NCBI GenBank assembly: GCA_021496505.1
Contig: CP053031.1
Coordinates: 1,240,001 to 1,304,000, forward strand
Reading direction: 5' to 3'
DNA: 64,000 nucleotides
DNA from: Thermoleophilia bacterium SCSIO 60948
Lineage (GTDB): Bacteria; Actinomycetota; Thermoleophilia; Solirubrobacterales; 70-9
How positions within the stretch are numbered: position 1 is the stretch's first letter; the number at the start of each line of letters is the position of its first letter. The notes under the pieces were generated by a model. That model did no database searches. It was not told the origin of the DNA and saw only the letters and a program-made list of their open reading frames with translations. This document shows, piece by piece, positions 1 to 64,000 of the stretch. The position numbers and the translations under genes are program-made.

Positions 1-1
1 C

Positions 2-1033
2 CCGGGGGTCGCCACGCCGATCAACGGCGCCAAGCGCTGGATCGGCAGCGGCTTCGCCCAGGTCCAGCCCTCGGAGTTCGCGAAGCTCGCGCTGATCCTC
101 TACTCGGTCCATCTGCTCGCCGCGCGCCCGCAGATGACGCGCGACCTGCGCTCGATGGGCCCGGTCCTGCTGATGGTCGGCCTGATCTGCGCCCTCGTCG
201 TCTTCCAGCCCGACCTCGGCACGGCGATGATCTCGTGCTTCACGATCGGCGCCCTGCTGATCGCGGCCGGGGCACGGATCCGCGACATCGGCAAGCTCGC
301 GGGGGTGGCCGCCGCGGTCATCCTCGTGATGATCCTGATCGAGCCCTACCGGATGGAGCGGCTCACCGGCTTCATCAACCCCGGCCACGACCCGGCCGGC
401 TCGAGCTTCCAGCTGATCCAGGCCGAGATCGCGATGGGATCCGGTGGGCTGTTCGGAGTCGGGCTCGGCGAGAGCCTCCAGAAGGCCTTCTTCCTGCCCG
501 AGGCGCACACGGACATGATCGGCGCGGTGATCGGCGAGGAGCTCGGATTCGTCGGCATCGCGATGCTCGTCGGGCTCTACGGCCTGTTCGGCTACGCGGG
601 GCTCCGTACGGCCCAGAAGGCGAAGGACCGCTACGGAAAGCTCCTCGCCGCGGGCCTGACGTCGCTGATCGTGCTCCAGGCGATCCTCAACCTGTTCGCG
701 CTGCTCGGCCTCGCGCCGCTGACCGGCGTGCCGCTGCCGTTCGTCTCCTACGGCAACTCGAGCATGCTGACGATGATGGTCGCCACCGGCCTGCTCCTAC
801 ACATCGCGCGCGGCGGGACCGCGTCGGCGAGCGCCGCGCGCCCGCGAGCCTCCGGCGGCGCTGAGAGACTGAGGGTGATCGACGGTGAGGCCGGCGCGGG
901 ACGATCCGCCCGGCGCGCCGCCAAGCAGCCGAGCAGGAGCCAGCCGAGTCGTGCCAAGGGTCGTCATAGCCGCCGGGGGAACGGCGGGTCACGTCGTGCC
1001 GGCGCTCGCGGTGGCCGACGCGCTGCGCGCTGA
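2..1033 (+). CDS. ftsW: FtsW/RodA-family peptidoglycan glycosyltransferase, 5'-truncated by window
   Basis: C-terminal part of an integral-membrane SEDS protein that polymerises lipid II into glycan strands at the septum. The frame is open from base 2 and begins inside the protein. NGAKRWI and QPSEFAKLA, both typical of FtsW/RodA, lie in the first 30 codons. GEELGFVG and PFVSYGNSS follow near codons 178 and 250, with hydrophobic membrane segments between them. FtsW rather than RodA is inferred from the neighbours murG, murC, ftsQ and ftsZ. The last ~70 residues form an unusual Arg/Ser/Gly-rich basic tail, presumably cytoplasmic. It overlaps the murG start region by 80 nt or more, so part of the tail is dual-coded. 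Confidence 0.93.
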   Translation, partial: PGVATPINGAKRWIGSGFAQVQPSEFAKLALILYSVHLLAARPQMTRDLRSMGPVLLMVGLICALVVFQPDLGTAMISCFTIGALLIAAGARIRDIGKLAGVAAAVILVMILIEPYRMERLTGFINPGHDPAGSSFQLIQAEIAMGSGGLFGVGLGESLQKAFFLPEAHTDMIGAVIGEELGFVGIAMLVGLYGLFGYAGLRTAQKAKDRYGKLLAAGLTSLIVLQAILNLFALLGLAPLTGVPLPFVSYGNSSMLTMMVATGLLLHIARGGTASASAARPRASGGAERLRVIDGEAGAGRSARRAAKQPSRSQPSRAKGRHSRRGNGGSRRAGARGGRRAAR

Positions 1034-2039
1034 GGGCGCCGAGGTCAGCTTCCTCGGCACCCGCGAGCGATCGGAGTCCGAGCTCGTGCCGGCCGCGGGG
1101 TATGAGATCGACTTCCTGCGGGTCGAGGGGATCGACCGCAAGAACCCGCTCCGCGCCGCCCGCGGCCTCGGGCGCGCCGTCGCGGCGGTACCCGCCGCCC
1201 GCCGGGCGATCCGCCGCCGCGGCGCCGACGTCGTCGTCGGCGGGGGCGGCTACGTCGCGGCCCCCGCCGGCGCCGCCGCTGTATCGCTCGGGCTGCCGCT
1301 CGTCCTGACCGAGGCCGACCGCCATCTCGGGCTTGCCAACCGGCTGCTGGCTCGCCGCGCCGAGCGCGTCTGTCTCGCCTTCGAGATCCCGGGTCTCGAA
1401 GGCGACCGCTACCTCGTGACCGGACGCCCGGTGCCGGACGCGATCACGAGCGCCGACCGCGCCGCGGCGCGACAGCGCTTCGGGATCACCGCCGATGACC
1501 GCTGTCTCGTGGTCTTCGGGGGCAGTCAGGGGGCGCGGTCGATCAACCTCGCGGTCCTCGATGCCTTCGCCTCGGGTGCGCCCCGCGACTTCCACGTCCT
1601 GCTGATCTCGGGGGCGCGTGACCACGAGCTCGCGGCCGAGCGCCTGGCGGCGGCCGGCGCGGTCGATCGCTTCACCCTGCTGGCCTACGAGCCCGGCCTC
1701 GCCGACGCGCTCGCCGCCGCCGACCTCGTGCTGGCGCGGTCGGGGGCGTCGATCTTCGAGATCGCCGCCGCCGGGCGTCCGTCGATCCTCGTTCCCTATC
1801 CCTACGCAACCGGTCGCCATCAGCACCACAACGCGGACTGGATGAGCGCGGCCGGCGCCGCCGTGAGCGTCGAGGACTCCGAGCTCTCGGGCGAGAGCGT
1901 GGCGCGGATCGTCGGTGAGATCCTCGGCGACCCGGCGCGGCTCGACGCGATGGCGGCCTCGGCACGCGCGCTTGCCCGGCCCGACGCGGCCAAGCGCGTC
2001 GCCGACGAGGTCCTCGCGGCCGCGGAGCGAGCGCGATGA
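951..2039 (+). CDS. murG: UDP-GlcNAc:undecaprenyl-PP-MurNAc-pentapeptide GlcNAc transferase MurG
   Basis: Makes lipid II from lipid I at the inner face of the membrane (GT28 family). GGTAGHVVPALA near the N-terminus is the lipid-side glycine loop. GGSQGARSIN in mid-protein and SGASIFEIAAAGRPSILVPY in the C-terminal half form the UDP-GlcNAc site. From GTG 951 the product is 362 aa, close to the usual ~355, and begins immediately before the first strand. An in-frame GTG at 885 would add 22 low-complexity residues. Both starts have a possible purine-rich ribosome site (AGGAG near 936, GAGGG near 873) and both lie inside ftsW. The stop overlaps the murC ATG (ATGA). Confidence 0.95.
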   Translation: MPRVVIAAGGTAGHVVPALAVADALRAEGAEVSFLGTRERSESELVPAAGYEIDFLRVEGIDRKNPLRAARGLGRAVAAVPAARRAIRRRGADVVVGGGGYVAAPAGAAAVSLGLPLVLTEADRHLGLANRLLARRAERVCLAFEIPGLEGDRYLVTGRPVPDAITSADRAAARQRFGITADDRCLVVFGGSQGARSINLAVLDAFASGAPRDFHVLLISGARDHELAAERLAAAGAVDRFTLLAYEPGLADALAAADLVLARSGASIFEIAAAGRPSILVPYPYATGRHQHHNADWMSAAGAAVSVEDSELSGESVARIVGEILGDPARLDAMAASARALARPDAAKRVADEVLAAAERAR

Positions 2040-3352
2040 GGGCGCCCGAGCGAGGCGACTGGGCCGGGCGCGAGCTCCACTTCATAGCGATCGGCGGTGC
2101 CGGGATGAGCGCCCTCGCGCTCGTCGCCGCCGGACTCGGAGCGCGCGTCAGCGGCTCGGATCGCAGCGAGAGCACCTACCTCGAGCGACTGCGCGCGGCG
2201 GGACTCGAGCCGCGCGTCGGACACGACGCCGATCAGGTGCCCGCGAGTGCGGATGTGGTCGTCTCGACCGCGATCCCCGAGGACAACCCCGAGCTGCTCA
2301 TCGCGCGCGAGCGCGGCCAGCGGATCATCCACCGTGGCGAGCTGCTCGCCGAGCTCGCCGGGGCGCGCCGCCTGCTCGCGGTCGCCGGCACTCACGGCAA
2401 GACGACGAGCTCGGGCATGGCGGCCTGGGCGCTTCGAAGGCTCGGCGCGGATCCGTCCTTCGTCATCGGCGGCGAGCTACCCGAGCCCGAAGACGGGGGA
2501 GCGGTCAACGGGCGGATCGGGGCGGGGGAGTGGCTGATCGCCGAGGCCGACGAGTCCGACGGCAGCTTCCTGCGGTTGCGGCCGGAGATCGCGCTGGTCA
2601 CGAACGTCGAGCTCGATCATCACGATCGCTGGGGGTCGCGCGCCGAGCTGATCGAGGCATTCCGCGCCTTCGCCGAGCCAGCGTCGGGCCTCGCGATCGC
2701 CGCCGAGCCGGGCCTCGAGGCGATTGCGGCCGGACATTCGACCGTCGAGCGCTTCGACGCCGATCGGCCTGGCCCCGAACCGCGACTCGCGGTGCCCGGC
2801 GCCCACAACCGCCTCAACGCCCGCGGCGTCATGGCCGCGCTCGGCCTCTGCGGGTTCGACCCGGCCGAGGTCGGGGCCGCGCTCGCGGACTTCCCGGGCA
2901 TGGGGCGTCGCCAGGAGTTCAAGGGTGAGCTGCGTGGAGCGCGGATCTACGACGACTACGCCCACCATCCGACCGAGGTGGCGGCGACGCTCGAGGCGTT
3001 TCGCGAGCTCGCGCCGCGGCGTCTCATCGCGCTCTTCCAACCCCACCTCTATTCGCGGACCAAGGCGTTCGCCGCGCGCTTCGGCGCCGCGCTCGCCGCC
3101 GCCGACGCCGTCGGCGTGCTCGACGTCTACGCCGCTCGCGAGAGCCCGGTCGGGGAGCTGGCCGGGGTGAGCGGCCTCGACGTCGCGCGAGCGACCGCGG
3201 AGCGCAGCGGTGGCCGCCCGGTCTGGTGGCTCGCCGACCACGATCGCGCCGCCCGGTTCCTCGCCGGGGAGCTTCGCGACGGGGACCTGCTCGTGACGAT
3301 CGGGGCCGGCGACGTGTTCAAGGTCGGCGAGGCGCTCGCTGCCCACGACTGA
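2036..3352 (+). CDS. murC: UDP-N-acetylmuramate--L-alanine ligase MurC
   Basis: ATP-dependent cytoplasmic ligase that adds L-Ala to UDP-MurNAc, the first peptide-stem step. 438 aa. The N-terminal Rossmann motif is AIGGAGMSALALV, followed by VSGSD. The central ATP loop is AGTHGKTTSSGM near residue 118. The EADESDGSF segment and DDYAHHPTEV in the C-terminal domain are Mur-ligase signatures, the latter typical of MurC. The ATG overlaps the murG stop by 4 nt, so translational coupling is likely. No murB or ddl follows before ftsQ, unlike many wall clusters. Confidence 0.96.
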   Translation: MRAPERGDWAGRELHFIAIGGAGMSALALVAAGLGARVSGSDRSESTYLERLRAAGLEPRVGHDADQVPASADVVVSTAIPEDNPELLIARERGQRIIHRGELLAELAGARRLLAVAGTHGKTTSSGMAAWALRRLGADPSFVIGGELPEPEDGGAVNGRIGAGEWLIAEADESDGSFLRLRPEIALVTNVELDHHDRWGSRAELIEAFRAFAEPASGLAIAAEPGLEAIAAGHSTVERFDADRPGPEPRLAVPGAHNRLNARGVMAALGLCGFDPAEVGAALADFPGMGRRQEFKGELRGARIYDDYAHHPTEVAATLEAFRELAPRRLIALFQPHLYSRTKAFAARFGAALAAADAVGVLDVYAARESPVGELAGVSGLDVARATAERSGGRPVWWLADHDRAARFLAGELRDGDLLVTIGAGDVFKVGEALAAHD

Positions 3353-3405
3353 TCCGCGCCCGCTTCTTGCAGGGAGCAGCGGGCCGGGGGCGAAGAGGCC
3401 GACCA

Positions 3406-4470
3406 ATGGCTCAACGGGCATCGACGGCGGCCGGAAGGCGCCGCGCTTCGGCGCGCGCCACGGCGTCCGCGTCGTCGCCGGGCCGCAAGGCGCCCGCGAA
3501 TACCACCAAGGGCCGGGCGAAGTCGAAGCCGAAGGTCGCGGCCAAGTCGCGGCGACCGGCAACGCCGAAGCCGAAGCGGCGTCGGCCGACCAGTGGACCA
3601 GCGCCGCGCGGGATCGTCGCCGCCCTGTCGGCCCGCCGCGCGCGCCGCAGAACCGCGGGCGCCACGGAGCGCTCAACCGCGCGCCCGAAGCCTCCGACCG
3701 CGCCGCGCGGCCGATCGCGGCTCGCGGTCCTCCTGCTCCCGTTCGCGGTTCTCGGACGGCTGCTGCCCGCGGGCCGGATCGCCCGGATAGCTCTCTTGCT
3801 CGTCCTCATCGCCGGCCTCGGTTCGGCGTACCACTTCCGGCTTCGCGACTCGAGCCTGCTCGCGATCGACGAAGTGAAGGTCGAGGGCCTGTCGGGACCC
3901 GACGGGCCCGCGATCACGGCCGCGCTGACGAAGAGCGCCGAGGGAATGACGACTCTGAACGCCGACCCCGACGTCCTCGAGAAGTCTGTCGCCGGCTTCC
4001 CCGTCGTGCGCGGCGTCGAGGTCGACACGGGGCTGCCGGACTCGGCGACGATCACCGTCAGCGAGACGCCTCCGGCGATGATCGCGCGGGTCGACGGCGA
4101 GGAAGGCTCGGACACCCCAGTCGCCGCCGACGGAACCCTTCTGCCCGGGGCCTCGACCGAGGGTCTCGACCTTCCCGTGATGGAGTTGACGCAGCCGCCC
4201 TCCGGCGACGAGCTCGCCGACGCGGCGCTCGAGCAGGCGCTCGTCGTCGGGCGCGCTCCTGGGCCGCTTCGCCCGTTGATCGAGACCGTCGACTACTCGA
4301 CGGGGGAGGGTGTGACGGTCGGGCTCGAGGGTGGGGTCGAACTCGAGTTCGGTGCCTCCGAGCGCGCCGGATCGAAGTGGGACTCGGCGAGCGCCGTGAT
4401 GGCCGACCCGGAGCTGACCCAGCTCGCGTCGATCGATCTCCGCGTCCCGGACCGGCCGGCGGTCGGCTGA
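3406..4470 (+). CDS. ftsQ: Cell division protein FtsQ (DivIB type, POTRA domain)
   Basis: Bitopic divisome protein linking early and late division proteins. 354 aa from ATG 3406, preceded by AAGAGG at about 3392-3397. An open frame continues upstream to 3226, but only inside murC, so it was rejected. Residues 1-105 are a very long Arg/Lys/Ala-rich cytoplasmic region. A transmembrane helix lies at about 126-142 (IARIALLLVLIAGLGSA). The POTRA domain follows at about 150-220 (IDEVKVEGLSG, then FPVVRGVEVD and ATITVSETPP), then the FtsQ C-terminal beta domain. Position between murC and ftsZ supports the assignment. The basic tail is longer than usual. Confidence 0.9.
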   Translation: MAQRASTAAGRRRASARATASASSPGRKAPANTTKGRAKSKPKVAAKSRRPATPKPKRRRPTSGPAPRGIVAALSARRARRRTAGATERSTARPKPPTAPRGRSRLAVLLLPFAVLGRLLPAGRIARIALLLVLIAGLGSAYHFRLRDSSLLAIDEVKVEGLSGPDGPAITAALTKSAEGMTTLNADPDVLEKSVAGFPVVRGVEVDTGLPDSATITVSETPPAMIARVDGEEGSDTPVAADGTLLPGASTEGLDLPVMELTQPPSGDELADAALEQALVVGRAPGPLRPLIETVDYSTGEGVTVGLEGGVELEFGASERAGSKWDSASAVMADPELTQLASIDLRVPDRPAVG

Positions 4471-4778
4471 TCGGGGCTCGCGACGGCCGCTGTTTGCGGG
4501 CAAAGTTCGCTCCGTCGCGAAGCCGGGGCTTGAACCCAACCCTCGACTTCCCTAGCCTCGACCACCGATCGAGGGTGGTGGAGCGACCGGCACTCTCGAT
4601 CTCAAGTCGAGAGTTCTCGGATGCAGGATTTCATCCCGTTCCGGAGACGGCGCGTTGACACCCCTAGGGTGATCGCGTAGCGTCGCCTTGACGTCGAGGC
4701 CTTTGGGAGAAGGAAACTCTCAAGCATTGCTTGAGCCTCGGACGGAACTTCGGATCGACTTGTGGAGCTGTAATCAGG
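4471..4778 (+). promoter_or_regulatory. ftsQ-ftsZ intergenic region with two candidate promoters and operator-like repeats
   Basis: The only gene-free stretch above 300 nt. It holds two well-formed sigma-70-like promoters. The upstream one is TTGAAC (4530-4535), a 17-nt spacer, then TAGCCT (4553-4558). The downstream one is TTGACA (4655-4660), a 17-nt spacer, then TAGCGT (4678-4683). CCCTCGA (4540-4546) and TCGAGGG (4569-4575) form an inverted repeat flanking the first -10. ACTCTCGA/TCGAGAGT (4592-4599/4607-4614) is a perfect 8-bp dyad between the promoters. The second promoter would give ftsZ a leader of roughly 90 nt, unlike the leaderless starts elsewhere. No small ORF is supported here. 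Confidence 0.7.
4592..4614. repeat. Perfect 8-bp inverted repeat between the two ftsZ promoters
   Basis: ACTCTCGA and its exact complement TCGAGAGT are separated by seven bases. The dyad sits about 35 nt downstream of the first -10 and about 40 nt upstream of the second -35. This is a plausible site for a dimeric regulator of ftsZ transcription, or a hairpin in the longer transcript. No regulator is identified. Confidence 0.5.
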
Positions 4779-5864
4779 ATGGTTGAGTCGTCTTATCTGG
4801 CGGTGATGAAGGTCGTCGGCGCGGGTGGCGGCGGCACGAACGCCGTCTCGCGAATGGTCGATGCCGGCCTGCGCGGCGTCGAGTTCATCGCCATCAACAC
4901 CGACGTTCAGGCGCTGCAGTCGTGCGACGCCGACATCAAGCTGTCGATCGGCCACACGCTGACCCGCGGCCTCGGCGCCGGCGCGAACCCCGAGGTCGGG
5001 GCGGGCGCGGCGGCTGAGTCGCGCGACGACATCAAGGAGGCCCTCAAGGGCTCCGACATGGTGTTCGTCACGACGGGCGAGGGCGGCGGCACCGGCACTG
5101 GCGCCGCCCCCGTGATCGCCGAGATCGCCAAGGAGGAGATCGGCGCCCTGACCGTCGGAGTGGTCACGAAGCCGTTCGAGTTCGAGGGCACGAAGCGCAT
5201 GCAGCAGGCGCTCGAGGGCATCGACAAGCTCCGCGCCAAGGTCGACACCCTGATCATCGTCCCGAACCAGAAGCTGCTCGAGGTCGTCGAGCGCCGGACG
5301 ACGGTCCAGGAGGCCTTCCAGATGGCCGACGACATCCTGCGCCAGGGCGTCCAGGGCATCACCGACCTGATCACGACCCCGGGTCAGATCAACCTCGACT
5401 TCGCCGACGTGCGCACGGTCATGGCCGACGCCGGCTCGGCGATGATGGGCGTCGGGCACGCCGCGGGTGAGAACCGCGCCGCCGAGGCCGCCAAGATGGC
5501 GATCTCCTCGCCGCTGATGGAGGAGTCGATCGAGGGCGCGACCGGGATGCTGCTGAACTTCACCGGCTCCTCGGACCTGAACCTGTTCGAGGTCAACGAG
5601 GCGGCGCAGATCGTCGTCGACACGACCGACAAGTCGGCGAACATCATCTTCGGCACGGTCATCGACCCGTCGGTCGGCGACGAGGTTCGCGTGACGGTCA
5701 TCGCCACCGGGTTCGAGGGTCGCGAGACGCTCGCCCGCAAGCCGATGGCCATCCGTGAGCGCGGCCGCGAGCGCCAGGTCGGCGCTCTGGGCGACCGCGA
5801 GCGCCGCGAGCTTCAGGTCTCGGCCGACGACATCGACGTCCCGGCGTTCCTCCGCGACACCTGA
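4779..5864 (+). CDS. ftsZ: Cell division GTPase FtsZ
   Basis: Tubulin homologue that builds the cytokinetic ring. 361 aa. [12 protein letters not shown] opens the Rossmann fold. The tubulin signature [12 protein letters not shown] is near residue 100. The T7 synergy loop region [11 protein letters not shown] is near residue 207. The C-terminal peptide [11 protein letters not shown] (FtsA/SepF/ZipA-binding tail) ends the protein after a short Arg/Glu-rich linker of about 30 residues, shorter than in many actinobacteria. ATG 4779 was chosen over the in-frame TTG 4731 because it starts just before the first strand and has GGAG at 4764-4767. The gene ends the division cluster. Confidence 0.98.
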
Positions 5865-5908
5865 GCGCCGGTTCGCGGCTCCGCCGCGAGCGCGTAGGCT
5901 CGGGGTGA

Positions 5909-6997
5909 GTGGAGGCCTCCGACACCCTGAAGCGAACCAGCCTGTTCGAGCGCCACCGCGAGGCGGGCGCCAAGCTCGTCCCGTTCGCGGGCTGGGAGAT
6001 GCCGGTCCAGTACGAGGGCGTCCGGCCCGAGCACGTCGCGGTGCGGACCGCCGCCGGCGTCTTCGACGTCTCGCACATGGGGCAGGTCGAAACCTCTGGC
6101 CCGGATGCGGAGCGCCTGCTCCAGCGCGTGCTCTCCAACGACGTCTCGAAGCTCGCCGAGGGCGGTGCGCAGTACTCGGTCATGTGCCGCCCGGACGGCG
6201 GGGTGATCGACGACCTCTTCTCCTACAGGCTCGAGCCCGAGCGCTTCCTCACCGTCACGAACGCCGCCAACCACGAGCGCGACCGCGACTGGATCCTCGA
6301 GCAGGCCGACGGCCTCGACGTCGAGGTCCGCGACGCGATCGACGATTGGGCGATGCTCGCGGTGCAGGGCCCGGACGCGCGCCGGATCGTCGCCGAGCTC
6401 GCTGACGGCGAGCTGCCCGGTCGCATGCGGACGGCCTTCCTCAGCGTCCCGGGTGATCCGAACGCGCTCGTCTGCGGCACCGGCTACACCGGCGAGGACG
6501 GGGTCGAGGTCATGCTGTGCTCGGAGGGAGCGCCCGAGCTCTGGGACGCCCTGATCGGGGCCGGCGTGACGCCCGCCGGCCTCGGCGCTCGGGACACGCT
6601 GCGACTCGAGGTCTGCTTCCACCTCTACGGCAACGACCTCTCGCTCGACCGCGATCCGGTGACGAGCGGGCTCGGCTGGGTCTGCAAGGAGGACACCGGC
6701 TTCATCGGCTCGGATGTCGTCGCCGAGGTCCGCGCCGCGGGGCCGGAGGAGAAGCTCGTCCCGTTCGCGATCACCGACAAGGGGATCCCGCGTCAGGGCA
6801 ACGGGATCGTCGTCGACGGCGAGACGGTCGGCGAGGTGACCAGCGGCACGATGTCCCCCTGCCTCGGCTACGGGGTCGGAATGGGGTTCGTCCGCGCCGA
6901 TCTGGCCCAGCCCGGGACGCAGATCGAGATCGACGTCCGTGGCCGCACCCGCGGGGCGCGCATAGAGTCGCGACCGCTCTATTCGAAGCCCGACTAG
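5909..6997 (+). CDS. gcvT: Glycine cleavage system aminomethyltransferase (T protein)
   Basis: Transfers the methylene group from aminomethyl-lipoyl-GcvH to tetrahydrofolate and releases ammonia. 362 aa, the family's usual length. Typical segments are FAGWEMPVQY near the N-terminus, GVFDVSHMGQ, the RTGYTGE-like GTGYTGEDG, LRLEVCFHLYGNDL and GEVTSGTMSPCLG. The GTG start lies 8 nt downstream of TAGGCT (5895-5900), so the transcript is predicted to be leaderless. gcvH follows after 13 nt. Confidence 0.96.
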   Translation: MEASDTLKRTSLFERHREAGAKLVPFAGWEMPVQYEGVRPEHVAVRTAAGVFDVSHMGQVETSGPDAERLLQRVLSNDVSKLAEGGAQYSVMCRPDGGVIDDLFSYRLEPERFLTVTNAANHERDRDWILEQADGLDVEVRDAIDDWAMLAVQGPDARRIVAELADGELPGRMRTAFLSVPGDPNALVCGTGYTGEDGVEVMLCSEGAPELWDALIGAGVTPAGLGARDTLRLEVCFHLYGNDLSLDRDPVTSGLGWVCKEDTGFIGSDVVAEVRAAGPEEKLVPFAITDKGIPRQGNGIVVDGETVGEVTSGTMSPCLGYGVGMGFVRADLAQPGTQIEIDVRGRTRGARIESRPLYSKPD

Positions 6998-7010
6998 GAG
7001 GAGAGGGAAC

Positions 7011-7403
7011 TTGGCCGACGAGAGCTATCCCGACGAGCTGCGCTACCACGCCGAGCACGACTGGGCTCGGATCGAGGGCGACACCGCGACGTTCGGGATC
7101 ACCTGGCACGCGCAGGACTCGCTCGGCGAGGTCGTCTTCTTCGACCCGCCCGAGGCCGGCAGCTCGATCTCCAAGGACGAGGCCTATACCGAGGTCGAGT
7201 CGGTCAAGGCGGTCTCCGACGTGATCGCGCCGATGTCCGGCGAAGTCGTCGAGTCCAATCAGGCCGTCGCCGACAACCCCGAGCTGGTCAACGACGATCC
7301 CTACGGCGAGGGCTGGCTCGTCAAGGTCAAGCTGTCCGACCCCTCCGAGGCCGATGCGCTGATGGACGCCGCGGCCTACAAGGAGCTGCTGGCGAACGAG
7401 TAG
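7011..7403 (+). CDS. gcvH: Glycine cleavage system lipoyl carrier protein (H protein)
   Basis: Small lipoylated carrier that shuttles the aminomethyl group between the P, T and L proteins. 130 aa, normal length. The lipoyl-attachment context EVESVKAVSD places the modified lysine at residue 66. The start is TTG 7011, chosen because a long purine-rich Shine-Dalgarno (AGGAGGAGAGGG, 6996-7007) immediately precedes it. A weak start codon is paired here with a strong ribosome site. It is cotranscribed with gcvT. Only 10 nt separate its stop from the converging PPOx-like gene. Confidence 0.96.
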   Translation: MADESYPDELRYHAEHDWARIEGDTATFGITWHAQDSLGEVVFFDPPEAGSSISKDEAYTEVESVKAVSDVIAPMSGEVVESNQAVADNPELVNDDPYGEGWLVKVKLSDPSEADALMDAAAYKELLANE

Positions 7404-7413
7404 GGCGAGGGCC

Positions 7414-7884
7414 TCAGCTGCGCTCGAGCCGTTTGACGCCGCGGCCCTCGATCCAGGTCTCGACGATGATCCCGTCGCGGGCATCGTTCAGGCGCACGAC
7501 CGCCAGCTCGGCGATCTCGAGCCGGAAGAGGTCGAAGTCGCCGGCAGGCTCGCCATCGGCGCGCATCGCTTCCTTGATCCGCGCGTCTTCGGACTCGAAC
7601 GCAACGCCGGCCAGCTTCGCGTCGCCCTCCCAGTCGGGCGGGTCGATCGAATGGCTGTGGAGCGCATAGCGGCCATCGCGACGCAGATCGCGACTCTTCA
7701 TCGAGTTCGGCATCGAGCCGAGCCAGAGGTCACCGTCGATCTCGGGGACCTCGGTGCCGCTGATCCGGGGTGAGCCGTCGGCGCGCAGCGTCGCGATCGT
7801 CTTGTGGGTACCGAGGTCGAGATAACGGCGCGCGAGCGCGGCCAGCTCGGGCTCCCATGCCTCGAGTTCGCTCCACCGTGCCAC
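7414..7884 (-). CDS. Pyridoxamine-5'-phosphate-oxidase-like flavin/F420-binding family protein
   Basis: 156 aa from GTG 7884. The product has the split beta-barrel pattern of PPOx-type proteins: THKTIATLRADGSPRISGTEV, then DLWLGSMPNSMKSRDLRRDGRYALHSH. It may bind FMN or F420, but the substrate cannot be read from sequence and it is not a confident PdxH. The open frame extends further upstream, but the start was set at GTG because TACGAT (reverse strand, 7898-7893) lies 8 nt before it, matching the leaderless pattern. It is inserted divergently between gcvH and gcvPA. A functional link to glycine cleavage is possible but unproven. Confidence 0.75.
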   Translation of the reverse strand: MARWSELEAWEPELAALARRYLDLGTHKTIATLRADGSPRISGTEVPEIDGDLWLGSMPNSMKSRDLRRDGRYALHSHSIDPPDWEGDAKLAGVAFESEDARIKEAMRADGEPAGDFDLFRLEIAELAVVRLNDARDGIIVETWIEGRGVKRLERS

Positions 7885-7939
7885 CGCTCGGGATCGTAGG
7901 CGGCGAGGCCGCGCCGAGGGCGTGGCTAAGGTCAATCGG

Positions 7940-9340
7940 GTGAGCCGATACACCTCAGCGACCGATTCCGACCGTGCGGCGATGCTGGAGGCGATCGGCG
8001 CCGGATCGATCGACGAGTTGTTCGAATCGATCCCGCCGGAGCTCCGCCTCGATCGCGACCTCGAGCTGCCCGACGGTCTCTCCGAGACCGAGGCCTTCGA
8101 CCACCTCGCGTCCCTCGCGGCGCGCAACGCCGACGCGGACTCCGAGCTCTGCTTCCTCGGCGCCGGGATGTACGACCACTACTCGCCCGCGATCGTCGAC
8201 GCGATCCAGTCTCGCTCGGAGTTCCTGACGCCCTACACGCCGTACCAGCCCGAGGTCTCTCAGGGCGGCCTTCAGGCGATGTTCGAGTTCCAGACGGCGA
8301 TCTCCGAGCTGACCGGCCTGCCGGTCGCCAACGCTTCGCTGTATGAGGGCCCCTCCTCGGTCGCGTCGGCCGCCTACCTCGCGCTCGGCGCGACGAAGGG
8401 CCGCAGGAAGATCGTGATCTCGCGCGGCGTCCACCCGCACTCGCGCCAGACGCTCGGTGCCTACGCCGAGGGCTTCGGCGCCGAGGTCGTCGAGGTCGGG
8501 CTGAAGGGCGGCACCACGGACCTCGACGCGCTGCGCGACGCGGTCGATGAGGACACCGCCGCGGTCATCGTCCAGAACCCGAACTTCCTCGGCGCGATCG
8601 AGGACCTCGACGCGCTCGGCGGGCCGGGCCGCGAGGCGGGCGCGCTGAACGTCGCCGCGGTCGACCCGATCTCGCTCTCGATCCTCAAGCCGCCGGGCGA
8701 GTGCGGCTACGACGTCGCCCTCGGCGAGGGCCAGCCGCTCGGTGGCCGGCTCGACTTCGGCGGCCCTTCGTTCGGCTTCTTCGCCGCCGACGAGAAGCAC
8801 ATCCGCCGCATGCCGGGCCGGATCGCCGGCGAGACGCGCGACGTCGACGGCCGCCGCGGCTTCGTGCTCGCTCTCCAGACCCGCGAGCAGCACATCCGCC
8901 GCGAGAAGGCGACTCACAACATCTGCACCGCGCAGGCTCTGAACGCGCTCGGCGGGATCATCTACCTGAGCTGGCTCGGCAAACGAGGCTTCACCGAGCT
9001 CGGCGAGCTGCTCGTTCGACGCACCGCCTACGCCCGACAGCGCCTGACCGCGATCGACGGCGTAGAGCTCCTGCACGACGCCCCGGTGGTCCGTGAGTTC
9101 GCGCTGACCGTCGATGCCCCGGATGGCGTTCCGGCGCTGCTCGACCGGATCGCCGACGACGGGATAGCCGCGGGCTACCCGCTCGCCCGCGAGTACCCGG
9201 AGTACGAGGACGGGCTGCTCGTCGCGCTGACGGAGCGCCGCTCGCGCGCCGACATCGACAAGCTCGCGCGCAGCCTCGAGCGCGCCCTCCACGGCTCCGC
9301 GCGAGATTCCGAGCGCGAGCTCGAGGAGGTGGGATCGTGA
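7940..9340 (+). CDS. gcvPA: Glycine dehydrogenase (decarboxylating) subunit 1
   Basis: N-terminal half of the split P protein, which decarboxylates glycine together with GcvPB. 466 aa. SRYTSATDSDRAAMLEAIG and YTPYQPEVSQGGLQAMFEF are typical of the alpha subunit. GTG 7940 was preferred to GTG 7922 because TAAGGT (7927-7932) lies 7 nt upstream and the protein then starts as family members do. The stop overlaps the gcvPB GTG (GTGA). The two-subunit P protein contrasts with the single ~950-residue GcvP of many bacteria. Confidence 0.95.
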   Translation: MSRYTSATDSDRAAMLEAIGAGSIDELFESIPPELRLDRDLELPDGLSETEAFDHLASLAARNADADSELCFLGAGMYDHYSPAIVDAIQSRSEFLTPYTPYQPEVSQGGLQAMFEFQTAISELTGLPVANASLYEGPSSVASAAYLALGATKGRRKIVISRGVHPHSRQTLGAYAEGFGAEVVEVGLKGGTTDLDALRDAVDEDTAAVIVQNPNFLGAIEDLDALGGPGREAGALNVAAVDPISLSILKPPGECGYDVALGEGQPLGGRLDFGGPSFGFFAADEKHIRRMPGRIAGETRDVDGRRGFVLALQTREQHIRREKATHNICTAQALNALGGIIYLSWLGKRGFTELGELLVRRTAYARQRLTAIDGVELLHDAPVVREFALTVDAPDGVPALLDRIADDGIAAGYPLAREYPEYEDGLLVALTERRSRADIDKLARSLERALHGSARDSERELEEVGS

Positions 9341-10932
9341 GCGACGCGACAGCCGCCGCCGAGATTTCCGGGGGCACGAGCGTCACCGGCTCGGACCGAC
9401 CGCCGGCGAGCGCCGAGGTCCCGACGCCCCTCCAGCGCGAGCACGCGATCACGATCTTCGAGCGTTCGGTCGACGGCAGGCGGGCCGCCCAGCTGCCGCC
9501 CTCGGACGTCGATGAGACGCCGATCGACGAGCTGATCCCGTCGGGCCTGCTGCGCTCGGAGCCGGCCGAGCTGCCGGAGGTCTCCGAGCCGGAGATCGTC
9601 CGCCACTACAACCGGATCTCGCGCCGCAACTTCGATCTCGACACGGGCCCCTACCCGCTCGGCTCGTGCACGATGAAGCACAACCCGCGGCTCAACGAGC
9701 GCGTCGCGGCGCTGTCGGGCCACGCGCGGCTCCATCCCGCGCAGGACCCGAAGCGCGCCCAGGGCGCGCTCGAGCTGATGTGGCTGCTCGAGCGCTCGCT
9801 GAGCGAGATCTGCGGGTTGCCGCACGTCTCGCTGCAGCCCTCGGCCGGGTCGCACGGCGAGCTCGCGGGCCTGCTGCTGACGCGCGCCTACCACGCCTCG
9901 CGCGGGGAGGAGCACCGGACGAAGGTCCTGACACCCGACACGGCGCACGGGACGAATCCGGCGACGGTGACGATGGCGGGGTTCGAGGTCGTGAAGGTCG
10001 CGACGAACGAGAAGGGCGGGGTCGACATGGACGACCTGCGCTCGAAGATCGACGGCGACGTCGCGTGCCTGATGATCACGAACCCGAACACCCTCGGGCT
10101 GTTCGATCCGAACATCGCCGAGATCACCTCGCTGGTCCGCGAGGCGGGAGGGACGCTCTACTACGACGGCGCCAACCTCAACGCGATCATGGGCCGCTCG
10201 CGGCCGGGCGACATGGGCTTCGACATCGTCCACGTCAACCTCCACAAGTCGTTCTCCCAGCCGCACGGCGGCGGTGGACCGGGCTCCGGACCGATCGCGG
10301 TCTCCGATCGCATCGAGCCGTTCCTTCCGGTGCCGCGGATCGTGCGCACCGAGTCGTCGAACGGCAACGGCGCCGGGCCGAGCTACGACTTCGCCTACGA
10401 CCGGCCCGAGTCGATCGGGAAGCTGCGCGGCTTCGCCGGCAACTTCGGCGTCTTCGTCCGCTCCTACGCCTACATCACGAGCCTCGGTGGCGACGGGCTG
10501 ACCGAAGCCTCCGAGACGGCGGTCCTGAACTCGCGCTACCTGCACGCGAAGCTCGCCGAGGGCCGCGCCGGCAAGTACCTGCCGATCGCCTTCGACGAGC
10601 CGGCGATGCACGAGTTCGTCCTCTCCGGCGCCGAGGCGAAGAAGCAGCTCGGCGTGCGCACTCTCGACCTCGCCAAGCGGCTGCTCGACTACGGCTTCCA
10701 CCCGCCGACGGTCTACTTCCCGCTGCTCGTCGACGAGGCGCTGATGGTCGAGCCGACCGAGACCGAGGCACGCGAGTCGCTCGACGCGCTGGCGGGGGCG
10801 TTCGACGCGATCCTCGCCGAGGCCGAGGAGGACCCGGGGACGCTGACCGAGGCTCCGTGGACGACCCCCGTTCGCCGCCTCGACGAGGCGGCGGCCTCGC
10901 GCAAGCCGGTCGTCCGCCAGCCGAAGGGCTGA
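9337..10932 (+). CDS. gcvPB: Glycine dehydrogenase (decarboxylating) subunit 2
   Basis: PLP-carrying half of the split P protein. 531 aa. The PLP lysine is expected at about residue 304 in VNLHKSFSQPHGGGGPGSGP. DTGPYPLGSCTMKHNPR and TAHGTNPATVTMAGFEV are strongly conserved in this subunit. The N-terminal ~30 residues are a low-complexity extension rich in Ala, Ser and Thr. It is translationally coupled to gcvPA by a 4-nt overlap. The peptidase gene starts only 4 nt after its stop, so read-through is likely. Confidence 0.96.
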   Translation: MSDATAAAEISGGTSVTGSDRPPASAEVPTPLQREHAITIFERSVDGRRAAQLPPSDVDETPIDELIPSGLLRSEPAELPEVSEPEIVRHYNRISRRNFDLDTGPYPLGSCTMKHNPRLNERVAALSGHARLHPAQDPKRAQGALELMWLLERSLSEICGLPHVSLQPSAGSHGELAGLLLTRAYHASRGEEHRTKVLTPDTAHGTNPATVTMAGFEVVKVATNEKGGVDMDDLRSKIDGDVACLMITNPNTLGLFDPNIAEITSLVREAGGTLYYDGANLNAIMGRSRPGDMGFDIVHVNLHKSFSQPHGGGGPGSGPIAVSDRIEPFLPVPRIVRTESSNGNGAGPSYDFAYDRPESIGKLRGFAGNFGVFVRSYAYITSLGGDGLTEASETAVLNSRYLHAKLAEGRAGKYLPIAFDEPAMHEFVLSGAEAKKQLGVRTLDLAKRLLDYGFHPPTVYFPLLVDEALMVEPTETEARESLDALAGAFDAILAEAEEDPGTLTEAPWTTPVRRLDEAAASRKPVVRQPKG

Positions 10933-10936
10933 GCCC

Positions 10937-11668
10937 GTGCGCGAGCTGGCCCGGAGCGTGCTTCGCTCGCGGCGCCCGGCGCACCCGATCCTGATCGCGG
11001 TCCTCGCGCTCGTCGCCGCTCTGCTGTGGTTCGGCGCCCCGAGCTCCGAGGCCGGGGGAGCCAACCGGACTCAGGTCGCCGCGAAGCCGGCGACCGGGTT
11101 CGAATCCTCGGTGTCGAAGCTGAGCGCGAAGCGCAAGCGCAAGATGACCGGCGTCTCGTGGCGTCGGGGGTGCCCCGTCGGCCTCGGCGATCTGCGGCTG
11201 CTCCGGGTTGAGCATTGGGACTGGACCGGGGACGTCGAGAACGGCTCGATCGTCGTCCACCGCAACCACGCACGGAGGATCGAGGCGACCTTCAGGCGGC
11301 TCTACCGGCAGCGCTTCCCGATCCGGAAGATGAACCTGATCGATCGCTACGGCGGCTCGGACCATCGCTCGATGGACGCCGACAACACCTCCGGCTTCAA
11401 CTGCCGCGAGGTCGCCGGGCGGCCCGGCGTCTGGTCCCAGCACGCCTACGGCCGCGCGATCGACATCAACCCGATCGAGAACCCCTACGTGACCTCGTCG
11501 GGCTACGTCTCACCGCCCGCCGGCAGGCCCTACGCCGACCGTTCGCCGACGCGCAAGGGAATGGTCACCAAGCGCGCGATCCGAGCGTTCCGCGAGTCAG
11601 GCTGGAAATGGGGCGGAAAGTGGCGCGGGACTAAGGATTACCAGCACTTCTCTTCGAACGGGCGCTGA
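10937..11668 (+). CDS. Secreted/membrane-anchored M15-family (VanY/DacB-like) D-Ala-D-Ala peptidase
   Basis: 243 aa. Residues ~18-40 form a hydrophobic signal or anchor (HPILIAVLALVAALLWFG). The catalytic region carries SQHAYGRAIDINP (zinc-binding His and Asp of the SxHxxGxAxD motif) and YQHFS near the C-terminus (third ligand). This matches M15 zinc D,D- or L,D-carboxypeptidases that trim peptidoglycan. The GTG start is 4 nt after gcvPB, so it may be cotranscribed with a functionally unrelated operon. Its stop codon lies inside the 5' arm of structured element A. Confidence 0.85.
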   Translation: MRELARSVLRSRRPAHPILIAVLALVAALLWFGAPSSEAGGANRTQVAAKPATGFESSVSKLSAKRKRKMTGVSWRRGCPVGLGDLRLLRVEHWDWTGDVENGSIVVHRNHARRIEATFRRLYRQRFPIRKMNLIDRYGGSDHRSMDADNTSGFNCREVAGRPGVWSQHAYGRAIDINPIENPYVTSSGYVSPPAGRPYADRSPTRKGMVTKRAIRAFRESGWKWGGKWRGTKDYQHFSSNGR

Positions 11669-11772
11669 GCGGCCGGGGCGCCGCTGGCCGGCGTCATCGG
11701 TCGCTCGTGTGCCTTTCGGCACACCACGCTCCCTGCTTCCTTGGCCAACGACCCCCCGGCCTGCTCAGGCGC
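11662..11772. repeat. Structured intergenic element, copy A
   Basis: First of three full copies of a dispersed element. The outer arms are GCGCTGAGC (11662-11670) with GCTCAGGCGC (11763-11772), then GGCCGGGG with CCCCCCGGCC, then TGGCC with GGCCA. The conserved core runs 11690-11746: GGCGTCATCGGTCG, C, TC, hairpin GTGTGC/GCACAC with a 6-nt loop, then GCTCCCTGCTTCCTTG. It sits between the converging peptidase and Ku genes and contains the peptidase stop codon. It may terminate both transcripts, but the conserved unpaired core suggests more than a terminator. Confidence 0.8.
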
Positions 11773-11809
11773 CCGTTCGAGGCGACGGCGGCCGGCCTTG
11801 ACGGGCCGC

Positions 11810-12868
11810 CTACTTCGAGGCCTTGGCCTTGGAGCGGGAGCTCGAGGACTTGGAGGAGCTGGACTTGGAGCTCGTGGAGCCGGACTTCGACTTCGAGGCG
11901 GTCGACTTCGACTTCGAGGCCGAGGACTTCGAGCCGGATGCGCTCTTCGACGAGGAGGACTTGGACGAGGACGACTTCGATCCGGAGCCGCTGGAGCCGT
12001 TCGAGGACTTCGAGCTCGAGCCGGATGAGCTCTTCGAGCGTGACCCGGACGAGCGCTTGCCGCCGCCGCCGAGCGAGTCGCCCTTGACCGCGGCGAGCGA
12101 CTCCTCGAGCGCTGCCATGAGGTCGGGCGCCTTCGTCGCCTTCGGCGCCTCGGCGGTGCCGGCCTCGACGACGGCCTTGCCCTCGGCCTTGCGCTCGATC
12201 ATCGCCATCAGCTCTTCGCGGTACTCGTCGCGGTAGGCGTCGGCGTCGAAGTCCGCGGTCAGCGATTCGATGAGCGCCTTCGCCATCTCGAGTTCGCGCT
12301 TCTTCGGCTCCTCGGCGTCCTCGCCCATGATCTCGGACGTGATCTCGTCGGTCGAGACGACCTCGTCGGCGAACCGCATCGTCGCGAGCGTCAGGACGTC
12401 GTCCATCGGTCGCATCGCCGCCAGGTGCTCGCGGTTTCGCAGCACGAAGCGGGCGATCGCGACCTTGCGCGACTCCGTCATCGCCTTGACGAGCAGGGCG
12501 TATGCCTTGGCCGCTCCCTTGTCGGGGCCGAGGTAGTAGGGCTGCGCGAAGTAGATCGGGTCGATGTCGTCGAGATCGACGAAGTCCTCGACCTCGATCG
12601 CGCGGGTGCGCTTCGGGTCGAGCTCCTCGAGCTCGTCACGGGTCAGGATCACGTACTGGTCCGGCGAAATCTCGTAGCCCTTGACGATCTCCTCGTAGGC
12701 GACGTCCTCGCCGTCGGCCTCAGCGACGCGCTTGTGGCGCACCCGCGAGCCGTCGGACTCACGCAGCTCTCGGAACGAGATCTGCTTCCGCGATACGGCG
12801 GAATAGAGCTTGACTGGGACGTTGAGCAGCCCGAAGGAGATGGTCCCGGACCAGATCGCGCGCGGCAT
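11810..12868 (-). CDS. ku: DNA end-binding protein Ku (bacterial NHEJ)
   Basis: Homodimeric ring protein that loads onto double-strand breaks and recruits LigD. 352 aa. The start MPRAIWSGTISFGLLNVPVK and LRESDGSRVRHKRV are near-universal in bacterial Ku. The core domain covers about residues 1-260. The last ~80 residues are a Ser/Lys/Gly low-complexity tail with repeated SSKSS and SKS units, far more serine-rich than the Lys/Ala-rich tails known in mycobacterial Ku. Lysine in such tails is known to contact DNA. No ligD lies in the window. The gene converges on the M15 peptidase across element A. Confidence 0.96.
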   Translation of the reverse strand: MPRAIWSGTISFGLLNVPVKLYSAVSRKQISFRELRESDGSRVRHKRVAEADGEDVAYEEIVKGYEISPDQYVILTRDELEELDPKRTRAIEVEDFVDLDDIDPIYFAQPYYLGPDKGAAKAYALLVKAMTESRKVAIARFVLRNREHLAAMRPMDDVLTLATMRFADEVVSTDEITSEIMGEDAEEPKKRELEMAKALIESLTADFDADAYRDEYREELMAMIERKAEGKAVVEAGTAEAPKATKAPDLMAALEESLAAVKGDSLGGGGKRSSGSRSKSSSGSSSKSSNGSSGSGSKSSSSKSSSSKSASGSKSSASKSKSTASKSKSGSTSSKSSSSKSSSSRSKAKASK

Positions 12869-12945
12869 AAGACTGTTCTAGTACCTCGAAACCGGCGCCG
12901 GTTCCTGCCCGTGTGCTCGCGCGGACGGGATCTTGCGCCTCGGCA

Positions 12946-13323
12946 TCAGTCGCGCGAGTAGGCGAAGGCGAGCGCGCCCGCCGCCAGCGCGGAAGCTCCG
13001 GCGACGAGCGGAGCGACCTTGCGAGACGCCGGCGGGATCGCCTCGCCGGCGAGCAGCGTCCCGACCAGGTCGACGATGTCGGCACCGCAGTGGGCGGCGA
13101 ACCACTCGGCCTCGCCGACGCCCCGCGCGGCCGCGGAGGCGGCGCCGGCACCGAGCACGAGGTCGCGCGCGCCGAGCGAGCGGAACGCCACCTTCGGCCC
13201 CGGTTGGGCTCCGAGGTTGCCGATCCAGCTCAGTCCCGCTCGCTGGGGGTCGAGGACGTAACCGAGGCCGAAAAGGGCCCTGCCGGCACCGAAGCCGATA
13301 CCGATCTCTCGCTTGCCGACCAT
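12946..13323 (-). CDS. Small membrane-associated protein of unknown function
   Basis: 125 aa; I do not recognise a defined family. Hydrophobic Ala/Gly-rich stretches near residues 7-25, 50-65 and 103-121 suggest two or three membrane segments. GARDLVLGAGAASAA recalls small integral membrane proteins of the DUF4267 kind, but this is only a resemblance. ATG 13323 was used, preceded on the reverse strand by TAGCGG 8 nt upstream, a weak leaderless-type signal. It lies upstream of ku on the same strand with a 77-nt gap. Confidence 0.6.
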   Translation of the reverse strand: MVGKREIGIGFGAGRALFGLGYVLDPQRAGLSWIGNLGAQPGPKVAFRSLGARDLVLGAGAASAAARGVGEAEWFAAHCGADIVDLVGTLLAGEAIPPASRKVAPLVAGASALAAGALAFAYSRD

Positions 13324-13356
13324 CGGAGCGACCGCTACCCCGCCGCCGGGGGCATG

Positions 13357-13394
13357 AAAAAGCCCCCGGCCGGGAGTCCGGCCGAGGGCTTTTC
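13357..13394 (-). terminator. Intrinsic terminator of the DUF892 gene
   Basis: AAAAGCCC...CGGCCGG, loop GAGT, then CCGGCC...GGGCTTTT. A long GC stem is flanked by an A-run and a T-run, so it can act in both directions. On the reverse strand it follows the DUF892 stop by about 25 nt and precedes the small membrane protein gene. It is the only classical U-tailed terminator I see in the window. Confidence 0.85.
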
Positions 13395-13419
13395 CGATGC
13401 TGCGTGGGGGGGGCGTGTG

Positions 13420-14475
13420 TCAGCTCGGGGCGCCGGCCTTGGACTCGGCTGCCTCGAGGACGCCGCGACGCGCCTTGTGGCGGCGCTCGTAGGCGACCGC
13501 CGAAGCCGCCTTCTCCTCGCTCGCGCCTGAGAGTGCCTTGCGGATCTCCTCGACGTTCTGCTCGTCGTAGCCGGCCCACGGCTCGTCTCCGCGCAGCGAG
13601 GCGATCCGGTCGAGGACGGTGCTCCGCGCATCGTTCTTGCGCTCGTAGGCGTCGACCTTGCCGAGCTCGACCTGCGAGAGATCGGACACGCGCTGCGAGA
13701 TCTCCTCGGCGGTCAGCGAGTCGTAGTTCGCGACCGGGAGGTCGCCTGCGCCCGCGACCGCTACCTTGACCTCGCCCTCGGCCCGGGCCACGCCCGGTGC
13801 GCGTCGCGCCTGGCGAGCGACCTTGCGACCGCCGGACTCCGCCTTCGAGGCACCACGGCGCGCGGTTCGCTGCGCCGTCTTCGCCGTCGATTCAGCACGG
13901 CGACCCGCGCTGCGGGCGGTCTGAGCGGCGCCGGTCGTCTTGACCTCGTAGACCTTCTCACCCTCGAGCTCGGATCGGACGACGGCGTCGACCAGCTTCG
14001 GCAGCTGCTCGCGCAGGCGGGAGAGCATCCGCTCCTCGTCGGCACGGATGTCGGCTGCCAGCTCGGCGGTCTTCTCGTCGCCGATGCGGCGCGCGAAATA
14101 CTCCAGCGCCTCGTAGGTCGCGATCTCGAGCGCCTCGGTGGCGCACTCGTCCTTGGCGTTCTTGAGCAGCTTCTCCTCGCCGCTCGCGCCACGCAGGACG
14201 TCCAGAGGGCCCTTCGCGAGCGCCAGGGTCTGTCCGACGAGGCCCCGGACGAGCCCGACGCCGAGCTCGATCACGCCACGGCCGCTGCCGAGCTCCTCGA
14301 GCCGACCGGCGGTGCGCTCGGCGTGCGACTCGGTCTCGGTCAGGTGGCGCTCGAGGCCGTCGCGATATTCGCCCTGCGGGGTCATGGCGATGTGGGCTTG
14401 GAGGGTCCGGGTGAGGGCCTGCTCGGTGGCGTGGGCCTCGCTCAGGTACTGAACCATCTTCTGGCGTGAATTCAT
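13420..14475 (-). CDS. DUF892/YciF-like ferritin-fold protein with basic linker and duplicated C-terminal helical repeat
   Basis: 351 aa in three parts. Residues ~1-170 are a DUF892-type four-helix bundle (MVQYLSEAHATEQALTRTL, later ATYEALEYFARRIGDEKTA). Residues ~185-235 are a basic Ala/Arg/Lys linker. Residues ~245-345 hold two copies of a repeat recognisable by YD..(T/V)(A/E)EEI, an LS-type segment, then YER(K/R)(N/H)(D/K)AR..VL. DUF892 proteins are associated with stress, but their biochemical role is unsettled. AAGGAG (14485-14480 on the reverse strand) sits 4 nt before the ATG, so this gene has a leader. Its own terminator follows. Confidence 0.75.
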   Translation of the reverse strand: MNSRQKMVQYLSEAHATEQALTRTLQAHIAMTPQGEYRDGLERHLTETESHAERTAGRLEELGSGRGVIELGVGLVRGLVGQTLALAKGPLDVLRGASGEEKLLKNAKDECATEALEIATYEALEYFARRIGDEKTAELAADIRADEERMLSRLREQLPKLVDAVVRSELEGEKVYEVKTTGAAQTARSAGRRAESTAKTAQRTARRGASKAESGGRKVARQARRAPGVARAEGEVKVAVAGAGDLPVANYDSLTAEEISQRVSDLSQVELGKVDAYERKNDARSTVLDRIASLRGDEPWAGYDEQNVEEIRKALSGASEEKAASAVAYERRHKARRGVLEAAESKAGAPS

Positions 14476-14655
14476 GCGACTCCTTGAGTGGGGGTCTCCG
14501 ACCGTGGGGCCGGGAGAGAGGGTGGGGCGCGAGGCCGCGGGCGTGCCCGCGCGTGCTTCCAGAGCGCCTGGCGCCGCTTACCCGCGGACGTGGGCCGATA
14601 ACGAACCCGGCACCGGTTCTCGCGGCGGCTCGCCGCGCTCTAGGGTCATCGCCCG

Positions 14656-15663
14656 ATGGCTGACCTCAGGATCTTCAGCGGAATCCAGCCGACGGGGCGA
14701 AAGCACCTCGGCAACTACATCGGCGCGATCCGCCGCTACGTGGCCTCGCAGGACCGGGGCGAGTCGCTCTTTTGCATCGTCGACCTCCACGCGACGACGG
14801 TGCCCTACGAGCCGGCCGAGCTGCGCTCCTCCGTCCACGACATGGCGGCGCTGCTGTTCGCGGCGGGGCTGGACCCCGAGCGCGCGGTCGTCTTCCGCCA
14901 GAGCGACGTGACCGCGCACTCCGAGCTGCAGTGGCTGCTCCAGGCGTCGACGTCGTGGGGCGACCTGAACCGCATGCACCAGTGGAAGACCAAGCGCGAG
15001 CAGCTCGAAGCCCAGCCCGGCGCCTTCGTGTCCGCCGGGGTCTTCACCTATCCCGTCCTGATGGCGGCCGACGTGCTCGCCTACAGGGCGACCGAGGTTC
15101 CCGTCGGCGACGATCAGCGCCAGCACGTCGAGCTGATGCGCGACATAGCCGAGCGCTTCAACGAGCGCTTCGGCGAGACCCTGGTGGTACCCGAGCACCG
15201 GATCCCGGCCGTCGGCGCGCGGATCATGGACCTCCAGCGCCCGGAGGCGAAGATGTCGACGACGGGCGGGACGGAGCAGGGCACCGTCGCGGTCCTCGAC
15301 GAACCGAACCGGGTCGCGAAGAAGATCCGCAGCGCGGTGACCGACTCCGGAACCGAGGTTCGCCGCGGCGCCGACAAGCCCGGGATCACGAACCTGATCG
15401 AGATCCTCGCCGCCGTCCGTGAGGCCGACCCCGAGAGCGTCGAGTCCGAGTTCGCGGGCGCGCGCTACGGCGAGTTCAAGACCGCCGTCGCCGACGAGGT
15501 CGTCGAGTACCTGCGCCCGGTCCGCGAGGGCTATGAGGCGCTTCGGGGCGACGAGACCGAGCTCGAGCGGCTGCTGGCCCTCGGCGCGGAGCGCGCCCGG
15601 GCGATCGCCGCCCCGGTCGTCGACGACGTGCGCGAGGCGATGGGGGTCGGGCCGCCGCGCTGA
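14656..15663 (+). CDS. trpS: Tryptophanyl-tRNA synthetase
   Basis: Class Ic aminoacyl-tRNA synthetase that charges tRNA-Trp. 335 aa, normal length. The HIGH-type motif is PTGRKHLGNY. The KMSKS-type motif reads KMSTT (residues 199-203), with Thr-Thr replacing Lys-Ser. VPVGDDQRQHVELMRDIAERF is typical of TrpRS. ATG 14656 lies 9 nt after TAGGGT (14641-14646), so the mRNA is predicted to be leaderless and a T-box or other leader control is excluded. It is divergent from the DUF892 gene. Confidence 0.97.
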   Translation: MADLRIFSGIQPTGRKHLGNYIGAIRRYVASQDRGESLFCIVDLHATTVPYEPAELRSSVHDMAALLFAAGLDPERAVVFRQSDVTAHSELQWLLQASTSWGDLNRMHQWKTKREQLEAQPGAFVSAGVFTYPVLMAADVLAYRATEVPVGDDQRQHVELMRDIAERFNERFGETLVVPEHRIPAVGARIMDLQRPEAKMSTTGGTEQGTVAVLDEPNRVAKKIRSAVTDSGTEVRRGADKPGITNLIEILAAVREADPESVESEFAGARYGEFKTAVADEVVEYLRPVREGYEALRGDETELERLLALGAERARAIAAPVVDDVREAMGVGPPR

Positions 15664-15683
15664 ACCCGCGCGGCGCCCGGATC

Positions 15684-15707
15684 GGGCGATGGCGCGGTGC
15701 CATCCCC
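15684..15707 (+). terminator. Hairpin terminator candidate after trpS
   Basis: GGG-(C bulge)-GATGGC, loop GCGGT, GCCATC-CCC. This is a nine-base-pair GC-rich stem without a T-run. It ends 10 nt before the -10 element of scpA. Confidence 0.5.
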
Positions 15708-15730
15708 CGGCGCGTCTAGTCTCGCCGGAG

Positions 15731-16501
15731 ATGGTCTCCGAGCTCGACCTCGATCTCGACGTCTTCGCGGGTCCCTTCGACCTGTTGCTCGCCGTCGTAC
15801 TGCGCGAGGAGATCGACCTCGCCGAGGTCGATCTGGCGGAGATCGTCGTCACCTACGTCGATCACCTCGAGGAGGCCGGCGAACTCGACCTCGAGGCGGC
15901 GACCGAGTTCCTCGTCCTGATCGCCTCGCTGCTCGAGCTGAAGTCTCGCCTGCTGCTTCCGGCCGAGGAAGAGGAGGAAGCCGAGCTCCAACCCGAAGAG
16001 GCCGCCGACGAGCTGCTCGCGCGGATGCTCGAGTACCAGCGCTACCGCAACGCTGCCGAGCACATGCGAGACCTTCACGCTGACGGCCGGCCCTACCTCT
16101 ACCGCTCGGCTCCGCTCCCACCGGAACTTCGCCGCGTCGCCTTCGAGGCCGTCAAGCCGGTCTACGCGCCGTCGCGTCTCGCACAGGCGATCGGCGACCT
16201 GCTGCGAGAGCCCGAGCGCCCGGACCTCTCGCACATCCGCCCGACGGTCTCCCTCCAGGCGCGCCTCGGGGTCCTGCGCTCGCTGCTCCGCGGCTCGAGC
16301 CGCGTCGACTTCGACGAGGAATTCGGTTCGGAGGACCGCCTGACGCAGGCCGTCACGTTGTTCGCCCTGCTCGAGATGCACAAGCGCGGTGAGGCGACCT
16401 GGGAGCAGGGTTCGACCTTCGGCCGGATCGCGATCGTCCCCGCCGGCGATGCGGGAGCGGCGAAGGGTCCGAGGTTCGGTGGGGAGGCGGCCGGTGGCTG
16501 A
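15731..16501 (+). CDS. scpA: Segregation and condensation protein A (kleisin)
   Basis: Kleisin that bridges SMC heads and recruits ScpB. 256 aa. The N-terminal FAGPFDLLLAVVLREEIDL and VDLAEIVVTYVDHLE, then FLVLIASLLELKSRLLLP, are ScpA signatures. A winged-helix segment near the C-terminus (RLTQAVTLFALLEMHKRGEA) would bind the SMC head. ATG 15731 is set by TAGTCT (15717-15722) 8 nt upstream; the open frame further upstream lies in trpS. It overlaps scpB by 8 nt. The SMC partner in this window lacks a hinge. Confidence 0.94.
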   Translation: MVSELDLDLDVFAGPFDLLLAVVLREEIDLAEVDLAEIVVTYVDHLEEAGELDLEAATEFLVLIASLLELKSRLLLPAEEEEEAELQPEEAADELLARMLEYQRYRNAAEHMRDLHADGRPYLYRSAPLPPELRRVAFEAVKPVYAPSRLAQAIGDLLREPERPDLSHIRPTVSLQARLGVLRSLLRGSSRVDFDEEFGSEDRLTQAVTLFALLEMHKRGEATWEQGSTFGRIAIVPAGDAGAAKGPRFGGEAAGG

Positions 16502-17090
16502 CGGGCTCGAGATCGTCGCGGCCCCGCTCGAGCGGATCGTCGAGGCGCTGCTCTTCCTCTCTCCTGACCCGGTCTCGGTCGCCGACCTCGCCGAGGCGTG
16601 CGAGTCGACCGAGGCCGAGATCGATCGCTCCCTCGACCAGCTCTCGGGCACGCTTCGCACCGGGCGCCGCGGCCTGATCCTGCGCCAGGTCGCAGGCGGC
16701 TGGACACTCGCCTCGGACCCCGCGGCTGAGGCGGCGGCGCGGCGCCTGCTCGCGAAGCCCCGGACCCCGCCGCTCACCCAGGCCCAGGCCGAGACGCTCG
16801 CGATCGTCGCCTACCTGCAGCCGGTCTCGCGGCCCGAAGTGGCGCGGATCCGCGGCGTCTCGTCGGAGTCCGGCGTCAACTCGCTGATCGAGCGCGGCCT
16901 GATCGAGGAGTCGGGGCGGTCGCGATTCGGGGCGGCGATCTACCGCACGACACCGCTGTTCGAGCGCAGCTTCGGACTCGAGGGCCTCGACGCGCTTCCC
17001 GACCCCGCGAGCTTCGACCCCTCGCCCGAGGACGAGTCCGAGCTGCGCGAGCGCCTCCTGAGGGCCGGGGAGCAACGAGCGGGCGGCTGA
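16494..17090 (+). CDS. scpB: Segregation and condensation protein B
   Basis: Winged-helix dimer that binds ScpA in the SMC complex. 198 aa. IVEALLFLSPDPVSVADLAE, LTQAQAETLAIVAYLQPVSR and the EVARIRGVSSES segment are typical ScpB motifs. GTG 16494 is preceded by GGGGAGG near 16480 and overlaps the scpA stop, implying translational coupling. A longer upstream frame was rejected because it lies within scpA. Confidence 0.94.
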   Translation: MADGLEIVAAPLERIVEALLFLSPDPVSVADLAEACESTEAEIDRSLDQLSGTLRTGRRGLILRQVAGGWTLASDPAAEAAARRLLAKPRTPPLTQAQAETLAIVAYLQPVSRPEVARIRGVSSESGVNSLIERGLIEESGRSRFGAAIYRTTPLFERSFGLEGLDALPDPASFDPSPEDESELRERLLRAGEQRAGG

Positions 17091-17124
17091 CCGCGCGGGC
17101 CGCCGGCGCTAGCGTCGGCTCGGC

Positions 17125-17829
17125 ATGCGGCTCGCTCGATTTCTCGCCCACGGCGGTGTTGCCAGCCGCCGCGCCTCCGAGCGCTTGATCGCCGACGGGC
17201 GGGTCCGGGTCGGAGGGTCGGTCGTGACCGATCCGGCGCTCGACGTCGACGAGACGAGCGCGGTCGAGGTCGACGGGGTCCCGGTCGCGGCGGAGCCGCG
17301 CGAGGTCTGGCTGCTGAACAAGCCTTCGGGCGTCGTCTCGACCGCGAGCGAGCCGGGCAGCCGCCGGGCGGTCGTGGAGCTCGTGCCGTCGAGCCTGCGC
17401 CTCTACCCGGTCGGGCGGCTCGACGCCGAATCGACCGGCCTGATCCTGTTGACGAACGACGGCGAGCTGGCCAACCGCCTCATGCATCCGCGCTACGAGA
17501 TCCCGCGCACCTACCGGATCCGGTTCGCCAAGCCGATCTCCGACGAGTCGATCACGCGCCTCGCCACCGGCGTCGAGCTCGAGGACGGCCTCACCCTGCC
17601 CGCGAAGGCGCGGCGGGTCTCGCCACGCGTTGTGGAGCTGACGCTTCGCGAGGGGCGCAACCGGCAGGTCCGCCGGATGGGCGAGGCTGTGGGCAACCGT
17701 GTCGACGAGCTGCGCCGGATCCGGTTCGCGGGTCTATCGCTCGGCGATCTGGGGGAGGGGCGGGCGCGCAAGCTGAAGGCGACGGAGGTCGAGCGGCTCT
17801 GGCAGGATCGCCGCTCGCCGAAGCGATGA
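17125..17829 (+). CDS. RsuA/RluB-family 16S/23S rRNA pseudouridine synthase
   Basis: Isomerises specific uridines in rRNA. 234 aa. An N-terminal S4 RNA-binding domain (MRLARFLAHGGVASRRASE) precedes the catalytic domain, whose active-site aspartate lies in GRLDAESTGLILLTNDG. REGRNRQVRRM is a further family motif. RluB is common in the scpA-scpB neighbourhood, so RluB is likelier than RsuA or RluE, though target specificity is not readable. The start lies 9 nt after TAGCGT (17110-17115). The stop overlaps the chorismate mutase ATG. Confidence 0.92.
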   Translation: MRLARFLAHGGVASRRASERLIADGRVRVGGSVVTDPALDVDETSAVEVDGVPVAAEPREVWLLNKPSGVVSTASEPGSRRAVVELVPSSLRLYPVGRLDAESTGLILLTNDGELANRLMHPRYEIPRTYRIRFAKPISDESITRLATGVELEDGLTLPAKARRVSPRVVELTLREGRNRQVRRMGEAVGNRVDELRRIRFAGLSLGDLGEGRARKLKATEVERLWQDRRSPKR

Positions 17830-18233
17830 CCGACGACGCAGCGACACCCACCCCCGACCTCGGCGACCACCGCCTCTGGGCGCTGCGCGGCGCCGTGCAG
17901 TCCGAGGCGAACGACTCGGGCTCGATCCTGGCCGCGAGCGCCGAGCTGGTCGAGGCGCTCGTGGCGCGAAACGACCTCGACCCGGACCGAGTCGTCTCGT
18001 GCATCTTCACCGCGACCGAGGATCTCGACGCCGAGTTCCCCGCCGTCGCGGCGCGGCGGCTCGGGTTCGATCGCGTGCCGCTGATCTGCGCCCGCGAGAT
18101 CCCGGTCCCGGGCTCGATGCCGCGCGTCGTCCGCTCGCTGATGCACTACTACGGCCCAGCGGATCGCCCGCCCTCGCACGTCTACCTGGGGGCCACTGCC
18201 GCGCTGCGCGCGGATCTGACCTCGGCGCAGTGA
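17826..18233 (+). CDS. aroH: Monofunctional chorismate mutase, AroH class
   Basis: Converts chorismate to prephenate at the Phe/Tyr branch. 135 aa. It follows the B. subtilis AroH pattern: ALRGAVQSEAND near the N-terminus with the active-site Arg, then CAREIPVPGSMPRVVRSLMHYY. It is the trimeric AroH fold, not the all-helical AroQ type. The ATG overlaps the pseudouridine synthase stop. It leads the aromatic block (aminotransferase, DAHP synthase, prephenate dehydrogenase, EPSP synthase). Confidence 0.94.
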   Translation: MTDDAATPTPDLGDHRLWALRGAVQSEANDSGSILAASAELVEALVARNDLDPDRVVSCIFTATEDLDAEFPAVAARRLGFDRVPLICAREIPVPGSMPRVVRSLMHYYGPADRPPSHVYLGATAALRADLTSAQ

Positions 18234-18269
18234 ACGCCGACCCGCCCGGTTCGCGACAATGACCGCGCG

Positions 18270-19412
18270 ATGAGCACCCGGTTCGCAAAGAAGCTCGCCG
18301 AGATCCCCGGCTATCAGGCCGGCGTGCCGCAGGGCAAAGCGCCGGAGGCGGTGAAGGGCGAGGACATCGCCCAGCTCGCCTCGAACGAGTCGCCGCACGG
18401 CCCGCACCCGCAGGTCGTCGAGGCGATCGCGCGCGCGGCGAGCGCCTCGAACCGCTATCCCGACCCGGCCGCGACCCTGCTGCGCCGCCGCCTGTCCGAG
18501 CGCTTCGAGATCCCGAGCGCCGAGATCGCGGTCTCGAATGGGTCCTGCGAGATCCTCCTCGCCGCCTCGCTCGCTCTCTGCGAGCCCGGCGACGAGATCG
18601 TCTACGCCTGGCCTTCCTTCTCGATCTACCCGTACATGGCGCCGATGTCGGGCGCCCGAGAGGTCCGCGTCGCGCTGACCGGCGACCACGAGCACGACCT
18701 CGACGCGATGCTCACCGAGATAACCGCGGCGACGCAGATCGTCGTCGTATGCAATCCGAACAACCCGACCTCGACCTACATCCCGGTCGAGCGGATCGCC
18801 GCCTTCCTCGCCGAGGTGCCGGATTACGTCACGGTGATCCTCGACGAGGCCTACATCGAGTTCCAGACCGGCGACGACCCCGACGCCTCGCTCGATCTGC
18901 GCAAGGACTTCCCGAACCTCGTCTGCCTGCGGACGTTCTCCAAGTGCTACGGGCTCGCGGGCCTTCGCGTCGGCTACGCGCTCTGCTCGCCTGAGTTCCG
19001 AAACGCCGTCGATGCCGTCCGCCAGCCGTTCAGCGTCAACGCCGTCGCCCAGGCGGCGGCCGCCGAGGCGATCCGCCACCAGGACGACGCCTTCGACCGC
19101 GTCGAGCAGACGATCATCGAGCGCGTGCGGGTCGAGGAGGGCGTGCGCGCGCTCGGCCTGGCGACCGCGGACTCACAGGCGAACTTCTCCTGGATCGACC
19201 TCGGGGAGAACGACGAGGCCGAGATCGTCAACGGCCTCAAGGAGCGTGGCGTAGTCGTCCGCGCCGGCACGCCGCTCGGCGGCCCCGGCCACATCCGCGT
19301 CTCCTACGGCTCGCGCGAGCACGACGATCGCTTCCTCGCGGGCATGCGCGAACTCGTCAGGCCCGCCGAGCAGGCGCCGGGCGGATTGCGCGGCTTGTTC
19401 GGCCGTCGCTGA
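18270..19412 (+). CDS. Histidinol-phosphate/aromatic aminotransferase (HisC-type)
   Basis: PLP fold-type I transaminase of the HisC family. 380 aa. LASNESPHGPHPQVVEAI, CNPNNPTSTYIP, DEAYIEF and FSKCYGLAGLRVGYAL (PLP lysine in FSK) are all present. Family members transaminate histidinol phosphate or phenylpyruvate/4-hydroxyphenylpyruvate. Because it lies between chorismate mutase and DAHP synthase/prephenate dehydrogenase, a Phe/Tyr transaminase role is likelier. The two activities cannot be told apart by motif alone. GACAAT (18255-18260) lies 9 nt before the ATG. Confidence 0.9.
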   Translation: MSTRFAKKLAEIPGYQAGVPQGKAPEAVKGEDIAQLASNESPHGPHPQVVEAIARAASASNRYPDPAATLLRRRLSERFEIPSAEIAVSNGSCEILLAASLALCEPGDEIVYAWPSFSIYPYMAPMSGAREVRVALTGDHEHDLDAMLTEITAATQIVVVCNPNNPTSTYIPVERIAAFLAEVPDYVTVILDEAYIEFQTGDDPDASLDLRKDFPNLVCLRTFSKCYGLAGLRVGYALCSPEFRNAVDAVRQPFSVNAVAQAAAAEAIRHQDDAFDRVEQTIIERVRVEEGVRALGLATADSQANFSWIDLGENDEAEIVNGLKERGVVVRAGTPLGGPGHIRVSYGSREHDDRFLAGMRELVRPAEQAPGGLRGLFGRR

Positions 19413-19425
19413 GCCTGCTACAAAT
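19395..19425 (+). promoter_or_regulatory. Candidate promoter for the aro leader peptide / DAHP synthase unit
   Basis: TTGTTC (19395-19400), an 18-nt spacer and TACAAAT (19419-19425). It overlaps the end of the aminotransferase gene. The hexamer ends 10 nt before the leader-peptide ATG, so the leader ORF would itself be translated leaderlessly. Confidence 0.6.
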
Positions 19426-19434
19426 ACTTCCTGC

Positions 19435-19530
19435 ATGCGGCGCCTTCGTACGACCCACCTGACGCCCGCGGCGCACGGCGCCGGGCTCGGTCGTGCCCTT
19501 GGGTCGTACTGGTATTGGCGATTTAGCTAG
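19435..19530 (+). CDS. Aromatic amino acid leader peptide (putative attenuator peptide)
   Basis: A 31-codon ORF ending in TAG at 19528-19530, 148 nt before the DAHP synthase start. Its last seven residues are Y-W-Y-W-R-F-S, so all three aromatic amino acids are encoded just before the stop. The start is ATG 19435, 10 nt after the -10 hexamer. The Tyr25 codon is part of the 3' arm of a perfect inverted repeat (19448-19457 with 19500-19509). This is the classical layout of ribosome-mediated attenuation, in which stalling at scarce charged tRNA alters RNA folding. The function is inferred; the ORF and codon cluster are seen directly. Confidence 0.82.
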   Translation: MRRLRTTHLTPAAHGAGLGRALGSYWYWRFS

Positions 19531-19614
19531 GCGTCCGGCAGGGCGAGCTCGAAAGCCGTCCATCAGCACAGGAATCATTCGCCGGGCGCCGTAGAGCGGT
19601 CCTACCTAGGCCGC
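19448..19614 (+). promoter_or_regulatory. Putative transcription/translation attenuator of the DAHP synthase gene
   Basis: Three nested or successive foldable segments. GTACGACCCA (19448-19457) pairs perfectly with TGGGTCGTAC (19500-19509), enclosing a smaller hairpin (GGCGC 19470-19474 / GCGCC 19478-19482). GGCGTCCGGC (19530-19539, starting at the last base of the leader stop codon) pairs with GCCGGGCGCC (19581-19590), including one G-U. GCGGTC (19596-19601) pairs with GGCCGC (19609-19614), followed by CAGCTTTCTC. Which pairings exclude each other, and whether output is termination or access to the ribosome site at 19666-19670, cannot be settled by eye. Confidence 0.65.
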
Positions 19615-19678
19615 ACAGCTTTCTCACCGACACCGCACCGCTCATCCGAGCGCAGAGAACTTCCGAAGGACTGACCAG

Positions 19679-20704
19679 ATGATGATCGTGATGAAAGAGG
19701 GGGCGAGCGACGAGCAGATCGCCTACGTCGCCGAACGGGTCGAGTCCGTCGGCTGCTCCGCCCACGTCTCCAAGGGGGAGCGACTGACGGTGATCGGCGC
19801 GCTCGGAGGCCCCGAGAAGGTCGCCTCGCTGCGGCTCGACGGAGCGCCGGGGGTCGATCACCTCGTGCCGATCACGAAGCCCTACAAGCTCGCCTCGACG
19901 CAGTTCCGCAAGGGTGAGCGAAGCGTCATCGAGATCGATGGCCGCAAGGTCGGTGGCGACCACTTCGGCCTGATCGCCGGGCCGTGCACGGTCGAGAGCC
20001 GCGAGCAGACGCTCGACGTCGCACGCGCCGTCTCCGAGTCGGGCGTGACGATGTTCCGCGGCGGCGCCTACAAGCCGCGCACCTCGCCGTACTCGTTCCA
20101 CGGCCTCGGCGTCGAGGGACTGCGCCTGCTCGCCGAGGCGAAGGCCGAGACCGGCCTGCCGGTCGTCACCGAGCTGATGGACGCGCGCGACGTCGCCGAC
20201 GTCGTCGAGGTCGCCGACGTGATCCAGATCGGCGCGCGCAACATGCAGAACTACACGCTGCTCTCCGAGGTCGGTCGGACCGGCAAGCCGGTGCTGCTCA
20301 AGCGCGGCCTCGCGGCGACGTTGGAGGAGCTGCTGATGGCGTCGGAGTACGTCCTCAAGGAGGACAACCCGAACGTGATGCTCTGCGAGCGCGGCATCCG
20401 CACCTACGAGACCGCCTACCGGTTCACGCTCGACCTGATGGCGATCCCGGCGCTCAAGGAGATGACCCACCTGCCGGTGATCGTCGATCCGAGCCATGCC
20501 GCGGGCCGGCGCGACTGGGTCGAGCCGATGTCGCTCGCGGCCGCCGCCGCCGGCGCCGACGGGATCATCGTCGAGACCCACAACGACCCGGACAACGCGA
20601 TCTGCGACGGACCGCAGCAGATCCGAAGCGACGAGTTCGCCGCCTACGCCCAGCGCGTCCGCAGCGTCGTCGAGGTCGCGGGCAAGGAGCTCTCGGCCGC
20701 CTAG
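19679..20704 (+). CDS. aroF: 3-deoxy-7-phosphoheptulonate (DAHP) synthase, type I-beta
   Basis: First committed step of the shikimate pathway (PEP + erythrose-4-P to DAHP). 341 aa. The N-terminal ~75 residues form the ferredoxin-like regulatory domain of the I-beta class (MMIVMKEGASDEQIAYV, then the VPITKPYKLAS linker). The TIM-barrel holds GPCTVESREQ, FRGGAYKPRTSPYSF, IQIGARNMQNY and VIVDPSHAAGRRDWVEP. AAGGA (19666-19670) precedes the ATG, so unlike its neighbours it has a long leader, which contains the aromatic leader peptide. An adjacent in-frame ATG (19682) is an alternative start. Confidence 0.96.
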   Translation: MMIVMKEGASDEQIAYVAERVESVGCSAHVSKGERLTVIGALGGPEKVASLRLDGAPGVDHLVPITKPYKLASTQFRKGERSVIEIDGRKVGGDHFGLIAGPCTVESREQTLDVARAVSESGVTMFRGGAYKPRTSPYSFHGLGVEGLRLLAEAKAETGLPVVTELMDARDVADVVEVADVIQIGARNMQNYTLLSEVGRTGKPVLLKRGLAATLEELLMASEYVLKEDNPNVMLCERGIRTYETAYRFTLDLMAIPALKEMTHLPVIVDPSHAAGRRDWVEPMSLAAAAAGADGIIVETHNDPDNAICDGPQQIRSDEFAAYAQRVRSVVEVAGKELSAA

Positions 20705-20756
20705 CCGGGAGCCCCGTCCGCCACCGAGTGACGAGCCGGACCGCCGGGCGGCGCCC

Positions 20757-21854
20757 GTGACGCGAGTCGCCATCCTCGGCGTCGGGCTGATCGGCGGGTC
20801 GGTCGCCCTGGCGGCGCGCGAGCGCTACGGCGCTTCCGTCGCGGGCTGGGATCGCGACCCCGCCGCCGCCGACCGCGGGGTCGAGCTCGGTGTGCTCGAT
20901 GTCGCCGCCGGCTCGATCGCCGAGGCCGCCGCCGGAGCCGACCTCGTCGTCTGCGCGGCGCCGGTCGCCGAACTGCCGGCGCTGTGCATGGCAGCGCTCG
21001 ACGCCTCCGACGCCGACAGCGTCGTGACCGACGTCGGTTCGACCAAGCGCGAGGTCGTCGCCGCGTGTGCCGATCACGAGGGCCGCGAGCGATTCGTCGG
21101 CGGCCATCCGCTCGCCGGCGCGGAGACCGCCGGGGTCGAGAACGCGCGCGCGGGCCTGTTCGAGGGCGCGGCGTGGTACCTGACGCCGAGCGGCGATTCC
21201 GGCGGCATCACCTACGACCGCCTGCAGCGCTTCGTGACTCGGATCGGAGCGCGCCCGCAGGCGATCGAGGCCGAGTCCCACGACCGCGTCATGGCGAGCG
21301 TAAGCCACGTCCCGCATGTGATCGCAAACGCGCTCGTGGCCGAGGCCGCGGCCGCGCTCGGGCGCGAATCCGAGCGCCTGCCGGAGGTCGGTCGGAGCTT
21401 CCGCGACACGACCCGGGTGGCCGGCGCCAACCCGGCGATCTGGGCCGACATCTTCGCCGCCAACTCTGGACCCGTCGCCGACGGCGTCGACGCCGTCGCG
21501 GAGCGACTGCGCGAGGCCGCCGAGCTGATCCGCTCGCGCGACCGCGACGAGATCGCGGCCTGGCACCGCGCGGCCCTCGACGCCCGGCGCTCGCTGCTCG
21601 AGGGTCAACTCGAGCGCGGCGAGCTGCGCGAGATCAGGATCGTCGTCGCCAACCGCCCGGGCACGGTCGCGGAGATCGCACTCGCGCTCGGCCGCGCCGG
21701 CGTCAACATCGAGGACATGGGCCTGGCACCCGCGGCGGACATGCGAACCGGCTCGATCTCGATCTGGGTCACCGGCGAGCGCGACGTCGAGCGCACTCAG
21801 GCCGTCGCCGGCGAGCTCGGTCACGCCGTCTCGGTCGTCGGGGCCGGCGGGTGA
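20757..21854 (+). CDS. tyrA: Prephenate dehydrogenase with C-terminal ACT domain
   Basis: NAD(P)-dependent oxidative decarboxylation of prephenate to 4-hydroxyphenylpyruvate, leading to Tyr. 365 aa. The N-terminal dinucleotide fold is GVGLIGGSVALAA. VTDVGSTKREV, GGHPLAGAETAGVENA and SHVPHVIANAL are TyrA motifs. Residues ~290-362 form an ACT domain (IRIVVANRPGTVAEIALALG), the usual site of tyrosine feedback. GTG 20757 was chosen; the frame further upstream lies in the DAHP synthase gene. Its stop overlaps the aroA GTG. Confidence 0.95.
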   Translation: MTRVAILGVGLIGGSVALAARERYGASVAGWDRDPAAADRGVELGVLDVAAGSIAEAAAGADLVVCAAPVAELPALCMAALDASDADSVVTDVGSTKREVVAACADHEGRERFVGGHPLAGAETAGVENARAGLFEGAAWYLTPSGDSGGITYDRLQRFVTRIGARPQAIEAESHDRVMASVSHVPHVIANALVAEAAAALGRESERLPEVGRSFRDTTRVAGANPAIWADIFAANSGPVADGVDAVAERLREAAELIRSRDRDEIAAWHRAALDARRSLLEGQLERGELREIRIVVANRPGTVAEIALALGRAGVNIEDMGLAPAADMRTGSISIWVTGERDVERTQAVAGELGHAVSVVGAGG

Positions 21855-23215
21855 GCACGGATGGGTCGCGCACGGCTCGGTTCGAGCCCGGCTCGCTGCG
21901 CGGCGAGCTATCGCCCCCGCCCGACAAGTCGATCTCGCACCGGGCCGCGATCGTCGGAGCGATGTCAACCGGCAAGGTCGAGGTGCGGCGCTATCTCGAG
22001 TCGGCCGACACCCGCTCGACGCTTCGGGCGATCGAGGCGCTCGGAGCGCATGTCGAGGAGTCGGAGTCCCCGCTCGGCGGCGCGATCGACGTCTCGATCG
22101 AGGGCGTCGGTCTGCGAGGCGCGCGCGGGGGCGAGCCTTCCGAGCCGCTGTCGATCGACGTCGGCAACGCCGGAACGCTGATGCGGCTCCTGCCGGGCTG
22201 GCTCGCCGGTCAGCCGGCCGGCTCGTGGAGCCTCGCCGGCGACGATTCGATAGCCCGGCGACCGGTCGACCGGATCACGCGCCCCCTGGGGGCGATGGGG
22301 GCGGAGCTCGAGGCGCGCGACGGTCGCCTTCCGCCGCTCGTGCTGAGTGGCACCGCGCTGCGCGGCATCCGCTACGAGCTGCCGGTCGCGAGTGCCCAGG
22401 TCAAGTCGTGCGTGCTGCTCGCGGGGCTCACGGCGGAGGGTCCGACGACAGTCGTCGAGCCGGTGCCGACCCGCGATCACACCGAGCGGATGCTGCGCGG
22501 CGCGGGCGTCCGGGTCACCGCGCGCGAGACGGGGACCGGGATCGCCGCGAGCGGTCGTCTGCCCGGCCGCGAGATCGTTCTCGAGCCACCCGAGCGAGTC
22601 GAGCTCGGCGCTGCCGACGTCCCGGGCGATCTGTCCTCGGCGGCGTTCGCGCTCTGTGGCGCGCTGATCGCGCGTCGCTCGGACGTCGTGATCGAGGATG
22701 TCGGGCTCAACCCGACCCGCGTCGGGCTGCTCGGGATCCTCAACCGCATGGGGGCCGTGATCGAGGTCGTCGAGAGCGTGGCCGGACCCGAGCCGATCGG
22801 CCGGATCCGGGCCCGCACCTCGGCACTGCGCGGGGTGCGGGTCGGCGCGTCGGAGGTCGCCTTGGCGATCGACGAGTTGCCTTTGATCGCGCTGCTCGGA
22901 TGCTTCGCCGAGGGCGCGACCGTGGTCTCCGGCGCGGAGGAGCTCCGCCACAAGGAGTCCGACCGGATCGACACCGTGGTCGAGGCGATCGGCGCTCTCG
23001 GTGGCCGGATCGAGGCGCGCCCGGACGGCTTCAAGGTCGAGGGAACCGGCGGGATCGACGGCGGCACGATGCGCTCGTCGGGCGACCACCGCCTCGCGAT
23101 GCTCGGGGCGGTCGCCGGCATGGCATCTCGCGACGGGGTCGAGGTCGTCGGCATGGACGCCTGCGAGGTCAGCTACCCCGGCTTCGAGAGCGACCTCGCG
23201 GCGCTCGTCGCGTGA
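21851..23215 (+). CDS. aroA: 3-phosphoshikimate 1-carboxyvinyltransferase (EPSP synthase)
   Basis: Transfers enolpyruvate from PEP to shikimate-3-phosphate. 454 aa. PPDKSISHRAAIVGAM holds the conserved lysine. GNAGTLMRLLPGWLA and RDHTERMLRGAGV are substrate-site motifs. EELRHKESDRIDTVVEA and SSGDHRLAMLGAVAGM follow near the C-terminus. GTG 21851 overlaps the tyrA stop (GTGA), giving translational coupling. Residue 4 of the canonical G-N-A-G-T loop is normal, so no atypical inhibitor-insensitive feature is evident from that motif. Confidence 0.97.
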   Translation: MSTDGSRTARFEPGSLRGELSPPPDKSISHRAAIVGAMSTGKVEVRRYLESADTRSTLRAIEALGAHVEESESPLGGAIDVSIEGVGLRGARGGEPSEPLSIDVGNAGTLMRLLPGWLAGQPAGSWSLAGDDSIARRPVDRITRPLGAMGAELEARDGRLPPLVLSGTALRGIRYELPVASAQVKSCVLLAGLTAEGPTTVVEPVPTRDHTERMLRGAGVRVTARETGTGIAASGRLPGREIVLEPPERVELGAADVPGDLSSAAFALCGALIARRSDVVIEDVGLNPTRVGLLGILNRMGAVIEVVESVAGPEPIGRIRARTSALRGVRVGASEVALAIDELPLIALLGCFAEGATVVSGAEELRHKESDRIDTVVEAIGALGGRIEARPDGFKVEGTGGIDGGTMRSSGDHRLAMLGAVAGMASRDGVEVVGMDACEVSYPGFESDLAALVA

Positions 23216-23261
23216 GCCCGCCGTGTCGAGCAAGGCCGATCTATCCTCGCCGCCTCCCCTG

Positions 23262-23909
23262 ATGGTGATCGCAATCGATGGACCGGCGGGAGCCGGCAAG
23301 TCAACCGTCGCCCGCGCCGTGGCCGCGCGGCTCGGCTTCACGTACCTCGACACGGGCGCGATGTATCGCTGCGTCGCGCTCGCTGCTCGCCGCAACGACA
23401 CCTCGCTCGACGACGAGAAGGCGCTCGGTCTGCTGGCACGCTCGATCAGACTCGAGCTCGACGGCGAGCGCGTAGCGCTCGACGGTGCCGACGTGGGCGA
23501 GGAGATCCGGACGCGCGAGGTCTCCGACGCCGCCTCACAGGTCGCGGTCCACCCGGCCGTCCGCGAGGCGATGGTGACGCTGCAACGCCGCCAGGTCGAG
23601 ACGGGCGGCTGGGTCGCCGAGGGTCGCGACATCGGCACCGTCGTCGCCCCTGAGGCGCCGCTGAAGATCTTTCTCGACGCGAGCCCCGAGGAGCGCGCCC
23701 GCCGCCGCGCGGCCGAGACGGGGGCCGAGCTCGAGGCGACGCTCGCCGACCTCATCGCTCGCGACGCGCGCGACTCCGCGCGCGCCACCGGCGCGCTCGC
23801 CGCCGCTCGCGATTCCGTCCGTCTCGACACGACCGGGCTCGACGCCGACGGCGTCGCCGAGCGCGTCGTCGAGCTGGCGCGCGAGCGCGGATTGACGGAA
23901 GCGCGATGA
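23262..23909 (+). CDS. cmk: Cytidylate kinase
   Basis: Phosphorylates CMP/dCMP. 215 aa. The P-loop is [18 protein letters not shown], followed by [28 protein letters not shown] is a strong CMP-kinase signature. ATG 23262 was chosen; GTG 23223 would add 13 residues and cannot be excluded. TATCCT (23242-23247) lies 14 nt upstream of the ATG. The stop overlaps der by 4 nt. The aroA-cmk-der order is common in bacteria. Confidence 0.95.
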
Positions 23910-25237
23910 GCGTGAACCCGCTGCCGACGATCGCGGTCGTCGGATTCCCGAACGTCGGCAAGTCGACGTTGATCAATCGGCTGACGCAGAGCCGCGAGGC
24001 CGTCGTTCACCCCGAGGCCGGGGTCACCCGCGACCGCAAGGCGCTCGAGACGGAGTGGAACGGCGTCCGCTTCCGCCTGCTCGACACCGGCGGCGTCGAC
24101 CTCGAGGCCGCCGACTCGCTGTCGCGCCAGATCCAATCCCAAGCGCGACTCGCGATCGACGAGGCCGACGCGGTGATGCTGGTGCTCGACGCGAAGGCCG
24201 GGCTGCGCGCCGGAGATGCTGAGGTCGCACAGATCCTGAGGCGATCGGACTCGCCGGTCATCGTCGCGGCCAACAAGGTCGACGGACCCGCCGACGAGCC
24301 GGGGGCCGCCGAGCTCCACGGGCTCGGTCTCGGCGCGCCGATCGAGGTCTCGGCGGCGCAGGGTCGCGGCACCGGCGACCTGCTCGACCGCATCGCCGAG
24401 ATCGCGCGCGGGGTGCCGGCGCCGGAGCCGCGCGGCGAGGACGACCCGCCACGGCTCGCGGTGATCGGCCGCCCGAACGTCGGCAAGTCCTCGCTCGTCA
24501 ACAGGCTGCTCGGGTCCGAGCGCGTCATCGTCTCCGACCTCGCGGGGACGACCCGCGACGCGATCGACGTCCCGCTGCGCTTCCGTGACCGCGATCTCGT
24601 CCTGGTCGACACGGCCGGGCTCCGCCGGCGCTCGAAGGTGGCCGGAACGGTCGACTACTACGCCCAGGTGCGCTCCGAGCGCGCCGCCGAGCGCGCCGAC
24701 ACGGCGATCCTCGTCTGCGACGCGATCGAGGGCGTGACGTCCGAGGACCTGCGCGTCGCGGACCTCGCGATGCGGACCGGCTGCGCCACGGTCGTCGCGC
24801 TCAACAAGTGGGACGAGACCCAGACCGACCTCGAGGACGCGAAGGCGCGGATCGCCAAGCGACTGCGCCAGCGCCCGGCCGTGATCGCGATCTCGGCGCT
24901 CACGGGGCGTGGCCTCGACCGCCTGCTCATCGAGGCGCTCGCGGTGTCGGACCGGCGCGCCGAGCGGATCCCGACCCCGCAGCTCAACCGCTTCGTCGCC
25001 GAGGTCGTCGCCCGCCGGCCGCCGCCGCAGCGTCGCGGCCGGCGACTGCGCCTCTACTACGCCGCCCAGGTCGAGACGCGCCCGCCGCGGATCGCGATCC
25101 AGATCAACGATCGCCGGCTCGTTTCGCGCGATTGGGTCTTCCATCTCGAGAACCGGATCCGCGACCGCTACGCGATGCACGGCGTTCCGCTGATAATCGA
25201 CCTGATCCCGAAGCCGGGACGGGACGAGGATCGATGA
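23906..25237 (+). CDS. der: Ribosome biogenesis GTPase Der (EngA)
   Basis: Double-GTPase needed for 50S maturation. 443 aa. The first G domain has [14 protein letters not shown] and DTGGVD; the second has [26 protein letters not shown] and NKWD. A KH-like C-terminal domain begins near residue 355 and ends with [18 protein letters not shown]. It is translationally coupled both to cmk and to the following DUF3352 gene by ATGA overlaps. Confidence 0.97.
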
Positions 25238-26874
25238 AGAGACTGGGGATAGGAGCGGTCGTCCTGATCGCCTACGCGGCGCTCTGCGTCGTGATCGCGG
25301 TCGGCGTGCCCGATCCGCGTTGTCCCGAGGGCGAGTGCGCGCCGCCCGACGACGCCGTCGGGCTCGTCCCGGCCGACGCGCTCGCCTACGCCCACGCCGA
25401 CCTCTCCGAGGACTCCGAGGAGCTGGCGGACGGGTTGGCCGTCGTGGCGGAACTGCCGCAGACGAGCTCTGAGCTCGCCCGGCGCGCCCAGGCGGTGATC
25501 GCGCTCCCCGACCTCGGCGGCGTCGGGTTCGAGGAGGACATCGCGCCGTGGATCGGCGAGGAGGCGGCCGTCGCGCTGATCGCGTCGTCCGGCGGCCCCC
25601 CGGAGCCGTTGCTGCTGCTGGAGATCGCCGATCGCCAGGGCGCCGAGGATTTCGCCTCGGGTCTCGGTGCCTCGCGGCAGACGATCGAGCTCGACGGTGT
25701 GACGATCGACGTCGACGCGCGCGGCACGGCTCGCGCGGCGATCGCCGGCTTCCTCGCGGTCGGGCCCGAGCAGGCGGTTCGCCGCGCGGCTGAGACCGCG
25801 GCCGGCGGCGCGAGCGGATCGCTCGGCGCCGACCCGGCGCTCGCGCTCGCGCAGGAGGAGCTGCCGGCGGCGAGGGTCGCCGATCTGTTCATCTCGCGCG
25901 ACGGGATCGAGACGCTGGTCGGCGAGCCGCGCGCCCCGCTCGCGACCTTCGCGCCGTTCGTCGCTCCGGCGTCCTCTCAAGGCTTCTTCGCCGCGGTGGG
26001 CGCCGACCCCGGCAGCCTGCGGATCGAGGCGCTGAGCGTGATCGATCCCGAGCTCGACGACGCCGAGCCGTCGTTCTTCTCCGCCTTCCCGGGCTTCGAG
26101 CCCGAGCTCGATTCGCGGATCCCAGCCGACGCGCTGGCCTACGTCGGCGTGGGTGACCCCGGGAACACCTTCGGGGCCCTGCTCGAGCAGGCGACCTCCA
26201 GCGCGCCCGACATCGCCGCGGGGTTCGACGAGCTCGCGCGACGCATCGGGTCGCGCGACGTTGATCCCGCACCCGCCCTGCAGCGCGCCTTCGTGGGTGA
26301 GGCCGCGCTCGCGCTTTTGCCGCCGATCGCGGCTGAGGAGTCCGATCCGGAGGCGGCCGTGAGTCCCGTGCCGAGCCTCGCCCTGATCGCCGAGCTCGCG
26401 GACCCCGACGGCGCCCGCGAGGCGCTCGCGGCGCTCCAGATACCGCTCGCCGAAGCGCTCGGCGGCGGCGTCGGAGGCGCGAGCTTCGAGGAGACGGAGA
26501 TCGAGGGCGTGACCGCGAGCTCGATCGAGATCAGCCCGACGCTGTCGGTCGCATACGCGATCGCGGGCGAGACCCTCGCCGCGGCGTCCTCCCAGGCCGC
26601 GCTCGGCGAGCTGATCGGCGGGGACGGCGGCCTGGCCGGCAGCGAGCGCTTCGAGCGCGCGCTGGGGGGCACCCCCGGAGAGCCGCTCCTGAGGCTCTAT
26701 CTCGACCTCGCCGGTCTCATCGGCCTCGGCGAGCGGTTCGGCCTCGGTGCCGACCCGGTCTATGCCCAATTGGCGCCCGAGATCCGGCTCCTGCAGGCGC
26801 TCGGGCTGACCGTCTCGCGCGACGGCGACCTGCTTCGCACGGACCTCGATCTGCTGGTCGCCGAGGCGGACTGA
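25234..26874 (+). CDS. DUF3352-type exported protein of unknown function
   Basis: 546 aa. An N-terminal signal/anchor ([20 protein letters not shown]) is followed by a Cys pair (C..GEC) and a large Ala/Glu-rich extracytoplasmic region. Segments such as [14 protein letters not shown] and [18 protein letters not shown] recur about 260 residues apart, suggesting two related halves, as in DUF3352 proteins. No catalytic motif is visible. ATG 25234 overlaps the der stop by 4 nt, so it is cotranslated with der. Function unknown. Confidence 0.75.
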
Positions 26875-26885
26875 CGTCAGCTCCG

Positions 26886-26901
26886 GGGTATCCGGATACC
26901 C
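26886..26901. promoter_or_regulatory. 16-bp perfect palindrome overlapping the metK -10
   Basis: GGGTATCC immediately followed by its complement GGATACCC. It overlaps the predicted -10 (TACCCT, 26897-26902), which lies 6 nt before the metK ATG. A dimeric repressor bound here would block transcription of metK. The palindrome could equally be chance. Confidence 0.5.
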
Positions 26902-26908
26902 TCGCGGG

Positions 26909-28153
<1,245 letters not shown>

Positions 28154-28162
28154 CCCGGTCCC

Positions 28163-28195
28163 GCTCGCGCGGCGGCCGTCACCCGCCGCGCGAGC
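28163..28195 (+). terminator. 13-bp GC hairpin after metK
   Basis: GCTCGCGCGGCGG (28163-28175), a 7-nt loop, then the exact complement (28183-28195). There is no T-run. It ends 3 nt before the predicted -10 of priA (TACCGT, 28199-28204). Confidence 0.65.
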
Positions 28196-28214
28196 ACCTA
28201 CCGTGGATCGGCTC

Positions 28215-30380
28215 ATGTCGATCGCCCGAGTCGAACCGCTGACCCGCGCCCGCGCGCTGCGCGGGCCGTTCGACTACCTGATCGGCGAGCGCCTCGGCGG
28301 GGTCGAGGTCGGCGAGCTGCTGCTGGTCCCGTTCGGGCCGCGACGGATCCCGGGGGTCGTGACCGAGCTCGCCGCGGAGTCCGAGCTACCGCGCGAGCGC
28401 CTCGCCGAGCCGATCCGCTCGCTCGGTGTCGCGACCCCGGCCGAGCTCGTCGAGCTCGCCGCGTGGATGGCCGACGAGTACTGCTCGACGGTCTCGCGCT
28501 CGCTCGAGCTCGTGCTGCCGCCGGGCTCGGGCGGTTCGGGCGCCGGCGCCCGGCCGCGCAGCGAGAAGTCGGCGCGGATCACCGACGCTGGTCGCGAGGC
28601 CCTTGTATCGGCGCGGCTCGGCGAGCGACAGCGCGTCGCCCTGGAGACGCTGGCGGCGGCGCCTGAGGGTCACCTCGATCCGGCGGGGCTGCGCCGCGCC
28701 GGCCTCAGCGCCGATGCGCTTCGGCGGCTCGAGGCGCGCTCGCTGCTCGTCCTCGAGCGCGGGCAGCGACGGATGCGGCCGACGAACATCGCGGTCGGCT
28801 CACCGTCGCGACGCGTCGAGCCGACGCCCTCGCAGGCCGCCGCGCACGCCGCCATCGTCGGGCGCCTCGACGCCGGTGGCGGCGAGCTGCTCGTCTGGGG
28901 CGTGACCGGGTCGGGCAAGACCGAGGTCTACCTTGGCGCCGCGCAGGCCGCGCTCGAGCGCGGGCGCGGCGCGATTGTGCTCGTCCCGGAGATCGGCCTG
29001 ACCCCGCAGACGGTCACCCGCTTCGAAGCGCGCTTCGGCGAGCGGGTCGCGGTGCTCGGATCGCACCTGACCGACGCCGAGCGACGCGATGAGTGGGAGC
29101 GCATGCGCACGGGCGAGGCGCGGGTCTGCGTCGGCCCGCGTTCGGCCGTCTTCGCCCCGATCGCCGACCTCGGTCTGATCGTGATCGACGAGGAGCACGA
29201 GGCGGCCTACAAGCAGGAGGGCGATCCGCGCTACGACGCCCGCGAGGTCGCGGCGCGGCGCGCGCGCAACGCCGGTGCCGTGCTCGTCGCCGGGTCGGCG
29301 ACCCCGCGCCCGGAGAGCTGGCTGCGGATGGACCGGGTCGAGCTGCGCGAGCGCGCGAGCGGCCGGCCGCTGCCGCCCGTGGAGATCCTCGACATGCGCG
29401 CCGAGCGCGGCGGCCCGCTCCATCCGGAGTCGCGACGCGCGCTCGCCGAGCTCGGGCCCGACGGCAAGGCGATCGTCCTCGTTCCGCGGCGCGGCTGGTC
29501 TCCGCACGTCTCCTGCCGTACGTGCGGTCGCGCCTGGGGCTGTCCGAGCTGCGACGTCTCGCTCGTCCTGCATCGCGCGACCGGCCGGATGGTCTGTCAT
29601 CACTGCAACCACATCGAGCCGATCCCGACCGACTGCCCGGACTGCGGTTCACGCGGCGTCGCGCAGCACGGGTCCGGCTCGGAGCGGATCGAGGCCGTGA
29701 TCCGCGACCTCGTCACGCCGATCCCGGTCGGCCGGCTCGACGCGGACGCGGCTCGCGGCCGTCACGCGCGCATCCTCAAGGCGTTCGGCGACGCCAGGGC
29801 CGGGGTGCTTGTGGGGACCCAGATGATCGCCAAGGGTCACGACTTCCCCGACGTCTCGCTCTGCGTCGTGCTCGACGCCGACGCGACCCTGCGCTTCCCC
29901 GACCTGCGCGCCGAGGAGCGCACCTTCTCACTCGTCTCCCAGGTCGCGGGACGCAGCGGGCGCGGGGGGGAGGGCCGGGTCCTGGTCCAGACCCTCGCCC
30001 CGGACGCCGATGCGATCCGCCGCGCCGCCGCCCACGATGCCCCCGGCTTCCTCGCCGGCGAGCTCGAGCGGCGCCGGGCGCTCTCCTACCCGCCCTATGG
30101 CCATCTCGTCCGGATCGATCTCTCAGCGCCCGACGAGGCCGATGTCGAGCGAACCGCCGCGGCGCTCGCCTCCGACGTCTCCGCCCGCTTGCCCGGCGAC
30201 GCGCAGCTGCTCGGTCCGGCGCCGCGCTTCCGGCTCCGCGACCGCCACCGTCGCCAGATCCTCGTCAAGGCGGCACGCCGTCCCGCGGCGGTGGAGGCCG
30301 TCCGGGGAGCGATCGAGGAGGCCGCGGCGGCGCGGCGGCTCCAGGGCGTCGCGACGGCCGTCGACGTCGAGCCCGTATGA
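28215..30380 (+). CDS. priA: Primosomal replication restart helicase PriA
   Basis: Reloads the replisome at stalled forks. 721 aa. The N-terminal DNA-binding domain begins ARVEPLTRARALRGPFDYLI. Walker A is GVTGSGKTEVYL and the DEAH-like box is DEEHEAAYKQ. Zinc-binding cysteine pairs (CRTCG, CPSC, CHHC, CPDC) sit near residues 435-485. QVAGRSGRG is helicase motif VI. Only one ATG at the expected position follows TACCGT (28199-28204) with 10 nt spacing. The longer upstream frame is inside metK and was rejected. Confidence 0.95.
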   Translation: MSIARVEPLTRARALRGPFDYLIGERLGGVEVGELLLVPFGPRRIPGVVTELAAESELPRERLAEPIRSLGVATPAELVELAAWMADEYCSTVSRSLELVLPPGSGGSGAGARPRSEKSARITDAGREALVSARLGERQRVALETLAAAPEGHLDPAGLRRAGLSADALRRLEARSLLVLERGQRRMRPTNIAVGSPSRRVEPTPSQAAAHAAIVGRLDAGGGELLVWGVTGSGKTEVYLGAAQAALERGRGAIVLVPEIGLTPQTVTRFEARFGERVAVLGSHLTDAERRDEWERMRTGEARVCVGPRSAVFAPIADLGLIVIDEEHEAAYKQEGDPRYDAREVAARRARNAGAVLVAGSATPRPESWLRMDRVELRERASGRPLPPVEILDMRAERGGPLHPESRRALAELGPDGKAIVLVPRRGWSPHVSCRTCGRAWGCPSCDVSLVLHRATGRMVCHHCNHIEPIPTDCPDCGSRGVAQHGSGSERIEAVIRDLVTPIPVGRLDADAARGRHARILKAFGDARAGVLVGTQMIAKGHDFPDVSLCVVLDADATLRFPDLRAEERTFSLVSQVAGRSGRGGEGRVLVQTLAPDADAIRRAAAHDAPGFLAGELERRRALSYPPYGHLVRIDLSAPDEADVERTAAALASDVSARLPGDAQLLGPAPRFRLRDRHRRQILVKAARRPAAVEAVRGAIEEAAAARRLQGVATAVDVEPV

Positions 30381-30405
30381 GCGACCCGGCCTAGAATCGC
30401 CGACG

Positions 30406-31071
30406 ATGGCCGCAGCCGACCACCCACGTGAGAACGAGGAGCTCGAAGGCGAGCCCGACACGGAGGTCGCCCAGGAGCACGCGGGGGAACTCGACGACGA
30501 GGCGCGTCGGCGCCGTTCGGAGGCCTTCGCCCAGATCGTCACGTTCGGCAACCCGGCGCTCAAGTCACGCGCCTCGGCCGTGACCGAGTTCGGCCCCGAG
30601 CTCGCGGCGGAGGGCGAGCGGATGATCGGCCTGATGCACGACGCGGTCGGCGTCGGCCTCGCCGCTCCCCAGCTCGGCATCCTGCGCCGCATGCTCGTCT
30701 TCCAGTCGGGCCCGGACGCGCGCCCCGAGGCTCTCGTCAACCCCGAGTTCGAGTGGCTCTCCGACGAGACGGAGCTCGGTCTCGAGGGCTGTCTCAGCCT
30801 GCCGCGGATCGCGGTCGACGTCGAGCGCTCGCTGCACGCCGTCGTCCGCGCCCAGGACGTGAGCGGTGAGCCGCTGCTGATCGAGGCGTCGGGGTTCGAG
30901 GCTCGCGTGCTCCAGCACGAGATCGACCACATAAACGGCGTCCTGATGCTCGACCGCTCGCCGCGCTCCCAGCGCCGCGCCGCCCTCAGGGCGCTCCGCG
31001 AGGGCGTCGCCTACCACCCGGACCCCGAAGTCGAGTCCGAGCTCGAAGAGCCGGAGCGAGAGCCCGCTTGA
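30406..31071 (+). CDS. def: Peptide deformylase
   Basis: Removes the N-formyl group from nascent proteins. 221 aa, longer than the usual ~170-190 because of an acidic N-terminal extension of about 45 residues. Metal and active-site motifs are GVGLAAPQL, EGCLSLP (Cys ligand) and QHEIDHINGVLMLD (His ligands and catalytic Glu). ATG 30406 lies 8 nt after TAGAAT (30392-30397). It is coupled to fmt through a TTGA overlap. Confidence 0.96.
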   Translation: MAAADHPRENEELEGEPDTEVAQEHAGELDDEARRRRSEAFAQIVTFGNPALKSRASAVTEFGPELAAEGERMIGLMHDAVGVGLAAPQLGILRRMLVFQSGPDARPEALVNPEFEWLSDETELGLEGCLSLPRIAVDVERSLHAVVRAQDVSGEPLLIEASGFEARVLQHEIDHINGVLMLDRSPRSQRRAALRALREGVAYHPDPEVESELEEPEREPA

Positions 31072-31982
31072 GGCTCGCCTATCTCGGGACGTCGGACTTC
31101 GCCGCCGACGTGCTCGGCCGCCTCGCGGACAGTCGCCACGAGGTCGTGCTCGTCGTCTCCCAGCCCGACCGCCGCAAGGGCCGGGGCCGGAAGCTGGCGC
31201 CGCCGCCGGTCGCCGAGCGGGCCCGCAAGCTCGATCTCGAGCTCGTCCAGACCGCTTCGGTGAACCGGGACGAGGGCGCGGCGCCGGTCCTCGCGGCCGG
31301 CGTGGACGTCGCCGTGGTCTGCGCGTTCGGCCAGCTGATCGCCGAGCCGATCCTCGGCTCGCTCGAGCTGCTCAACGTGCATCCGTCGGCGCTGCCGCGC
31401 TGGCGCGGAGCGGCCCCGATCGAGCGCTCGATCATGGCCGGCGACAAGACGACGGCGGCGGCGATCATGCGGCTGGTGCGCGAGCTCGACGCCGGCCCGG
31501 TCGCGCTCGCCACCGAGGTCGAGATCGGCCCCCGCGAGGACTTCGGCTCGCTGTCGGCGAGGCTGGCGGGGCTCGGGGGCGAGCTGCTCGTCAGCGCGCT
31601 CGACCGGCTCGAGGCCGGCGAGCTCGAGTTCACCGAACAGGAGGCCGACGGCGTGACCTACGCCGAGAAGATCACGGCCTCCGACCGACTGCTCGACCCG
31701 GGGTCGACCGCCGTCGAGCTCGACCGCCGCGTCCGTGCCCTCCATCCCCACATCGGCACGGCGCTCGCACTCGCCGGTGACGAGCGCCTCGGTGTCCTCG
31801 AGGCCCGCCCCTGGGACGGCAACGCCGGCCCCGCGGCCGGCGAGCTCGGAGCCGTCGACGGAGCGCTGCTTCTGGGGACCCGGGAGGGTGCGCTCGAACT
31901 GCTCGTCGTGCGGCCGCCCGGCAAGCGCGAGATGCGGGCGGCCGACTACCTGCGCGGCCGCGAGCTCCCATCGCTGGCCTGA
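31068..31982 (+). CDS. fmt: Methionyl-tRNA formyltransferase
   Basis: Formylates initiator Met-tRNA. 304 aa. The N-terminal formyltransferase domain has LAYLGTSDFAADVLGRL, VVCAFGQLI and NVHPSALPRWRGAAPIERSI; the C-terminal OB-like domain follows AEKITASDRLLD. The start is TTG 31068, which overlaps the def stop. Def and Fmt act at opposite ends of the same formyl cycle, and the operon is conserved. Confidence 0.96.
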   Translation: MRLAYLGTSDFAADVLGRLADSRHEVVLVVSQPDRRKGRGRKLAPPPVAERARKLDLELVQTASVNRDEGAAPVLAAGVDVAVVCAFGQLIAEPILGSLELLNVHPSALPRWRGAAPIERSIMAGDKTTAAAIMRLVRELDAGPVALATEVEIGPREDFGSLSARLAGLGGELLVSALDRLEAGELEFTEQEADGVTYAEKITASDRLLDPGSTAVELDRRVRALHPHIGTALALAGDERLGVLEARPWDGNAGPAAGELGAVDGALLLGTREGALELLVVRPPGKREMRAADYLRGRELPSLA

Positions 31983-32022
31983 GCCCGCGTCGTCGCCCAG
32001 CGGCGTGACTACGATCGCCTGG

Positions 32023-32262
32023 ATGGAGGCGGGTCAGAGCAAGGCCGAGAAGCTGCCGCGACCCGGCTGCCCGTCGTGTGGGGAGCCGTGGCTTCGCCCG
32101 ACCCAGCTCCCCGGTCGCTACCGCTGCGTCTTCTGCCTCCAGCGCTTCGAGCTCGTCTCGCAGTGCGACAACTGCGGCGAGCATCAGACGATCGTGCGGA
32201 TGAAGGCTGACGAGGACCTGCTCTGCCAGCACTGCGGCCGCTCGATGCTGAGGCCGGTCTGA
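32023..32262 (+). CDS. Small double zinc-ribbon protein
   Basis: 79 aa with four CxxC knuckles: CPSCG, CVFC, CDNCG and CQHCG, enough for two zinc ribbons. I do not recognise a named family. ATG 32023 lies 7 nt after TACGAT (32010-32015), so it heads its own leaderless unit. Its stop overlaps the rpe ATG (TGATG), implying co-translation with a pentose-phosphate enzyme. A nucleic-acid or protein-binding adaptor role is possible. Confidence 0.75.
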   Translation: MEAGQSKAEKLPRPGCPSCGEPWLRPTQLPGRYRCVFCLQRFELVSQCDNCGEHQTIVRMKADEDLLCQHCGRSMLRPV

Positions 32263-32948
32263 TGGCCGCGCGCGAGCTTCCTCAGGGCATCCAGGTCGCG
32301 CCGTCGATTCTCGCCTCCGACTTCGCGCGGCTCGGGGAGCAGGTCGATGCTGTGCTCGCCGCCGGCGCGCGCGTCATCCACGTCGACGTGATGGACGGGC
32401 ACTTCGTCCCGCCGATCACGATCGGCCCGCTCGTCTGCGCCTCGATCGCCGACCGGGTGCACGACGCGGGCGGCTTCGTCGACGTCCACCTGATGGTCGA
32501 GCGCCCGAGCGACCACATCGCCGAGTTCGCGCGCGCGGGTGCCGACTCGATCTCCTTCCACGTCGAGGCCGACCCGCACGCGCACCGCACCGCGGCGGCG
32601 ATCCGTGAGGCGGGTTGTCTCGCCGGGATCGCGATCAACCCGGGGACGCAGGTCGAGTCCGTCGCCGCACTCGGCGGCGCGGTCGATTTCGCGGTCGCGA
32701 TGAGCGTCAATCCGGGCTGGGGAGGCCAGGCGTTCATCCCCGAGTCGCCCGCGAGGCTCGAGCGTCTGCGCGAGCTGCTGCCCGAGGTCGCTCTCGAGGT
32801 CGACGGCGGCGTCGACGCGAGGACCGCGGGCCCTGTGGCGGCGGCCGGGGCGACCCTCCTGGTCGCCGGCTCGGCCGTCTTCGGCGCCGAGGACCCCGCG
32901 GCCGCCTTCGAAGCGATCCGCAGCGCCGCGGAGGACGGGGCGGGCTAG
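32262..32948 (+). CDS. rpe: Ribulose-phosphate 3-epimerase
   Basis: Interconverts ribulose-5-P and xylulose-5-P. 228 aa TIM barrel. VAPSILASDFARLGEQV, HVDVMDGHFVP, VHLMVERP, MSVNPGWGGQAFIP and LEVDGGVDARTAGPVAAAG cover the metal and phosphate sites. The ATG overlaps the preceding stop. Its TAG stop shares the four bases CTAG (32945-32948) with the stop codon of the converging antiporter gene. Confidence 0.97.
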   Translation: MAARELPQGIQVAPSILASDFARLGEQVDAVLAAGARVIHVDVMDGHFVPPITIGPLVCASIADRVHDAGGFVDVHLMVERPSDHIAEFARAGADSISFHVEADPHAHRTAAAIREAGCLAGIAINPGTQVESVAALGGAVDFAVAMSVNPGWGGQAFIPESPARLERLRELLPEVALEVDGGVDARTAGPVAAAGATLLVAGSAVFGAEDPAAAFEAIRSAAEDGAG

Positions 32949-34762
32949 CTCCGCGCGCGTGGACCGGCGCTGCCGGCCGCCGACAGGGCACCCGCGACCT
33001 CCTGCCACCAGGCGCGTCGCTCCGGATCGAGGTCGGCCTTCGCCATCCGCCGCACGCACCACTCGGAGACGCGACGCCGGTCGCCCGACGCGACGAGCCC
33101 CTCGCCAGTCACCGCGACGCGACCGTCGGCGAGCTGGACGAGGCTCCCGGCGGAGTCGCGCCTCGTCCGGAGCACGTGGATCACGTCGGCGTCGTCGATC
33201 GCCGTCGGCGCCCCGGAGTCGCCGTCGGTCCGCTCGTCCCATGGACGCACCGTGAATATCTGCGGCGCCGAGCGGACCGGCGGCGCGGGGACCGCGGCCC
33301 GGCCGAGCGGGCCCATACGCCACCGCCCGAGCAGTTGCTCGACATCGCTCAGCACGGCCTGGCGCGCGATCACGTGGAGCTCGTCCCCCGCCTCGATCGC
33401 CGTCGAGCCGCGCGGGGGGATTCCCGTATCGCCGCGGACGATCACGTGGACGAGGGCCTCGCGCGGGAGCTCGAGGTCGCGGATGAGCTGCCCGACCGCG
33501 GCGTCGCCATCGCGCACCCGGTGGATCAGCGACTCACCGCCGAGCCGGCGGATGATCCCCGTCTCGATGATCGGCTTCGGCAGCGCGGGCTCCTGTGTCG
33601 TCAGCCCGAGTCGCTCGGCGAGGGGCTCGAAGGTCGCTCCCTGGACGAGCGTCGAGGTCAGGACGACGAAGAAGATGATGTTGAAGATCACCTCGGCGTC
33701 GGCGATGCCCGCGACCACCGGGAAGGTCGCAAGCCAGATCGGGATCGCCCCGCGCAGTCCCGCCCAGCCCAGCATGAGTCGTTCGCGGACGTTGAAATCG
33801 GTGAACAGCGTCGCTGCGAGCGCCGCGACGGGCCGCGCGAGGAAGATCAGGACCGCCGACAGCCCGAGCGCGGGCAGGGCGACGTCGGCGAGCCCGCTCG
33901 GGAAGACGAGCAGCCCGAGCAGCGCGAAGAGGGAGATCTGCGACACCCATGAGAGCCCCTGGTGGAAGGCGATCACGGTCCCCTTCGCCGGGACGGATCC
34001 CGTGCCCAGGATCAGGGCCGCGAGGTAGACCGCCAGGAACCCGGACCCATGGGCGACGTCCGCGAGGCCGTAGGCGAGGGCCATGGTCGCGATCGACGCG
34101 ACGGGGTAGAGCCCCGGCGTCGGCAGGTCGAGGTTGCGGAACGCCCACCTGGCGGCGAGACCGACCGGGATGCCGATCAAACCGATCAGCAGCTCGGTCA
34201 CGAAGTCGAAAGCCATGTCCGGGAAGCCGTAGGACGGGATCTCGATCCACTCGATGAACCCGACGACGAGCAGCAGGGCGATCGGGTCGTTCATCCCCGA
34301 CTCCCCCTCGAGCGCGCGGGCCAGCTTGCGCCGCAGCGTCGAGCCGCGCAGAACGGCGAAGATCGCGGCGCTGTCGGTCGCGGCCACGGCGCTGCCGACG
34401 ATCAGGCCACCGAGCAGCGAGAGGTCGAAGAAGACGTAGGCGGCGACCCCGGCGATCAGCGCCGTGACGAGCGTGCCGACGAACGCGAGCGAGACCGCGA
34501 TCCCGAGCACGGGGCGGATCTCGCTCCAGCCCGCCGCCAGCCCGCCCTCGAACAGGATCAGGATCAGCGCGATCGTCCCGAGCGTGCGCGTCAGCTCGGT
34601 GTCGGAGAACTCGACGCCTCCAGGGCCCTCCGAGCCGATCAGGATCCCGAGCGCGAGGAAGAGGAGCAGGCCGGGAACGCGGACCCGGTCGGCCGCCTTC
34701 GCGGCGATCAGGCCGGCGCCGAGCAGCAGCCCGGCGACGAGGATGATCTGGCCGTCGCTCAC
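32945..34762 (-). CDS. CPA1/NhaP2-type cation:proton antiporter with TrkA-C domain
   Basis: 605 aa. The first ~395 residues form about 12 membrane helices. Ion-path motifs are AVAATDSAAIFAVLR and EGESGMNDPIALLL. A TrkA-C/RCK-C-like cytosolic domain follows (~residues 400-490), ending with DELHVIARQAVLSDVEQLLG. This matches potassium or sodium/proton antiporters of the NhaP2/CvrA type; the ion is not readable. The C-terminal ~100 residues are a variable soluble tail. GTG 34762 overlaps the stop of the upstream flippase gene, so the two form an operon. Confidence 0.9.
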   Translation of the reverse strand: MSDGQIILVAGLLLGAGLIAAKAADRVRVPGLLLFLALGILIGSEGPGGVEFSDTELTRTLGTIALILILFEGGLAAGWSEIRPVLGIAVSLAFVGTLVTALIAGVAAYVFFDLSLLGGLIVGSAVAATDSAAIFAVLRGSTLRRKLARALEGESGMNDPIALLLVVGFIEWIEIPSYGFPDMAFDFVTELLIGLIGIPVGLAARWAFRNLDLPTPGLYPVASIATMALAYGLADVAHGSGFLAVYLAALILGTGSVPAKGTVIAFHQGLSWVSQISLFALLGLLVFPSGLADVALPALGLSAVLIFLARPVAALAATLFTDFNVRERLMLGWAGLRGAIPIWLATFPVVAGIADAEVIFNIIFFVVLTSTLVQGATFEPLAERLGLTTQEPALPKPIIETGIIRRLGGESLIHRVRDGDAAVGQLIRDLELPREALVHVIVRGDTGIPPRGSTAIEAGDELHVIARQAVLSDVEQLLGRWRMGPLGRAAVPAPPVRSAPQIFTVRPWDERTDGDSGAPTAIDDADVIHVLRTRRDSAGSLVQLADGRVAVTGEGLVASGDRRRVSEWCVRRMAKADLDPERRAWWQEVAGALSAAGSAGPRARS

Positions 34763-36117
34763 AGGCCGGCGTCCTCGCTGAGCCGGAGCTGCGCGGTCCG
34801 CTCGTCGCGCTCCGACAGGCGCCCGGCGCCGCTGCGTGCTCGGGGGTAGAGCACCGCGAGCGCCGCGAAAAGGGCCAGGGCCGCGCCGAGGAAGCCGGTC
34901 TCGACGCGGAGCGCCGGCTCCAGCGGACCGGCGACGCACCAGGCCAGGAAGGCGACCGCGGCACCGAGCCAGCACGCGGCGGCCGCGCGGGCGAGACCCC
35001 CGGCGAGAGCGGCCTGGCTGAGCGTCGTCGAGGCGAGATAGAGCCCCATCCCCGCCGCGACGAGGCAGAGCTCGCCGCGGCCGTAGGTGAACTCGTCCGA
35101 GAACGCGAGCTGCATGACGGCCGGGCCGACGAGCAGCAGCCCGGCGATGACGGCGACCGTGAAGCCCGAGATCGCCACCAGGACCGTGCGTACCGCGCGG
35201 TCGAACTCGGTCTCGGAGTCGGCGCCGCCCTGGGCGTGCAGGCGCGTCAGGTGGGGGAGGATGCTCGTCGAGACGCCCTGGAAGACGACGAGCGGCGCCC
35301 GGGCGACCATCAGCACGTTGAAGACGAACCCCGCGAGCGCCGCGCCCTCGATCGAGCTGACGAGCAGCGGTCCGGCGTTCAGGAGCGTCTGCTCGGCGGC
35401 CATCACACAGAGGACCGCCGCTGCGAAGCCGGTTCCCGAGCCTGATCGCTCCTCGGTCGGGTCGTCGATCGGCGCCGGTGCCGGACCACCGCGTACGAGC
35501 GCGATCGGCACGACGACGAGGCTGATGAACGGCGCCGCGACGATGCCGAGCGCGACGACGGTCTGGCCCGATGCGATCCCGAGCGCGACGAGCAGCGCGA
35601 AGGCGGCGCGGCCGAGCGACTCGCAGATGATGATCGCCGCGACGGCCCCGAAACGGCGGCGGCCGGCCATGTAGCCGCGGGCGAAGAAGCTAGCCGCGAA
35701 CGCCAGGACCGCGACGACCAGGATCCAATAGAGGGTCTCGTTGCCGTCGAGCAGGTCGTCGGTCAGCGGCTCGCGAAAGGCCAGCGCCGCGGCCAGCCAG
35801 CCGATCGCGACGACGGCCTCGATCCGCGCGGCGGCGAGGATCGCGCGTCGCGGCGAGGCGCCGTGGGCCTCGCGCTCGGAGATCGACCGCGACAGCAGCT
35901 GCTCGACCGGCCGGTGCAGGACCGAGATCAGGACGAAGACCGCGGACCACAGGACGACGACCTGTCCGTAGTCCTCGGCGCTCAGGTTGTGGGCGGCGAG
36001 CGAGAAGTAGACGTACGTCGTCAGTCCCGCCAGGCCGATGCCGACCGACAGGCCTCCGGCCGAGCGGGCGAAGCGCCGAGTCTCGGTTCCCGTCTCACCG
36101 TCCGAAGTCGCCGCCAC
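34759..36117 (-). CDS. Oligosaccharide flippase / polysaccharide biosynthesis membrane protein
   Basis: 452 aa, about 12-14 hydrophobic segments. RSAGGLSVGIGLAGLTTYVY, LSAEDYGQVVVLWSA and LLSRSISEREAHGASPR resemble Wzx/RfbX-type flippases of the MATE/MOP superfamily that export lipid-linked glycans. GTG 36117 was chosen because TACCGT (reverse strand, 36129-36124) is 6 nt upstream; the much longer frame (to 36951) is antisense to ribD. Coupled to the antiporter gene. No glycosyltransferases are nearby, so the substrate is unknown. Confidence 0.8.
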   Translation of the reverse strand: MAATSDGETGTETRRFARSAGGLSVGIGLAGLTTYVYFSLAAHNLSAEDYGQVVVLWSAVFVLISVLHRPVEQLLSRSISEREAHGASPRRAILAAARIEAVVAIGWLAAALAFREPLTDDLLDGNETLYWILVVAVLAFAASFFARGYMAGRRRFGAVAAIIICESLGRAAFALLVALGIASGQTVVALGIVAAPFISLVVVPIALVRGGPAPAPIDDPTEERSGSGTGFAAAVLCVMAAEQTLLNAGPLLVSSIEGAALAGFVFNVLMVARAPLVVFQGVSTSILPHLTRLHAQGGADSETEFDRAVRTVLVAISGFTVAVIAGLLLVGPAVMQLAFSDEFTYGRGELCLVAAGMGLYLASTTLSQAALAGGLARAAAACWLGAAVAFLAWCVAGPLEPALRVETGFLGAALALFAALAVLYPRARSGAGRLSERDERTAQLRLSEDAGL

Positions 36118-36186
36118 CGTGGCACGGTATCTGCCATCGCGGCGTGGCCGCGCTGCGCACCCCGCGCCTCGGCCTACCCTCATCCC

Positions 36187-37329
36187 GTGACCGTCGCGTC
36201 CCCGACCGACCGCGATGCGGCCGCCCTGGCCCGGGCGCTGGAGCTCGCGGAGCGCGGGCGCGGCCACGTGAGCCCGAACCCGATGGTCGGCTGCGTGATC
36301 CACACCGCTTCCGGCGAGCTCGCCGGTGAGGGCTACCACGCGCGGATCGGCGACCTCCACGCCGAGGCGGCCGCGATCGAGGACGCGAGGGGCCGCGGAG
36401 CCGACGTCCGTGGCGCGACGCTCTACGTCACCCTCGAGCCCTGCGCCCACCACGGCCGCCAGCCGCCCTGCACCGAGGCGATCATCGCCGCCGGGATCGC
36501 CGAGGTCGTGATCGCATCCGGGGATCCGAGCTCGAAGGCCGACGGGGAGGGGCCGCGCCGGCTCGAGAACGCCGGCGTGCGCGTGCGGTTCTCGGGTGGT
36601 GACGCCGAGCACGCGGCGCGAGCACTCAACCAGCCGTTTCGAAAGCACTCGCGGACCGGACGCCCGCTCGTCGTCCTCAAGTCGGCGATGACGCTCGACG
36701 GGCGCACCGCGACCGCCTCCGGTGACTCGCGCTGGATCTCCGGCGAGCGCAGTCGCGCGCTCGTCCACGAGTGGCGCGCCGAGCTCGACGCGGTCGCGGT
36801 CGGGATCGGCACCGCTCTCGCCGACGATCCGCTGCTCACGGCGCGCGATGTCGCCGACCCGGGGGCGGTCGACGGGCCGCGTCGCGTCGTCTTCGACTCG
36901 GCCGCGAGGCTCCCGCTCGGCTCGCGCCTGCTCGCGACCGCCCGCGAGCACCCGCTGACGATCCTGACCGGGCCCGCGGCCACGCCCGAGCGCATCGAGG
37001 AGTTCCGCTCCGCCGGCGCCGAGGTGGTCGAGCTCCCCTCACGTGGCCCGGCCGCGCTCGGCGAGGGGCTCGACGCGCTCGGCGAGCTCGGGGTCACCTC
37101 GATCCTGCTCGAGGGCGGCGCGACCCTCGCCGGCGCCTTCCGCGATGCGGACGAGCTCGACGAGCTGCGCCTCTTCATCGCCCCACTCGTCCTCGGGGGC
37201 GCCGACGCCCATCCCGTGCTCGGCGGCCGCGGCGCGACGACGATCGACGATGCGTTGCGCGCCGGCTCGCTTCGCGCCGAGGCCAGCGGCGAGGACCTGC
37301 TCGTCCGCGCGACGCTCAGGGAGTGGTGA
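36187..37329 (+). CDS. ribD: Bifunctional riboflavin deaminase/reductase RibD
   Basis: Deaminates and reduces the pyrimidine intermediate of riboflavin synthesis. 380 aa. The N-terminal deaminase has SPNPMVGCVI, LHAEAAAI and LEPCAHHGRQPPCTEAI (zinc site). The C-terminal reductase domain starts near residue 160 (VVLKSAMTLDGRTATASGDS) and includes ILLEGGATLAGAF. GTG 36187 follows TACCCT (36175-36180) by 6 nt, so there is no room for an FMN riboswitch. It is the first gene of the rib operon. Confidence 0.96.
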   Translation: MTVASPTDRDAAALARALELAERGRGHVSPNPMVGCVIHTASGELAGEGYHARIGDLHAEAAAIEDARGRGADVRGATLYVTLEPCAHHGRQPPCTEAIIAAGIAEVVIASGDPSSKADGEGPRRLENAGVRVRFSGGDAEHAARALNQPFRKHSRTGRPLVVLKSAMTLDGRTATASGDSRWISGERSRALVHEWRAELDAVAVGIGTALADDPLLTARDVADPGAVDGPRRVVFDSAARLPLGSRLLATAREHPLTILTGPAATPERIEEFRSAGAEVVELPSRGPAALGEGLDALGELGVTSILLEGGATLAGAFRDADELDELRLFIAPLVLGGADAHPVLGGRGATTIDDALRAGSLRAEASGEDLLVRATLREW

Positions 37330-37330
37330 G

Positions 37331-37933
37331 GTGTTCACAGGCCTGGTGAGGGAGATCGGTGAGGTGCTGCGCGTCGACCGCGACGCCGACGGCGCGAGGA
37401 TCTGGGTCCGCTGCGAGCTGGCCGGGGAGCTCGCCGACGGCGACTCGGTCTCGACCTCGGGCGTCTGCCTGACCGTCGCCTCGCTCGAGGACGGCGCCTA
37501 CCGCGCCGACGTGATCAACCAGACGCTCCGCGTCAGCTCGCTGGGTTCGCTCGAGACGGGTTCGCGGGTCAACCTCGAACCGGCGCTGCGCGCCGGCGAG
37601 GCGCTCGGCGGGCACATCGTCCAGGGCCACGTCGACGGACTCGCGCGGGTGACGGAGTCACGGCCCGACGGTTTCTCGACGAAGCTCGAGCTCGAGCTGC
37701 CGCGTGAGCTTCGTCACCTCGTCGTCGAGCACGGATCGATCACGCTGGACGGCGTGTCGCTGACTATCTCCGCCCTGACCCGTCACGGTCTCGAGGTCTC
37801 GTTGATCCCCGAGACGCTGGAGCGGACGACGCTGGGCACGAAGCGGGTCGGCGACGAGCTGAACGTCGAGGTCGACGTCGTGGCGCGGTACGTCGAGCGA
37901 ATGAGCTCGGCATGGGAGAATCGAGGCAGGTGA
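37331..37933 (+). CDS. ribE: Riboflavin synthase alpha subunit
   Basis: Dismutates two lumazine molecules to riboflavin. 200 aa composed of two similar barrels: FTGLVREIGEV at the N-terminus and GGHIVQGHVDGLARV opening the second half. SGVCLTVASL and DGVSLTISAL occupy matching positions in each half. GTG 37331 follows the ribD stop by one base, with GGGAG upstream within ribD. Confidence 0.96.
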   Translation: MFTGLVREIGEVLRVDRDADGARIWVRCELAGELADGDSVSTSGVCLTVASLEDGAYRADVINQTLRVSSLGSLETGSRVNLEPALRAGEALGGHIVQGHVDGLARVTESRPDGFSTKLELELPRELRHLVVEHGSITLDGVSLTISALTRHGLEVSLIPETLERTTLGTKRVGDELNVEVDVVARYVERMSSAWENRGR

Positions 37934-37940
37934 TCTTCAG

Positions 37941-39302
37941 ATGACAGACAACGAGCAGGGGAACCCGCGGGGGTCCGCGACCACGGCCACTCCGTTCTCG
38001 ACCATCGAGGAGGCGATCGAGGAGATCCGCCAGGGCCGGATGGTCGTCGTCTGCGACGACGAGGACCGCGAGAGCGAGGGCGACCTGACGATGGCCGCCC
38101 AGTTCGCGACGCCCGAGTCGATCAACTTCATGGCCAAGGAGGCCCGCGGGCTGATCTGCCTCGCGCTCGAGTCCGCGCGTTGCGAGGAGCTCGGCCTCGA
38201 CCTGATGGCGGCCAAGAACGAGGCGCCGCTCCAGACCGCGTTCACGGTCTCGATCGAGGCCCGCGAGGGCGTCACGACCGGCATCTCGGCCGCTGATCGC
38301 GCCCAGACGATCCAGGTCGCGGTCGATCCCCGCTCGCGACCCCGCGACCTCGTCCAGCCCGGTCACGTCTTCCCGCTCAAGGCCAAGTCCGGCGGCGTCC
38401 TCGAGCGCACCGGCCACACCGAGGCCGCGGTCGATCTCGCGCGCCTCGCCGGTGTCATCCCGGCGGGCGTGATCTGCGAGATCATGAACGAGGACGGCTC
38501 GATGGCCCGCGTCAAGGACCTCGTCGGCTACTGCGAGCGCCACGGACTCAAGATGGTCACGGTCGCCGACCTGATCGCCTACCGGCGGCGGACCGAGAAG
38601 CTCGTCGAGCGCGTCGTCTCGACCGCGATGCCGACCGAGTACGGCGACTTCTCGGTCGTCGGCTATCGCTCGCTCGTCGACGACAAGCATCACGTCGCGA
38701 TGGTCAAGGGCGAGGTCGACGGCCGCTCCGACATCCTCGTGCGCGTCCATTCCGAGTGCCTGACCGGCGACGTCTTCCACTCGCTGCGCTGCGACTGCGG
38801 CTCCCAGCTCGCCGCCGCGCTGGCCCAGATCGAGGCCGAGGGGTCGGGCGTCCTGCTCTACCTCGCCCAGGAGGGGCGCGGGATCGGGCTGCTCAACAAG
38901 CTCCGCGCCTACAAGCTCCAGGAGGAGGGTCGCGACACCGTCGACGCCAACCTCGAGCTCGGGCTGCCCGCGGACCTGCGCGACTACGGGATCGGCGCCC
39001 AGATCCTCTCCGACCTCGGGTTGACCTCGATCCGGATCCTGACCAACAACCCGAAGAAGATCCTCGGCCTCGAGGGCTACGGGCTGTCGGTCACCGAGCA
39101 GGTGCCGATCGAGACACCTTCGAACCCGCACAACGAGCGCTACCTGGCCGCCAAGCGCGACCGCATGGGCCACCGCCTGCACCACCAGGGCCTGCCGCTC
39201 GACGAGGAGATGATCCACGAGGAGCATCGCCAGGACGTCGAGCGCGAGGCGCTCGCAACACGAGAGCGACCGGGTGCGCCCGGCGAGGAGGAGAGCCGAT
39301 GA
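37941..39302 (+). CDS. ribBA: Bifunctional DHBP synthase / GTP cyclohydrolase II
   Basis: Supplies both precursors of riboflavin. 453 aa. The N-terminal RibB domain (~1-220) has [19 protein letters not shown] and [20 protein letters not shown]. The C-terminal RibA domain has [20 protein letters not shown] (zinc cysteines) and [20 protein letters not shown]. Both domains keep their signature residues, so both activities are expected. It is separated by only 7 nt from ribE; its stop overlaps the ribH ATG. Confidence 0.97.
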
Positions 39303-39766
39303 GCGCAGCCGCCGACGAGAGCTTCGACGAGCGCGTCTTCGCGCTCTGCGTCGCGAACTTCTACCCCGACCTCGCCGAGCGGCTGGTCAACTCCGCGACC
39401 GAGGCGTTCCTCGACGGCGGGGTCGCTCCGAGCTCGCTGGTCACCTACGAGGTCCCCGGCGCCTTCGAGCTCCCGACGGCCGCGAAGTGGTGCGCCGAGA
39501 CGGGCCGCTTCGACGGCGTCGCGTGCCTCGGCGCCGTGATTCGCGGCGAGACGAGCCACTACGACCACGTCTGCGACGAGGCCGCGCGCGGGATCGGCGC
39601 CGTCGCCCGCGAGACCGGGGTCCCGGTCGCCTTCGGACTGCTGACGTGCGAGACCCGCGAGCAGGCCGAGGAGCGCGCCGGCGGCGGTAAGCGAGATCAG
39701 GGCCGAAACGCCGCCGTGACGCTGCTGCGGATGAGCGAGCTGCGCGCCGAGCTCGGCCGGCGCTGA
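39299..39766 (+). CDS. ribH: 6,7-dimethyl-8-ribityllumazine synthase
   Basis: Condenses the RibBA and RibD products. 155 aa. YEVPGAFELPTAAKWCAETG, CLGAVIRGETSHYDHVCDEA and FGLLTCETREQAEERAGG are lumazine synthase motifs; the catalytic His lies in SHYDHV. ATG 39299 overlaps the ribBA stop, preceded by GAGGAGAG. It is the last gene of the rib operon, followed by a strong hairpin. Confidence 0.97.
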   Translation: MSAAADESFDERVFALCVANFYPDLAERLVNSATEAFLDGGVAPSSLVTYEVPGAFELPTAAKWCAETGRFDGVACLGAVIRGETSHYDHVCDEAARGIGAVARETGVPVAFGLLTCETREQAEERAGGGKRDQGRNAAVTLLRMSELRAELGRR

Positions 39767-39773
39767 GCCCTTC

Positions 39774-39807
39774 GCGGGCGATCCCGGGCGAGCCCCGGAT
39801 CGCCCGC
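39774..39807 (+). terminator. 11-bp perfect hairpin closing the riboflavin operon
   Basis: GCGGGCGATCC (39774-39784) and GGATCGCCCGC (39797-39807) flank a 12-nt loop that can itself pair further (CGGG/CCC). There is no T-run. The 3' arm is immediately followed by TAGGAT (39808-39813), the predicted -10 of rpmB. Confidence 0.7.
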
Positions 39808-39823
39808 TAGGATTGCGCGTCCG

Positions 39824-40015
39824 ATGGCGAAGGTCTGTCACAACTGCGGCAAGAAGCCGGCGTTCGGGAACTCCCGCAGCCACTCGATGGTCGCGACCCG
39901 CCGCCGCTTCAACCCGAACCTCCAGAAGGTCCGGATCGACGATTCGGGTAGCCCGCGCCGCGTCTACGTCTGCACCCGCTGCCTCAAGGCCGGCAAGGTC
40001 CGAAAGCACGTCTGA
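39824..40015 (+). CDS. rpmB: 50S ribosomal protein L28
   Basis: 63 aa. MAKVCHNCGKKPAFGNSRSH and RRFNPNLQKVRI are typical L28. CHNC and CTRC indicate the zinc-binding form. ATG lies 10 nt after TAGGAT, so the mRNA is predicted to be leaderless. The downstream FakA-like gene begins 13 nt after its stop. Confidence 0.97.
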   Translation: MAKVCHNCGKKPAFGNSRSHSMVATRRRFNPNLQKVRIDDSGSPRRVYVCTRCLKAGKVRKHV

Positions 40016-40028
40016 TCGGGTCGCCCTG

Positions 40029-41675
40029 GTGGCCCGCCCAGTCGAACCGGTCGAGCGCTCGATCGAGAGGTTCCGCCGGGTCCTCACGGTCGCTCTCGCG
40101 CACCTCGAGGATCGCCGGACCGAGATCAACGACCTGAACGTCTTCCCGGTCGCCGACGGCGATACGGGCGACAACATGGCGCTGACGATGCGAAACGTGC
40201 TCGGCGAGCTCGATCGCCTCGAGCGCGAGTCCGACCAGGGGCCCTCGCGGCCCGAGATCGTCCACGCCGTCGCTCGAGCCGCGCTGATGGGCGCTCGCGG
40301 CAACTCGGGTGTGATCCTGAGTCAGATCGTCCGCGGTGCCGCCGAGGTCCTCGCGACCCCGCCGGGCCGGCTGATAGACCCCGAGTTGATCGAGCAGGCG
40401 CTGGCCCGGGCCTCCGAGGCGGCGTGGACGTCGGTCCGCGAGCCCGCCGAGGGCACGATTCTCAGCGGGATCGCGGCGATGGCCGCCGCCGTGCGCGAGC
40501 ACCGCGAGCGCTGGGAGGGCGGCCGGCTCTCCGAGCAGGCGAGCTTCGACGAGCAGAACGCGCTACTGGCCGGGATGATGGCGACGGCTCTGTTCGCGGC
40601 CGAGGAGGCCGTGCGCCTGTCGCCGACCCAGCTCGAGGTCCTCGCCGAGGCCGACGCGGTCGACGCCGGCGCCCTCGGCCTCGCGGTGATCGTCCGCGGG
40701 CTCGTCGCCGGGCTGGCCGGCGAGGAGGCCGAGCTGCCGCCCCTACCGCACTACGCGCCCGCCCGGCTCGACCGCGTCCATCACGCCGAGGACGCCGCCT
40801 TCCAGTTCTGCACGAACCTCATCGTCACCGGCTCCGGCCTCGACCGCGAGAGCTTCGTCTCGCCGCTCGAGGCGCTCGGCGACTCGGTCCTCGTCGTCGG
40901 CGACGATGAGACGCTCAAGGTCCACGTGCACACGGACGACCCGGACGCGGCCAAGCGGGTCTTCGAGCACTCGGGCGCGGTGATCGCCCGCGAGGAGATC
41001 GCCGACATGCACGCCCAGGTCGCCGAGCAGATGGCGCGGCTCGGCGTGAGGACCGGCGTCGTCGCCGTGGCCTCGGGCGAGGGGATGAAGCGCCTGTTCG
41101 AGGAGCGCGGCGCGATCGTCGTCGACGGCGGGCCGACCCTCAACCCGTCGACGGGCGACATCGCCGCCGGGATCGAGCGCGCGCCCGGCGAGGGCGTTCT
41201 CGTCCTGCCGAACTCGCGCGACGTCGAGATGGCGGCGCGCGAGGCGGCCGCGATCGCCGAGCGCGAGGTCCTGGTCATAGCCTCACGCTCGCCGCAGGCC
41301 GCGCTCTCCGCGCTCGTCGAGCTCGACACCGACGCCCCCGCCGCCGAGAACGCCGAGCGGATCGGTTCGCTGCTCGGCTCGATCCGCACGGGCGGGGTGG
41401 CCCCGGCCGCCAAGGACGACGTCGAAGGCCGGTTTCGCCGCGGTGACACAGTCGGCTTCCTGGACGGTGCGGTGATCGCCTGGGGCGGCACGGGGAGCGT
41501 CGTCCGCCAGACCGCGGCCGCGGTGGCCGACGGATGCGAGATCCTCACCGTGATCGCCGGCGCGGGCGCACCGATAACCCTCGCCGACCTGGACCTCGGA
41601 CTCGACGGCGACGTCGAGGTCGACTCGCACGTCGGCGATCAGCCGAGCTGGTGGTGGCTGCTCGCGGCGGAGTAG
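40029..41675 (+). CDS. DhaL/DAK2-domain protein, FakA (YloV)-like fatty acid kinase subunit
   Basis: 548 aa. The DhaL nucleotide-binding domain has INDLNVFPVADGDTGDNM and GARGNSGVILSQIVRG in the first ~100 residues. The middle and C-terminal parts (CTNLIVTGSG, VHVHTDDPD, GEGMKRLFEERGA, GTGSVVRQTAAAV) match YloV/FakA proteins, which phosphorylate fatty acids bound by a DegV-type FakB partner. Position after rpmB and near recG is the conserved yloV locus. GTG 40029 has no clear ribosome site, so the start is uncertain. Confidence 0.85.
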   Translation: MARPVEPVERSIERFRRVLTVALAHLEDRRTEINDLNVFPVADGDTGDNMALTMRNVLGELDRLERESDQGPSRPEIVHAVARAALMGARGNSGVILSQIVRGAAEVLATPPGRLIDPELIEQALARASEAAWTSVREPAEGTILSGIAAMAAAVREHRERWEGGRLSEQASFDEQNALLAGMMATALFAAEEAVRLSPTQLEVLAEADAVDAGALGLAVIVRGLVAGLAGEEAELPPLPHYAPARLDRVHHAEDAAFQFCTNLIVTGSGLDRESFVSPLEALGDSVLVVGDDETLKVHVHTDDPDAAKRVFEHSGAVIAREEIADMHAQVAEQMARLGVRTGVVAVASGEGMKRLFEERGAIVVDGGPTLNPSTGDIAAGIERAPGEGVLVLPNSRDVEMAAREAAAIAEREVLVIASRSPQAALSALVELDTDAPAAENAERIGSLLGSIRTGGVAPAAKDDVEGRFRRGDTVGFLDGAVIAWGGTGSVVRQTAAAVADGCEILTVIAGAGAPITLADLDLGLDGDVEVDSHVGDQPSWWWLLAAE

Positions 41676-41701
41676 AAGGGCAGGGGGTAGGGTCGCGCCG
41701 C

Positions 41702-42457
41702 GTGAGTCGCCCCGTCCTCTGGCACATCCCGATCTCGCACTACAGCGAGAAGGCACGCTGGGCGCTCGACCGAAAGCGCGTCGAATTCGAGCTCCGCGCC
41801 CCGTCGCCGCCCGCCCACATGGCGGTCGCGCTGTGGTTGACCCGGGGCGGCCAGGTGACGTTCCCGATCCTCGACATGGACGGCCGCAGGGCCGGGGGCA
41901 GCGCGGCGATCGTCGCGCTCCTCGACGAGCTGCGCCCCGGTGAGGATCTGATCCCCTCCGATCCTCCCGAGCGCTACGAGGCGCTCGAGATCGAGCGCTT
42001 CTTCGACGCGGAGGTCGGACCCGCCGCTCGGCTTCTGAGCTGGCACCACGCGAGCAGCGAGGAGGGCGGGCTCGACAGCTTCGCCAAGCGGTCGCTGCCG
42101 GGGCCGCTGCGTGGCTCCGGCCTCGCTGTTCGCGGCGCCGCCGATTTCACCCGTGTCTTCGTGCGGACCCGCTACCGCGTCGCCGACCCGGCTGCGGCGC
42201 AGGACGCCGAGCGCAAGCTCGAGGCGGCCTTCGACCTGATCGAGGGGAAGCTCGTGTCCGGTGGCGGGGAGTTCCTCGTCGGCGATCGGTTCAGCGTCGC
42301 CGACCTGACCGCGGCCTCGCTGCTCTACCCGCTCGTCCGGCCCGAGGGGGCGCCCCGCGGGCCCGACGTACCGGCCGGGGTGGAGCGTGTGCGAGATCGC
42401 ATGCGCGAACGCCCGGCGTGGGCCTGGGTCGAGCGGATGTTCGCCGAGCAGCGCTGA
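41702..42457 (+). CDS. Glutathione S-transferase-fold protein
   Basis: 251 aa. An N-terminal thioredoxin-like half (LWHIPISHYSEKARWALDRK, then VTFPILDMDG with the cis-proline context and GGSAAIVALLD) is followed by a helical C-terminal half containing FLVGDRFSVADLTAASLLYP. These are GST signatures. Actinobacteria usually lack glutathione, so another thiol or a non-enzymatic role is possible. GTG 41702 lies 8 nt after TAGGGT (41688-41693). It is an insertion between the fakA-like gene and recG. Confidence 0.82.
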   Translation: MSRPVLWHIPISHYSEKARWALDRKRVEFELRAPSPPAHMAVALWLTRGGQVTFPILDMDGRRAGGSAAIVALLDELRPGEDLIPSDPPERYEALEIERFFDAEVGPAARLLSWHHASSEEGGLDSFAKRSLPGPLRGSGLAVRGAADFTRVFVRTRYRVADPAAAQDAERKLEAAFDLIEGKLVSGGGEFLVGDRFSVADLTAASLLYPLVRPEGAPRGPDVPAGVERVRDRMRERPAWAWVERMFAEQR

Positions 42458-42469
42458 GCGCTGCCTCGA

Positions 42470-42985
42470 CTACCAGCCGAGCGTTCCCGGCTCGCCCTTG
42501 ACCGGGCCGACGATCTCCGCCGTCATCCAGCCCCCGTAGAAGCGCCCGGGCTGTGGTCCGACGGGTTCGCCACCGAGCAGGCACTCGTCGACCCTGCCGG
42601 GGTAGAAGCACAGCGCTCCGGCGAGCTCGCGAAAGCGCGGCGTCGGCTCGAGGTAGGTCCAGGCGGCGGCCTCCGAGCGGCGCTCGCCGACGACGAGGTC
42701 GAAGTACGTCGCTCGACCCTTCCACTCGCAGAGGCTGCCGTGCGCCGCGGAGCGCTCGAGCAGGTCCATGCGCACGTCGGCGGCCGGGACGTAGACCGTC
42801 GGCGGGCTCGCCGTCTCGAGGACGCGCCAGGCGCGGTCGGACTCGGCGACCGTCTCGCCGCCGAAGCGGATCGTGACGCGCGGCTCGCAGGCCACCAGGG
42901 CGGGAGGCCGCGGGTAGTCCCAGACCGACTCGTACGGCCGCCCGTTCGGCGCGAGGCCGGAGTCCGCTGCTTCGCGCTCTGCCAT
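42470..42985 (-). CDS. DUF427 domain protein
   Basis: 171 aa. YESVWDYPRPPALVACEP, VYVPAADVRMDLLERS, CEWKGRATYFDLVVG and AWTYLEPTP match the DUF427 pattern, a small beta fold of uncertain function. ATG 42985 is 9 nt from TACGCT (reverse strand, 43000-42995), which overlaps the recG -10 on the other strand. It converges on the GST gene with 12 nt between the stops. Confidence 0.85.
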   Translation of the reverse strand: MAEREAADSGLAPNGRPYESVWDYPRPPALVACEPRVTIRFGGETVAESDRAWRVLETASPPTVYVPAADVRMDLLERSAAHGSLCEWKGRATYFDLVVGERRSEAAAWTYLEPTPRFRELAGALCFYPGRVDECLLGGEPVGPQPGRFYGGWMTAEIVGPVKGEPGTLGW

Positions 42986-42994
42986 CGGCGGCCG

Positions 42995-43004
42995 AGCGTA
43001 GCCT
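42995..43004. promoter_or_regulatory. Overlapping divergent -10 elements (DUF427 / recG)
   Basis: AGCGTAGCCT. Reverse-strand TACGCT (43000-42995) and forward TAGCCT (42999-43004) share the central TA. Each lies 7-9 nt from the start codon it serves. Two polymerases cannot occupy both, so the two transcripts should compete. Confidence 0.6.
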
Positions 43005-43011
43005 CAGGGGG

Positions 43012-45222
43012 ATGGAAGCGGCAGGGCTTGGGACCGGGCGCACGCGCGGCGAGCCACCCGGGGTGCTGGGTGGGCTCGAGCCGGCGGACGGCTCGCGCCC
43101 GCCGACGCGATCGCTGCCGCGTCCTTCGCGGCTCGCCCGTCCCCTGACCTCGTTGCCCGGCATCGGGCCGCGGCTCGCCGAGCTCGCGAAGGCGCTCGGC
43201 ATCGCCGATCTCGCCGACCTGCTCTGGCACCTGCCGCGCGACCACCGCGCCCCGTCCTCGGTGACCCCGATCGCCGAGCTCAAGCTGGGGGAGAAGGCAA
43301 CCGTCCTCGCGACGGTCCGGAGTGCCCGGATCCGCCCGACGCGCCGGCCCGGCTTCAGGATCCTCGAGGCCAACGTCGCCGACGAGAGCGGTCCGATGCG
43401 GGCCCTCTGGTTCAACCAGGCCTGGCTCGCCGAGCGGCTCGCACCCGGTCGGCGCGTTCTGCTGACCGGCAAGCTCGAGCGCTCGGACTTCAAGGTCTCG
43501 GGTCACGAGCTGCTCGCCGCCGACGCCGCCGAGCGCGAGGGGGCGGGGATCAGCACGAGCGGCCTCGTGCCGCTGCACCCGGCCTCCGAGCGGCTCAAGG
43601 CCGATCGGATCCGCGGCTGGGTGGCGCGCGCCCTGCCGCTCGCCGGCGACCTGATCGAGCCGCTCCCGGCGGCGCTTCGTACCCGGCTCGGGTTTCCGAG
43701 GGTCGACGAGGCGATCCGGGCGATGCACTTTCCGCGCTCCCAGCCGGACGCCGACCTCGCTCGCAGGCGGCTCGCCTTCGACGAGCTCTTCGTCCACCAG
43801 GCGGCGCTCGCCGCGCGCCGCGCCGCTCGCCGCCAGGCTCGACGCGGCGTCGCGCTCGATGCGCCGGGATCCCGGGTCGCCGACTGGCTCGACTCGCTGC
43901 CGTTCTCGCCGACGGCCGGCCAGCGAGCGGCGATCGACGAGATCGACCGCGACCTCGGCTCGGGCCGCGCGATGCAGCGCCTGCTGATGGGCGAGGTCGG
44001 ATCGGGCAAGACCGTGGTCGCGCTCTACGTGATGTTGCGCGCGCTCGAGAATGGGCGCCAGGCGGCGCTGATGGCGCCTACCGAGACGCTCGCCGAGCAG
44101 CATGCGGCGACGCTCGCCAAGCTGCTCGCCGATTCGGACGATCGGTTCGACCTGCTGACCGGAGCCACGCCGGCCGCCGCGCGTCGCGAGATCCTCGCCC
44201 GGCTCGCAGCCGGCGAGCCGCGTCTCGTCGTCGGAACCCACGCCCTGATCGAGCCGGACGTCGAGATCCCCGGCCTGGCGGTCTGCGTCGTCGATGAGCA
44301 GCACCGCTTCGGCGTCAACCAGCGAGCCGCGCTCGACGCCAAGCTCTCGCGCGAGGGCACGGGGGAGCCGGAGGCCCCGCACGTTCTCCACATGACGGCG
44401 ACCCCGATCCCCCGGACGCTCTCGCTGACGGCGTTCGGCGATCTCGACACGACGGTGCTGAGCGAACTGCCGGCCGGTCGCCAGCCGATCCGCAGCTGGG
44501 CGGTGGGGGAGAACAAGCGCCCCGGGGCGTATGAGTTCCTGCGCGAGCGCCTCCGCGAGGGGCGCCAGGCATTCGTGGTCTGTGCCCTCGTCTCCGACTC
44601 CGACAAGCTCAACGCCAGGGCGGCCGAGTCCGAGCGCGAGCGTCTCGCCGCCGGCGAGTTGCGCGACTTCGAGGTCGGCCTGCTCCACGGCCAGATGAGC
44701 TCGGCGCGCAAGGCCGAGGCGATGGCCGCGTTCGCGTCGGGTGAGACCGACGTGCTGGTCGCGACGACGGTGATCGAGGTCGGCATCGACGTGCCGAACG
44801 CGACGGTGATGCTGATCGAGGATGCCGAGCGCTACGGGCTCTCCCAGCTCCACCAGCTCCGTGGGCGGGTCGGACGGGGTGAGCACGAGTCCTATTGCAT
44901 CCTGTTCGCCAACGGCGACTCCGAGCTCGCCCGGCGCCGTATGGAGGCGATCGCGAGCGGCCGCGATGGCTTCTGGCTGGCCGAGGTCGATCTCAGCCTG
45001 CGCGGCGAGGGAGAGGTGCTCGGCACACGCCAGAGCGGGCTGCCGCGCTACCGCTGCGCGGAGCTGCCGGCCGACGGCGAGCTGCTCGTCGAGGCACGGC
45101 GCGAGCTGATGGCCGCCGTCGAGAGCCACGAGGGCGGGTTCGACGCCGCCGAGCTGGCCCCCCTGATGAGCGAGGCCCGGCGGCGGTTCGGCGACGAGCG
45201 GATCGCCGCGGTGGCCGCCTAG
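43012..45222 (+). CDS. recG: ATP-dependent DNA helicase RecG
   Basis: Remodels stalled forks and Holliday junctions. 736 aa. The N-terminal wedge region includes PLTSLPGIGPRLAELAKALG and HLPRDHR. Helicase motif I is GEVGSGKTVVALYVM, motif II DEQHRFGVNQR, and motif VI lies in LHQLRGRVGRGEHESYC. The N-terminal ~40 residues are a low-complexity extension. ATG 43012 is set by TAGCCT 7 nt upstream. Confidence 0.97.
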   Translation: MEAAGLGTGRTRGEPPGVLGGLEPADGSRPPTRSLPRPSRLARPLTSLPGIGPRLAELAKALGIADLADLLWHLPRDHRAPSSVTPIAELKLGEKATVLATVRSARIRPTRRPGFRILEANVADESGPMRALWFNQAWLAERLAPGRRVLLTGKLERSDFKVSGHELLAADAAEREGAGISTSGLVPLHPASERLKADRIRGWVARALPLAGDLIEPLPAALRTRLGFPRVDEAIRAMHFPRSQPDADLARRRLAFDELFVHQAALAARRAARRQARRGVALDAPGSRVADWLDSLPFSPTAGQRAAIDEIDRDLGSGRAMQRLLMGEVGSGKTVVALYVMLRALENGRQAALMAPTETLAEQHAATLAKLLADSDDRFDLLTGATPAAARREILARLAAGEPRLVVGTHALIEPDVEIPGLAVCVVDEQHRFGVNQRAALDAKLSREGTGEPEAPHVLHMTATPIPRTLSLTAFGDLDTTVLSELPAGRQPIRSWAVGENKRPGAYEFLRERLREGRQAFVVCALVSDSDKLNARAAESERERLAAGELRDFEVGLLHGQMSSARKAEAMAAFASGETDVLVATTVIEVGIDVPNATVMLIEDAERYGLSQLHQLRGRVGRGEHESYCILFANGDSELARRRMEAIASGRDGFWLAEVDLSLRGEGEVLGTRQSGLPRYRCAELPADGELLVEARRELMAAVESHEGGFDAAELAPLMSEARRRFGDERIAAVAA

Positions 45223-45241
45223 GCGGCGCGGGAGCATCGGT

Positions 45242-45781
45242 TTGCGAATCACCGGAGGCGAGTTCGCGGGGCGCAGGCTCCACGCGCCGGGCCGCGGCTC
45301 GCCGGTGCGGCCGACGGCCGACCGGGTCCGCGAGGCACTGTTCGCGATCCTCGGCCCGCTCGACGGCCTCGCGGTCGCCGACCTCTTCTGCGGCACCGGT
45401 GCGCTGGCGATCGAGGCCCTCTCGCGCGGCGCCGAGCGCGCGGTCATGGTCGATCGCGACCCCTCCGTCGCGCGGCGCAACGTCGCGGAACTCGGGCTCG
45501 AGACGCCGCGCGCCGAGGTCCTGAGCTCCGATCTGCGCCGCGGAACGCGCTGGGCGAGGGGCGGACCTTTCGATCTGATCCTCTGCGACCCGCCGTGGCC
45601 GCAGGCCGAGGATCTGATCACCACGCTCGCGCCGGCGATCCGCGCCGCGCTCCGCCCCGGAGGCCGCGTGGTCGTCGAGTCCTCGGCCCGCGATCCCGTC
45701 AGCGCCCCGGGCCTCGCCGTGGTCGATGAGCGCCGCTACTCCGAGACGCTGGTAAGGATTCACGTCCTCGATGAGCACTGA
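45242..45781 (+). CDS. rsmD: 16S rRNA (guanine966-N2)-methyltransferase RsmD
   Basis: 179 aa. RITGGEFAGRRL and RPTADRVREALF start the protein. The SAM site is DLFCGTGALAIEALSRGA. The catalytic motif reads LCDPPWP, with Trp where the family usually has Tyr (DPPY). The start is TTG 45242, with GGGAG at about 45230. It overlaps coaD by 11 nt; the rsmD-coaD pair is widely conserved. Confidence 0.95.
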   Translation: MRITGGEFAGRRLHAPGRGSPVRPTADRVREALFAILGPLDGLAVADLFCGTGALAIEALSRGAERAVMVDRDPSVARRNVAELGLETPRAEVLSSDLRRGTRWARGGPFDLILCDPPWPQAEDLITTLAPAIRAALRPGGRVVVESSARDPVSAPGLAVVDERRYSETLVRIHVLDEH

Positions 45782-46295
45782 GAAGAACCTGAACCCATCC
45801 GGCGAGCGAATCGCGGTCTGCCCGGGCAGCTACGACCCGGTGACCAACGGCCACGTCGACGTCATCCGGCGGTCCTCGAAGCTGTTCGACCGCCTGATCG
45901 TCGCCGTCGTCGGTCAGGGCATCCGCAAGTCGAAGACGCTGTTCGACGTCGAGGAGCGCGTCGGGTTCCTCGAGGCCGCGATCGCGGACGCCGGGCTCAC
46001 GAACGTCGAGGTGCGTCCGTTTCGCAATCTGATCGTCGACTTCGCCCGTGAGGTCGGGGCGACGTCGATCGTCAAGGGCCTTCGCGCGATCTCCGATTTC
46101 GAGTACGAGTTCGAGATGAATCAGCTCAATCGCAAGCTGGCACCCGAGATCGAATCGTTCTACGTCTTCGCCTCCTCCGACTACAGCTTCCTCTCGTCGA
46201 CCGGGGTCAAGGAGATGGCGACGTTCGGTGGCGACGTCAGCGATCTGGTTCCACAAGCGGTCGCAGGGGCGCTCGTGGAGCGAGTTCAGCGTTGA
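45771..46295 (+). CDS. coaD: Phosphopantetheine adenylyltransferase
   Basis: Penultimate step of coenzyme A synthesis. 174 aa. CPGSYDPVTNGHVDVIRRSS carries the nucleotidyltransferase T/HxGH-type motif (TNGH). IVKGLRAISDFEYEFEMNQLN and FLSSTGVKEMATFGGDVS are CoaD signatures. It starts inside rsmD (11-nt overlap). An N-terminal extension of ~10 residues precedes the first strand. Confidence 0.96.
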   Translation: MSTEKNLNPSGERIAVCPGSYDPVTNGHVDVIRRSSKLFDRLIVAVVGQGIRKSKTLFDVEERVGFLEAAIADAGLTNVEVRPFRNLIVDFAREVGATSIVKGLRAISDFEYEFEMNQLNRKLAPEIESFYVFASSDYSFLSSTGVKEMATFGGDVSDLVPQAVAGALVERVQR

Positions 46296-46383
46296 ATCGG
46301 TTGGGAAGGGACTTGCATCCCGGCGCCGAAATTCAGGGCACCGAACGCAAGGTCCCCTGCAACCCCTAAGCTTTCCCGCGCCT

Positions 46384-46854
46384 ATGGACGTCCTCGTACT
46401 GATCGACAAACTCGACGATCTCATCCACAACGCCCGCCCGGTCCCGCTGACGGACCAGGTCCGCGTTGACCGTGAGGAGATCTACGACCTGCTCGACCAG
46501 ATGCGGGCGACGATCCCTGAGGAGATCAAGCAGGCGCGCTGGATCGTCAAGGAGCGCCAGGAGATGCTCGCCGAGGCCAAGCGTGAGGCCGAGCGCGTCG
46601 TCAAGGAGGCCCGCGACCAGCAGGCCCGCCTGATCAGCCAGGAAGAGGTCTATCGGGGCGCCGAGCGCGCAGCCGAGGAGATCGTCGAGGACGCGCGCGA
46701 GACCGAGCGCCAGATCAGGCTCGGCGCCGAGGACTACGCCGACGAGATCCTCTCGACGCTCGAGGTCAACCTGCAGAAGTTCCTCGCCGCCGTGCAGCGC
46801 GGTCGCGACCGCCTCGCGGGCCGCGACGAAGAGCCCGCCGGCATCGACGTCTGA
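46384..46854 (+). CDS. Coiled-coil protein resembling actinobacterial SepIVA/DivIVA-like division proteins
   Basis: 156 aa. LVLIDKLDDLIHNARPVPLT is followed by a long charged helix: EEIKQARWIVKERQEML, then EAERVVKEARDQQARLISQ and AERAAEEIVEDA. Layout and wording resemble mycobacterial SepIVA (Rv2927c), also encoded just upstream of the DUF177-rpmF block. Orthology is inferred from memory of that family and from synteny. ATG 46384 lies 11 nt after TAAGCT (46367-46372). Its stop abuts element B. Confidence 0.7.
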   Translation: MDVLVLIDKLDDLIHNARPVPLTDQVRVDREEIYDLLDQMRATIPEEIKQARWIVKERQEMLAEAKREAERVVKEARDQQARLISQEEVYRGAERAAEEIVEDARETERQIRLGAEDYADEILSTLEVNLQKFLAAVQRGRDRLAGRDEEPAGIDV

Positions 46855-46957
46855 GCTGAGCGGCCCGCGGGCGCCCTGGCGGCGTCATCGGTCGCTCGTG
46901 TGCGGAGCACACTTCGCTCCCTGCTTCCTTGCCAGGACGTCCGCGTCCTCGCTCAGC
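46855..46957. repeat. Structured intergenic element, copy B
   Basis: Second full copy. Outer arms are GCTGAGC (46855-46861) with GCTCAGC (46951-46957), then CCTGGC with GCCAGG closing the core. The core (46881-46933) is the same as copy A: GGCGTCATCGGTCG, C, TC, GTGTGC/GCACAC with loop GGA, then GCTCCCTGCTTCCTTG. It begins directly after the stop codon of the coiled-coil gene and lies between converging genes. Confidence 0.8.
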
Positions 46958-46989
46958 GGCCGGTCGTGTGCGGAGCACACTGCCCGGCC
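46958..46989. repeat. Mini copy (B') of the structured element hairpin
   Basis: GGCCGG, TC, GTGTGC, loop GGA, GCACAC, TGC, CCGGCC. It reproduces the terminal hairpin and its asymmetric internal loop on a new outer stem, directly after copy B, but lacks the conserved GGCGTCATC and CTGCTTCCTT strands. Confidence 0.7.
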
Positions 46990-47044
46990 TGCCGCCTTCT
47001 CAGCCGATCCCGCGCCTCGTACCCGGGCCGGCGAGCCGGGTGAC

Positions 47045-47614
47045 CTAGAACGTCGCGCTGACGACGGCGAGGTCGCCGTCGGACCAGGTCGCGCTGCCGC
47101 CTGACCACTCGACGAGCTGCTCGAGGGTGCAGGGGAGGTCGAAGTCCGGGGTCAGCGGCGTGCGTCGCTCCGCCTCCGGGACCGCAACCACGTCGCCGAT
47201 GACCATCGCGCGCGAGGTCTCGCGGATCCGCCGGAACAGGTCGCGCTTCCCCTCGTCGGTCAGGTGGTGGACCGCGAGGACCGAGATCACGAGGTCCCAC
47301 GGCCCGTCGGGCAGCGGGTCCTCCATCCGCGCGAGCTGGACCTCGATCGGCAGCTGCCGCGCCTTGAAGACCATCCCCGGCGTCGAGTCGAGCCCGAGGA
47401 TCTGGGCGTCCGGGTGACGTGCGAGCAGCCGCCGGGTCGTCTCGCCGGTCCCGATGCCGAGCTCGAGCACGCGCTCTGGCGCGAACGGGATCGCGGCGAT
47501 CGACTCCTCCTGGAGCCGCTCGTACAGAGGCACCTCGGCGATCAGCTCGTCGTAGGTGCCGGGATCGAAGTGGTACTGCGAGCCATCGCTAGGCTCGATT
47601 CCGGCCTCGCTCAT
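47045..47614 (-). CDS. SAM-dependent class I methyltransferase
   Basis: 189 aa from ATG 47614. The SAM loop is VLELGIGTGETTRRLLARHP, followed by ILGLDSTPGMV and, in the catalytic region, DLVISVLAVHHLTDEGKRDLF. The substrate is not readable. An upstream ATG (47623) is in frame, but TACGAT (reverse strand, 47627-47622) overlaps it and lies 7 nt before ATG 47614, so the downstream start is preferred. It converges on the coiled-coil gene across elements B and B'. Confidence 0.85.
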   Translation of the reverse strand: MSEAGIEPSDGSQYHFDPGTYDELIAEVPLYERLQEESIAAIPFAPERVLELGIGTGETTRRLLARHPDAQILGLDSTPGMVFKARQLPIEVQLARMEDPLPDGPWDLVISVLAVHHLTDEGKRDLFRRIRETSRAMVIGDVVAVPEAERRTPLTPDFDLPCTLEQLVEWSGGSATWSDGDLAVVSATF

Positions 47615-47621
47615 CGCGTCC

Positions 47622-47631
47622 ATCGTAGTTT
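47622..47631. promoter_or_regulatory. Second pair of overlapping divergent -10-like elements (methyltransferase / yceD)
   Basis: ATCGTAGTTT. Reverse TACGAT (47627-47622) and forward TAGTTT (47626-47631) share TA exactly as at 42995-43004. The reverse element is well placed for the methyltransferase (7 nt). The forward one lies only 2 nt from the yceD ATG, too close for normal initiation, so its use is doubtful. Confidence 0.4.
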
Positions 47632-47633
47632 CG

Positions 47634-48140
47634 ATGACTCAGACCACCCAGACGATCGACCTCTCGAGCATCGCTCGCTCGCCCGGTGACGGGCGCCGGA
47701 TCGAGCTCGACGTGGGGCTCGATCCACTCTGGCTCGGCAGCGGCGAGTACCGGCCCGAGCCGGCGACCCCGAGCGTCCTCCTCGACGTGTCGCGCACGGC
47801 CGCCGGCTACGCGCTACGGCTGCGGTTTCGGACCGGTCTGGTCGGCGAGTGCATGCGCTGCCTCGGGCCGGCGCGCGTCGAGGTCGAGGTCGACGCGGTC
47901 GAGGTCGACCAGCGCGGGTCGGCCGACGAGGAGTTCCACAGTCCCTACGTCGAGGGCGACGATCTCGATCTCGGCGCGTGGTCTCAGGATGCCTTCGTGC
48001 TCGCCTCGCCGGCACAGATCGTCTGCTCGCCGGACTGCCGGGGGCTCTGCCCCGAGTGCGGAGAGCCGCTCGCGAAGGGCGACCACGACCACCCGCGCGA
48101 GCCGGACCCGCGCTGGGCGAAGCTGCGCGAGCTCGGCTGA
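47634..48140 (+). CDS. YceD/DUF177 family protein
   Basis: 168 aa. GECMRCLGPARVEVEVD and, near the C-terminus, CSPDCRGLCPECGEPL hold the conserved cysteines of DUF177. E. coli YceD and plant DUF177 proteins are linked to 23S rRNA processing or accumulation. DUF177 normally directly precedes rpmF; here a TetR gene separates them. ATG 47634 has no clear ribosome site. Confidence 0.88.
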   Translation: MTQTTQTIDLSSIARSPGDGRRIELDVGLDPLWLGSGEYRPEPATPSVLLDVSRTAAGYALRLRFRTGLVGECMRCLGPARVEVEVDAVEVDQRGSADEEFHSPYVEGDDLDLGAWSQDAFVLASPAQIVCSPDCRGLCPECGEPLAKGDHDHPREPDPRWAKLRELG

Positions 48141-48149
48141 GAGCTCGCG

Positions 48150-48764
48150 GTGTCGGCGACAGCGCGCGAGAAGAAGGCGGAGTCAGAGCGTCGGCTCGAG
48201 GCCGAGCGGGTCCTGCTCGCGGCGGCCCACGAGCTGCTCGCCGAGGGCGAGTCGCTCAACGAGCTCTCCGTCGAGCGGATCGCCAAGCGTGCCGGGCGAC
48301 CGCGGACCGCCTTCTACCTCTACTTCGCCGACAAGACCGAGCTGCTGATGCGGATGACCGAGACCGTTGCCGCCGAGCTCTACCACGAGGCCGAGGCGTG
48401 GTGGTCGGGGGAGGGGGGCGCGAGCGACATGCGCGAGGCCCTGAAGCGGATCCTGAGGACGTATCGCTCCTACGACGCCCTGCTTCGCACGATCGTCGAG
48501 GTCTCGACCTACGACCGCAGGGTCGGCGACTTCTGGCGCGAGATCATCGCGCGTTTCATCGCGCCGACGCGCGACCGCTTCGTCAGCGAGGGGGCCGATC
48601 CGGCGAGCGCGGAGGCGAAGGCGTTCGCGCTCGTCTGGATGACGGAGCGCAGCTGCTACGAGCACGTCGCCCGTGGGTCTTCGATCGGCGACGAGGATTT
48701 CGTCGAGGCGCTGGTCGAGATCTGGGAGCGCAGCGTCTACGGCGGGTCTCCCGAGCCGCGCTAG
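48150..48764 (+). CDS. TetR-family transcriptional regulator
   Basis: 204 aa. The N-terminal helix-turn-helix region reads LLAAAHELLAEGESLNELS, then VERIAKRAGRPRTAFYLYFA, with the TetR pattern FYLYFADKTELL. The C-terminal half is helical and variable, somewhat like the EthR group. It starts 9 nt after yceD and ends 10 nt before rpmF, whose own -10 overlaps the end of this gene. The regulated target and ligand are unknown; plsX/acpP control is an obvious hypothesis. Confidence 0.88.
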   Translation: MSATAREKKAESERRLEAERVLLAAAHELLAEGESLNELSVERIAKRAGRPRTAFYLYFADKTELLMRMTETVAAELYHEAEAWWSGEGGASDMREALKRILRTYRSYDALLRTIVEVSTYDRRVGDFWREIIARFIAPTRDRFVSEGADPASAEAKAFALVWMTERSCYEHVARGSSIGDEDFVEALVEIWERSVYGGSPEPR

Positions 48765-48774
48765 CATCCCCGCG

Positions 48775-48984
48775 ATGGCCGTTCCGAAGAAGAGGACCTC
48801 GCGCACCAGGCGTGACCGCCGCCGGGCCAACCACAAGGCCGCCAAGCCCCGTCTCAACGAGTGCCCGCGCTGCCACGAGCCGCGCCTTCCGCACCGGGTC
48901 TGCCCGTCCTGCGGGACGTACGCCGGCCGCGAGGTGATCGCCCAGGAGGTCACCGAGCCCGGAGTTCCCGCCCGCGGCGAGTGA
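48775..48984 (+). CDS. rpmF: 50S ribosomal protein L32
   Basis: 69 aa. AVPKKRTSRTRRDRRRANHK is typical L32. CPRC and CPSCG bind zinc. ATG 48775 lies 7 nt after TAGCAT (48762-48767), predicting a leaderless start. It overlaps plsX by GTGA. Confidence 0.97.
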   Translation: MAVPKKRTSRTRRDRRRANHKAAKPRLNECPRCHEPRLPHRVCPSCGTYAGREVIAQEVTEPGVPARGE

Positions 48985-50033
48985 CCACCGTCGCGCTCGA
49001 CGGCCGAGGGGCCGAGCGGGGTGCACAAGCGATCGTCGAGGGCGCGCGGCTGGCCGCCGCCGACGGCATCGGGCTACGGGTCTTCGGTGACCCCGCCGAG
49101 CTCGCCGCGCTGAGCGGGATCGACGGCGTCGAGCTGATCGAGGCCGCGGGTCAGATCACGAACGACGACGAGCCCGTCGCGGCTGTGCGAAGTCGCGAGG
49201 ACGCATCGGTCGTCATGGCCGCCGCCGACGTCGCTTCGGGGCGCTCCGACGCGCTCGCCTCGGCCGGGTCGACCGGGGCCACGATGGCCGCCGCGCTCTT
49301 CGGGCTGCGCCGGATGCGAGGCGTCCGCCGGCCGGCGCTCGCGCTCCAGCTCCTGATCCCCGGCCGCGAGGGCCCGCCGATCCTGATGCTCGACGTCGGG
49401 GCCAACACCGACGCGCGAGCCAACGACCTCGTCCAGTTCGCCCACCTCGGGGTCGCCTTCAGCTCCGCCGTCCACGGCGTCGAGCGACCGCGCGTCGCGC
49501 TGATCTCGGTCGGCGAGGAGTCGAAGAAGGGCAACGCCGAGGTCGTCGACGCCCATGCGGCGCTCGCCGGCTCGAGCTCGATCAACTTCGTCGGCAACGT
49601 CGAGGGCCGCGACCTGCTCGCCGGCCACGCCCAGGTCATCGTCACCGACGGCTTCACCGGCAACGTCGTACTGAAGACGATCGAGGGCACGGCGAGCGCC
49701 GTCGCGGCCGCCGTCCGCGACGCCGCGCGCTCGGGCCCCGTCTCGGCGCTCGGTGGCGCGCTGCTCCGCCCGGCCCTCGGCGAGCTGCGGCGCGGGATGG
49801 ACCCCGACACGACGGGCGGGGCGATCCTGCTCGGCCTGCGCGGGGTCGCCGTCGTCGGTCACGGGAGCTCTGGCCCGCTCGGCGTCGCCAACGCCGTCAG
49901 GCTGGCCGCGCGCTCGGTCGAGCACGAGGCCGTCCGCCGTACGTCTGAGCTGCTCGCGAGCTCCCACGTGACGCGTGGCGAGCTGCGCGATAATGAGGCC
50001 GGGTCCCAGACCAACCAGGAGGTACGGGCATGA
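48981..50033 (+). CDS. plsX: Phosphate acyltransferase PlsX
   Basis: Converts acyl-ACP to acyl-phosphate for phospholipid synthesis. 350 aa. SAGSTGATMAAALFGLRRMR, LDVGANTDARANDLVQFA, GEESKKGNAEVVDAH and VTDGFTGNVVLKTIEG are PlsX motifs. GTG 48981 overlaps the rpmF stop, and its own stop overlaps acpP. Rpm-plsX-acpP coupling is the classical fatty acid cluster, but fabD, fabG and fabH are absent here. Confidence 0.96.
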   Translation: MTTVALDGRGAERGAQAIVEGARLAAADGIGLRVFGDPAELAALSGIDGVELIEAAGQITNDDEPVAAVRSREDASVVMAAADVASGRSDALASAGSTGATMAAALFGLRRMRGVRRPALALQLLIPGREGPPILMLDVGANTDARANDLVQFAHLGVAFSSAVHGVERPRVALISVGEESKKGNAEVVDAHAALAGSSSINFVGNVEGRDLLAGHAQVIVTDGFTGNVVLKTIEGTASAVAAAVRDAARSGPVSALGGALLRPALGELRRGMDPDTTGGAILLGLRGVAVVGHGSSGPLGVANAVRLAARSVEHEAVRRTSELLASSHVTRGELRDNEAGSQTNQEVRA

Positions 50034-50278
50034 GTGATCGCAACGAGGTCTTGGCGAAGGTGCGCGAGCACCTGTCGGCCGAGCTCGGCGTCCCGGCCGA
50101 CAGCATCACCGAATCGACCAGCTTCCGCGACGATCTCGATGCCGACTCGCTCGACCTCTACGAGCTCGTCATGGAGCTCGAGGACTCCTACGGGATCCGC
50201 GTCGAACCCGAGCACGCGGCGCGGATCGTGACCGTCGGAGACGCGGTCGACTTCGTCGCCGAGCGGGTCGCGGTCTAG
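50030..50278 (+). CDS. acpP: Acyl carrier protein
   Basis: 82 aa acidic four-helix protein. The phosphopantetheine serine is in DDLDADSLDLYELVMELE (S40). ATG overlaps the plsX stop and is preceded by a consensus AGGAGG (50017-50022, 7-nt spacing), one of the strongest ribosome sites in the window. This fits the high abundance expected of ACP. Confidence 0.97.
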   Translation: MSDRNEVLAKVREHLSAELGVPADSITESTSFRDDLDADSLDLYELVMELEDSYGIRVEPEHAARIVTVGDAVDFVAERVAV

Positions 50279-50288
50279 ACCGGCCCCG

Positions 50289-51002
50289 ATGGAGCTCGCC
50301 GCGGTCCCCGACGAGGTCGAGCCCAGGGCGCGGGCGCTCGCCGAGTTGATCGCGGCGCTGCCGCCCGACCTCCATGATCGGTCGCTGGCCCACGCATCGT
50401 GGGTCGACTCTCGCCCCGACTCCTACGGGCGCCTCGCGTTCCTCGGCGATGGCGTGCTCGGCCTGGCGGTCGCCCGTCACCTGTTCGACGCACACCCTCG
50501 CGCCGACATCGGCCGGCTGACCAAGGTCCACGGCCAGGCTGTGTCCGGGCGCGCCTGTGCCGAGGTCGCGCGCGAGCTCGGTCTGCCCGCCCTCGTCGCC
50601 GAGCGCGCGCCTCGCGACCGCGACAGCGCGATCGGCGTCGAGGCGCTCCTGGCGTCCGAGCGCGCGGTCTCGTCGATCTGCGAGGCGGTCATCGGCGCCT
50701 GTCACATCCATCACGGTGCCGAGCCCACCGCCGCCGCCGTGCTCGAGGCGTTCTCGGATCAGATCCGGCTCGCCTCCGAGGAGATGATCGACTTCAAATC
50801 GGCGCTCCAGGAGCGAGTCGCCCGCGATGGCCACCGCGCCCGCTACCAGGTGACGAACGAGGACGGCCCGGCCCACGAGCGGATGTTCGAGGTAGCGGTG
50901 CTCGTCGCCGGCGAGGAGGCGGGACGCGGCGCCGGCCGCTCGAAGAAGGCAGCCGAACAGGCGGCCGCCGAGGTTGCGCTGGCCGCAATCGAGGCCGGCT
51001 GA
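50289..51002 (+). CDS. rnc: Ribonuclease III homologue with degenerate catalytic site
   Basis: 237 aa with an RNase III domain (~1-155) and a C-terminal dsRNA-binding domain (FKSALQERVARDGHRARYQV, then GRSKKAAEQAAAEVAL). Synteny (acpP-rnc-smc) marks it as the rnc locus. The signature helix reads YGRLAFLGDGVL where E. coli has NERLEFLGDS. Aligned to E. coli, E38 is Gly47, E41 is Ala50, E65 is Ile74 and D114 is Ser129; only D45 (Asp54) and E117 (Glu132) remain. Cleavage by the standard two-metal mechanism is therefore doubtful. It may bind dsRNA without cutting. Confidence 0.85.
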   Translation: MELAAVPDEVEPRARALAELIAALPPDLHDRSLAHASWVDSRPDSYGRLAFLGDGVLGLAVARHLFDAHPRADIGRLTKVHGQAVSGRACAEVARELGLPALVAERAPRDRDSAIGVEALLASERAVSSICEAVIGACHIHHGAEPTAAAVLEAFSDQIRLASEEMIDFKSALQERVARDGHRARYQVTNEDGPAHERMFEVAVLVAGEEAGRGAGRSKKAAEQAAAEVALAAIEAG

Positions 51003-51110
51003 AGCGCCCGGGCCTGACCCGCGAGGCTCGGCCGTCGTTGCCGTCCGGTCGATCGTGGAGTCTGCCCCGGATCGCCCGTCGCGCGGCCGCCGGGTTCCCA
51101 GGGAGACCGA

Positions 51111-53471
51111 ATGCACCTCAGCTCGATCAACATCAAGGGCTTCAAGTCCTTCTCGGAGCGCACCGAGCTCGCCTTCTCGCCCGGCGTCAGCGTGATCGTC
51201 GGGCCGAACGGCTGCGGTAAGTCGAACATCACCGACGCGGTCCTCTGGGCGCTCGGCGAGCAGAGCCCGCTGAGCGTCCGTGGCTCCTCGATGCAGGACA
51301 TGATCTTCGCCGGCGGCGAGGGTCGTGGGCCGAGCCAGGCCGCCGAGGTCGAGGTCGTCCTCGACTGCTCGGACGGCGGTGATCCCTCCCCGCTCGGCTT
51401 CTCTGAGATCTCGGTACGCCGCCGGCTCGATCGAAGCGGCGAGGGCGAGTACCGCCTGAACGGCGCCCGCTGCCGGCTGGCCGACGTCGTCGAGGCCCTG
51501 TCCGACGCCAACCTCGGCCAGGAGATGCACTCGGTCATAAGCCAGGGCCGGGTCGAGGAGATCGTCCACTCCAAGCCGCGCCAGCGCCGCGCGCTCGTCG
51601 AGGAGGCCGCTGGGCTCGGCAAGCACCGCAAGCGCCGCCGCCGTGCCCAGCTCAAGCTCGAGCGCACCCAGGACAATCTCGACCGTGCGCTCGACGTCGA
51701 GCGCGAGGCACGCTCGCGGCTGCGGCCGCTCAAGCGCCAGGCCGAGGCGGCCGACATCCACGCGCGGCTCGAGCGTGAGGCGGCCGAGCTGCGCGCCGTC
51801 CTGCTCGCCGCCGAGCTCGGCTCGCACGACAGCGACCTTTCGGCCGCCGAGTCGCGAGCGAAGGCCGCCCGTGAGGAGCGCGGCTCGATCGACGCTGAGC
51901 TCGCGAAGGCCGGCGAGCGCCGCTCGGCGATCGAGGCCGAGCTGGCCGAACGCGACCGCGAGCGCTCCGTCGTCTGGGAGGGGTTGAGCGGGATGCGCGG
52001 CGACCACGAGCGACTGACCGTTCGTGGCGAGGCGCTCGTCGCCCGCCGCGCCGACGTTCTGCAAGCCGTCGAGCGGCGCCGGGCCCGGCTCGGCGCCCTC
52101 GCCGACGAGCTCGACAGGCTCGGCGAGCCGAGCGACGGCGAGGATCCGGTCGGCGCCGGGCTCGACCGGATCGCCGACGCGCTGGGCGAGGCGACCGCTG
52201 GGCTCGACGCCGCCCGCGCCGCGGCCGGCGACGACCAGCGGCTCGCGGGCCTCGGCAGGGTCCGCTCCGCGGGTGAGCGCGCGAACGGCCTTGCCCGGCG
52301 GCTCGAGGAGCTGCTCGGCCGTCGTCGCCAGGGCTCGCTGACCTCACGGCTCGAGGACGAGGCGCGGATCGCCGAGCTGATCGCCGAGCTCGCGGATTCG
52401 ACCGCGAAGGCGCGCGACGCCGTCGGCGCCCGCGTCTCAGCGCTCGAGGCGCGGATCGTCGGCGAGCGCCAGGGCGACGACGTCGCCGATCGCCTGCGCG
52501 CCTGCTCGCGCGCCGAGGCGGAGATCCAGGGGCGGCTGCGGATCGCCTCCGACAAGCTGACCGAGGCCCAGGTGGCGGTCGCCCATCTCGGCGAACGCCG
52601 CGGCGAGGCGGCGGCGGAGCTCGCCCGCGTCGCCGAGGTCCTCGGCCGGGACCTCGAGGCATCGACCGAGCCGCTCGACGACGAGCGGCGCTTCGAGATC
52701 GAGCAGAAGCTCTCCAGGGTGGCCCGCCGACGGGAGGCGCTCGGGCCCGTCAACCCGCTCGCCCAGTCCGAGTACGACGAGGCGCTCGCGCACGTCGAGG
52801 AGCTCGAGACCCAGCGCACCGACCTCGAGGCCGCGCTGAGCGAGCTGCGCGGTCTGATCCGCGAGACCGACGCGACGATCGAGCGCGAGTTCGCCGAGAC
52901 CTTCGCCGCGACCGAGCGCAACTTCACCGAGCTGGTCGAGCATCTGTTCCCCGGCGGCAAGGGCCGTCTGCGCCTCGTCTCCGAGCGCACCCCCGAGCCC
53001 GTGCTGGGCGGCGCGGCGCCGGGTGGCGACGCCGAGGAAGGGTCGGCCGAGCCGGATTCGGGCGCCGAGGAGGCGTCGAGCGACGAGGAGTCGGGGCCCG
53101 ATCCGACGGAGGGGGTCGAAATCGAGGTCACCCCGTCGGGCAAGGCGACGCGCAAGCTCTCGCTGCTCTCGGGCGGGGAGAAGGCGCTGGTCGCGCTCGC
53201 CTTCGTCTTCTCGGTCTTCCTGGCGCGACCGTCGCCCTTCTACATACTCGACGAGGTCGAGGCCGCGCTCGACGACGCCAACATCGATCGCTTCCTCCAG
53301 CTCGTCCGGCGCTTCTCCGACCGCGCCCAGTTCGTCATCGTCACCCACCAGAAGCGCACGATGGACTGCGCCGACGTCCTCTACGGAGTCTCGATGGGCG
53401 GCGGTGGCGTGACCAAGGTCGTCTCGCGCAAGTTCGACGATGGCGTGAGGCGTCTGACCGAAGCCGCCTAG
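51111..53471 (+). CDS. smc: Hinge-less SMC-family chromosome condensation ATPase
   Basis: 786 aa, versus ~1150-1200 in typical bacterial SMC. The N-terminal head is complete: INIKGFKSFSERTEL, Walker A VGPNGCGKSNITDAV (31-38) and the Q-loop region ALGEQSPLSVRG. The C-terminal head has KLSLLSGGEKALVALAF (signature, ~684) and FYILDEVEAALDDAN (Walker B, ~710). Between them lie only about 440 residues of coiled-coil sequence, with a Gly/Pro/Asp-rich break near 337-352 and no SMC hinge motif and no CxxC zinc hook. An acidic loop (~640-675) interrupts the C-terminal head. GGGAG (51101-51105) sets the ATG. Composition is uniform, so a recent deletion or frameshift is not apparent. Confidence 0.88.
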   Translation: MHLSSINIKGFKSFSERTELAFSPGVSVIVGPNGCGKSNITDAVLWALGEQSPLSVRGSSMQDMIFAGGEGRGPSQAAEVEVVLDCSDGGDPSPLGFSEISVRRRLDRSGEGEYRLNGARCRLADVVEALSDANLGQEMHSVISQGRVEEIVHSKPRQRRALVEEAAGLGKHRKRRRRAQLKLERTQDNLDRALDVEREARSRLRPLKRQAEAADIHARLEREAAELRAVLLAAELGSHDSDLSAAESRAKAAREERGSIDAELAKAGERRSAIEAELAERDRERSVVWEGLSGMRGDHERLTVRGEALVARRADVLQAVERRRARLGALADELDRLGEPSDGEDPVGAGLDRIADALGEATAGLDAARAAAGDDQRLAGLGRVRSAGERANGLARRLEELLGRRRQGSLTSRLEDEARIAELIAELADSTAKARDAVGARVSALEARIVGERQGDDVADRLRACSRAEAEIQGRLRIASDKLTEAQVAVAHLGERRGEAAAELARVAEVLGRDLEASTEPLDDERRFEIEQKLSRVARRREALGPVNPLAQSEYDEALAHVEELETQRTDLEAALSELRGLIRETDATIEREFAETFAATERNFTELVEHLFPGGKGRLRLVSERTPEPVLGGAAPGGDAEEGSAEPDSGAEEASSDEESGPDPTEGVEIEVTPSGKATRKLSLLSGGEKALVALAFVFSVFLARPSPFYILDEVEAALDDANIDRFLQLVRRFSDRAQFVIVTHQKRTMDCADVLYGVSMGGGGVTKVVSRKFDDGVRRLTEAA

Positions 53472-53476
53472 CCCGG

Positions 53477-53562
53477 CCGGCGGGCGGCCGTGGCGGCGTC
53501 ATCGGTCGGTCGTGTGCGTTGCACACTTTCCTCCCTGCTTCCTTGCCACGACCGCCCGGCGG
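53477..53562. repeat. Structured intergenic element, copy C
   Basis: Third full copy, between smc and ftsY in the same orientation. The outer stem is CCG-CGGGCGG-CC-GTGGC with GCCAC-GA-CCGCCCG-CGG, a different sequence from copies A and B but again fully complementary apart from the internal mismatches. The core (53495-53547) is identical except that C before TC becomes G and the opposing G before CTCCC becomes C, a compensatory exchange. Hairpin loop is GTT. Confidence 0.8.
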
Positions 53563-53640
53563 CCGTGCTAGGTGGTGCCACGACGTGGTGGGGACGCTCC
53601 AGCGCCTCGCGTCACCCGACCCCCGCTAGCCTCGCGCTCC

Positions 53641-54642
53641 GTGCCGACTGAATGGACTGATCTGATCGAGCTCGGTGGTGCCGGGCCGCTCGCCGAGGAG
53701 GAGCCGGCCGGGGAGGAGCGCCGCGGGCGGATCAGGGGCCGCTTCCGCAGGCTCCGCGAGGGGCTTTCGAAGAGCCGCGAGGCGCTTCGCGCCGAGCTCT
53801 CGGCGAGCCTCTTCGACCGCATCGACGAAGAGACCTGGGAGCGCCTCGAGGAGGCGCTGATCCTCGCCGACGTCGGTGCGAAGGCGACGGCGGACGTCGT
53901 CATGCGCCTCGAGGAGGAGGTCGAGGCGGGCAGGATCTCCGAGCCCGATGAGGTTCGCGCGCGGCTGATCGAGCTGCTCTCCGAGCTCGCCGCCTCGGAG
54001 TCGCCGCGTATCGACCTGACCCAGAAGCCGACGGTGATCATGGTCGTCGGGGTCAACGGGACGGGTAAGACGACGACGATCGGCAAGCTCGCTCAGACGC
54101 TGCGATCGCGCTTCGGCCTCTCGGTGCTCGTCGCCGCCGCCGACACCTACCGCGCCGCTGCGATCGAGCAGCTCGAGACCTGGGCGGATCGCGCCGGCGT
54201 CGAGATCGTCCGCGGCGCGCCCGGCGGCGATCCGGGAGCCGTGGTGTTCGACGCGATCGGGGCCGCGCAGGCGCGTGGGATCGACGTCGTCATCGCAGAC
54301 ACCGCAGGCCGGCTCCATACGCACGGCGGCCTGATGGAGGAGCTGACCAAGGTCCGTCGCGTCGCGCAGAAGCGGATGCCAGACGCGCCGCACGAGACGC
54401 TGATCGTGATCGACGCGACCACCGGCCAGAACGGGTTGCGCCAGGCGCAGGCGTTCGCGCAGGCGGTCGAGCTCGACGGCGTCGTCCTCACGAAGCTCGA
54501 CGGCACCGCGCGCGGCGGGATCGCGCTCGCGATCAACCACGAGCTGGGACTCCCCGTGAAGCTGATCGGCGTCGGTGAGGGGATCGAGGATCTGCGGCCG
54601 TTCGACGCTCGCGACTTCGCAACCGCGCTGCTCGGCGAATAG
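53641..54642 (+). CDS. ftsY: Signal recognition particle receptor FtsY
   Basis: SRP receptor GTPase that docks ribosome-nascent chains at the translocon. 333 aa. The N domain covers ~45-115. The G domain has VVGVNGTGKTTTIGKLA, AADTYRAAAIEQLETWA, DTAGRLHTHGGLM and TKLDGTARGGIAL. The acidic N-terminal A domain is very short. GTG 53641 lies 8 nt after TAGCCT (53627-53632). Confidence 0.97.
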   Translation: MPTEWTDLIELGGAGPLAEEEPAGEERRGRIRGRFRRLREGLSKSREALRAELSASLFDRIDEETWERLEEALILADVGAKATADVVMRLEEEVEAGRISEPDEVRARLIELLSELAASESPRIDLTQKPTVIMVVGVNGTGKTTTIGKLAQTLRSRFGLSVLVAAADTYRAAAIEQLETWADRAGVEIVRGAPGGDPGAVVFDAIGAAQARGIDVVIADTAGRLHTHGGLMEELTKVRRVAQKRMPDAPHETLIVIDATTGQNGLRQAQAFAQAVELDGVVLTKLDGTARGGIALAINHELGLPVKLIGVGEGIEDLRPFDARDFATALLGE

Positions 54643-54657
54643 GGAGGTCCGTCCAGG

Positions 54658-54677
54658 CGCGGGGCACGCGTCCCGCG
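54658..54677 (+). terminator. Small hairpin after ftsY
   Basis: CGCGGG (54658-54663), 8-nt loop, CCCGCG (54672-54677), without T-run. It ends 7 nt before the -10 (TACGCT, 54685-54690) of the LuxR-type regulator. Confidence 0.4.
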
Positions 54678-54696
54678 GCCCGCATACGCTCGCGCG

Positions 54697-57534
54697 GTGG
54701 CCGGAGCGGTGGGGACGAGTCGACTGGTCGAGCGTGGGGATGACCTCGCGCGTCTCGAGCGGCTGGTCGAAGCCGCCGCCGGCGGCGACGGCCGCACGCT
54801 GACGATCCTGGGTCCGGCCGGCATCGGCAAGAGCCGGCTTCTCGACGAGCTGCGGGGTCTCGCCGCCGAGCGCGGTTTCGAGGTCCTGAGCGCTCGTGGT
54901 GGCGAGCTCGAGAGCGGCTTCGCGCACGGCGTCGTCCGACAGCTGCTCGAGCGCCGCGTCGCGCTCGCGGACCCCGAGCGACGTGGTGCGCTGCTGGCCG
55001 GCGCCGCGGGGCTCGCCCGCCCCGCGCTGGGCCTGCCCGCCGGAGAGGAGGACGCCGGGGTCGACGCGACGTTCGCCGCCGTGCACGGCCTCTACTGGCT
55101 CGTCGCCAACCTGGCGACCGACGGCCCGCTGCTGATCGCGGTCGACGACGTCCAGTGGGCCGACGCCGCCTCGCTGCGGTTCCTGCTCTACCTCGCCGGC
55201 CGGCTCGACGGCCTGCCCGTCCTGATTTGCATGACCGAGCGCACGTCGGAAGGTCTCGATGCGACCTCGCTCACGGCCCGGCTTCGCGGCGAGGCCGACG
55301 AGCGGGTCGAGCCGCGGGCGCTGAGCCCCGAGGGCAGCGCGACGCTGCTCGCCGAGCGACTCGGCACCGAGATCCAGGAGCCGTTCGCCGCCGCCTGCCG
55401 CGAGGCGACCGGAGGCAATCCCTTCCTGCTCGCCGAGCTGGCGGCCGCGCTGCGAAGCGACGGCATCGAGCCGACCGCCGAGAACAGCGGTCAGGTCGGC
55501 GTCCTCGGGCCCGAGAGCGTGGCCCATTCGCTCCTGCTTCGGATCGGGAGGCGGGCGCCCGAGTGCATGCGGGCCGTCGAGGCGGCTGCCGTCCTCGGCC
55601 CGGACACGGAGCCCGAGGTGATCGCGGCGCTGTCGGGCCTCGACATGCCGCGGGCGATGAGCGCCCTGAACGAGCTGACCGCGATCCGGGTCCTGGCGCC
55701 CGAGCGCCCGGTGCGCTTCGAGCACCCGATCCTGCGCGCGGCGATCCTGTCGGACCTCTCCGCCGACCGCCGGATCGAGCTCCATCGTGCGGCCGCCTCC
55801 GAGTTGTCGCGACGCGGCGCCGAGTCCGGCGCGCTCGCGATCCATCTGCTCGCGACCGACCCGCGCGGCGACGAGCGGGTCGTCGCCGCCCTGCGCGAGG
55901 CGGCCCGGGGCGCTCTGCGCGAGGGCGCGGTCGACGAAGCGGTCGGCTATCTGCGCCGGGCCCTCGCCGAGCCGCCGGAGGCCGGCTCGCTCGCGGACGT
56001 CCAGTTCGAGTTCGGGGCCGCCGAATGGCTGCGCGGCGAGCGCGTCGAGGAGGCGATGTCGGCCCTGCGGGCGGCCGTCGAGGCGAGCGCCTCGGCGGAG
56101 CTGCGGGCCGAGCGCGTTCGCGTTCTCGCGCGGGCGCTCTTCAACAGCGGCGCCGTGGCGGACGCGTTCGAGCTCCTCGACGCCGAGGTCGACGCGCTCG
56201 AGCGCGAGCCGATCGAGCGCGAGGCGCTGACCCGGCTGAAGGCCGAGCACGGCTCGATCGGCATGCTGCATCCGCCGACGGCCACGCGCGCGGTCGCCCG
56301 GCTACGGGCCGAGACCCCCACGGACGATCGCGAGCGCTCGCCCGCCGACCTTCTGATGCTCTGCAACCTCGCCGCGTCGATGTGGCAGGAGGGCACCGCG
56401 AGCGAGGTATCGGCCCTGGCGCGGCGAGCGCTCGCCGGCGGGCGGCTGCTGGCGAGCGAGGGCTGCGACTCGTTCCCCGTCCACCAGGCCGTCTGGATCC
56501 TCGCCTATGCCGACGACCTCGAACCGGCCGACGAGACGCTCGAGCTCGCGGTCGAGGACGCGCGCCGGCGTGGCTCGGTCTTCGGCTTCGCGATGGCGAG
56601 CGGTCTGCGAGCCCTCGTCGCCTGGAGGCGCGGACAGGTGAGGGTCGCAGAGGCCGAGGCCCGCGCCGGGATCGACGCGGGACCTGTCTCCCCGTTCGTT
56701 CGGCCCGCGATCTACGGCTATCTCGCCTTCGCACTGCTCGAGCGTGGAGCGCTCGACGAGGCTGAGGAGGCGATCGAGCTGTCGGGCTGCGGGCCCGGGC
56801 TGCCGCCGCTCATCCACTTCAACCCGGTCTTCTTCGCCCGCGGCGAGCTGCGCTTCGCGCAGGGGAGGATGACCGAGGCGCTCGAGGACTTCGCCGAGCT
56901 CGGCCGCCGCGACGCGATGCTCGGGATGCGAAACCCCGGGATCCCGTGGCGCTGCGGCGCGGCGTCGGCCCATTCGCGGCTCGGCGAAGGCGAGGCGGCT
57001 CTGGCGCTGGCGCGCGAGCATCTCGAGCTCGCCGAGCGCTGGGGCACAGCCTCGGCGCGGGGCGAGGCGCGACGCGCGCTGGGGTTGGCCCGCGGGGAGG
57101 CGGGGCTCGCCGATCTGGAGGCCGCGATCGAGCTGCTGCGTGGCTCACCGGCGAGGCTCGAGCTGGCGCGCGGGCTGAACGACCTCGGCGCGGCGCTTCG
57201 CCGCTCGGGCAGCCGCCGCGAAGCGCGCGAGCCGCTTCGCGAGAGCGTCGACATCGCTCGCGACCTCGGCGCGACGCTGCTCGCCGAGCGCGCTCACGAG
57301 GAGCTCAGACTGGCGGGCGCCAAGCCGAGGCGGCTGATGTTCTCCGGCCTCGAGTCGCTCACCGCGAGCGAGCGCCGGGTCGCCGACGCGGCGGCGGCCG
57401 GCCACACGAACCGCGAGATCGCTGAGGCGCTCTTCGTCACGCCGAAGACCGTCGAGAACCACCTCGGGCGGGTCTATTCGAAGCTCGGGATCACCTCGCG
57501 CGCCGAGCTCGCGCCCGCGCTCACGAGCGATTGA
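54697..57534 (+). CDS. Large ATP-binding LuxR-family (LAL/MalT-like) transcriptional regulator
   Basis: 945 aa. The N-terminal NTPase has LTILGPAGIGKSRLLDEL (Walker A, 39-46) and LLIAVDDVQWADAASL (Walker B). A long TPR-like helical middle follows. The C-terminal LuxR helix-turn-helix (~880-940) reads LTASERRVADAAAAGHTNRE and VTPKTVENHLGRVYSKLGIT. Such regulators integrate an unknown effector and ATP. GTG 54697 lies 6 nt after TACGCT. It is inserted between ftsY and ffh. The next two small genes on the same strand are possible targets. Confidence 0.92.
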   Translation: MAGAVGTSRLVERGDDLARLERLVEAAAGGDGRTLTILGPAGIGKSRLLDELRGLAAERGFEVLSARGGELESGFAHGVVRQLLERRVALADPERRGALLAGAAGLARPALGLPAGEEDAGVDATFAAVHGLYWLVANLATDGPLLIAVDDVQWADAASLRFLLYLAGRLDGLPVLICMTERTSEGLDATSLTARLRGEADERVEPRALSPEGSATLLAERLGTEIQEPFAAACREATGGNPFLLAELAAALRSDGIEPTAENSGQVGVLGPESVAHSLLLRIGRRAPECMRAVEAAAVLGPDTEPEVIAALSGLDMPRAMSALNELTAIRVLAPERPVRFEHPILRAAILSDLSADRRIELHRAAASELSRRGAESGALAIHLLATDPRGDERVVAALREAARGALREGAVDEAVGYLRRALAEPPEAGSLADVQFEFGAAEWLRGERVEEAMSALRAAVEASASAELRAERVRVLARALFNSGAVADAFELLDAEVDALEREPIEREALTRLKAEHGSIGMLHPPTATRAVARLRAETPTDDRERSPADLLMLCNLAASMWQEGTASEVSALARRALAGGRLLASEGCDSFPVHQAVWILAYADDLEPADETLELAVEDARRRGSVFGFAMASGLRALVAWRRGQVRVAEAEARAGIDAGPVSPFVRPAIYGYLAFALLERGALDEAEEAIELSGCGPGLPPLIHFNPVFFARGELRFAQGRMTEALEDFAELGRRDAMLGMRNPGIPWRCGAASAHSRLGEGEAALALAREHLELAERWGTASARGEARRALGLARGEAGLADLEAAIELLRGSPARLELARGLNDLGAALRRSGSRREAREPLRESVDIARDLGATLLAERAHEELRLAGAKPRRLMFSGLESLTASERRVADAAAAGHTNREIAEALFVTPKTVENHLGRVYSKLGITSRAELAPALTSD

Positions 57535-57545
57535 CGGACCCGGCG

Positions 57546-57568
57546 CCCCAGGGCGGGAAAGCCTGGGG
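57546..57568 (+). terminator. Hairpin after the LuxR regulator gene
   Basis: CCCCAGG (57546-57552) pairs with CCTGGGG (57562-57568) around a 9-nt loop. It is 12 nt past the stop codon and lacks a T-run. Confidence 0.5.
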
Positions 57569-57636
57569 GAGGGGCCGCGAAAAGAGGTGGGGGGTGCCCT
57601 CATGACAGCCCCGCCGCGCGGCGGCAAGGTGGCGCC

Positions 57637-57852
57637 ATGGACGCAGGCACCCGGGCTTTTCGCCTCGAGATCGATCAGACGACGACGCCGCTGAGCGGCC
57701 GGCTGGAGCCCGAGGGCTCGGCCGGGGCCGGCATCGGGTTCGTCGGCTGGACGGGTCTCGCGGCGACGCTCGAGCGCCTGCTCGCAGAGGCTGCACCGAC
57801 CGGGTCGGCCATCAACGAACTCCCCGTGGGGGGAGAGGAGAGGACTCGATGA
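57637..57852 (+). CDS. Small protein of unknown function, coupled to the P-domain gene
   Basis: 71 aa; no family recognised. FRLEIDQTTTPLSGRLEPEG then FVGWTGLAATLERLLAEAAP suggests a short beta-rich start and a helix. AAGGTGG (57626-57632) precedes the ATG. Its stop overlaps the next gene's ATG (ATGA), the translational coupling seen for real gene pairs here, which supports it being coding. Confidence 0.65.
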   Translation: MDAGTRAFRLEIDQTTTPLSGRLEPEGSAGAGIGFVGWTGLAATLERLLAEAAPTGSAINELPVGGEERTR

Positions 57853-58430
57853 GATCGATCACCAGCAAGACCGTCGCACTGGCCCTGGCCCTGGCTCTGG
57901 TCGCGACGGGCATCGCTTTCGGCGCGGTCAAGAAGGGCACCTTCTCGAGCGGCGACCTGAGCATCCCCGTCCCCGACAACCAGTCGGTCACGAAGAAGCT
58001 CAAGGTCAAGCGCGCCGGCAAGATCAAGGACCTGAACGTCGTCTTCGCGGCCGAGTTCGCGAACAACGACGAGATCACCGCGGTGCTCCGCCATCCGAGT
58101 GGCAAGGCCGTCCACCTGACGTCCGGCAACGGCGGGACCGCGAACGGCTACGGCAGCACGCTCGATGACGGCTGCGAGGGCGTCATGAAGTTCGACGACG
58201 AGGCCCAGCAGGACATCCAGGACTTCGAGGGTCAGGACGAGCTCTTCTCGGGTTCCTACAAGCCGGAGGCCTACGAGGAGTTCATGAACCAGGGTGGACT
58301 GCGGGCGCTCGACGGCAAGCAGCTCAGGGGCGTCTGGGAGCTGACGGTCACCGACACCGAGGAGCTCGGCTCGAACAAGCTCGAGTGCTTCAAGCTCCAG
58401 GCCCAGTACGCGGCGAAGAAGAAGGGCTGA
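57849..58430 (+). CDS. Secreted protein with a proprotein-convertase-type P domain
   Basis: 193 aa. A signal peptide (TVALALALALVATGIAFGA) is followed by a beta-rich domain with SIPVPDNQSVTKKLKV, ITAVLRHPSGKAVHLTSGNG and LRGVWELTVTDTEELGSNKL. The latter two are hallmarks of P/Homo B domains, usually attached to subtilisin-like proteases. Here the domain stands alone. Two cysteines (DDGCEG, LECFKL) could form a disulfide. Function unknown; it may act as an extracellular binding module. Confidence 0.75.
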   Translation: MRSITSKTVALALALALVATGIAFGAVKKGTFSSGDLSIPVPDNQSVTKKLKVKRAGKIKDLNVVFAAEFANNDEITAVLRHPSGKAVHLTSGNGGTANGYGSTLDDGCEGVMKFDDEAQQDIQDFEGQDELFSGSYKPEAYEEFMNQGGLRALDGKQLRGVWELTVTDTEELGSNKLECFKLQAQYAAKKKG

Positions 58431-58460
58431 GCCGGTCTGAGCTCGCAGTATCCGGCGCTG

Positions 58461-58488
58461 GCGGGCCGTCCTTTCGGGGGCGGCCCGC
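58461..58488 (+). terminator. GC hairpin after the P-domain gene
   Basis: GCGGGCCG (58461-58468) pairs exactly with CGGCCCGC (58481-58488), with further CC/GG pairs possible in the loop. It lies between the P-domain gene and the ffh -10 (TAAGCT, 58515-58520). Confidence 0.6.
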
Positions 58489-58527
58489 GGTCGTTCCGGG
58501 CCCGCGTCGCGCATTAAGCTGCCTGAG

Positions 58528-59865
58528 GTGTTCGACCAGCTCTCAGACCGGCTCTCGGAGACGCTCTCGGACGTTCGCTCGCGCGGCAAGCTGACCGAGG
58601 CCGACGTCGACAAGGCGATGCGCGAGATCCGACTCGCGCTGCTCGAGGCCGACGTCAACTTCAAGGTCGTCCGCTCGTTCACGAAGCAGCTCAAGGAGCG
58701 CTCGCTCGAGTCGGAGATCCTCGACGCGCTGAATCCCGGCCAGCAGGTCGTGAAGATCGTCAACGAGGAGCTGACCGCCCTGATGGGCGGCGAGGCGGCT
58801 GAGCTCGAGCTCGCGCCGAAGCCGCCGACGGTGATCCTGATGGCGGGCCTGCAGGGCGCCGGCAAGACGACCGCCTGCGCCAAGCTCGCGAAGCTCCTCA
58901 GGGCCGATGGCAAGAAGGTCGCGCTCGCGGCGTGCGACACGCAGCGCCCGGCCGCGGTCGAGCAGCTCGTGACGATGGGCGAGCGCGCCGGCGCGACCGT
59001 CTATCGCCGCGGCACCGACGCCGACCCCGCCGACATCGCCGAATGGGCGCTGAACGAGGCGCGCTCGGCCGGTCAGGACGTGCTCATCGTCGATACGGCG
59101 GGCCGTCTACACGTCGACGCCGACCTGATGGACCAACTCGTCCGTGTCCACGACCGGACGAAGCCGGACGACGTCCTGCTCGTCCTCGACTCGATGACGG
59201 GTCAGGACGCGGTCAACGTCGCCGAGAGCTTCGCCGAGCGGGTCGACTTCGACGGCGTCCTGCTGACCAAGCTCGACGGCGACGCCCGCGGCGGCGCGGC
59301 GCTGTCGGTCCGGGCGGTGACCGGCAAGCCGGTGATGTTCGTCTCGACCGGCGAGGGGATCGACCAGCTCGAGCGTTTCCATCCCGAGCGGATGGCCGGG
59401 CGCATCCTCGGGATGGGCGACGTCCTCAGCCTGATCGAGCGCGCCGAGGAGCTGACCGACGCCGAGCAGCAGGCCGAGCTCGAGCGCAAGATCCGAAAGC
59501 AGGAGTTCACGCTCGAGGACTTCCTCACCCAGATGCGCCAGGTCCGCAAGATGGGCCCGCTCTCGAGCGTGCTCGGAATGATGCCCGGCATGGGCAAGGC
59601 GATGAAGCAGATTCGCTCGGCCAACATGGACGAGCGCGAGCTCGACCGCGTCGAGGCGATCATCCTCTCGATGACCCCTTACGAGCGCGCGCACCCGGAG
59701 GTGATCAAGGGCTCGCGGCGCAAGCGGATCGCCCAGGGCTCGGGAACGACGATCCAGGCCGTCAACAACCTGGTCAAGCAGTTCGCCCAGATGAAGAAGA
59801 TGATGGCCGCGCTTTCACGCGGCAAGATGCCCGATCCGCAGGCGCTTCTACGGGGAATGCGCTAG
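58528..59865 (+). CDS. ffh: Signal recognition particle protein Ffh
   Basis: SRP54 GTPase that binds signal sequences with 4.5S RNA. 445 aa. The N domain is ~1-90; the G domain has MAGLQGAGKTTACAKLA, CDTQRPAAVEQL, DTAGRLHVDADLM and TKLDGDARGGAAL. The methionine-rich M domain (~300-445) includes GMMPGMGKAMKQI and GSRRKRIAQGSGTT. GTG 58528 lies 7 nt after TAAGCT. No ylxM precedes it. Confidence 0.98.
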   Translation: MFDQLSDRLSETLSDVRSRGKLTEADVDKAMREIRLALLEADVNFKVVRSFTKQLKERSLESEILDALNPGQQVVKIVNEELTALMGGEAAELELAPKPPTVILMAGLQGAGKTTACAKLAKLLRADGKKVALAACDTQRPAAVEQLVTMGERAGATVYRRGTDADPADIAEWALNEARSAGQDVLIVDTAGRLHVDADLMDQLVRVHDRTKPDDVLLVLDSMTGQDAVNVAESFAERVDFDGVLLTKLDGDARGGAALSVRAVTGKPVMFVSTGEGIDQLERFHPERMAGRILGMGDVLSLIERAEELTDAEQQAELERKIRKQEFTLEDFLTQMRQVRKMGPLSSVLGMMPGMGKAMKQIRSANMDERELDRVEAIILSMTPYERAHPEVIKGSRRKRIAQGSGTTIQAVNNLVKQFAQMKKMMAALSRGKMPDPQALLRGMR

Positions 59866-59892
59866 CGAACTCGCTAGGCTCCTGCGCCGCCG

Positions 59893-60144
59893 ATGGTACG
59901 TATGCGACTGACACGGGTGGGTTCGAGGAAGAACCCTGTCTGGCGAATCGTCATCGCCGACCGCCGCTCGAAGCGGGACGGTCGCGCGATCGAGACGCTG
60001 GGTCACTACAACCCCCAGACCGACCCCTCGACGATCGTCTTCGACGAGGAGCGCGCGCGTCATTGGCTCGACAAGGGGGCTCAGCCGACGGAGACCGTGG
60101 CAGGCCTGCTTCGCACCAAGGGCATCCAGGTCTCCGGCTCCTAG
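59893..60144 (+). CDS. rpsP: 30S ribosomal protein S16
   Basis: 83 aa. RLTRVGSRKNPVWRIVIADR and RAIETLGHYNPQTDP are canonical. TAGGCT (59875-59880) lies 12 nt upstream, overlapping the perfect inverted repeat CTAGCG/CGCTAG (59862-59867/59872-59877) that also contains the ffh stop codon. A second in-frame ATG at 59902 is possible. Confidence 0.97.
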   Translation: MVRMRLTRVGSRKNPVWRIVIADRRSKRDGRAIETLGHYNPQTDPSTIVFDEERARHWLDKGAQPTETVAGLLRTKGIQVSGS

Positions 60145-60153
60145 GAGCCAGGC

Positions 60154-60408
60154 TTGGTCGAGCTCGTCGAGTTTCTCGTCCGCGCCCTCGTAGCCGAACC
60201 CGACCGCGTCCGCGTCGACGTGGTCAGCGCCGACACCGACCTCGTGATCGAGGTCCGCGTGGCTGACTCGGACCTCGGCCGCGTCATCGGGCGCGACGGC
60301 CGGGTCGCGAACGCCATCCGCACGGTGGTCAAGGCCGCCGCCTCGGCCCGCCGCGGCAAGGACCTGCCCGAGGGATCTCGGGTGATGGTCGAGATCGTTG
60401 AGGATTGA
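60154..60408 (+). CDS. khpA: KH-domain RNA-binding protein KhpA (YlqC)
   Basis: 84 aa type II KH domain. The GxxG loop lies in LGRVIGRDGRVANAIRTVV. KhpA with its partner KhpB binds RNA and influences division in several Gram-positives. The start is TTG 60154, preceded by AGGAG at about 60144-60148. It overlaps trmD by 11 nt. Position after rpsP is conserved, but the rimM gene normally next is absent. Confidence 0.94.
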   Translation: MVELVEFLVRALVAEPDRVRVDVVSADTDLVIEVRVADSDLGRVIGRDGRVANAIRTVVKAAASARRGKDLPEGSRVMVEIVED

Positions 60409-61120
60409 CCTCTTCACGCTGTTCCCGGACTGGTTCGGCTGGCTCGCCGAGCAGCGCCACGTCCGCAACGCCGTAGCCGCCGGCAGCGAGCTGCGCACGT
60501 TCGACCTTCGGCTGACCACGCCGCTAAAGGGCGGACGGGTCGACGATACGCCCTACGGGGGAGGGGCCGGGATGGTGATGCGGGTCGACGTCGTCGACGC
60601 GGCGCTCGAGGCCGCCTACCCCGAGTCGGCGGAGCGGCCGGGCAGGGTCATCGCGCTCGCGGCCTCAGGGCGCAGACTCGACGACTCCCTCGTCACCGAG
60701 CTCGCCTCCGAGCCGCATATCGCGCTCATCTGCGGCCGCTACGAAGGGCTCGACGAGCGGGTGAACGAGCACCTGGCGACCGACGTGCTCTCGATCGGCC
60801 CGTACGTTCTCGCGGGTGGTGAGCCGGCGGCGATGGTGGTCGCCGACGCCGTGCTGCGCAAGCTCCCCGGCGCCCTCGGTCACGCCGAGAGCGCCGTCGA
60901 CGAGTCGTTCTCCGAAGCGCTCGGCGGCATGCCGGAATACCCGCATTACACCCGTCCGGAGGCCTATCGCGGCTGGCGCGTTCCCGAGGTGCTCTTATCC
61001 GGCGACCACGGACGCGTCGACGCGTGGCGGCGCGAGCGAAGCCGCGAGCGCGGCGCGGCGCTCGAGACCCCGGGTTCGGGAGAGGCCGACGACCGGGTGG
61101 AGGGCGGCGAGGCTCGCTAG
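60398..61120 (+). CDS. trmD: tRNA (guanine37-N1)-methyltransferase TrmD
   Basis: SPOUT methyltransferase that prevents frameshifting. 240 aa. [53 protein letters not shown] and [20 protein letters not shown] are TrmD signatures covering the trefoil-knot SAM site. TTG 60398 lies inside khpA (11-nt overlap). The last ~25 residues are a variable hydrophilic tail. Confidence 0.97.
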
Positions 61121-61133
61121 GCTTCCCGGTTCC

Positions 61134-61167
61134 GCGGACCCCGCGAAGGACCGGAGTCCGCCCTTTT
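61134..61167 (+). promoter_or_regulatory. Terminator-like hairpin in the rplS leader
   Basis: GCGGAC (61134-61139) and GTCCGC (61156-61161) with a 16-nt loop, followed by CCTTTT. TAGGCT (61118-61123) upstream could be a -10, giving rplS a leader of roughly 105 nt. That would make this an attenuator or a ribosomal-protein leader; alternatively it terminates trmD transcription. Confidence 0.45.
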
Positions 61168-61235
61168 CTTCCCGTACCGGCGCGCCCTCTCGCGCCAACT
61201 TCCAAGCCGACACGAGACGAACGAGCCAGGCCGCA

Positions 61236-61823
61236 ATGAGCACGATCATCGAGTCAATCGAGCAGCGCCAGCTGAAGAAGCGCGTCCCGCGCTTCGACGC
61301 CGGCGACCGCGTCCGCGTGCACTTCCAGGTGATCGAGGGAACCCGCAGCCGTACGCAGGTCTTCGAGGGCGTCGTCATCGCCCGCCAGGGCTCCGGTCTG
61401 CGCGAGACGTTCACCGTCCGCAAGCAGTCGTTCGGGGTCGGCGTCGAGCGAACCTTCCCGGTTCACTCGCCGAAGATCGAGCAGCTCGAGGTCGTCTCGC
61501 GAGGCGATGTCCGCCGCGCGAAGCTCTATTACCTGCGCGGCCGGGTCGGCAAGCGCGCCCGCGTCGCCGAGCGTCGCTGGGGCACCGAGCGTGCCGCGAT
61601 CGTCGACCCTGAGGCCGAGGCGGTGGACGCCGAGGGCGTCGCCCAGGACGAGGCGCCCGTCGAGGACACCGCTCCGCAGGCCGAGGAGCCGCAGGCCGAG
61701 GCCGAGACGGCGCCGGCGGAGGAGGCCCCGGCCGATCAGCAGCCGGCCGAGGAGGCAGCCGACGCCGAGACCGAAGCGGCGGCGGACGAGGCTCCCGCCG
61801 AGGACGAGGCTCAGTCGCGCTGA
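61236..61823 (+). CDS. rplS: 50S ribosomal protein L19 with acidic C-terminal extension
   Basis: 195 aa, versus ~115 usual. Residues ~1-118 are standard L19: [40 protein letters not shown] and [14 protein letters not shown]. After ~118 comes a 75-residue Glu/Ala/Asp/Pro-rich tail (repeated AEE, APAE, ADE). ATG 61236 fits the family; the upstream open frame is in trmD. Low-complexity acidic tails are known on some actinobacterial ribosomal proteins, but their role is unclear. Confidence 0.95.
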
Positions 61824-61870
61824 TCGCGCGCCTCCGCCGAGGGACGCTCGGCGCCGTAGTCGAGCTGGTC

Positions 61871-62440
61871 GTGATCGTCGCCCTCGCGGTCGGTCTCGCG
61901 ATCGCGATCCAGGCATTCATCGTCAAGCCCTATGAGATCCCGTCGCGGTCGATGGTCCCGACCCTCGAGGTCGACCAGAAGATCCTCGTGAACCGACTCG
62001 CCTACCGGTTCGGTGACCCCGACATCGGCGACGTCGTCGTCTTCCATCCGCCGGCCGGAGCGCAGGGCGGGGGCGCCCAGTGCGGCGTTGAGAAGAGCGC
62101 CGACGAACCGTGCCCCGAAGGGGTCGACCGCGAGGCCGAGGACACGTTCGTGAAGCGGATCGTGGCGGGGCCGGGTGACCGGATCCGGATCGAGGACGGC
62201 CACCCGGTGGTCAACGGCGAGCTGATGGACGACGAGCCGTACATCAAACCGTGCGGGCCGAACGGCAGCGCCTGCGACCTCCCGCAGGAGATCACCATTC
62301 CACCCGACCAGTACTTCATGATGGGCGACAACCGTGGGGAGTCCGACGACAGCCGCTTCTGGGGACCCGTCCCCGAGGAGTACCTCATCGGCAAGGCCTT
62401 CATCACCTACTGGCCCCCGAACCGGATCGGCGGCGTCTGA
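61871..62440 (+). CDS. lepB: Signal peptidase I
   Basis: Membrane protease that removes Sec signal peptides. 189 aa from GTG 61871. The transmembrane helix covers ~2-17. The catalytic serine is in EIPSRSMVPTL (the usual SGSM is SRSM here), and the catalytic lysine in TFVKRIVAGPGD. YFMMGDNRGESDDSRFWGPV is the conserved C-terminal box. The frame is open upstream with plausible coding (LRRGTLGAVVELV) but no ATG, GTG or TTG, so translation may begin at CTG 61820 or 61865. Confidence 0.92.
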   Translation: MIVALAVGLAIAIQAFIVKPYEIPSRSMVPTLEVDQKILVNRLAYRFGDPDIGDVVVFHPPAGAQGGGAQCGVEKSADEPCPEGVDREAEDTFVKRIVAGPGDRIRIEDGHPVVNGELMDDEPYIKPCGPNGSACDLPQEITIPPDQYFMMGDNRGESDDSRFWGPVPEEYLIGKAFITYWPPNRIGGV

Positions 62441-62459
62441 GCCGCCGGAGCTGCGGATC

Positions 62460-63182
62460 GTGAGAGCCGACGAGCCGGAGCCGGTGTCCGCGCCCGCAAG
62501 GCGCGAGCCGTCGCCCGGCCGGCTCAAGCGCCGCAACAAGGTCCGCCGCCGCAAGGCGCAGCGGATGTTCAGCTTCGACCGCTCCCACGGCACCCGCTTC
62601 GTCGCCGGCGCCGACGAGGCCGGCCGCGGATCGCTCGCGGGCCCGCTCGTCGCGGCGGCCGTACTGCTCGACCTCGAAGGGATCTCGCTGTCGGATCGAC
62701 GGGCGCTCGGCGAGCTCGACGACTCGAAGAAGCGGACGGAGGAGGAGCGCGAAGAGCTCTACCCGGCCGTCCTGCGGGCGGCGACGAAGGTCTCGGTGAT
62801 CATCCGTTGCGTCCGCGGGATCGATGGCCGCGGACTTCACGTCACGAACCTGACCGCGCTCGGCAAGGCGATCGAGCGCGTCGCGGTACCCGGGGCGACG
62901 TGCCTGACGGATGGCTTTCCGGTTCCGAGCTGCCGCGTGGCGCACCGGCCCGTGGTCGGCGGCGACACGACGAGCGCAGCGATCGCGGCGGCGGCCATCG
63001 TCGCCAAGGTGACGCGAGACCGCTGCATGAAGCAGGCGCACGACCACTACCCCGCGTTCGACTTCGCGGGCAACGTCGGTTACTCGACCCCCGGCCATCG
63101 CGCGGCCGTGATCGAGCACGGCCCGTCGAAGATCCATCGGCGCTCCTTCGCCTCGATCGCCTACAGCCAGCTCACGCTCTAG
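62460..63182 (+). CDS. rnhB: Ribonuclease HII
   Basis: Cleaves RNA/DNA hybrids and single ribonucleotides. 240 aa. AGADEAGRGSLAGPLVAAAV holds the catalytic Asp and Glu, with the remaining Asp residues in LTDGFPVP and the KVTRDRCM helix. GYSTPGHRAAVIEHGPSKIH is the C-terminal motif. An N-terminal basic extension of ~45 residues (KRRNKVRRRKAQR) precedes the fold. GTG 62460 was chosen; the frame continues upstream within lepB. Confidence 0.94.
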   Translation: MRADEPEPVSAPARREPSPGRLKRRNKVRRRKAQRMFSFDRSHGTRFVAGADEAGRGSLAGPLVAAAVLLDLEGISLSDRRALGELDDSKKRTEEEREELYPAVLRAATKVSVIIRCVRGIDGRGLHVTNLTALGKAIERVAVPGATCLTDGFPVPSCRVAHRPVVGGDTTSAAIAAAAIVAKVTRDRCMKQAHDHYPAFDFAGNVGYSTPGHRAAVIEHGPSKIHRRSFASIAYSQLTL

Positions 63183-63192
63183 TCCAGCTCGG

Positions 63193-63231
63193 CGGCACCG
63201 TGGCACCGCGGTGCCGTGACGATCCCGTCAC
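63193..63231. terminator. Two consecutive hairpins between converging rnhB and yraN
   Basis: CGGCACC (63193-63199) pairs with GGTGCCG (63210-63216); GTGACG (63216-63221) pairs with CGTCAC (63226-63231). They occupy most of the 59-nt convergent gap and could stop transcription from both sides. Confidence 0.55.
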
Positions 63232-63241
63232 TCCCTGGGGC

Positions 63242-63670
63242 TCAGAACGCCGCCTTCAGCCGTTCGCCCTCGAGCACCTCGCCGTGCGCGGACAACCGCA
63301 GGCCGATGACGTCGAACCGAATCCCCCGGTTGGGCGGCAACTCGTCGCGATGTTCGCGCAGCCAGGCGGACGCCAGGGCTCGGATCTTCGCCTGCTTTCG
63401 CGGACCGACCGCGCCGGCGGGGGTCTCGGGTCCCGGGGGACCGGTGAGCGTCGCGCGGCCACGGAGGTCAGTGGGCGGCGCCGCGGCGCCGCGGCGCGTC
63501 TTGACCTCGACGAAGACGATCTCCCCGTCCTCGAATACAACGAGATCGAGTTCGCCGCGCACTCCGGCGACCCGTGCGTTCCGCGCCAGAAGCCGCGCGC
63601 CGTGTCGCTCGAGCCCGCGAAGCGCGATCGCCTCGCCCGTATCGCCGAGGGATCTGCGCGCGTCGGGCAT
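63242..63670 (-). CDS. UPF0102/YraN-family endonuclease-like protein
   Basis: 142 aa from ATG 63670. RRSLGDTGEAIALRGLERHG, then NARVAGVRGELDLVVFEDG and EIVFVEVKTRRG give the PD-(D/E)XK-type core of the YraN family. A ~20-residue Gly/Pro-rich insertion follows this core. Family function is unproven. A longer frame reaches 63862 but crosses the comM promoter. rnhB-yraN-comM adjacency is widely conserved. Confidence 0.88.
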   Translation of the reverse strand: MPDARRSLGDTGEAIALRGLERHGARLLARNARVAGVRGELDLVVFEDGEIVFVEVKTRRGAAAPPTDLRGRATLTGPPGPETPAGAVGPRKQAKIRALASAWLREHRDELPPNRGIRFDVIGLRLSAHGEVLEGERLKAAF

Positions 63671-63856
63671 GCTCGAATGGTGCCGCTCGCCAACGCACGC
63701 GTGGTGCGCGTTCCGTGCCGAATCCGTGCCGCTCCGCCCACGGCGGATGAGCAACGCACCGGGTCTGATCGCCAGCCCTGATCCGGCGCCCTTCCGAGGC
63801 TGTTTCGGCGCAATCGCCGCGCCACCCATGAGCCGCGCGGACCTAGCTTCCGGCCG

Positions 63857-64000
63857 GTGCATGCCAGTGCCCGCACTTTCGCGCTGATCGGCGTCGAGGC
63901 CCAGGAGGTCAGGGTCGAGGTCGACGTACGCTCGGGCCTGCCGAGCTTCTCGCTCGTCGGGCTGCCGGACGCCGCGGTCCGCGAATCGCGCGAGCGCGTC
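63857..64000 (+). CDS. comM: ComM/YifB-family Mg-chelatase-like AAA ATPase, N-terminal fragment
   Basis: 48 codons to the window end. [20 protein letters not shown] and [18 protein letters not shown] are the N-terminal signature of YifB/ComM, a helicase-like protein that promotes branch migration in natural transformation. GTG 63857 lies 7 nt after TAGCTT (63844-63849), another leaderless start. It is divergent from yraN. The remainder lies outside the window. Confidence 0.93.

What the first reader, a model, noticed from the sequence alone, without database searches (positions are those of the whole stretch)
19395..19681. Aromatic leader peptide and attenuator-like RNA in front of DAHP synthase
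A 31-codon ORF (19435-19530) ends in Tyr-Trp-Tyr-Trp-Arg-Phe-Ser, placing codons for all three aromatic amino acids directly before its stop. The Tyr25 codon is in the 3' arm of a perfect 10-bp inverted repeat, and a second 10-bp RNA stem starts at the last base of the stop codon. The downstream gene is the entry enzyme of aromatic synthesis and, unlike nearly every other unit head here, has a long leader and a Shine-Dalgarno. Established attenuators of this layout exist for trp and phe operons in other bacteria; control of a type I-beta DAHP synthase by a mixed Tyr/Trp/Phe peptide in this lineage is, as far as I know, undescribed. The leader ORF would itself be translated leaderlessly.
Basis: partly seen in the sequence, partly recalled or inferred. 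Interest (0 to 1): 0.88.

Follow-up and report, generated by a model that had tools for sequence, protein, structure and literature searches.

The report
Aromatic-sensing leader before DAHP synthase
Across most of an order of actinobacteria, the gene for the first enzyme of aromatic amino-acid synthesis follows a tiny translated gene packed with tyrosine, tryptophan and phenylalanine codons and ending in a nearly unchanging 18-letter sequence; it probably lets the ribosome report amino-acid shortage, but how the signal reaches the enzyme gene is open.

Summary
The 31-codon ORF (19435-19530) belongs to a leader found in most of the sampled order (Solirubrobacterales by named relatives). Of the 30 best DAHPS loci collected by protein similarity (window included), 26 carry it. 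Of 140 motif hits examined, 135 have a DAHP synthase directly downstream (99 type I-beta, 36 type I-alpha); the other five look like chance. The leader thus stays when the enzyme is exchanged. In the leader frame 46% of the last four codons before the terminal Trp are aromatic (2-6.5% in other frames), with no stop in 2520 codons. In 62 of 126 loci an extended -10 box lies just before a start codon, so translation is leaderless or nearly so. TGG-CGA-TTT-ANC-TAG-GCG (19516-19533) is almost invariant, and a covarying stem starts on the stop codon's last base.

No U tract follows the stem and no conserved antiterminator was shown, so 'classical attenuator' is not established. Ribosome-stalling control of DAHPS is the best reading; a Phe/Tyr leader before aroF is already known in Corynebacterium glutamicum. 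New are the order-level three-amino-acid leader, the stop-codon-embedded motif, and its persistence across enzyme replacement. Nothing was tested by experiment.

The parts
19416..19424 (+). extended -10 promoter box TGCTACAAA of the leader transcript; predicted start about 19431, so a 5' UTR of only about 3-4 nt
   Evidence: TGNTANAA 2-12 nt before an in-frame start in 62 of 126 loci against a mean of 0.65 in shuffles, gaps 7-10 nt in 54 of the 62; seen by eye. Consensus only, no transcript data.
19435..19530 (+). leader ORF, 31 codons, ending SYWYWRFS*
   Evidence: frame conservation and aromatic enrichment in 126 loci
19448..19509 (+). hairpin inside the leader ORF, arms 19448-19457 and 19500-19509, perfect 10 bp
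   Evidence: comparable stems are only moderately enriched in orthologues
19507..19524 (+). aromatic codons TAC TGG TAT TGG (CGA) TTT, the likely sensing codons
   Evidence: TAT is 49% of Tyr codons in leaders against 2.7% in DAHPS genes
19516..19533 (+). near-invariant motif TGGCGATTTANCTAGGCG spanning Trp, Arg, Phe, last codon, UAG stop and 3 nt beyond
   Evidence: exact 16-nt pattern in 0 of 382 phylum genomes outside the order
19530..19590 (+). stop-adjacent stem P1 (arms 19530-19539 and 19581-19590) enclosing a variable internal region
   Evidence: covariation C-G / U-A / U-G at two adjacent pairs
19665..19670 (+). Shine-Dalgarno GAAGGA of the DAHPS gene
   Evidence: GAAAGG is the top 6-mer before I-beta genes, 46 of 82 against 2.0 expected
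19679..20704 (+). DAHP synthase, type I-beta with N-terminal ferredoxin-like domain (regulated gene)

Best explanation
A cis-acting translated leader couples the supply of charged Tyr-, Trp- and Phe-tRNA to expression of the DAHP synthase gene. SHOWN by comparison: the ORF is under selection as a reading frame, its last codons are aromatic, it stays in front of DAHPS genes of two types, in about half of the loci a promoter box lies so close that it must be translated leaderlessly or nearly so, and its end is a near-invariant sequence abutting a covarying stem P1. INFERRED: when aromatics are plentiful the ribosome runs through UGG-CGA-UUU to UAG and leaves, P1 forms, and less DAHPS mRNA or protein is made (probably premature termination without a U tract, perhaps Rho-dependent). 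When an aromatic is short the ribosome waits in the Tyr/Trp/Phe cluster, where rare wobble-read codons (UAU, UUU) heighten the effect; the end of the ORF and the 5' arm of P1 are then covered, or refolded with the UGGC...GCUA segment, P1 is delayed, and DAHPS is expressed. Which structure is OFF, and whether the output is termination, translation or mRNA decay, is not shown.
For: Leader frame: aromatic fraction 0.458 / 0.212 / 0.085 in codons 1-4 / 5-8 / 9-12 before the terminal Trp, background 0.03-0.05; other frames at most 0.065; stops 0 against 22 and 36 of 2520. All three aromatics, terminal Trp and Phe counted, in 125 of 126 leaders. 135 of 140 examined motif hits have DAHPS next; types I-alpha and I-beta both occur behind the leader within genera g13 and g36, and g18 holds I-beta and I-alpha. 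Codon choice TAT 49% of Tyr and TTT 15% of Phe in leaders against 2.7% and 2.6% in the same loci's DAHPS genes. Promoter box 62 of 126 against 0.65. P1 covariation: pair 17 has 83 of 87 paired, permutation maximum 76; pair 16 has 86 of 89, maximum 84; 28 double-change cells against 9.8 shuffled, 0 of 500. Precedent: aroR-aroF of C. glutamicum.
Against: No intrinsic terminator: T run of 4 or more in 1 of 126, and none predicted in the window stretch. P1 is absent or shorter than 7 bp in 9 of 126, including all three g3 genomes and L126 (G017), which keep the motif. Covariation rests on few pairs: the three pairs inward of 16 and 17 do not exceed their permutations, and two of five measures were reached by 50 and 48 of 500 shuffles. 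The stalling model by itself does not explain why CGA, UUU and UAG are so fixed. A TANNNT-like box just before DAHPS in part of the loci (54 of 82 against 24.8 expected; GTAGA[GT]T 14 against 0.3) could start transcripts that skip the leader. The leader is dispensable: 4 of 30 loci collected by protein lack the motif, and 11 of 15 selected order loci looked at show no leader at all. No expression data.
Confidence: 0.8

Rival explanations
1. The invariant GCGAUUUANNUAGGCG is a recognition site for a trans factor (an RNA-binding protein, an antitermination factor or an endonuclease) that can bind only when a ribosome stalled upstream leaves it exposed; the ORF gates access to it.
For: Nucleotide-level constraint beyond codon need: CGA is 5% of Arg and TTT 2.6% of Phe codons in the same loci's DAHPS genes, and TAG ends 33 of 120 DAHPS genes, yet in the 126 DAHPS-linked leaders CGA and TTT occur 126 times and TAG 125 times (the rows were partly chosen by this core). 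AUUUA has a mean pairing probability of only 0.16-0.28 and no conserved complement.
Against: No factor identified; no second exact copy of the motif in the window's genome. L013 (G104) has lost AUUUA but keeps GGCGA and CTAGGCGTCC.
Confidence: 0.35
2. Nascent-chain arrest: the peptide end W-R-F-x with UAG stalls the ribosome at termination, possibly sensing free aromatic amino acid as TnaC senses Trp (recalled), and the stalled ribosome covers the 5' arm of P1.
For: Arg and Phe are unchanged in 126 of 126 and UAG in 125 of 126 DAHPS-linked leaders. In G003, where DAHPS is gone from the place, TTT has become TTC while W-R-F is kept.
Against: The last residue is S, T, I, R or M, and Trp is replaced in 5 of 126. 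Fixed synonymous positions are not explained by a peptide.
Confidence: 0.15
3. The leader transcript is a separate short RNA and DAHPS is made mainly from a second promoter just upstream of its Shine-Dalgarno; leader transcription modulates that promoter.
For: TANNNT-like boxes enriched before DAHPS.
Against: I see no such box in the window itself; the motif directly precedes DAHPS in 135 of 140 examined hits, which favours control in cis through one transcript.
Confidence: 0.12
4. The motif is a DNA operator or promoter part that happens to lie in an ORF.
For: Strong nucleotide conservation.
Against: It is not palindromic, it lies in a fixed frame at the end of an aromatic-rich ORF in the 126 loci, and it ends in a covarying RNA stem.
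Confidence: 0.04
5. Chance short ORF and chance inverted repeats in GC-rich DNA.
For: Short ORFs are abundant in this window.
Against: The comparative results.
Confidence: 0.005

Closest known systems
aroR leader / aroF attenuator of Corynebacterium glutamicum (Neshat et al. 2014; not read, seen only as described in passages of PMC4046766 and PMC11802643)
   Same: Short leader with aromatic codons (Phe-Tyr-Phe) in front of a DAHP synthase gene in an actinobacterium; ribosome stalling under Phe limitation is reported to raise expression.
   Different: The leader here carries Tyr, Trp and Phe codons and a near-invariant WRF-x-UAG-GCG end with a stop-adjacent stem; it precedes both I-alpha and I-beta enzymes. 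Homology to aroR was not tested.
Classical ribosome-mediated attenuators (trp, phe operons)
   Same: Leader ORF with codons for the pathway's products next to RNA stems.
   Different: No U-tract terminator, no demonstrated antiterminator, and a near-invariant sequence overlapping the stop codon.
LEU element of actinobacterial leuA (Seliverstov et al. 2005, PMC1262725; parts 1 and 2 of 3 read)
   Same: Conserved leader peptide with product codons and a conserved RNA structure of unknown mode; the authors propose a protein binding site.
   Different: The LEU element is a pseudoknot whose base stem pairs the Leu codons with the Shine-Dalgarno box; such pairing was not searched for systematically here.
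Leaderless cysteine-rich uORFs of mycobacteria (PMC4633059, passages; Canestrari et al. 2020 known only from a reference entry in PMC13236596)
   Same: Leaderless translated short ORF upstream of biosynthetic genes with product codons clustered at its end.
   Different: Different amino acid; no comparable invariant nucleotide motif is mentioned in the passages seen.
Leader peptides of Streptomyces lividans (PMC8079986, passages)
   Same: Leaderless leader peptides, several without a clear Rho-independent terminator.
   Different: The eight leaders listed are for Leu, Trp, Ala, Ile, Met and Thr genes; none precedes DAHPS.

Membership tests
ribosome-mediated transcription attenuator | translated leader ORF with codons for the regulated pathway's product | tested here: met
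   (comparative evidence, no ribosome data)
ribosome-mediated transcription attenuator | intrinsic terminator: GC-rich hairpin followed by a U tract | tested here: not met
   conserved hairpin yes; T run of 4 or more in 1 of 126; none found in the window stretch
ribosome-mediated transcription attenuator | mutually exclusive antiterminator and terminator helices | tested here: inconclusive
   counted outward from the pair 0/9, a UGG...CUA hairpin has 7 or 8 contiguous pairs and overlaps P1 in 48 of 126, 4-6 in 72 and at most 2 in 6; no compensatory changes
ribosome-mediated transcription attenuator | expression responds to charging of the cognate tRNAs | not testable with these tools
   needs a reporter or RNA-seq under starvation
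aroR-type leader of C. glutamicum aroF | leader with aromatic codons directly upstream of a DAHPS gene | tested here: met
   135 of 140 examined motif hits
aroR-type leader of C. glutamicum aroF | common descent or shared sequence with aroR | not tested
   the aroR sequence was not fetched; the exact 16-nt pattern occurs in 0 of 382 phylum genomes outside the order
[quoted passage not shown]
   no systematic search for this pairing
known Rfam RNA family (riboswitch, T-box, leader) | match above gathering score | tested here: not met
   0 matches in the window; best weak match ncS037 24.9 bits against cut-off 112
arrest peptide acting at a stop codon | ribosome stalls at a fixed codon because of the peptide sequence | not testable with these tools
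   needs toeprinting; conservation of R-F-x-stop is compatible

The most novel reading that the evidence does not exclude
The 18-nt TGGCGATTTANCTAGGCG is a new kind of control element: an RNA signal built into the last codons and the UAG stop of a leaderless, all-three-aromatics leader ORF, read by a trans factor or by the terminating ribosome only according to where the ribosome waits. It replaces the terminator/antiterminator pair of classical attenuation and is portable between DAHP synthases of different families.
Probability: 0.35. Interest if true: 0.82.

Novelty: new variant of a known kind. Interest (0 to 1): 0.64.

Why it matters
DAHP synthase sets the flow into all aromatic amino acids, and the best-known layer of its control is allosteric feedback on the enzyme (established knowledge). 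Here most of a bacterial order keeps one translated sensor for all three products, and keeps it when the enzyme behind it is exchanged for another family, which points to control at the level of the locus rather than the protein. A near-invariant sequence across a stop codon in an otherwise fast-changing leader is unusual and easy to test by single synonymous changes. It bears on how attenuation works in GC-rich bacteria that lack U-tract terminators and translate without leaders.

Tried and rejected
Antiterminator partner for the invariant motif: reverse complements of its 6-8-mers downstream were at most weakly above shuffles (GGCGAT 10 against 3.7 loci; nothing for the AUUUA part); upstream likewise weak (CTGGCG 17 against 8.6, GGCGAT 13 against 5.5). 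Hairpin UGGC-GAUUUA-GCUA: suggested by RNAalifold and by single folds, but its inner pair fails in 38 of 126 and no pair shows compensatory change; kept only as a possibility. Programmed frameshifting: one shifted frame stops within the motif in more than half of the loci, the other ends at scattered distances, so no conserved fused product. Other copies in the window's genome: one exact site and four with two mismatches, not followed; the pattern read backwards gave 3. Rfam: the ncS037 match is far below its cut-off, and the passages on ncS37 in PMC5688073 do not link it to DAHPS. Other aromatic leaders in the same genome: no short ORF with 3 or more aromatics among its last 12 codons in the stretches scanned before trpE and the prephenate dehydratase gene. 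Class outgroups: in 20 DAHPS upstream regions from other orders nothing came closer to the motif than 4 substitutions; short ORFs with 3 aromatics in the last 12 codons occur in three of them (L265, L267, L272), which I take as chance. Covariance-model search of 199 class genomes at E <= 0.01: 41 of 53 order genomes (some of them sources of the model) and 5 of 146 others matched, the latter at E 0.0013-0.0097; four of these (G392, G602, G674, G701) match only from model position 26 or 27 on, that is the stem part, and G589 over the full length; not followed. A weak second match in the window's genome (E 0.008) was not followed either. No match is not absence: G078 has a leader by eye. A first, site-anchored covariation count was ambiguous because 52 of 107 loci had several possible sites; it was replaced by a leave-one-out count.

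Caveats of counting. One search matched 150 of 201 order genomes; only the 30 best-scoring loci, one of them the window, were laid out at once, so the sample that is free of choice by motif (26 of 30) leans to close relatives. Misses there: L013 (keeps a diverged end), L015, L025, L027. One search examined 151 loci (these 30, further loci fetched mostly because of the motif, and named loci L039-L062): 136 had the core with at most one mismatch, so its conservation in them is partly by construction. The other 11 misses are named loci (one of them, L054, has no upstream sequence). Named loci L063-L115, mostly of other phyla, were not scanned, except L064 (none). Four further hits that I had left out (L140 exact, L139, L146 and L148 with one mismatch) have neither DAHPS nor aromatic clusters, which with L187 makes 5 of 140 hits without DAHPS. 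By my count 27 listed one-mismatch hits and 3 exact hits (G119, G147, G194), and its unlisted part, were not fetched, so '165 of 201 genomes' there includes chance hits; the pattern read backwards hit 20 of 201 by my count of the table. Of 15 order loci looked at because the motif was missing or altered, 4 show a leader (L013, L258, L259, L260) and 11 do not. 136 rows became 127 after removing rows with identical context and 126 after dropping L187. Where a locus had several hits of equal mismatch, the one with more aromatic codons was taken. Rows are related species and not independent. 'DAHPS next' means a BLASTP match to the window protein or the L126 protein in an ORF starting within 600 nt. 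The no-U-tract count includes the 9 loci without a good helix.

Full report
WHAT IS IN THE WINDOW. The window is part of a 3.42-Mb single-contig genome; the nearest named relatives are Solirubrobacterales/Thermoleophilia assemblies. Around the finding lie an aminotransferase of the histidinol-phosphate transaminase kind (18270-19412), the leader, DAHP synthase (19679-20704) and prephenate dehydrogenase (20757 on). The DAHPS carries PF00793 and the ferredoxin-like domain PF18152 and scores above the cut-off of TIGR01361; calling this type I-beta is established knowledge, not a tool result.

THE LEADER IS REAL. I collected DAHPS relatives by protein search in the order (150 of 201 genomes matched) and in named genomes. 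Among the 30 best-scoring loci, window included, 26 contain GCGATTTNNNTAGGC with no mismatch upstream of DAHPS. A pattern search of the order then found the 16-mer with at most one mismatch in 165 of 201 genomes and 47 of 51 genera (this includes chance one-mismatch hits, and the pattern read backwards hits 20 of 201 by my count). The exact 16-mer occurs in 10 of 14 order genomes and in 0 of 382 other genomes of the phylum, 24 of them from the same class. Across 126 distinct loci the frame that ends at the motif's stop is open for the 20 codons before the terminal Trp (0 stops of 2520; 22 and 36 in the other frames), and aromatic codons rise from a background of 3-5% to 8.5%, 21% and 46% in the codon blocks 9-12, 5-8 and 1-4 before the terminal Trp. 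All three aromatics, terminal Trp and Phe counted, are present in 125 of 126. Tyr is coded TAT in 49% of cases in the leaders but 2.7% in the DAHPS genes of the same loci; Phe is TTT in 15% against 2.6%. Rare, wobble-read codons are thus favoured in the sensor.

IT FOLLOWS THE FUNCTION, NOT THE GENE FAMILY. Of 136 motif loci, 135 have a DAHPS next: 99 match the window's I-beta protein best and 36 match a 375-aa protein of G017 that is TIGR00034 (aroFGH, type I-alpha) by profile. Without duplicate rows these are 90 and 36 of 127. The exception L187 and four hits I had first left out (L139, L140, L146, L148) have neither DAHPS nor aromatic clusters, so 135 of 140 examined hits are DAHPS-linked and the rest look like chance. 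Both DAHPS kinds occur in genera g13 and g36. G010, of genus g18 (other members have I-beta), and G018 have type I-alpha behind the leader. Some I-beta proteins lack the N-terminal ferredoxin-like domain (L124, L128). In G003 no DAHPS lies between a drifted copy of the leader (GGCGATTCGTCTAGGCG) and a gene that by its translation is prephenate dehydrogenase.

TRANSLATION START. TGNTANAA lies 2-12 nt before an in-frame start codon in 62 of 126 loci (mean 0.65 in shuffles), with gaps of 7-10 nt in 54 of the 62. In the window it is TGCTACAAA at 19416-19424, 10 nt before ATG. With the usual 6-7 nt from a -10 box to the start (established knowledge) the 5' UTR would be 0-4 nt.

THE INVARIANT END. 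Of the 18 positions of TGGCGATTTANCTAGGCG, ten (G C G A, T T, A G G C) are the same in 127 of 127 rows, seven in 120-126, and N is G in 89, T in 24, C in 14. Many rows were found by this core, so the statement free of that bias is the 26 of 30 above. In the 126 DAHPS-linked rows CGA and TTT occur 126 times, TAG 125 times (CAG in L216) and TGG 121 times. CGA makes up 5% of Arg and TTT 2.6% of Phe codons in the DAHPS genes, and 33 of 120 DAHPS genes end in TAG, so the choice is a nucleotide-level or codon-level constraint, not a peptide-level one alone. The AUUUA has a mean pairing probability of 0.16-0.28 and no conserved complement. One protein-collected locus, L013, has lost AUUUA and keeps the rest.

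THE STEM. From the last base of the stop codon a helix of at least 7 bp with a downstream arm exists in 117 of 126 loci, although helices of that length also arise in about a fifth of shuffles; the decisive evidence is covariation. Leaving the tested pair out when placing the arm, pair 17 is U-A 40, C-G 36, U-G 7 with 83 of 87 paired (permutation maximum 76), and pair 16 is C-G 45, U-G 29, U-A 12 with 86 of 89 (maximum 84); pair 21 just exceeds its permutations, pairs 18, 19, 20 and 22 do not, and 12-15 hardly vary. On a 44-row alignment 95% of cells pair and there are 28 double changes against 9.8 in shuffles (0 of 500), while the number of pairs with a double change (4) and of pair types (13) were reached by 50 and 48 of 500 shuffles. 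These 44 rows were every second one of 87 chosen for a helix of at least 9 bp, so the percentage is biased upward. In genus g38 the stem encloses further helices with some double changes. There is no U tract. The leader ORF is C-rich over G (0.41 against 0.27) and so is the spacer (0.37 against 0.29), unlike the DAHPS gene (0.33 against 0.36), which would suit Rho but does not prove it.

MECHANISM. The position of the aromatic codons right before the stem makes ribosome stalling the natural sensor. Two ways of output fit: a stalled ribosome delays P1, or the UGGC...GCUA segment refolds against P1. The second has 7 or 8 contiguous pairs in 48 of 126 loci but 4-6 in 72 and at most 2 in 6. I cannot choose, and the constancy of CGAUUUA is not explained by either; hence the rival of a recognition site.

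KNOWN AND NEW. A Phe-Tyr-Phe leader and attenuation at aroF are known in C. glutamicum (passages of PMC4046766, PMC3890552, PMC11802643). Seliverstov et al. 2005 (PMC1262725, parts 1 and 2 of 3) report trp leaders but no conserved structures before phenylalanine or tyrosine operons in the actinobacteria then used (no Solirubrobacterales in their list), and leaders without terminators. My searches for DAHPS leaders listed no paper on Thermoleophilia; the library holds only openly licensed papers. I rate this a new variant of a known kind. The element was found only within the order as far as searched (with five weak exceptions) and is missing in several lineages within it.

Noticed in passing
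L293 (G003:C172:1300-3800), motif 426-443: No DAHPS lies between the leader and a prephenate dehydrogenase-like gene; the leader's motif has drifted (TTT to TTC, last codon GTC) although the frame and W-R-F are kept.
   Followed up: partly
about -40 to -23 before the DAHPS start in part of the loci, e.g. L017, L183, L186: A TANNNT-like box (often GTAGAGT or GTAGATT) is enriched just upstream of DAHPS and may be a second promoter; I see none in the window.
   Followed up: partly
L216 (G173:C7:10451-12466), motif core from 501: In this genome the leader's TAG reads CAG (GCGATTTAGCCAGGCG), removing the stop while the rest of the motif is intact; sequencing error or true variant not known.
   Followed up: no
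L013 (G104): Diverged leader end TTGGCGAACCGTCTAGGCGTCC: AUUUA lost, stop and stem arm kept.
   Followed up: no
alignment A1, columns 40-49: Genus g38 has a conserved CGTGAGCGGG inside the region enclosed by P1.
   Followed up: no
L124, L128, L149, L150: Several I-beta DAHPS behind the leader lack the N-terminal ferredoxin-like domain (Pfam for L124 and L128; alignment start only for L149 and L150), so there the leader may be the main remaining control.
   Followed up: partly
L140 (G092:C205), core at 1501: An exact chance copy of the 16-nt pattern without aromatic codons or DAHPS, showing that the pattern alone is not proof of a leader.
   Followed up: yes

What the first reader, a model, noticed from the sequence alone, without database searches (positions are those of the whole stretch)
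51111..53471. SMC protein without a hinge
The product has both intact SMC head halves (Walker A, signature, Walker B) but is 786 residues. Only ~440 residues separate the heads, and I see no hinge domain and no zinc-hook CxxC; the apex looks like a Gly/Pro/Asp-rich turn near residues 337-352. SMC normally dimerises through the hinge, so ring formation and loop extrusion would have to work differently, perhaps as a short rod closed by heads and ScpA. scpA and scpB are both present at 15731-17090, so the complex is probably still made. An acidic loop in the C-terminal head is a further oddity.
Basis: partly seen in the sequence, partly recalled or inferred. Interest (0 to 1): 0.85.

Follow-up and report, generated by a model that had tools for sequence, protein, structure and literature searches.

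The report
Chromosome-folding motor without its hinge
This bacterium's only SMC chromosome-folding motor has naturally lost its hinge, the joining piece long thought essential, and relatives show that this has happened several times, which gives a natural test of what the hinge is for.

Summary
The finding holds. Window 51111-53471 (+) encodes a 786-aa SMC with complete ATPase heads, neck and joint, and no hinge. Pfam finds none, and profile-profile comparison gives 0.2% probability against 98% for a positive control. It is the only SMC in a one-contig 3.42-Mb genome that has no hinge domain in any frame; ScpA, ScpB and ParB are present. It sits at the standard rpmF-plsX-acpP-rnc-smc-ftsY locus, so it is the orthologue, not a RecN/SbcC-like paralogue.

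Most genera of its family share it. The neck-to-joint length is 378-382 aa in all 15 proteins measured, against 664-667 aa in hinge-bearing sister genera. The lost piece runs from a coiled-coil break to the hinge and back, much like the engineered hinge-free Wadjet 'core' that still extrudes DNA loops (PMC12647877). Actinomycetota show several separate losses (at least three changes forced on the tree).

Hinge-less SMCs were already reported from marine Actinobacteria (PMC12153180), so the kind is not new. This lineage, its sister comparison, the recurrence and the link to the core-motor result are additions. The acidic head loop also occurs in hinge-bearing relatives. How it dimerises remains inference.

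The parts
51111..53471 (+). hinge-less SMC gene, 786 aa
   Evidence: orthologue by synteny
51111..51605 (+). N-terminal head half with Walker A GPNGCGKS (51201-51224)
51618..52115 (+). N-terminal arm helix 170-335; neck part 180-220 strongly conserved (ScpA-binding neck by homology)
   Evidence: AF2; entropy; 3zgx match
52116..52145 (+).
52146..52460 (+). new apex: helix 346-370, turn 371-373, helix 374-450
   Evidence: AF2; strand-length accounting (inferred)
52245..52340 (+). conserved block 379-410 (consensus ARRaEgLLGeRhrER) just below the apex; candidate dimer or DNA contact
52743..52760 (+). SMC joint motif GPVNPL (545-550)
52986..53105 (+). acidic disordered loop 626-665 in the C-terminal head; shared with hinge-bearing relatives
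53166..53276 (+). ABC signature LSGGEK and Walker B FYILDEVEAALDD
15731..16501 (+). scpA (kleisin), only copy in the genome
   Evidence: PF02616 E 7.8e-22; ORF
16389..17090 (+). scpB (kite), identified by its place after scpA and by sequence reading, not by a profile
50289..51002 (+). rnc, upstream neighbour in the conserved smc locus
53572..54642 (+). ftsY, downstream neighbour in the conserved smc locus

Best explanation
Shown: this is the sole chromosomal SMC (smc orthologue) of its genome, and in an ancestor of most of its family the segment from a coiled-coil break through the hinge and back (about 285 aa) was lost, leaving heads, neck, joint and a short arm capped by a helical turn near residue 371-374. 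Inferred: it still works with ScpA and ScpB as the ParB-loaded condensin. Two subunits are joined by ATP-dependent head engagement, by the asymmetric ScpA bridge (neck of one, cap of the other) and by contacts along the short arms or at the new apex (conserved patches around 281-296 and 379-410), giving a short rod or closed lumen. This is a natural 'core-only' motor that can translocate or extrude DNA but lacks the hinge-channel route past obstacles.
For: Sole SMC and no hinge in the genome. Canonical locus in every relative examined, with or without a hinge. ScpA in 26 of 26 good family genomes, same architecture in hinge-less and hinge-bearing members. ParB present. Heads, neck and joint conserved; closest solved match with coil and joint is 5xei, 499 of 517 residues aligned, Z 32. 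Neck-to-joint length fixed at 378-382 aa in 15 of 15 despite about 53-68% identity to the window protein, which argues for function rather than decay. The excised piece is bounded by breaks 353-362 and 657-660 of the sister model. Engineered ecJET lacking its elbow-to-hinge segment still cleaves plasmid, the authors' readout of loop extrusion, if the ring is closed by a crosslink, and cannot bypass obstacles (PMC12647877). Replacing the Bacillus subtilis hinge with a zinc hook supports growth (PMC5344682).
Against: No dimer structure, biochemistry or genetics exists for it. The tip of the apex (364-378) is poorly conserved, so a conserved apical dimer interface is not evident. ecJET(core) stopped cleaving DNA when its engineered elbow disulfide was reduced, so without a real apical closure this protein might not extrude. 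The remaining arm (about 210-230 aa, estimated) lies outside the B. subtilis functional windows of 253-267, 330-373 and 407-435 aa, though those were measured with a dimerisation domain present. AF2 confidence is moderate (pLDDT 76, pTM 0.49).
Confidence: 0.58

Rival explanations
1. A clamp rather than a ring: subunits meet only at the ATP-engaged heads and through ScpAB, with the arms free at the top. The complex condenses or bridges DNA, or tracks on it, without topological closure and without loop extrusion.
For: No recognisable dimerisation domain, no CxxC, variable tip. Heads and the ScpA-binding neck are the most conserved parts.
Against: Strict length conservation of the arm and conserved patches within the arm suggest that the arm does more than hang free. 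ecJET(core) needed a closed ring to act.
Confidence: 0.25
2. Repurposed protein: the hinge-less SMC has left chromosome folding and acts in repair like RecN or Rad50, dimerising at the coil tip.
For: Hinge-free coiled coil resembles RecN and Rad50 in outline; Rad50 heads also align in the structure search.
Against: Clear SMC_prok_B score, canonical locus, ScpA/ScpB/ParB retained, no other SMC to take over, no zinc hook.
Confidence: 0.07
3. Degenerating gene or assembly artefact.
For: Some MAG copies are split or cut, e.g. L048 and L031 in two frames.
Against: Intact single frames in more than 20 assemblies of several genera, invariant ATPase motifs and constant length.
Confidence: 0.01
4. The hinge role is taken by another, unrecognised protein that binds the new apex (conserved block 379-410).
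For: A conserved block stands just below the apex.
Against: No gene of this kind at the locus: the same neighbours as in hinge-bearing relatives. No hinge-fold gene in the genome. Non-homologous partners were not searched for.
Confidence: 0.09

Closest known systems
Hinge-less SMC of marine Actinobacteria (PMC12153180, Environ Microbiome 2025)
   Same: SMC heads with an antiparallel coil, no hinge, no zinc hook, not found beside a normal SMC, in Actinobacteria
   Different: That clade is oceanic, annotated as class Actinomycetes, and branches near the base of the actinobacterial seed sequences. The present clade nests within one order beside hinge-bearing sister genera, with locus, ScpAB, ParB and excision boundaries described here. 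Whether f16 or f34 is the marine clade is not known.
Smc-ScpAB (bacterial condensin; B. subtilis Smc, TIGR02168)
   Same: Head halves, neck, joint, locus, ScpA, ScpB, ParB
   Different: No hinge; about 285 aa shorter between neck and joint than sister SMCs
Engineered Wadjet ecJET(core) (PMC12647877)
   Same: Elbow-to-hinge segment removed, leaving heads and a short arm joined by a short turn; loop-extrusion readout retained with an artificial crosslink
   Different: Laboratory construct of a plasmid-defence SMC closed by a disulfide; here a natural chromosomal SMC whose closure is unknown
Rad50/SbcC
   Same: ABC head with a hinge-free coil
   Different: No CxxC zinc hook here; far weaker sequence match; SMC locus and kleisin partner
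RecN
   Same: Short coil without a hinge
   Different: RecN profile matches only weakly (24.9 bits, cut-off 418); kleisin and kite genes present

Membership tests
Prokaryotic SMC (TIGR02168) | Full-length family score above the curated cut-off | tested here: met
   624.3 bits, cut-off 567.35
Prokaryotic SMC (TIGR02168) | Walker A, signature and Walker B in split head halves | tested here: met
Prokaryotic SMC (TIGR02168) | Hinge dimerisation domain (PF06470) | tested here: not met
   Pfam none at E<=10; hhalign 0.2% against 98% for the f7 positive control; none in genome. It is therefore an SMC orthologue with the hinge lost, not a canonical SMC.
Prokaryotic SMC (TIGR02168) | SMC joint and neck | tested here: met
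   GPVNPL joint aligned with relatives; 5xei head+joint Z 32
Smc-ScpAB complex | Kleisin ScpA and kite ScpB encoded | tested here: met
   ScpA; ScpB by its place and reading
Smc-ScpAB complex | Physical complex and ATP-dependent DNA entrapment | not testable with these tools
   needs biochemistry
Rad50/SbcC | Zinc hook CxxC at the apex | tested here: not met
   no CxxC in the protein
RecN | RecN family score | tested here: not met
   24.9 bits against cut-off 418
Hinge-less SMC (PMC12153180) | SMC without hinge or zinc hook, single copy | tested here: met
Hinge-less SMC (PMC12153180) | Common descent with the marine clade | not tested

The most novel reading that the evidence does not exclude
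Actinomycetota have repeatedly excised the elbow-to-hinge 'periphery' of their only chromosomal SMC, producing natural core-only loop extruders that dimerise by a new short apex and live without hinge-gated obstacle bypass, contrary to the proposal that loss of the hinge channel goes with longer arms.
Probability: 0.42. Interest if true: 0.85.

Novelty: new variant of a known kind. Interest (0 to 1): 0.64.

Why it matters
What the SMC hinge is for is an open question. Recent in vitro work says it is dispensable for loop extrusion and serves obstacle bypass (PMC12647877). Bacteria whose only SMC has lost the hinge, with hinge-bearing sister genera for comparison, make that claim testable in nature. 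Hinge loss here goes with shorter arms, the opposite of the compensation (longer arms) suggested there.

Tried and rejected
Second SMC elsewhere: only weak coiled-coil matches. Divergent hinge: rejected. Zinc hook: no CxxC. Acidic head loop as a novelty: also in hinge-bearing relatives. Apex at 337-352: disfavoured, because it would leave the C-terminal strand about 70 residues too long above the joint and because the loop has a counterpart in hinge-bearing relatives. One origin for the family clade plus G289: rejected, AU p 0.006. Hinge loss in family f1 as two events: not needed, one clade not rejected, p 0.375. A link between hinge loss and few parS sites: one parS-like site in 744 kb (around the contig ends and in the window) of this genome, but none or one in hinge-bearing relatives, so no contrast. 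One-superhelical-turn shortening: the arithmetic is suggestive but boundaries are too uncertain to claim. The dimer and SMC-ScpA complex could not be predicted with these tools.

Full report
What is there. Window 51111-53471 (+) is one open frame of 786 aa starting at ATG. Both ATPase head halves are complete and the protein passes the SMC_prok_B cut-off with 624 bits, matching profile columns 2-334 and 843-1179 and nothing between. Pfam finds SMC_N but no hinge even at E<=10. As a sharper test I compared the profile of the middle part of 15 hinge-less relatives with a profile of 130-odd residues around the hinge from hinge-bearing SMCs of the phylum: probability 0.2%, E 0.36, whereas the divergent hinge of family f7 gave 98%, E 2e-13. 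There is no CxxC, so no zinc hook.

Only SMC in the cell. The genome is one contig of 3.42 Mb (97.65% complete). It has no SMC_hinge match in six frames, while 10 of 14 control genomes do, and no other SMC. ScpA is present once, ScpB follows it and ParB lies near the contig end.

It is the orthologue. In hinge-less and hinge-bearing relatives alike the gene stands in the order rpmF, plsX, acpP, rnc, smc, ftsY, as far as the fetched stretches reach. A repair paralogue is therefore unlikely.

How widespread. Of 249 genomes of the class, 181 have a hinge. In the window's own family only 4 of 50 do, from three genera with SMC frames of about 1080-1100 aa where the frame is whole; the other genera have whole frames of about 780-910 aa. 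So loss is the derived state and covers most of the family. The phylum-wide check adds hinge-less SMCs in families coded f41 (916 aa), f16 (736-773 aa, several genera), f34 (frames of 893-900 aa), f13 (about 1020 aa) and f72, and in one genome (G289) of another family of the same order. Pfam at E<=10 found no hinge in representatives of f41, f16, f34 and f13 (for f34 and one f41 copy the stretch scanned is cut at its C-terminal end), nor did hhalign; f72 rests on the genome-wide search and my reading alone. On a tree of head sequences, holding the family clade and G289 together is rejected (AU p 0.006), while one origin within the family is not (p 0.375). On a wider tree, well-supported branches force at least three changes and the best tree has six. 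These are quick trees with some long branches.

What was removed. Between the EEAAG motif and the joint LGPVNP the hinge-less proteins have 378-382 residues in all 15 cases, the hinge-bearing sister genera 664-667, G289 412. AF2 of the window protein (26-sequence alignment, pLDDT 76, pTM 0.49) gives helix 170-335, a loop, helix 346-370, a turn at 371-373, helix 374-450, a break, helix 456-511 and the joint, with no strand between 170 and 612. The same procedure on the hinge-bearing sister G145 (15 sequences, pLDDT 70, pTM 0.36) gives an N-arm loop at 331-337, helix 338-352, a break, helix 363-442, a mixed alpha/beta hinge, helix 578-656, a break at 657-660 and helix 661-729. Matching the two, the hinge-less proteins lack roughly residues 363-656 of the sister: the helix leading to the hinge, the hinge, and the helix leading back, cut at two opposed coil breaks. 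This matching is my inference from predicted secondary structure, hhalign and length; no coordinates were available to me. It places the apex at about 371-374, not 337-352.

How it may work. Heads, neck and joint, the parts that bind ATP, ScpA and (by homology) ParB, are the best conserved. Within the shortened arm two patches stand out against variable surroundings: 281-296 (RDRERtxxWgxL) and 379-410 (ARRaEgLLGeRhrER). If the apex is at 371-374, the second patch faces the N-arm loop 336-345, and both are candidates for arm-arm or DNA contacts. Liu et al. removed the elbow-to-hinge segment of Wadjet JetC; the remaining core still cleaved plasmid, their readout for loop extrusion, when the elbow was crosslinked, failed to bypass obstacles, and failed altogether when the crosslink was reduced (PMC12647877). 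Burmann et al. showed that a Rad50 zinc hook can replace the B. subtilis hinge and that arm length must fall in certain windows (PMC5344682). I therefore favour a core-only motor closed by arm or apex contacts plus heads and ScpAB (0.58), with an open clamp as the main rival (0.25). Dimerisation, extrusion and loss of bypass are all untested for this protein.

What is known already. Hinge-less SMCs without zinc hook, not found together with a normal SMC, were reported from marine Actinobacteria in 2025 (PMC12153180). That paper had no locus, partner or sister-genus comparison in the parts I read, and saw one clade. The present case is a different position in the tree. G196 has 6,359,369 bases, which I recall as the size of Conexibacter woesei; if right, the order is Solirubrobacterales. 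That is a lead, not a test.

Limits. MAGs dominate the relatives; the AF2 models are of moderate confidence and monomeric; genome search counts are samples.

Noticed in passing
L132, L135, L136 (family f7 of the same class): Very short SMCs of 826-837 aa that keep a divergent hinge (Pfam matches only hinge columns 9-63, hhalign 98%): short arms with a hinge, a useful contrast to hinge loss.
   Followed up: partly
G000:C1:3421068 (L230): Only one parS-like site (GTTTCACGTGCAAC, one mismatch to the 14-base core) in 744 kb around the contig ends and in the window.
   Followed up: partly
L031 and L048: Hinge-less smc split into two frames (772 and 233 aa) in one MAG species, probably an assembly or sequencing error; not examined further.
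   Followed up: no
window 48150-48764: A TetR-like regulator gene stands between the YceD-like gene and rpmF, a place where relatives vary in gene order and spacing.
   Followed up: no
L194, L190 (family f13): SMC of about 1020 aa with no recognisable hinge but long Ala-rich coils: hinge loss without such arm shortening.
   Followed up: partly
window 52986-53105: Acidic, probably disordered loop in the C-terminal head, variable in length, shared by hinge-bearing and hinge-less members of the family.
   Followed up: partly
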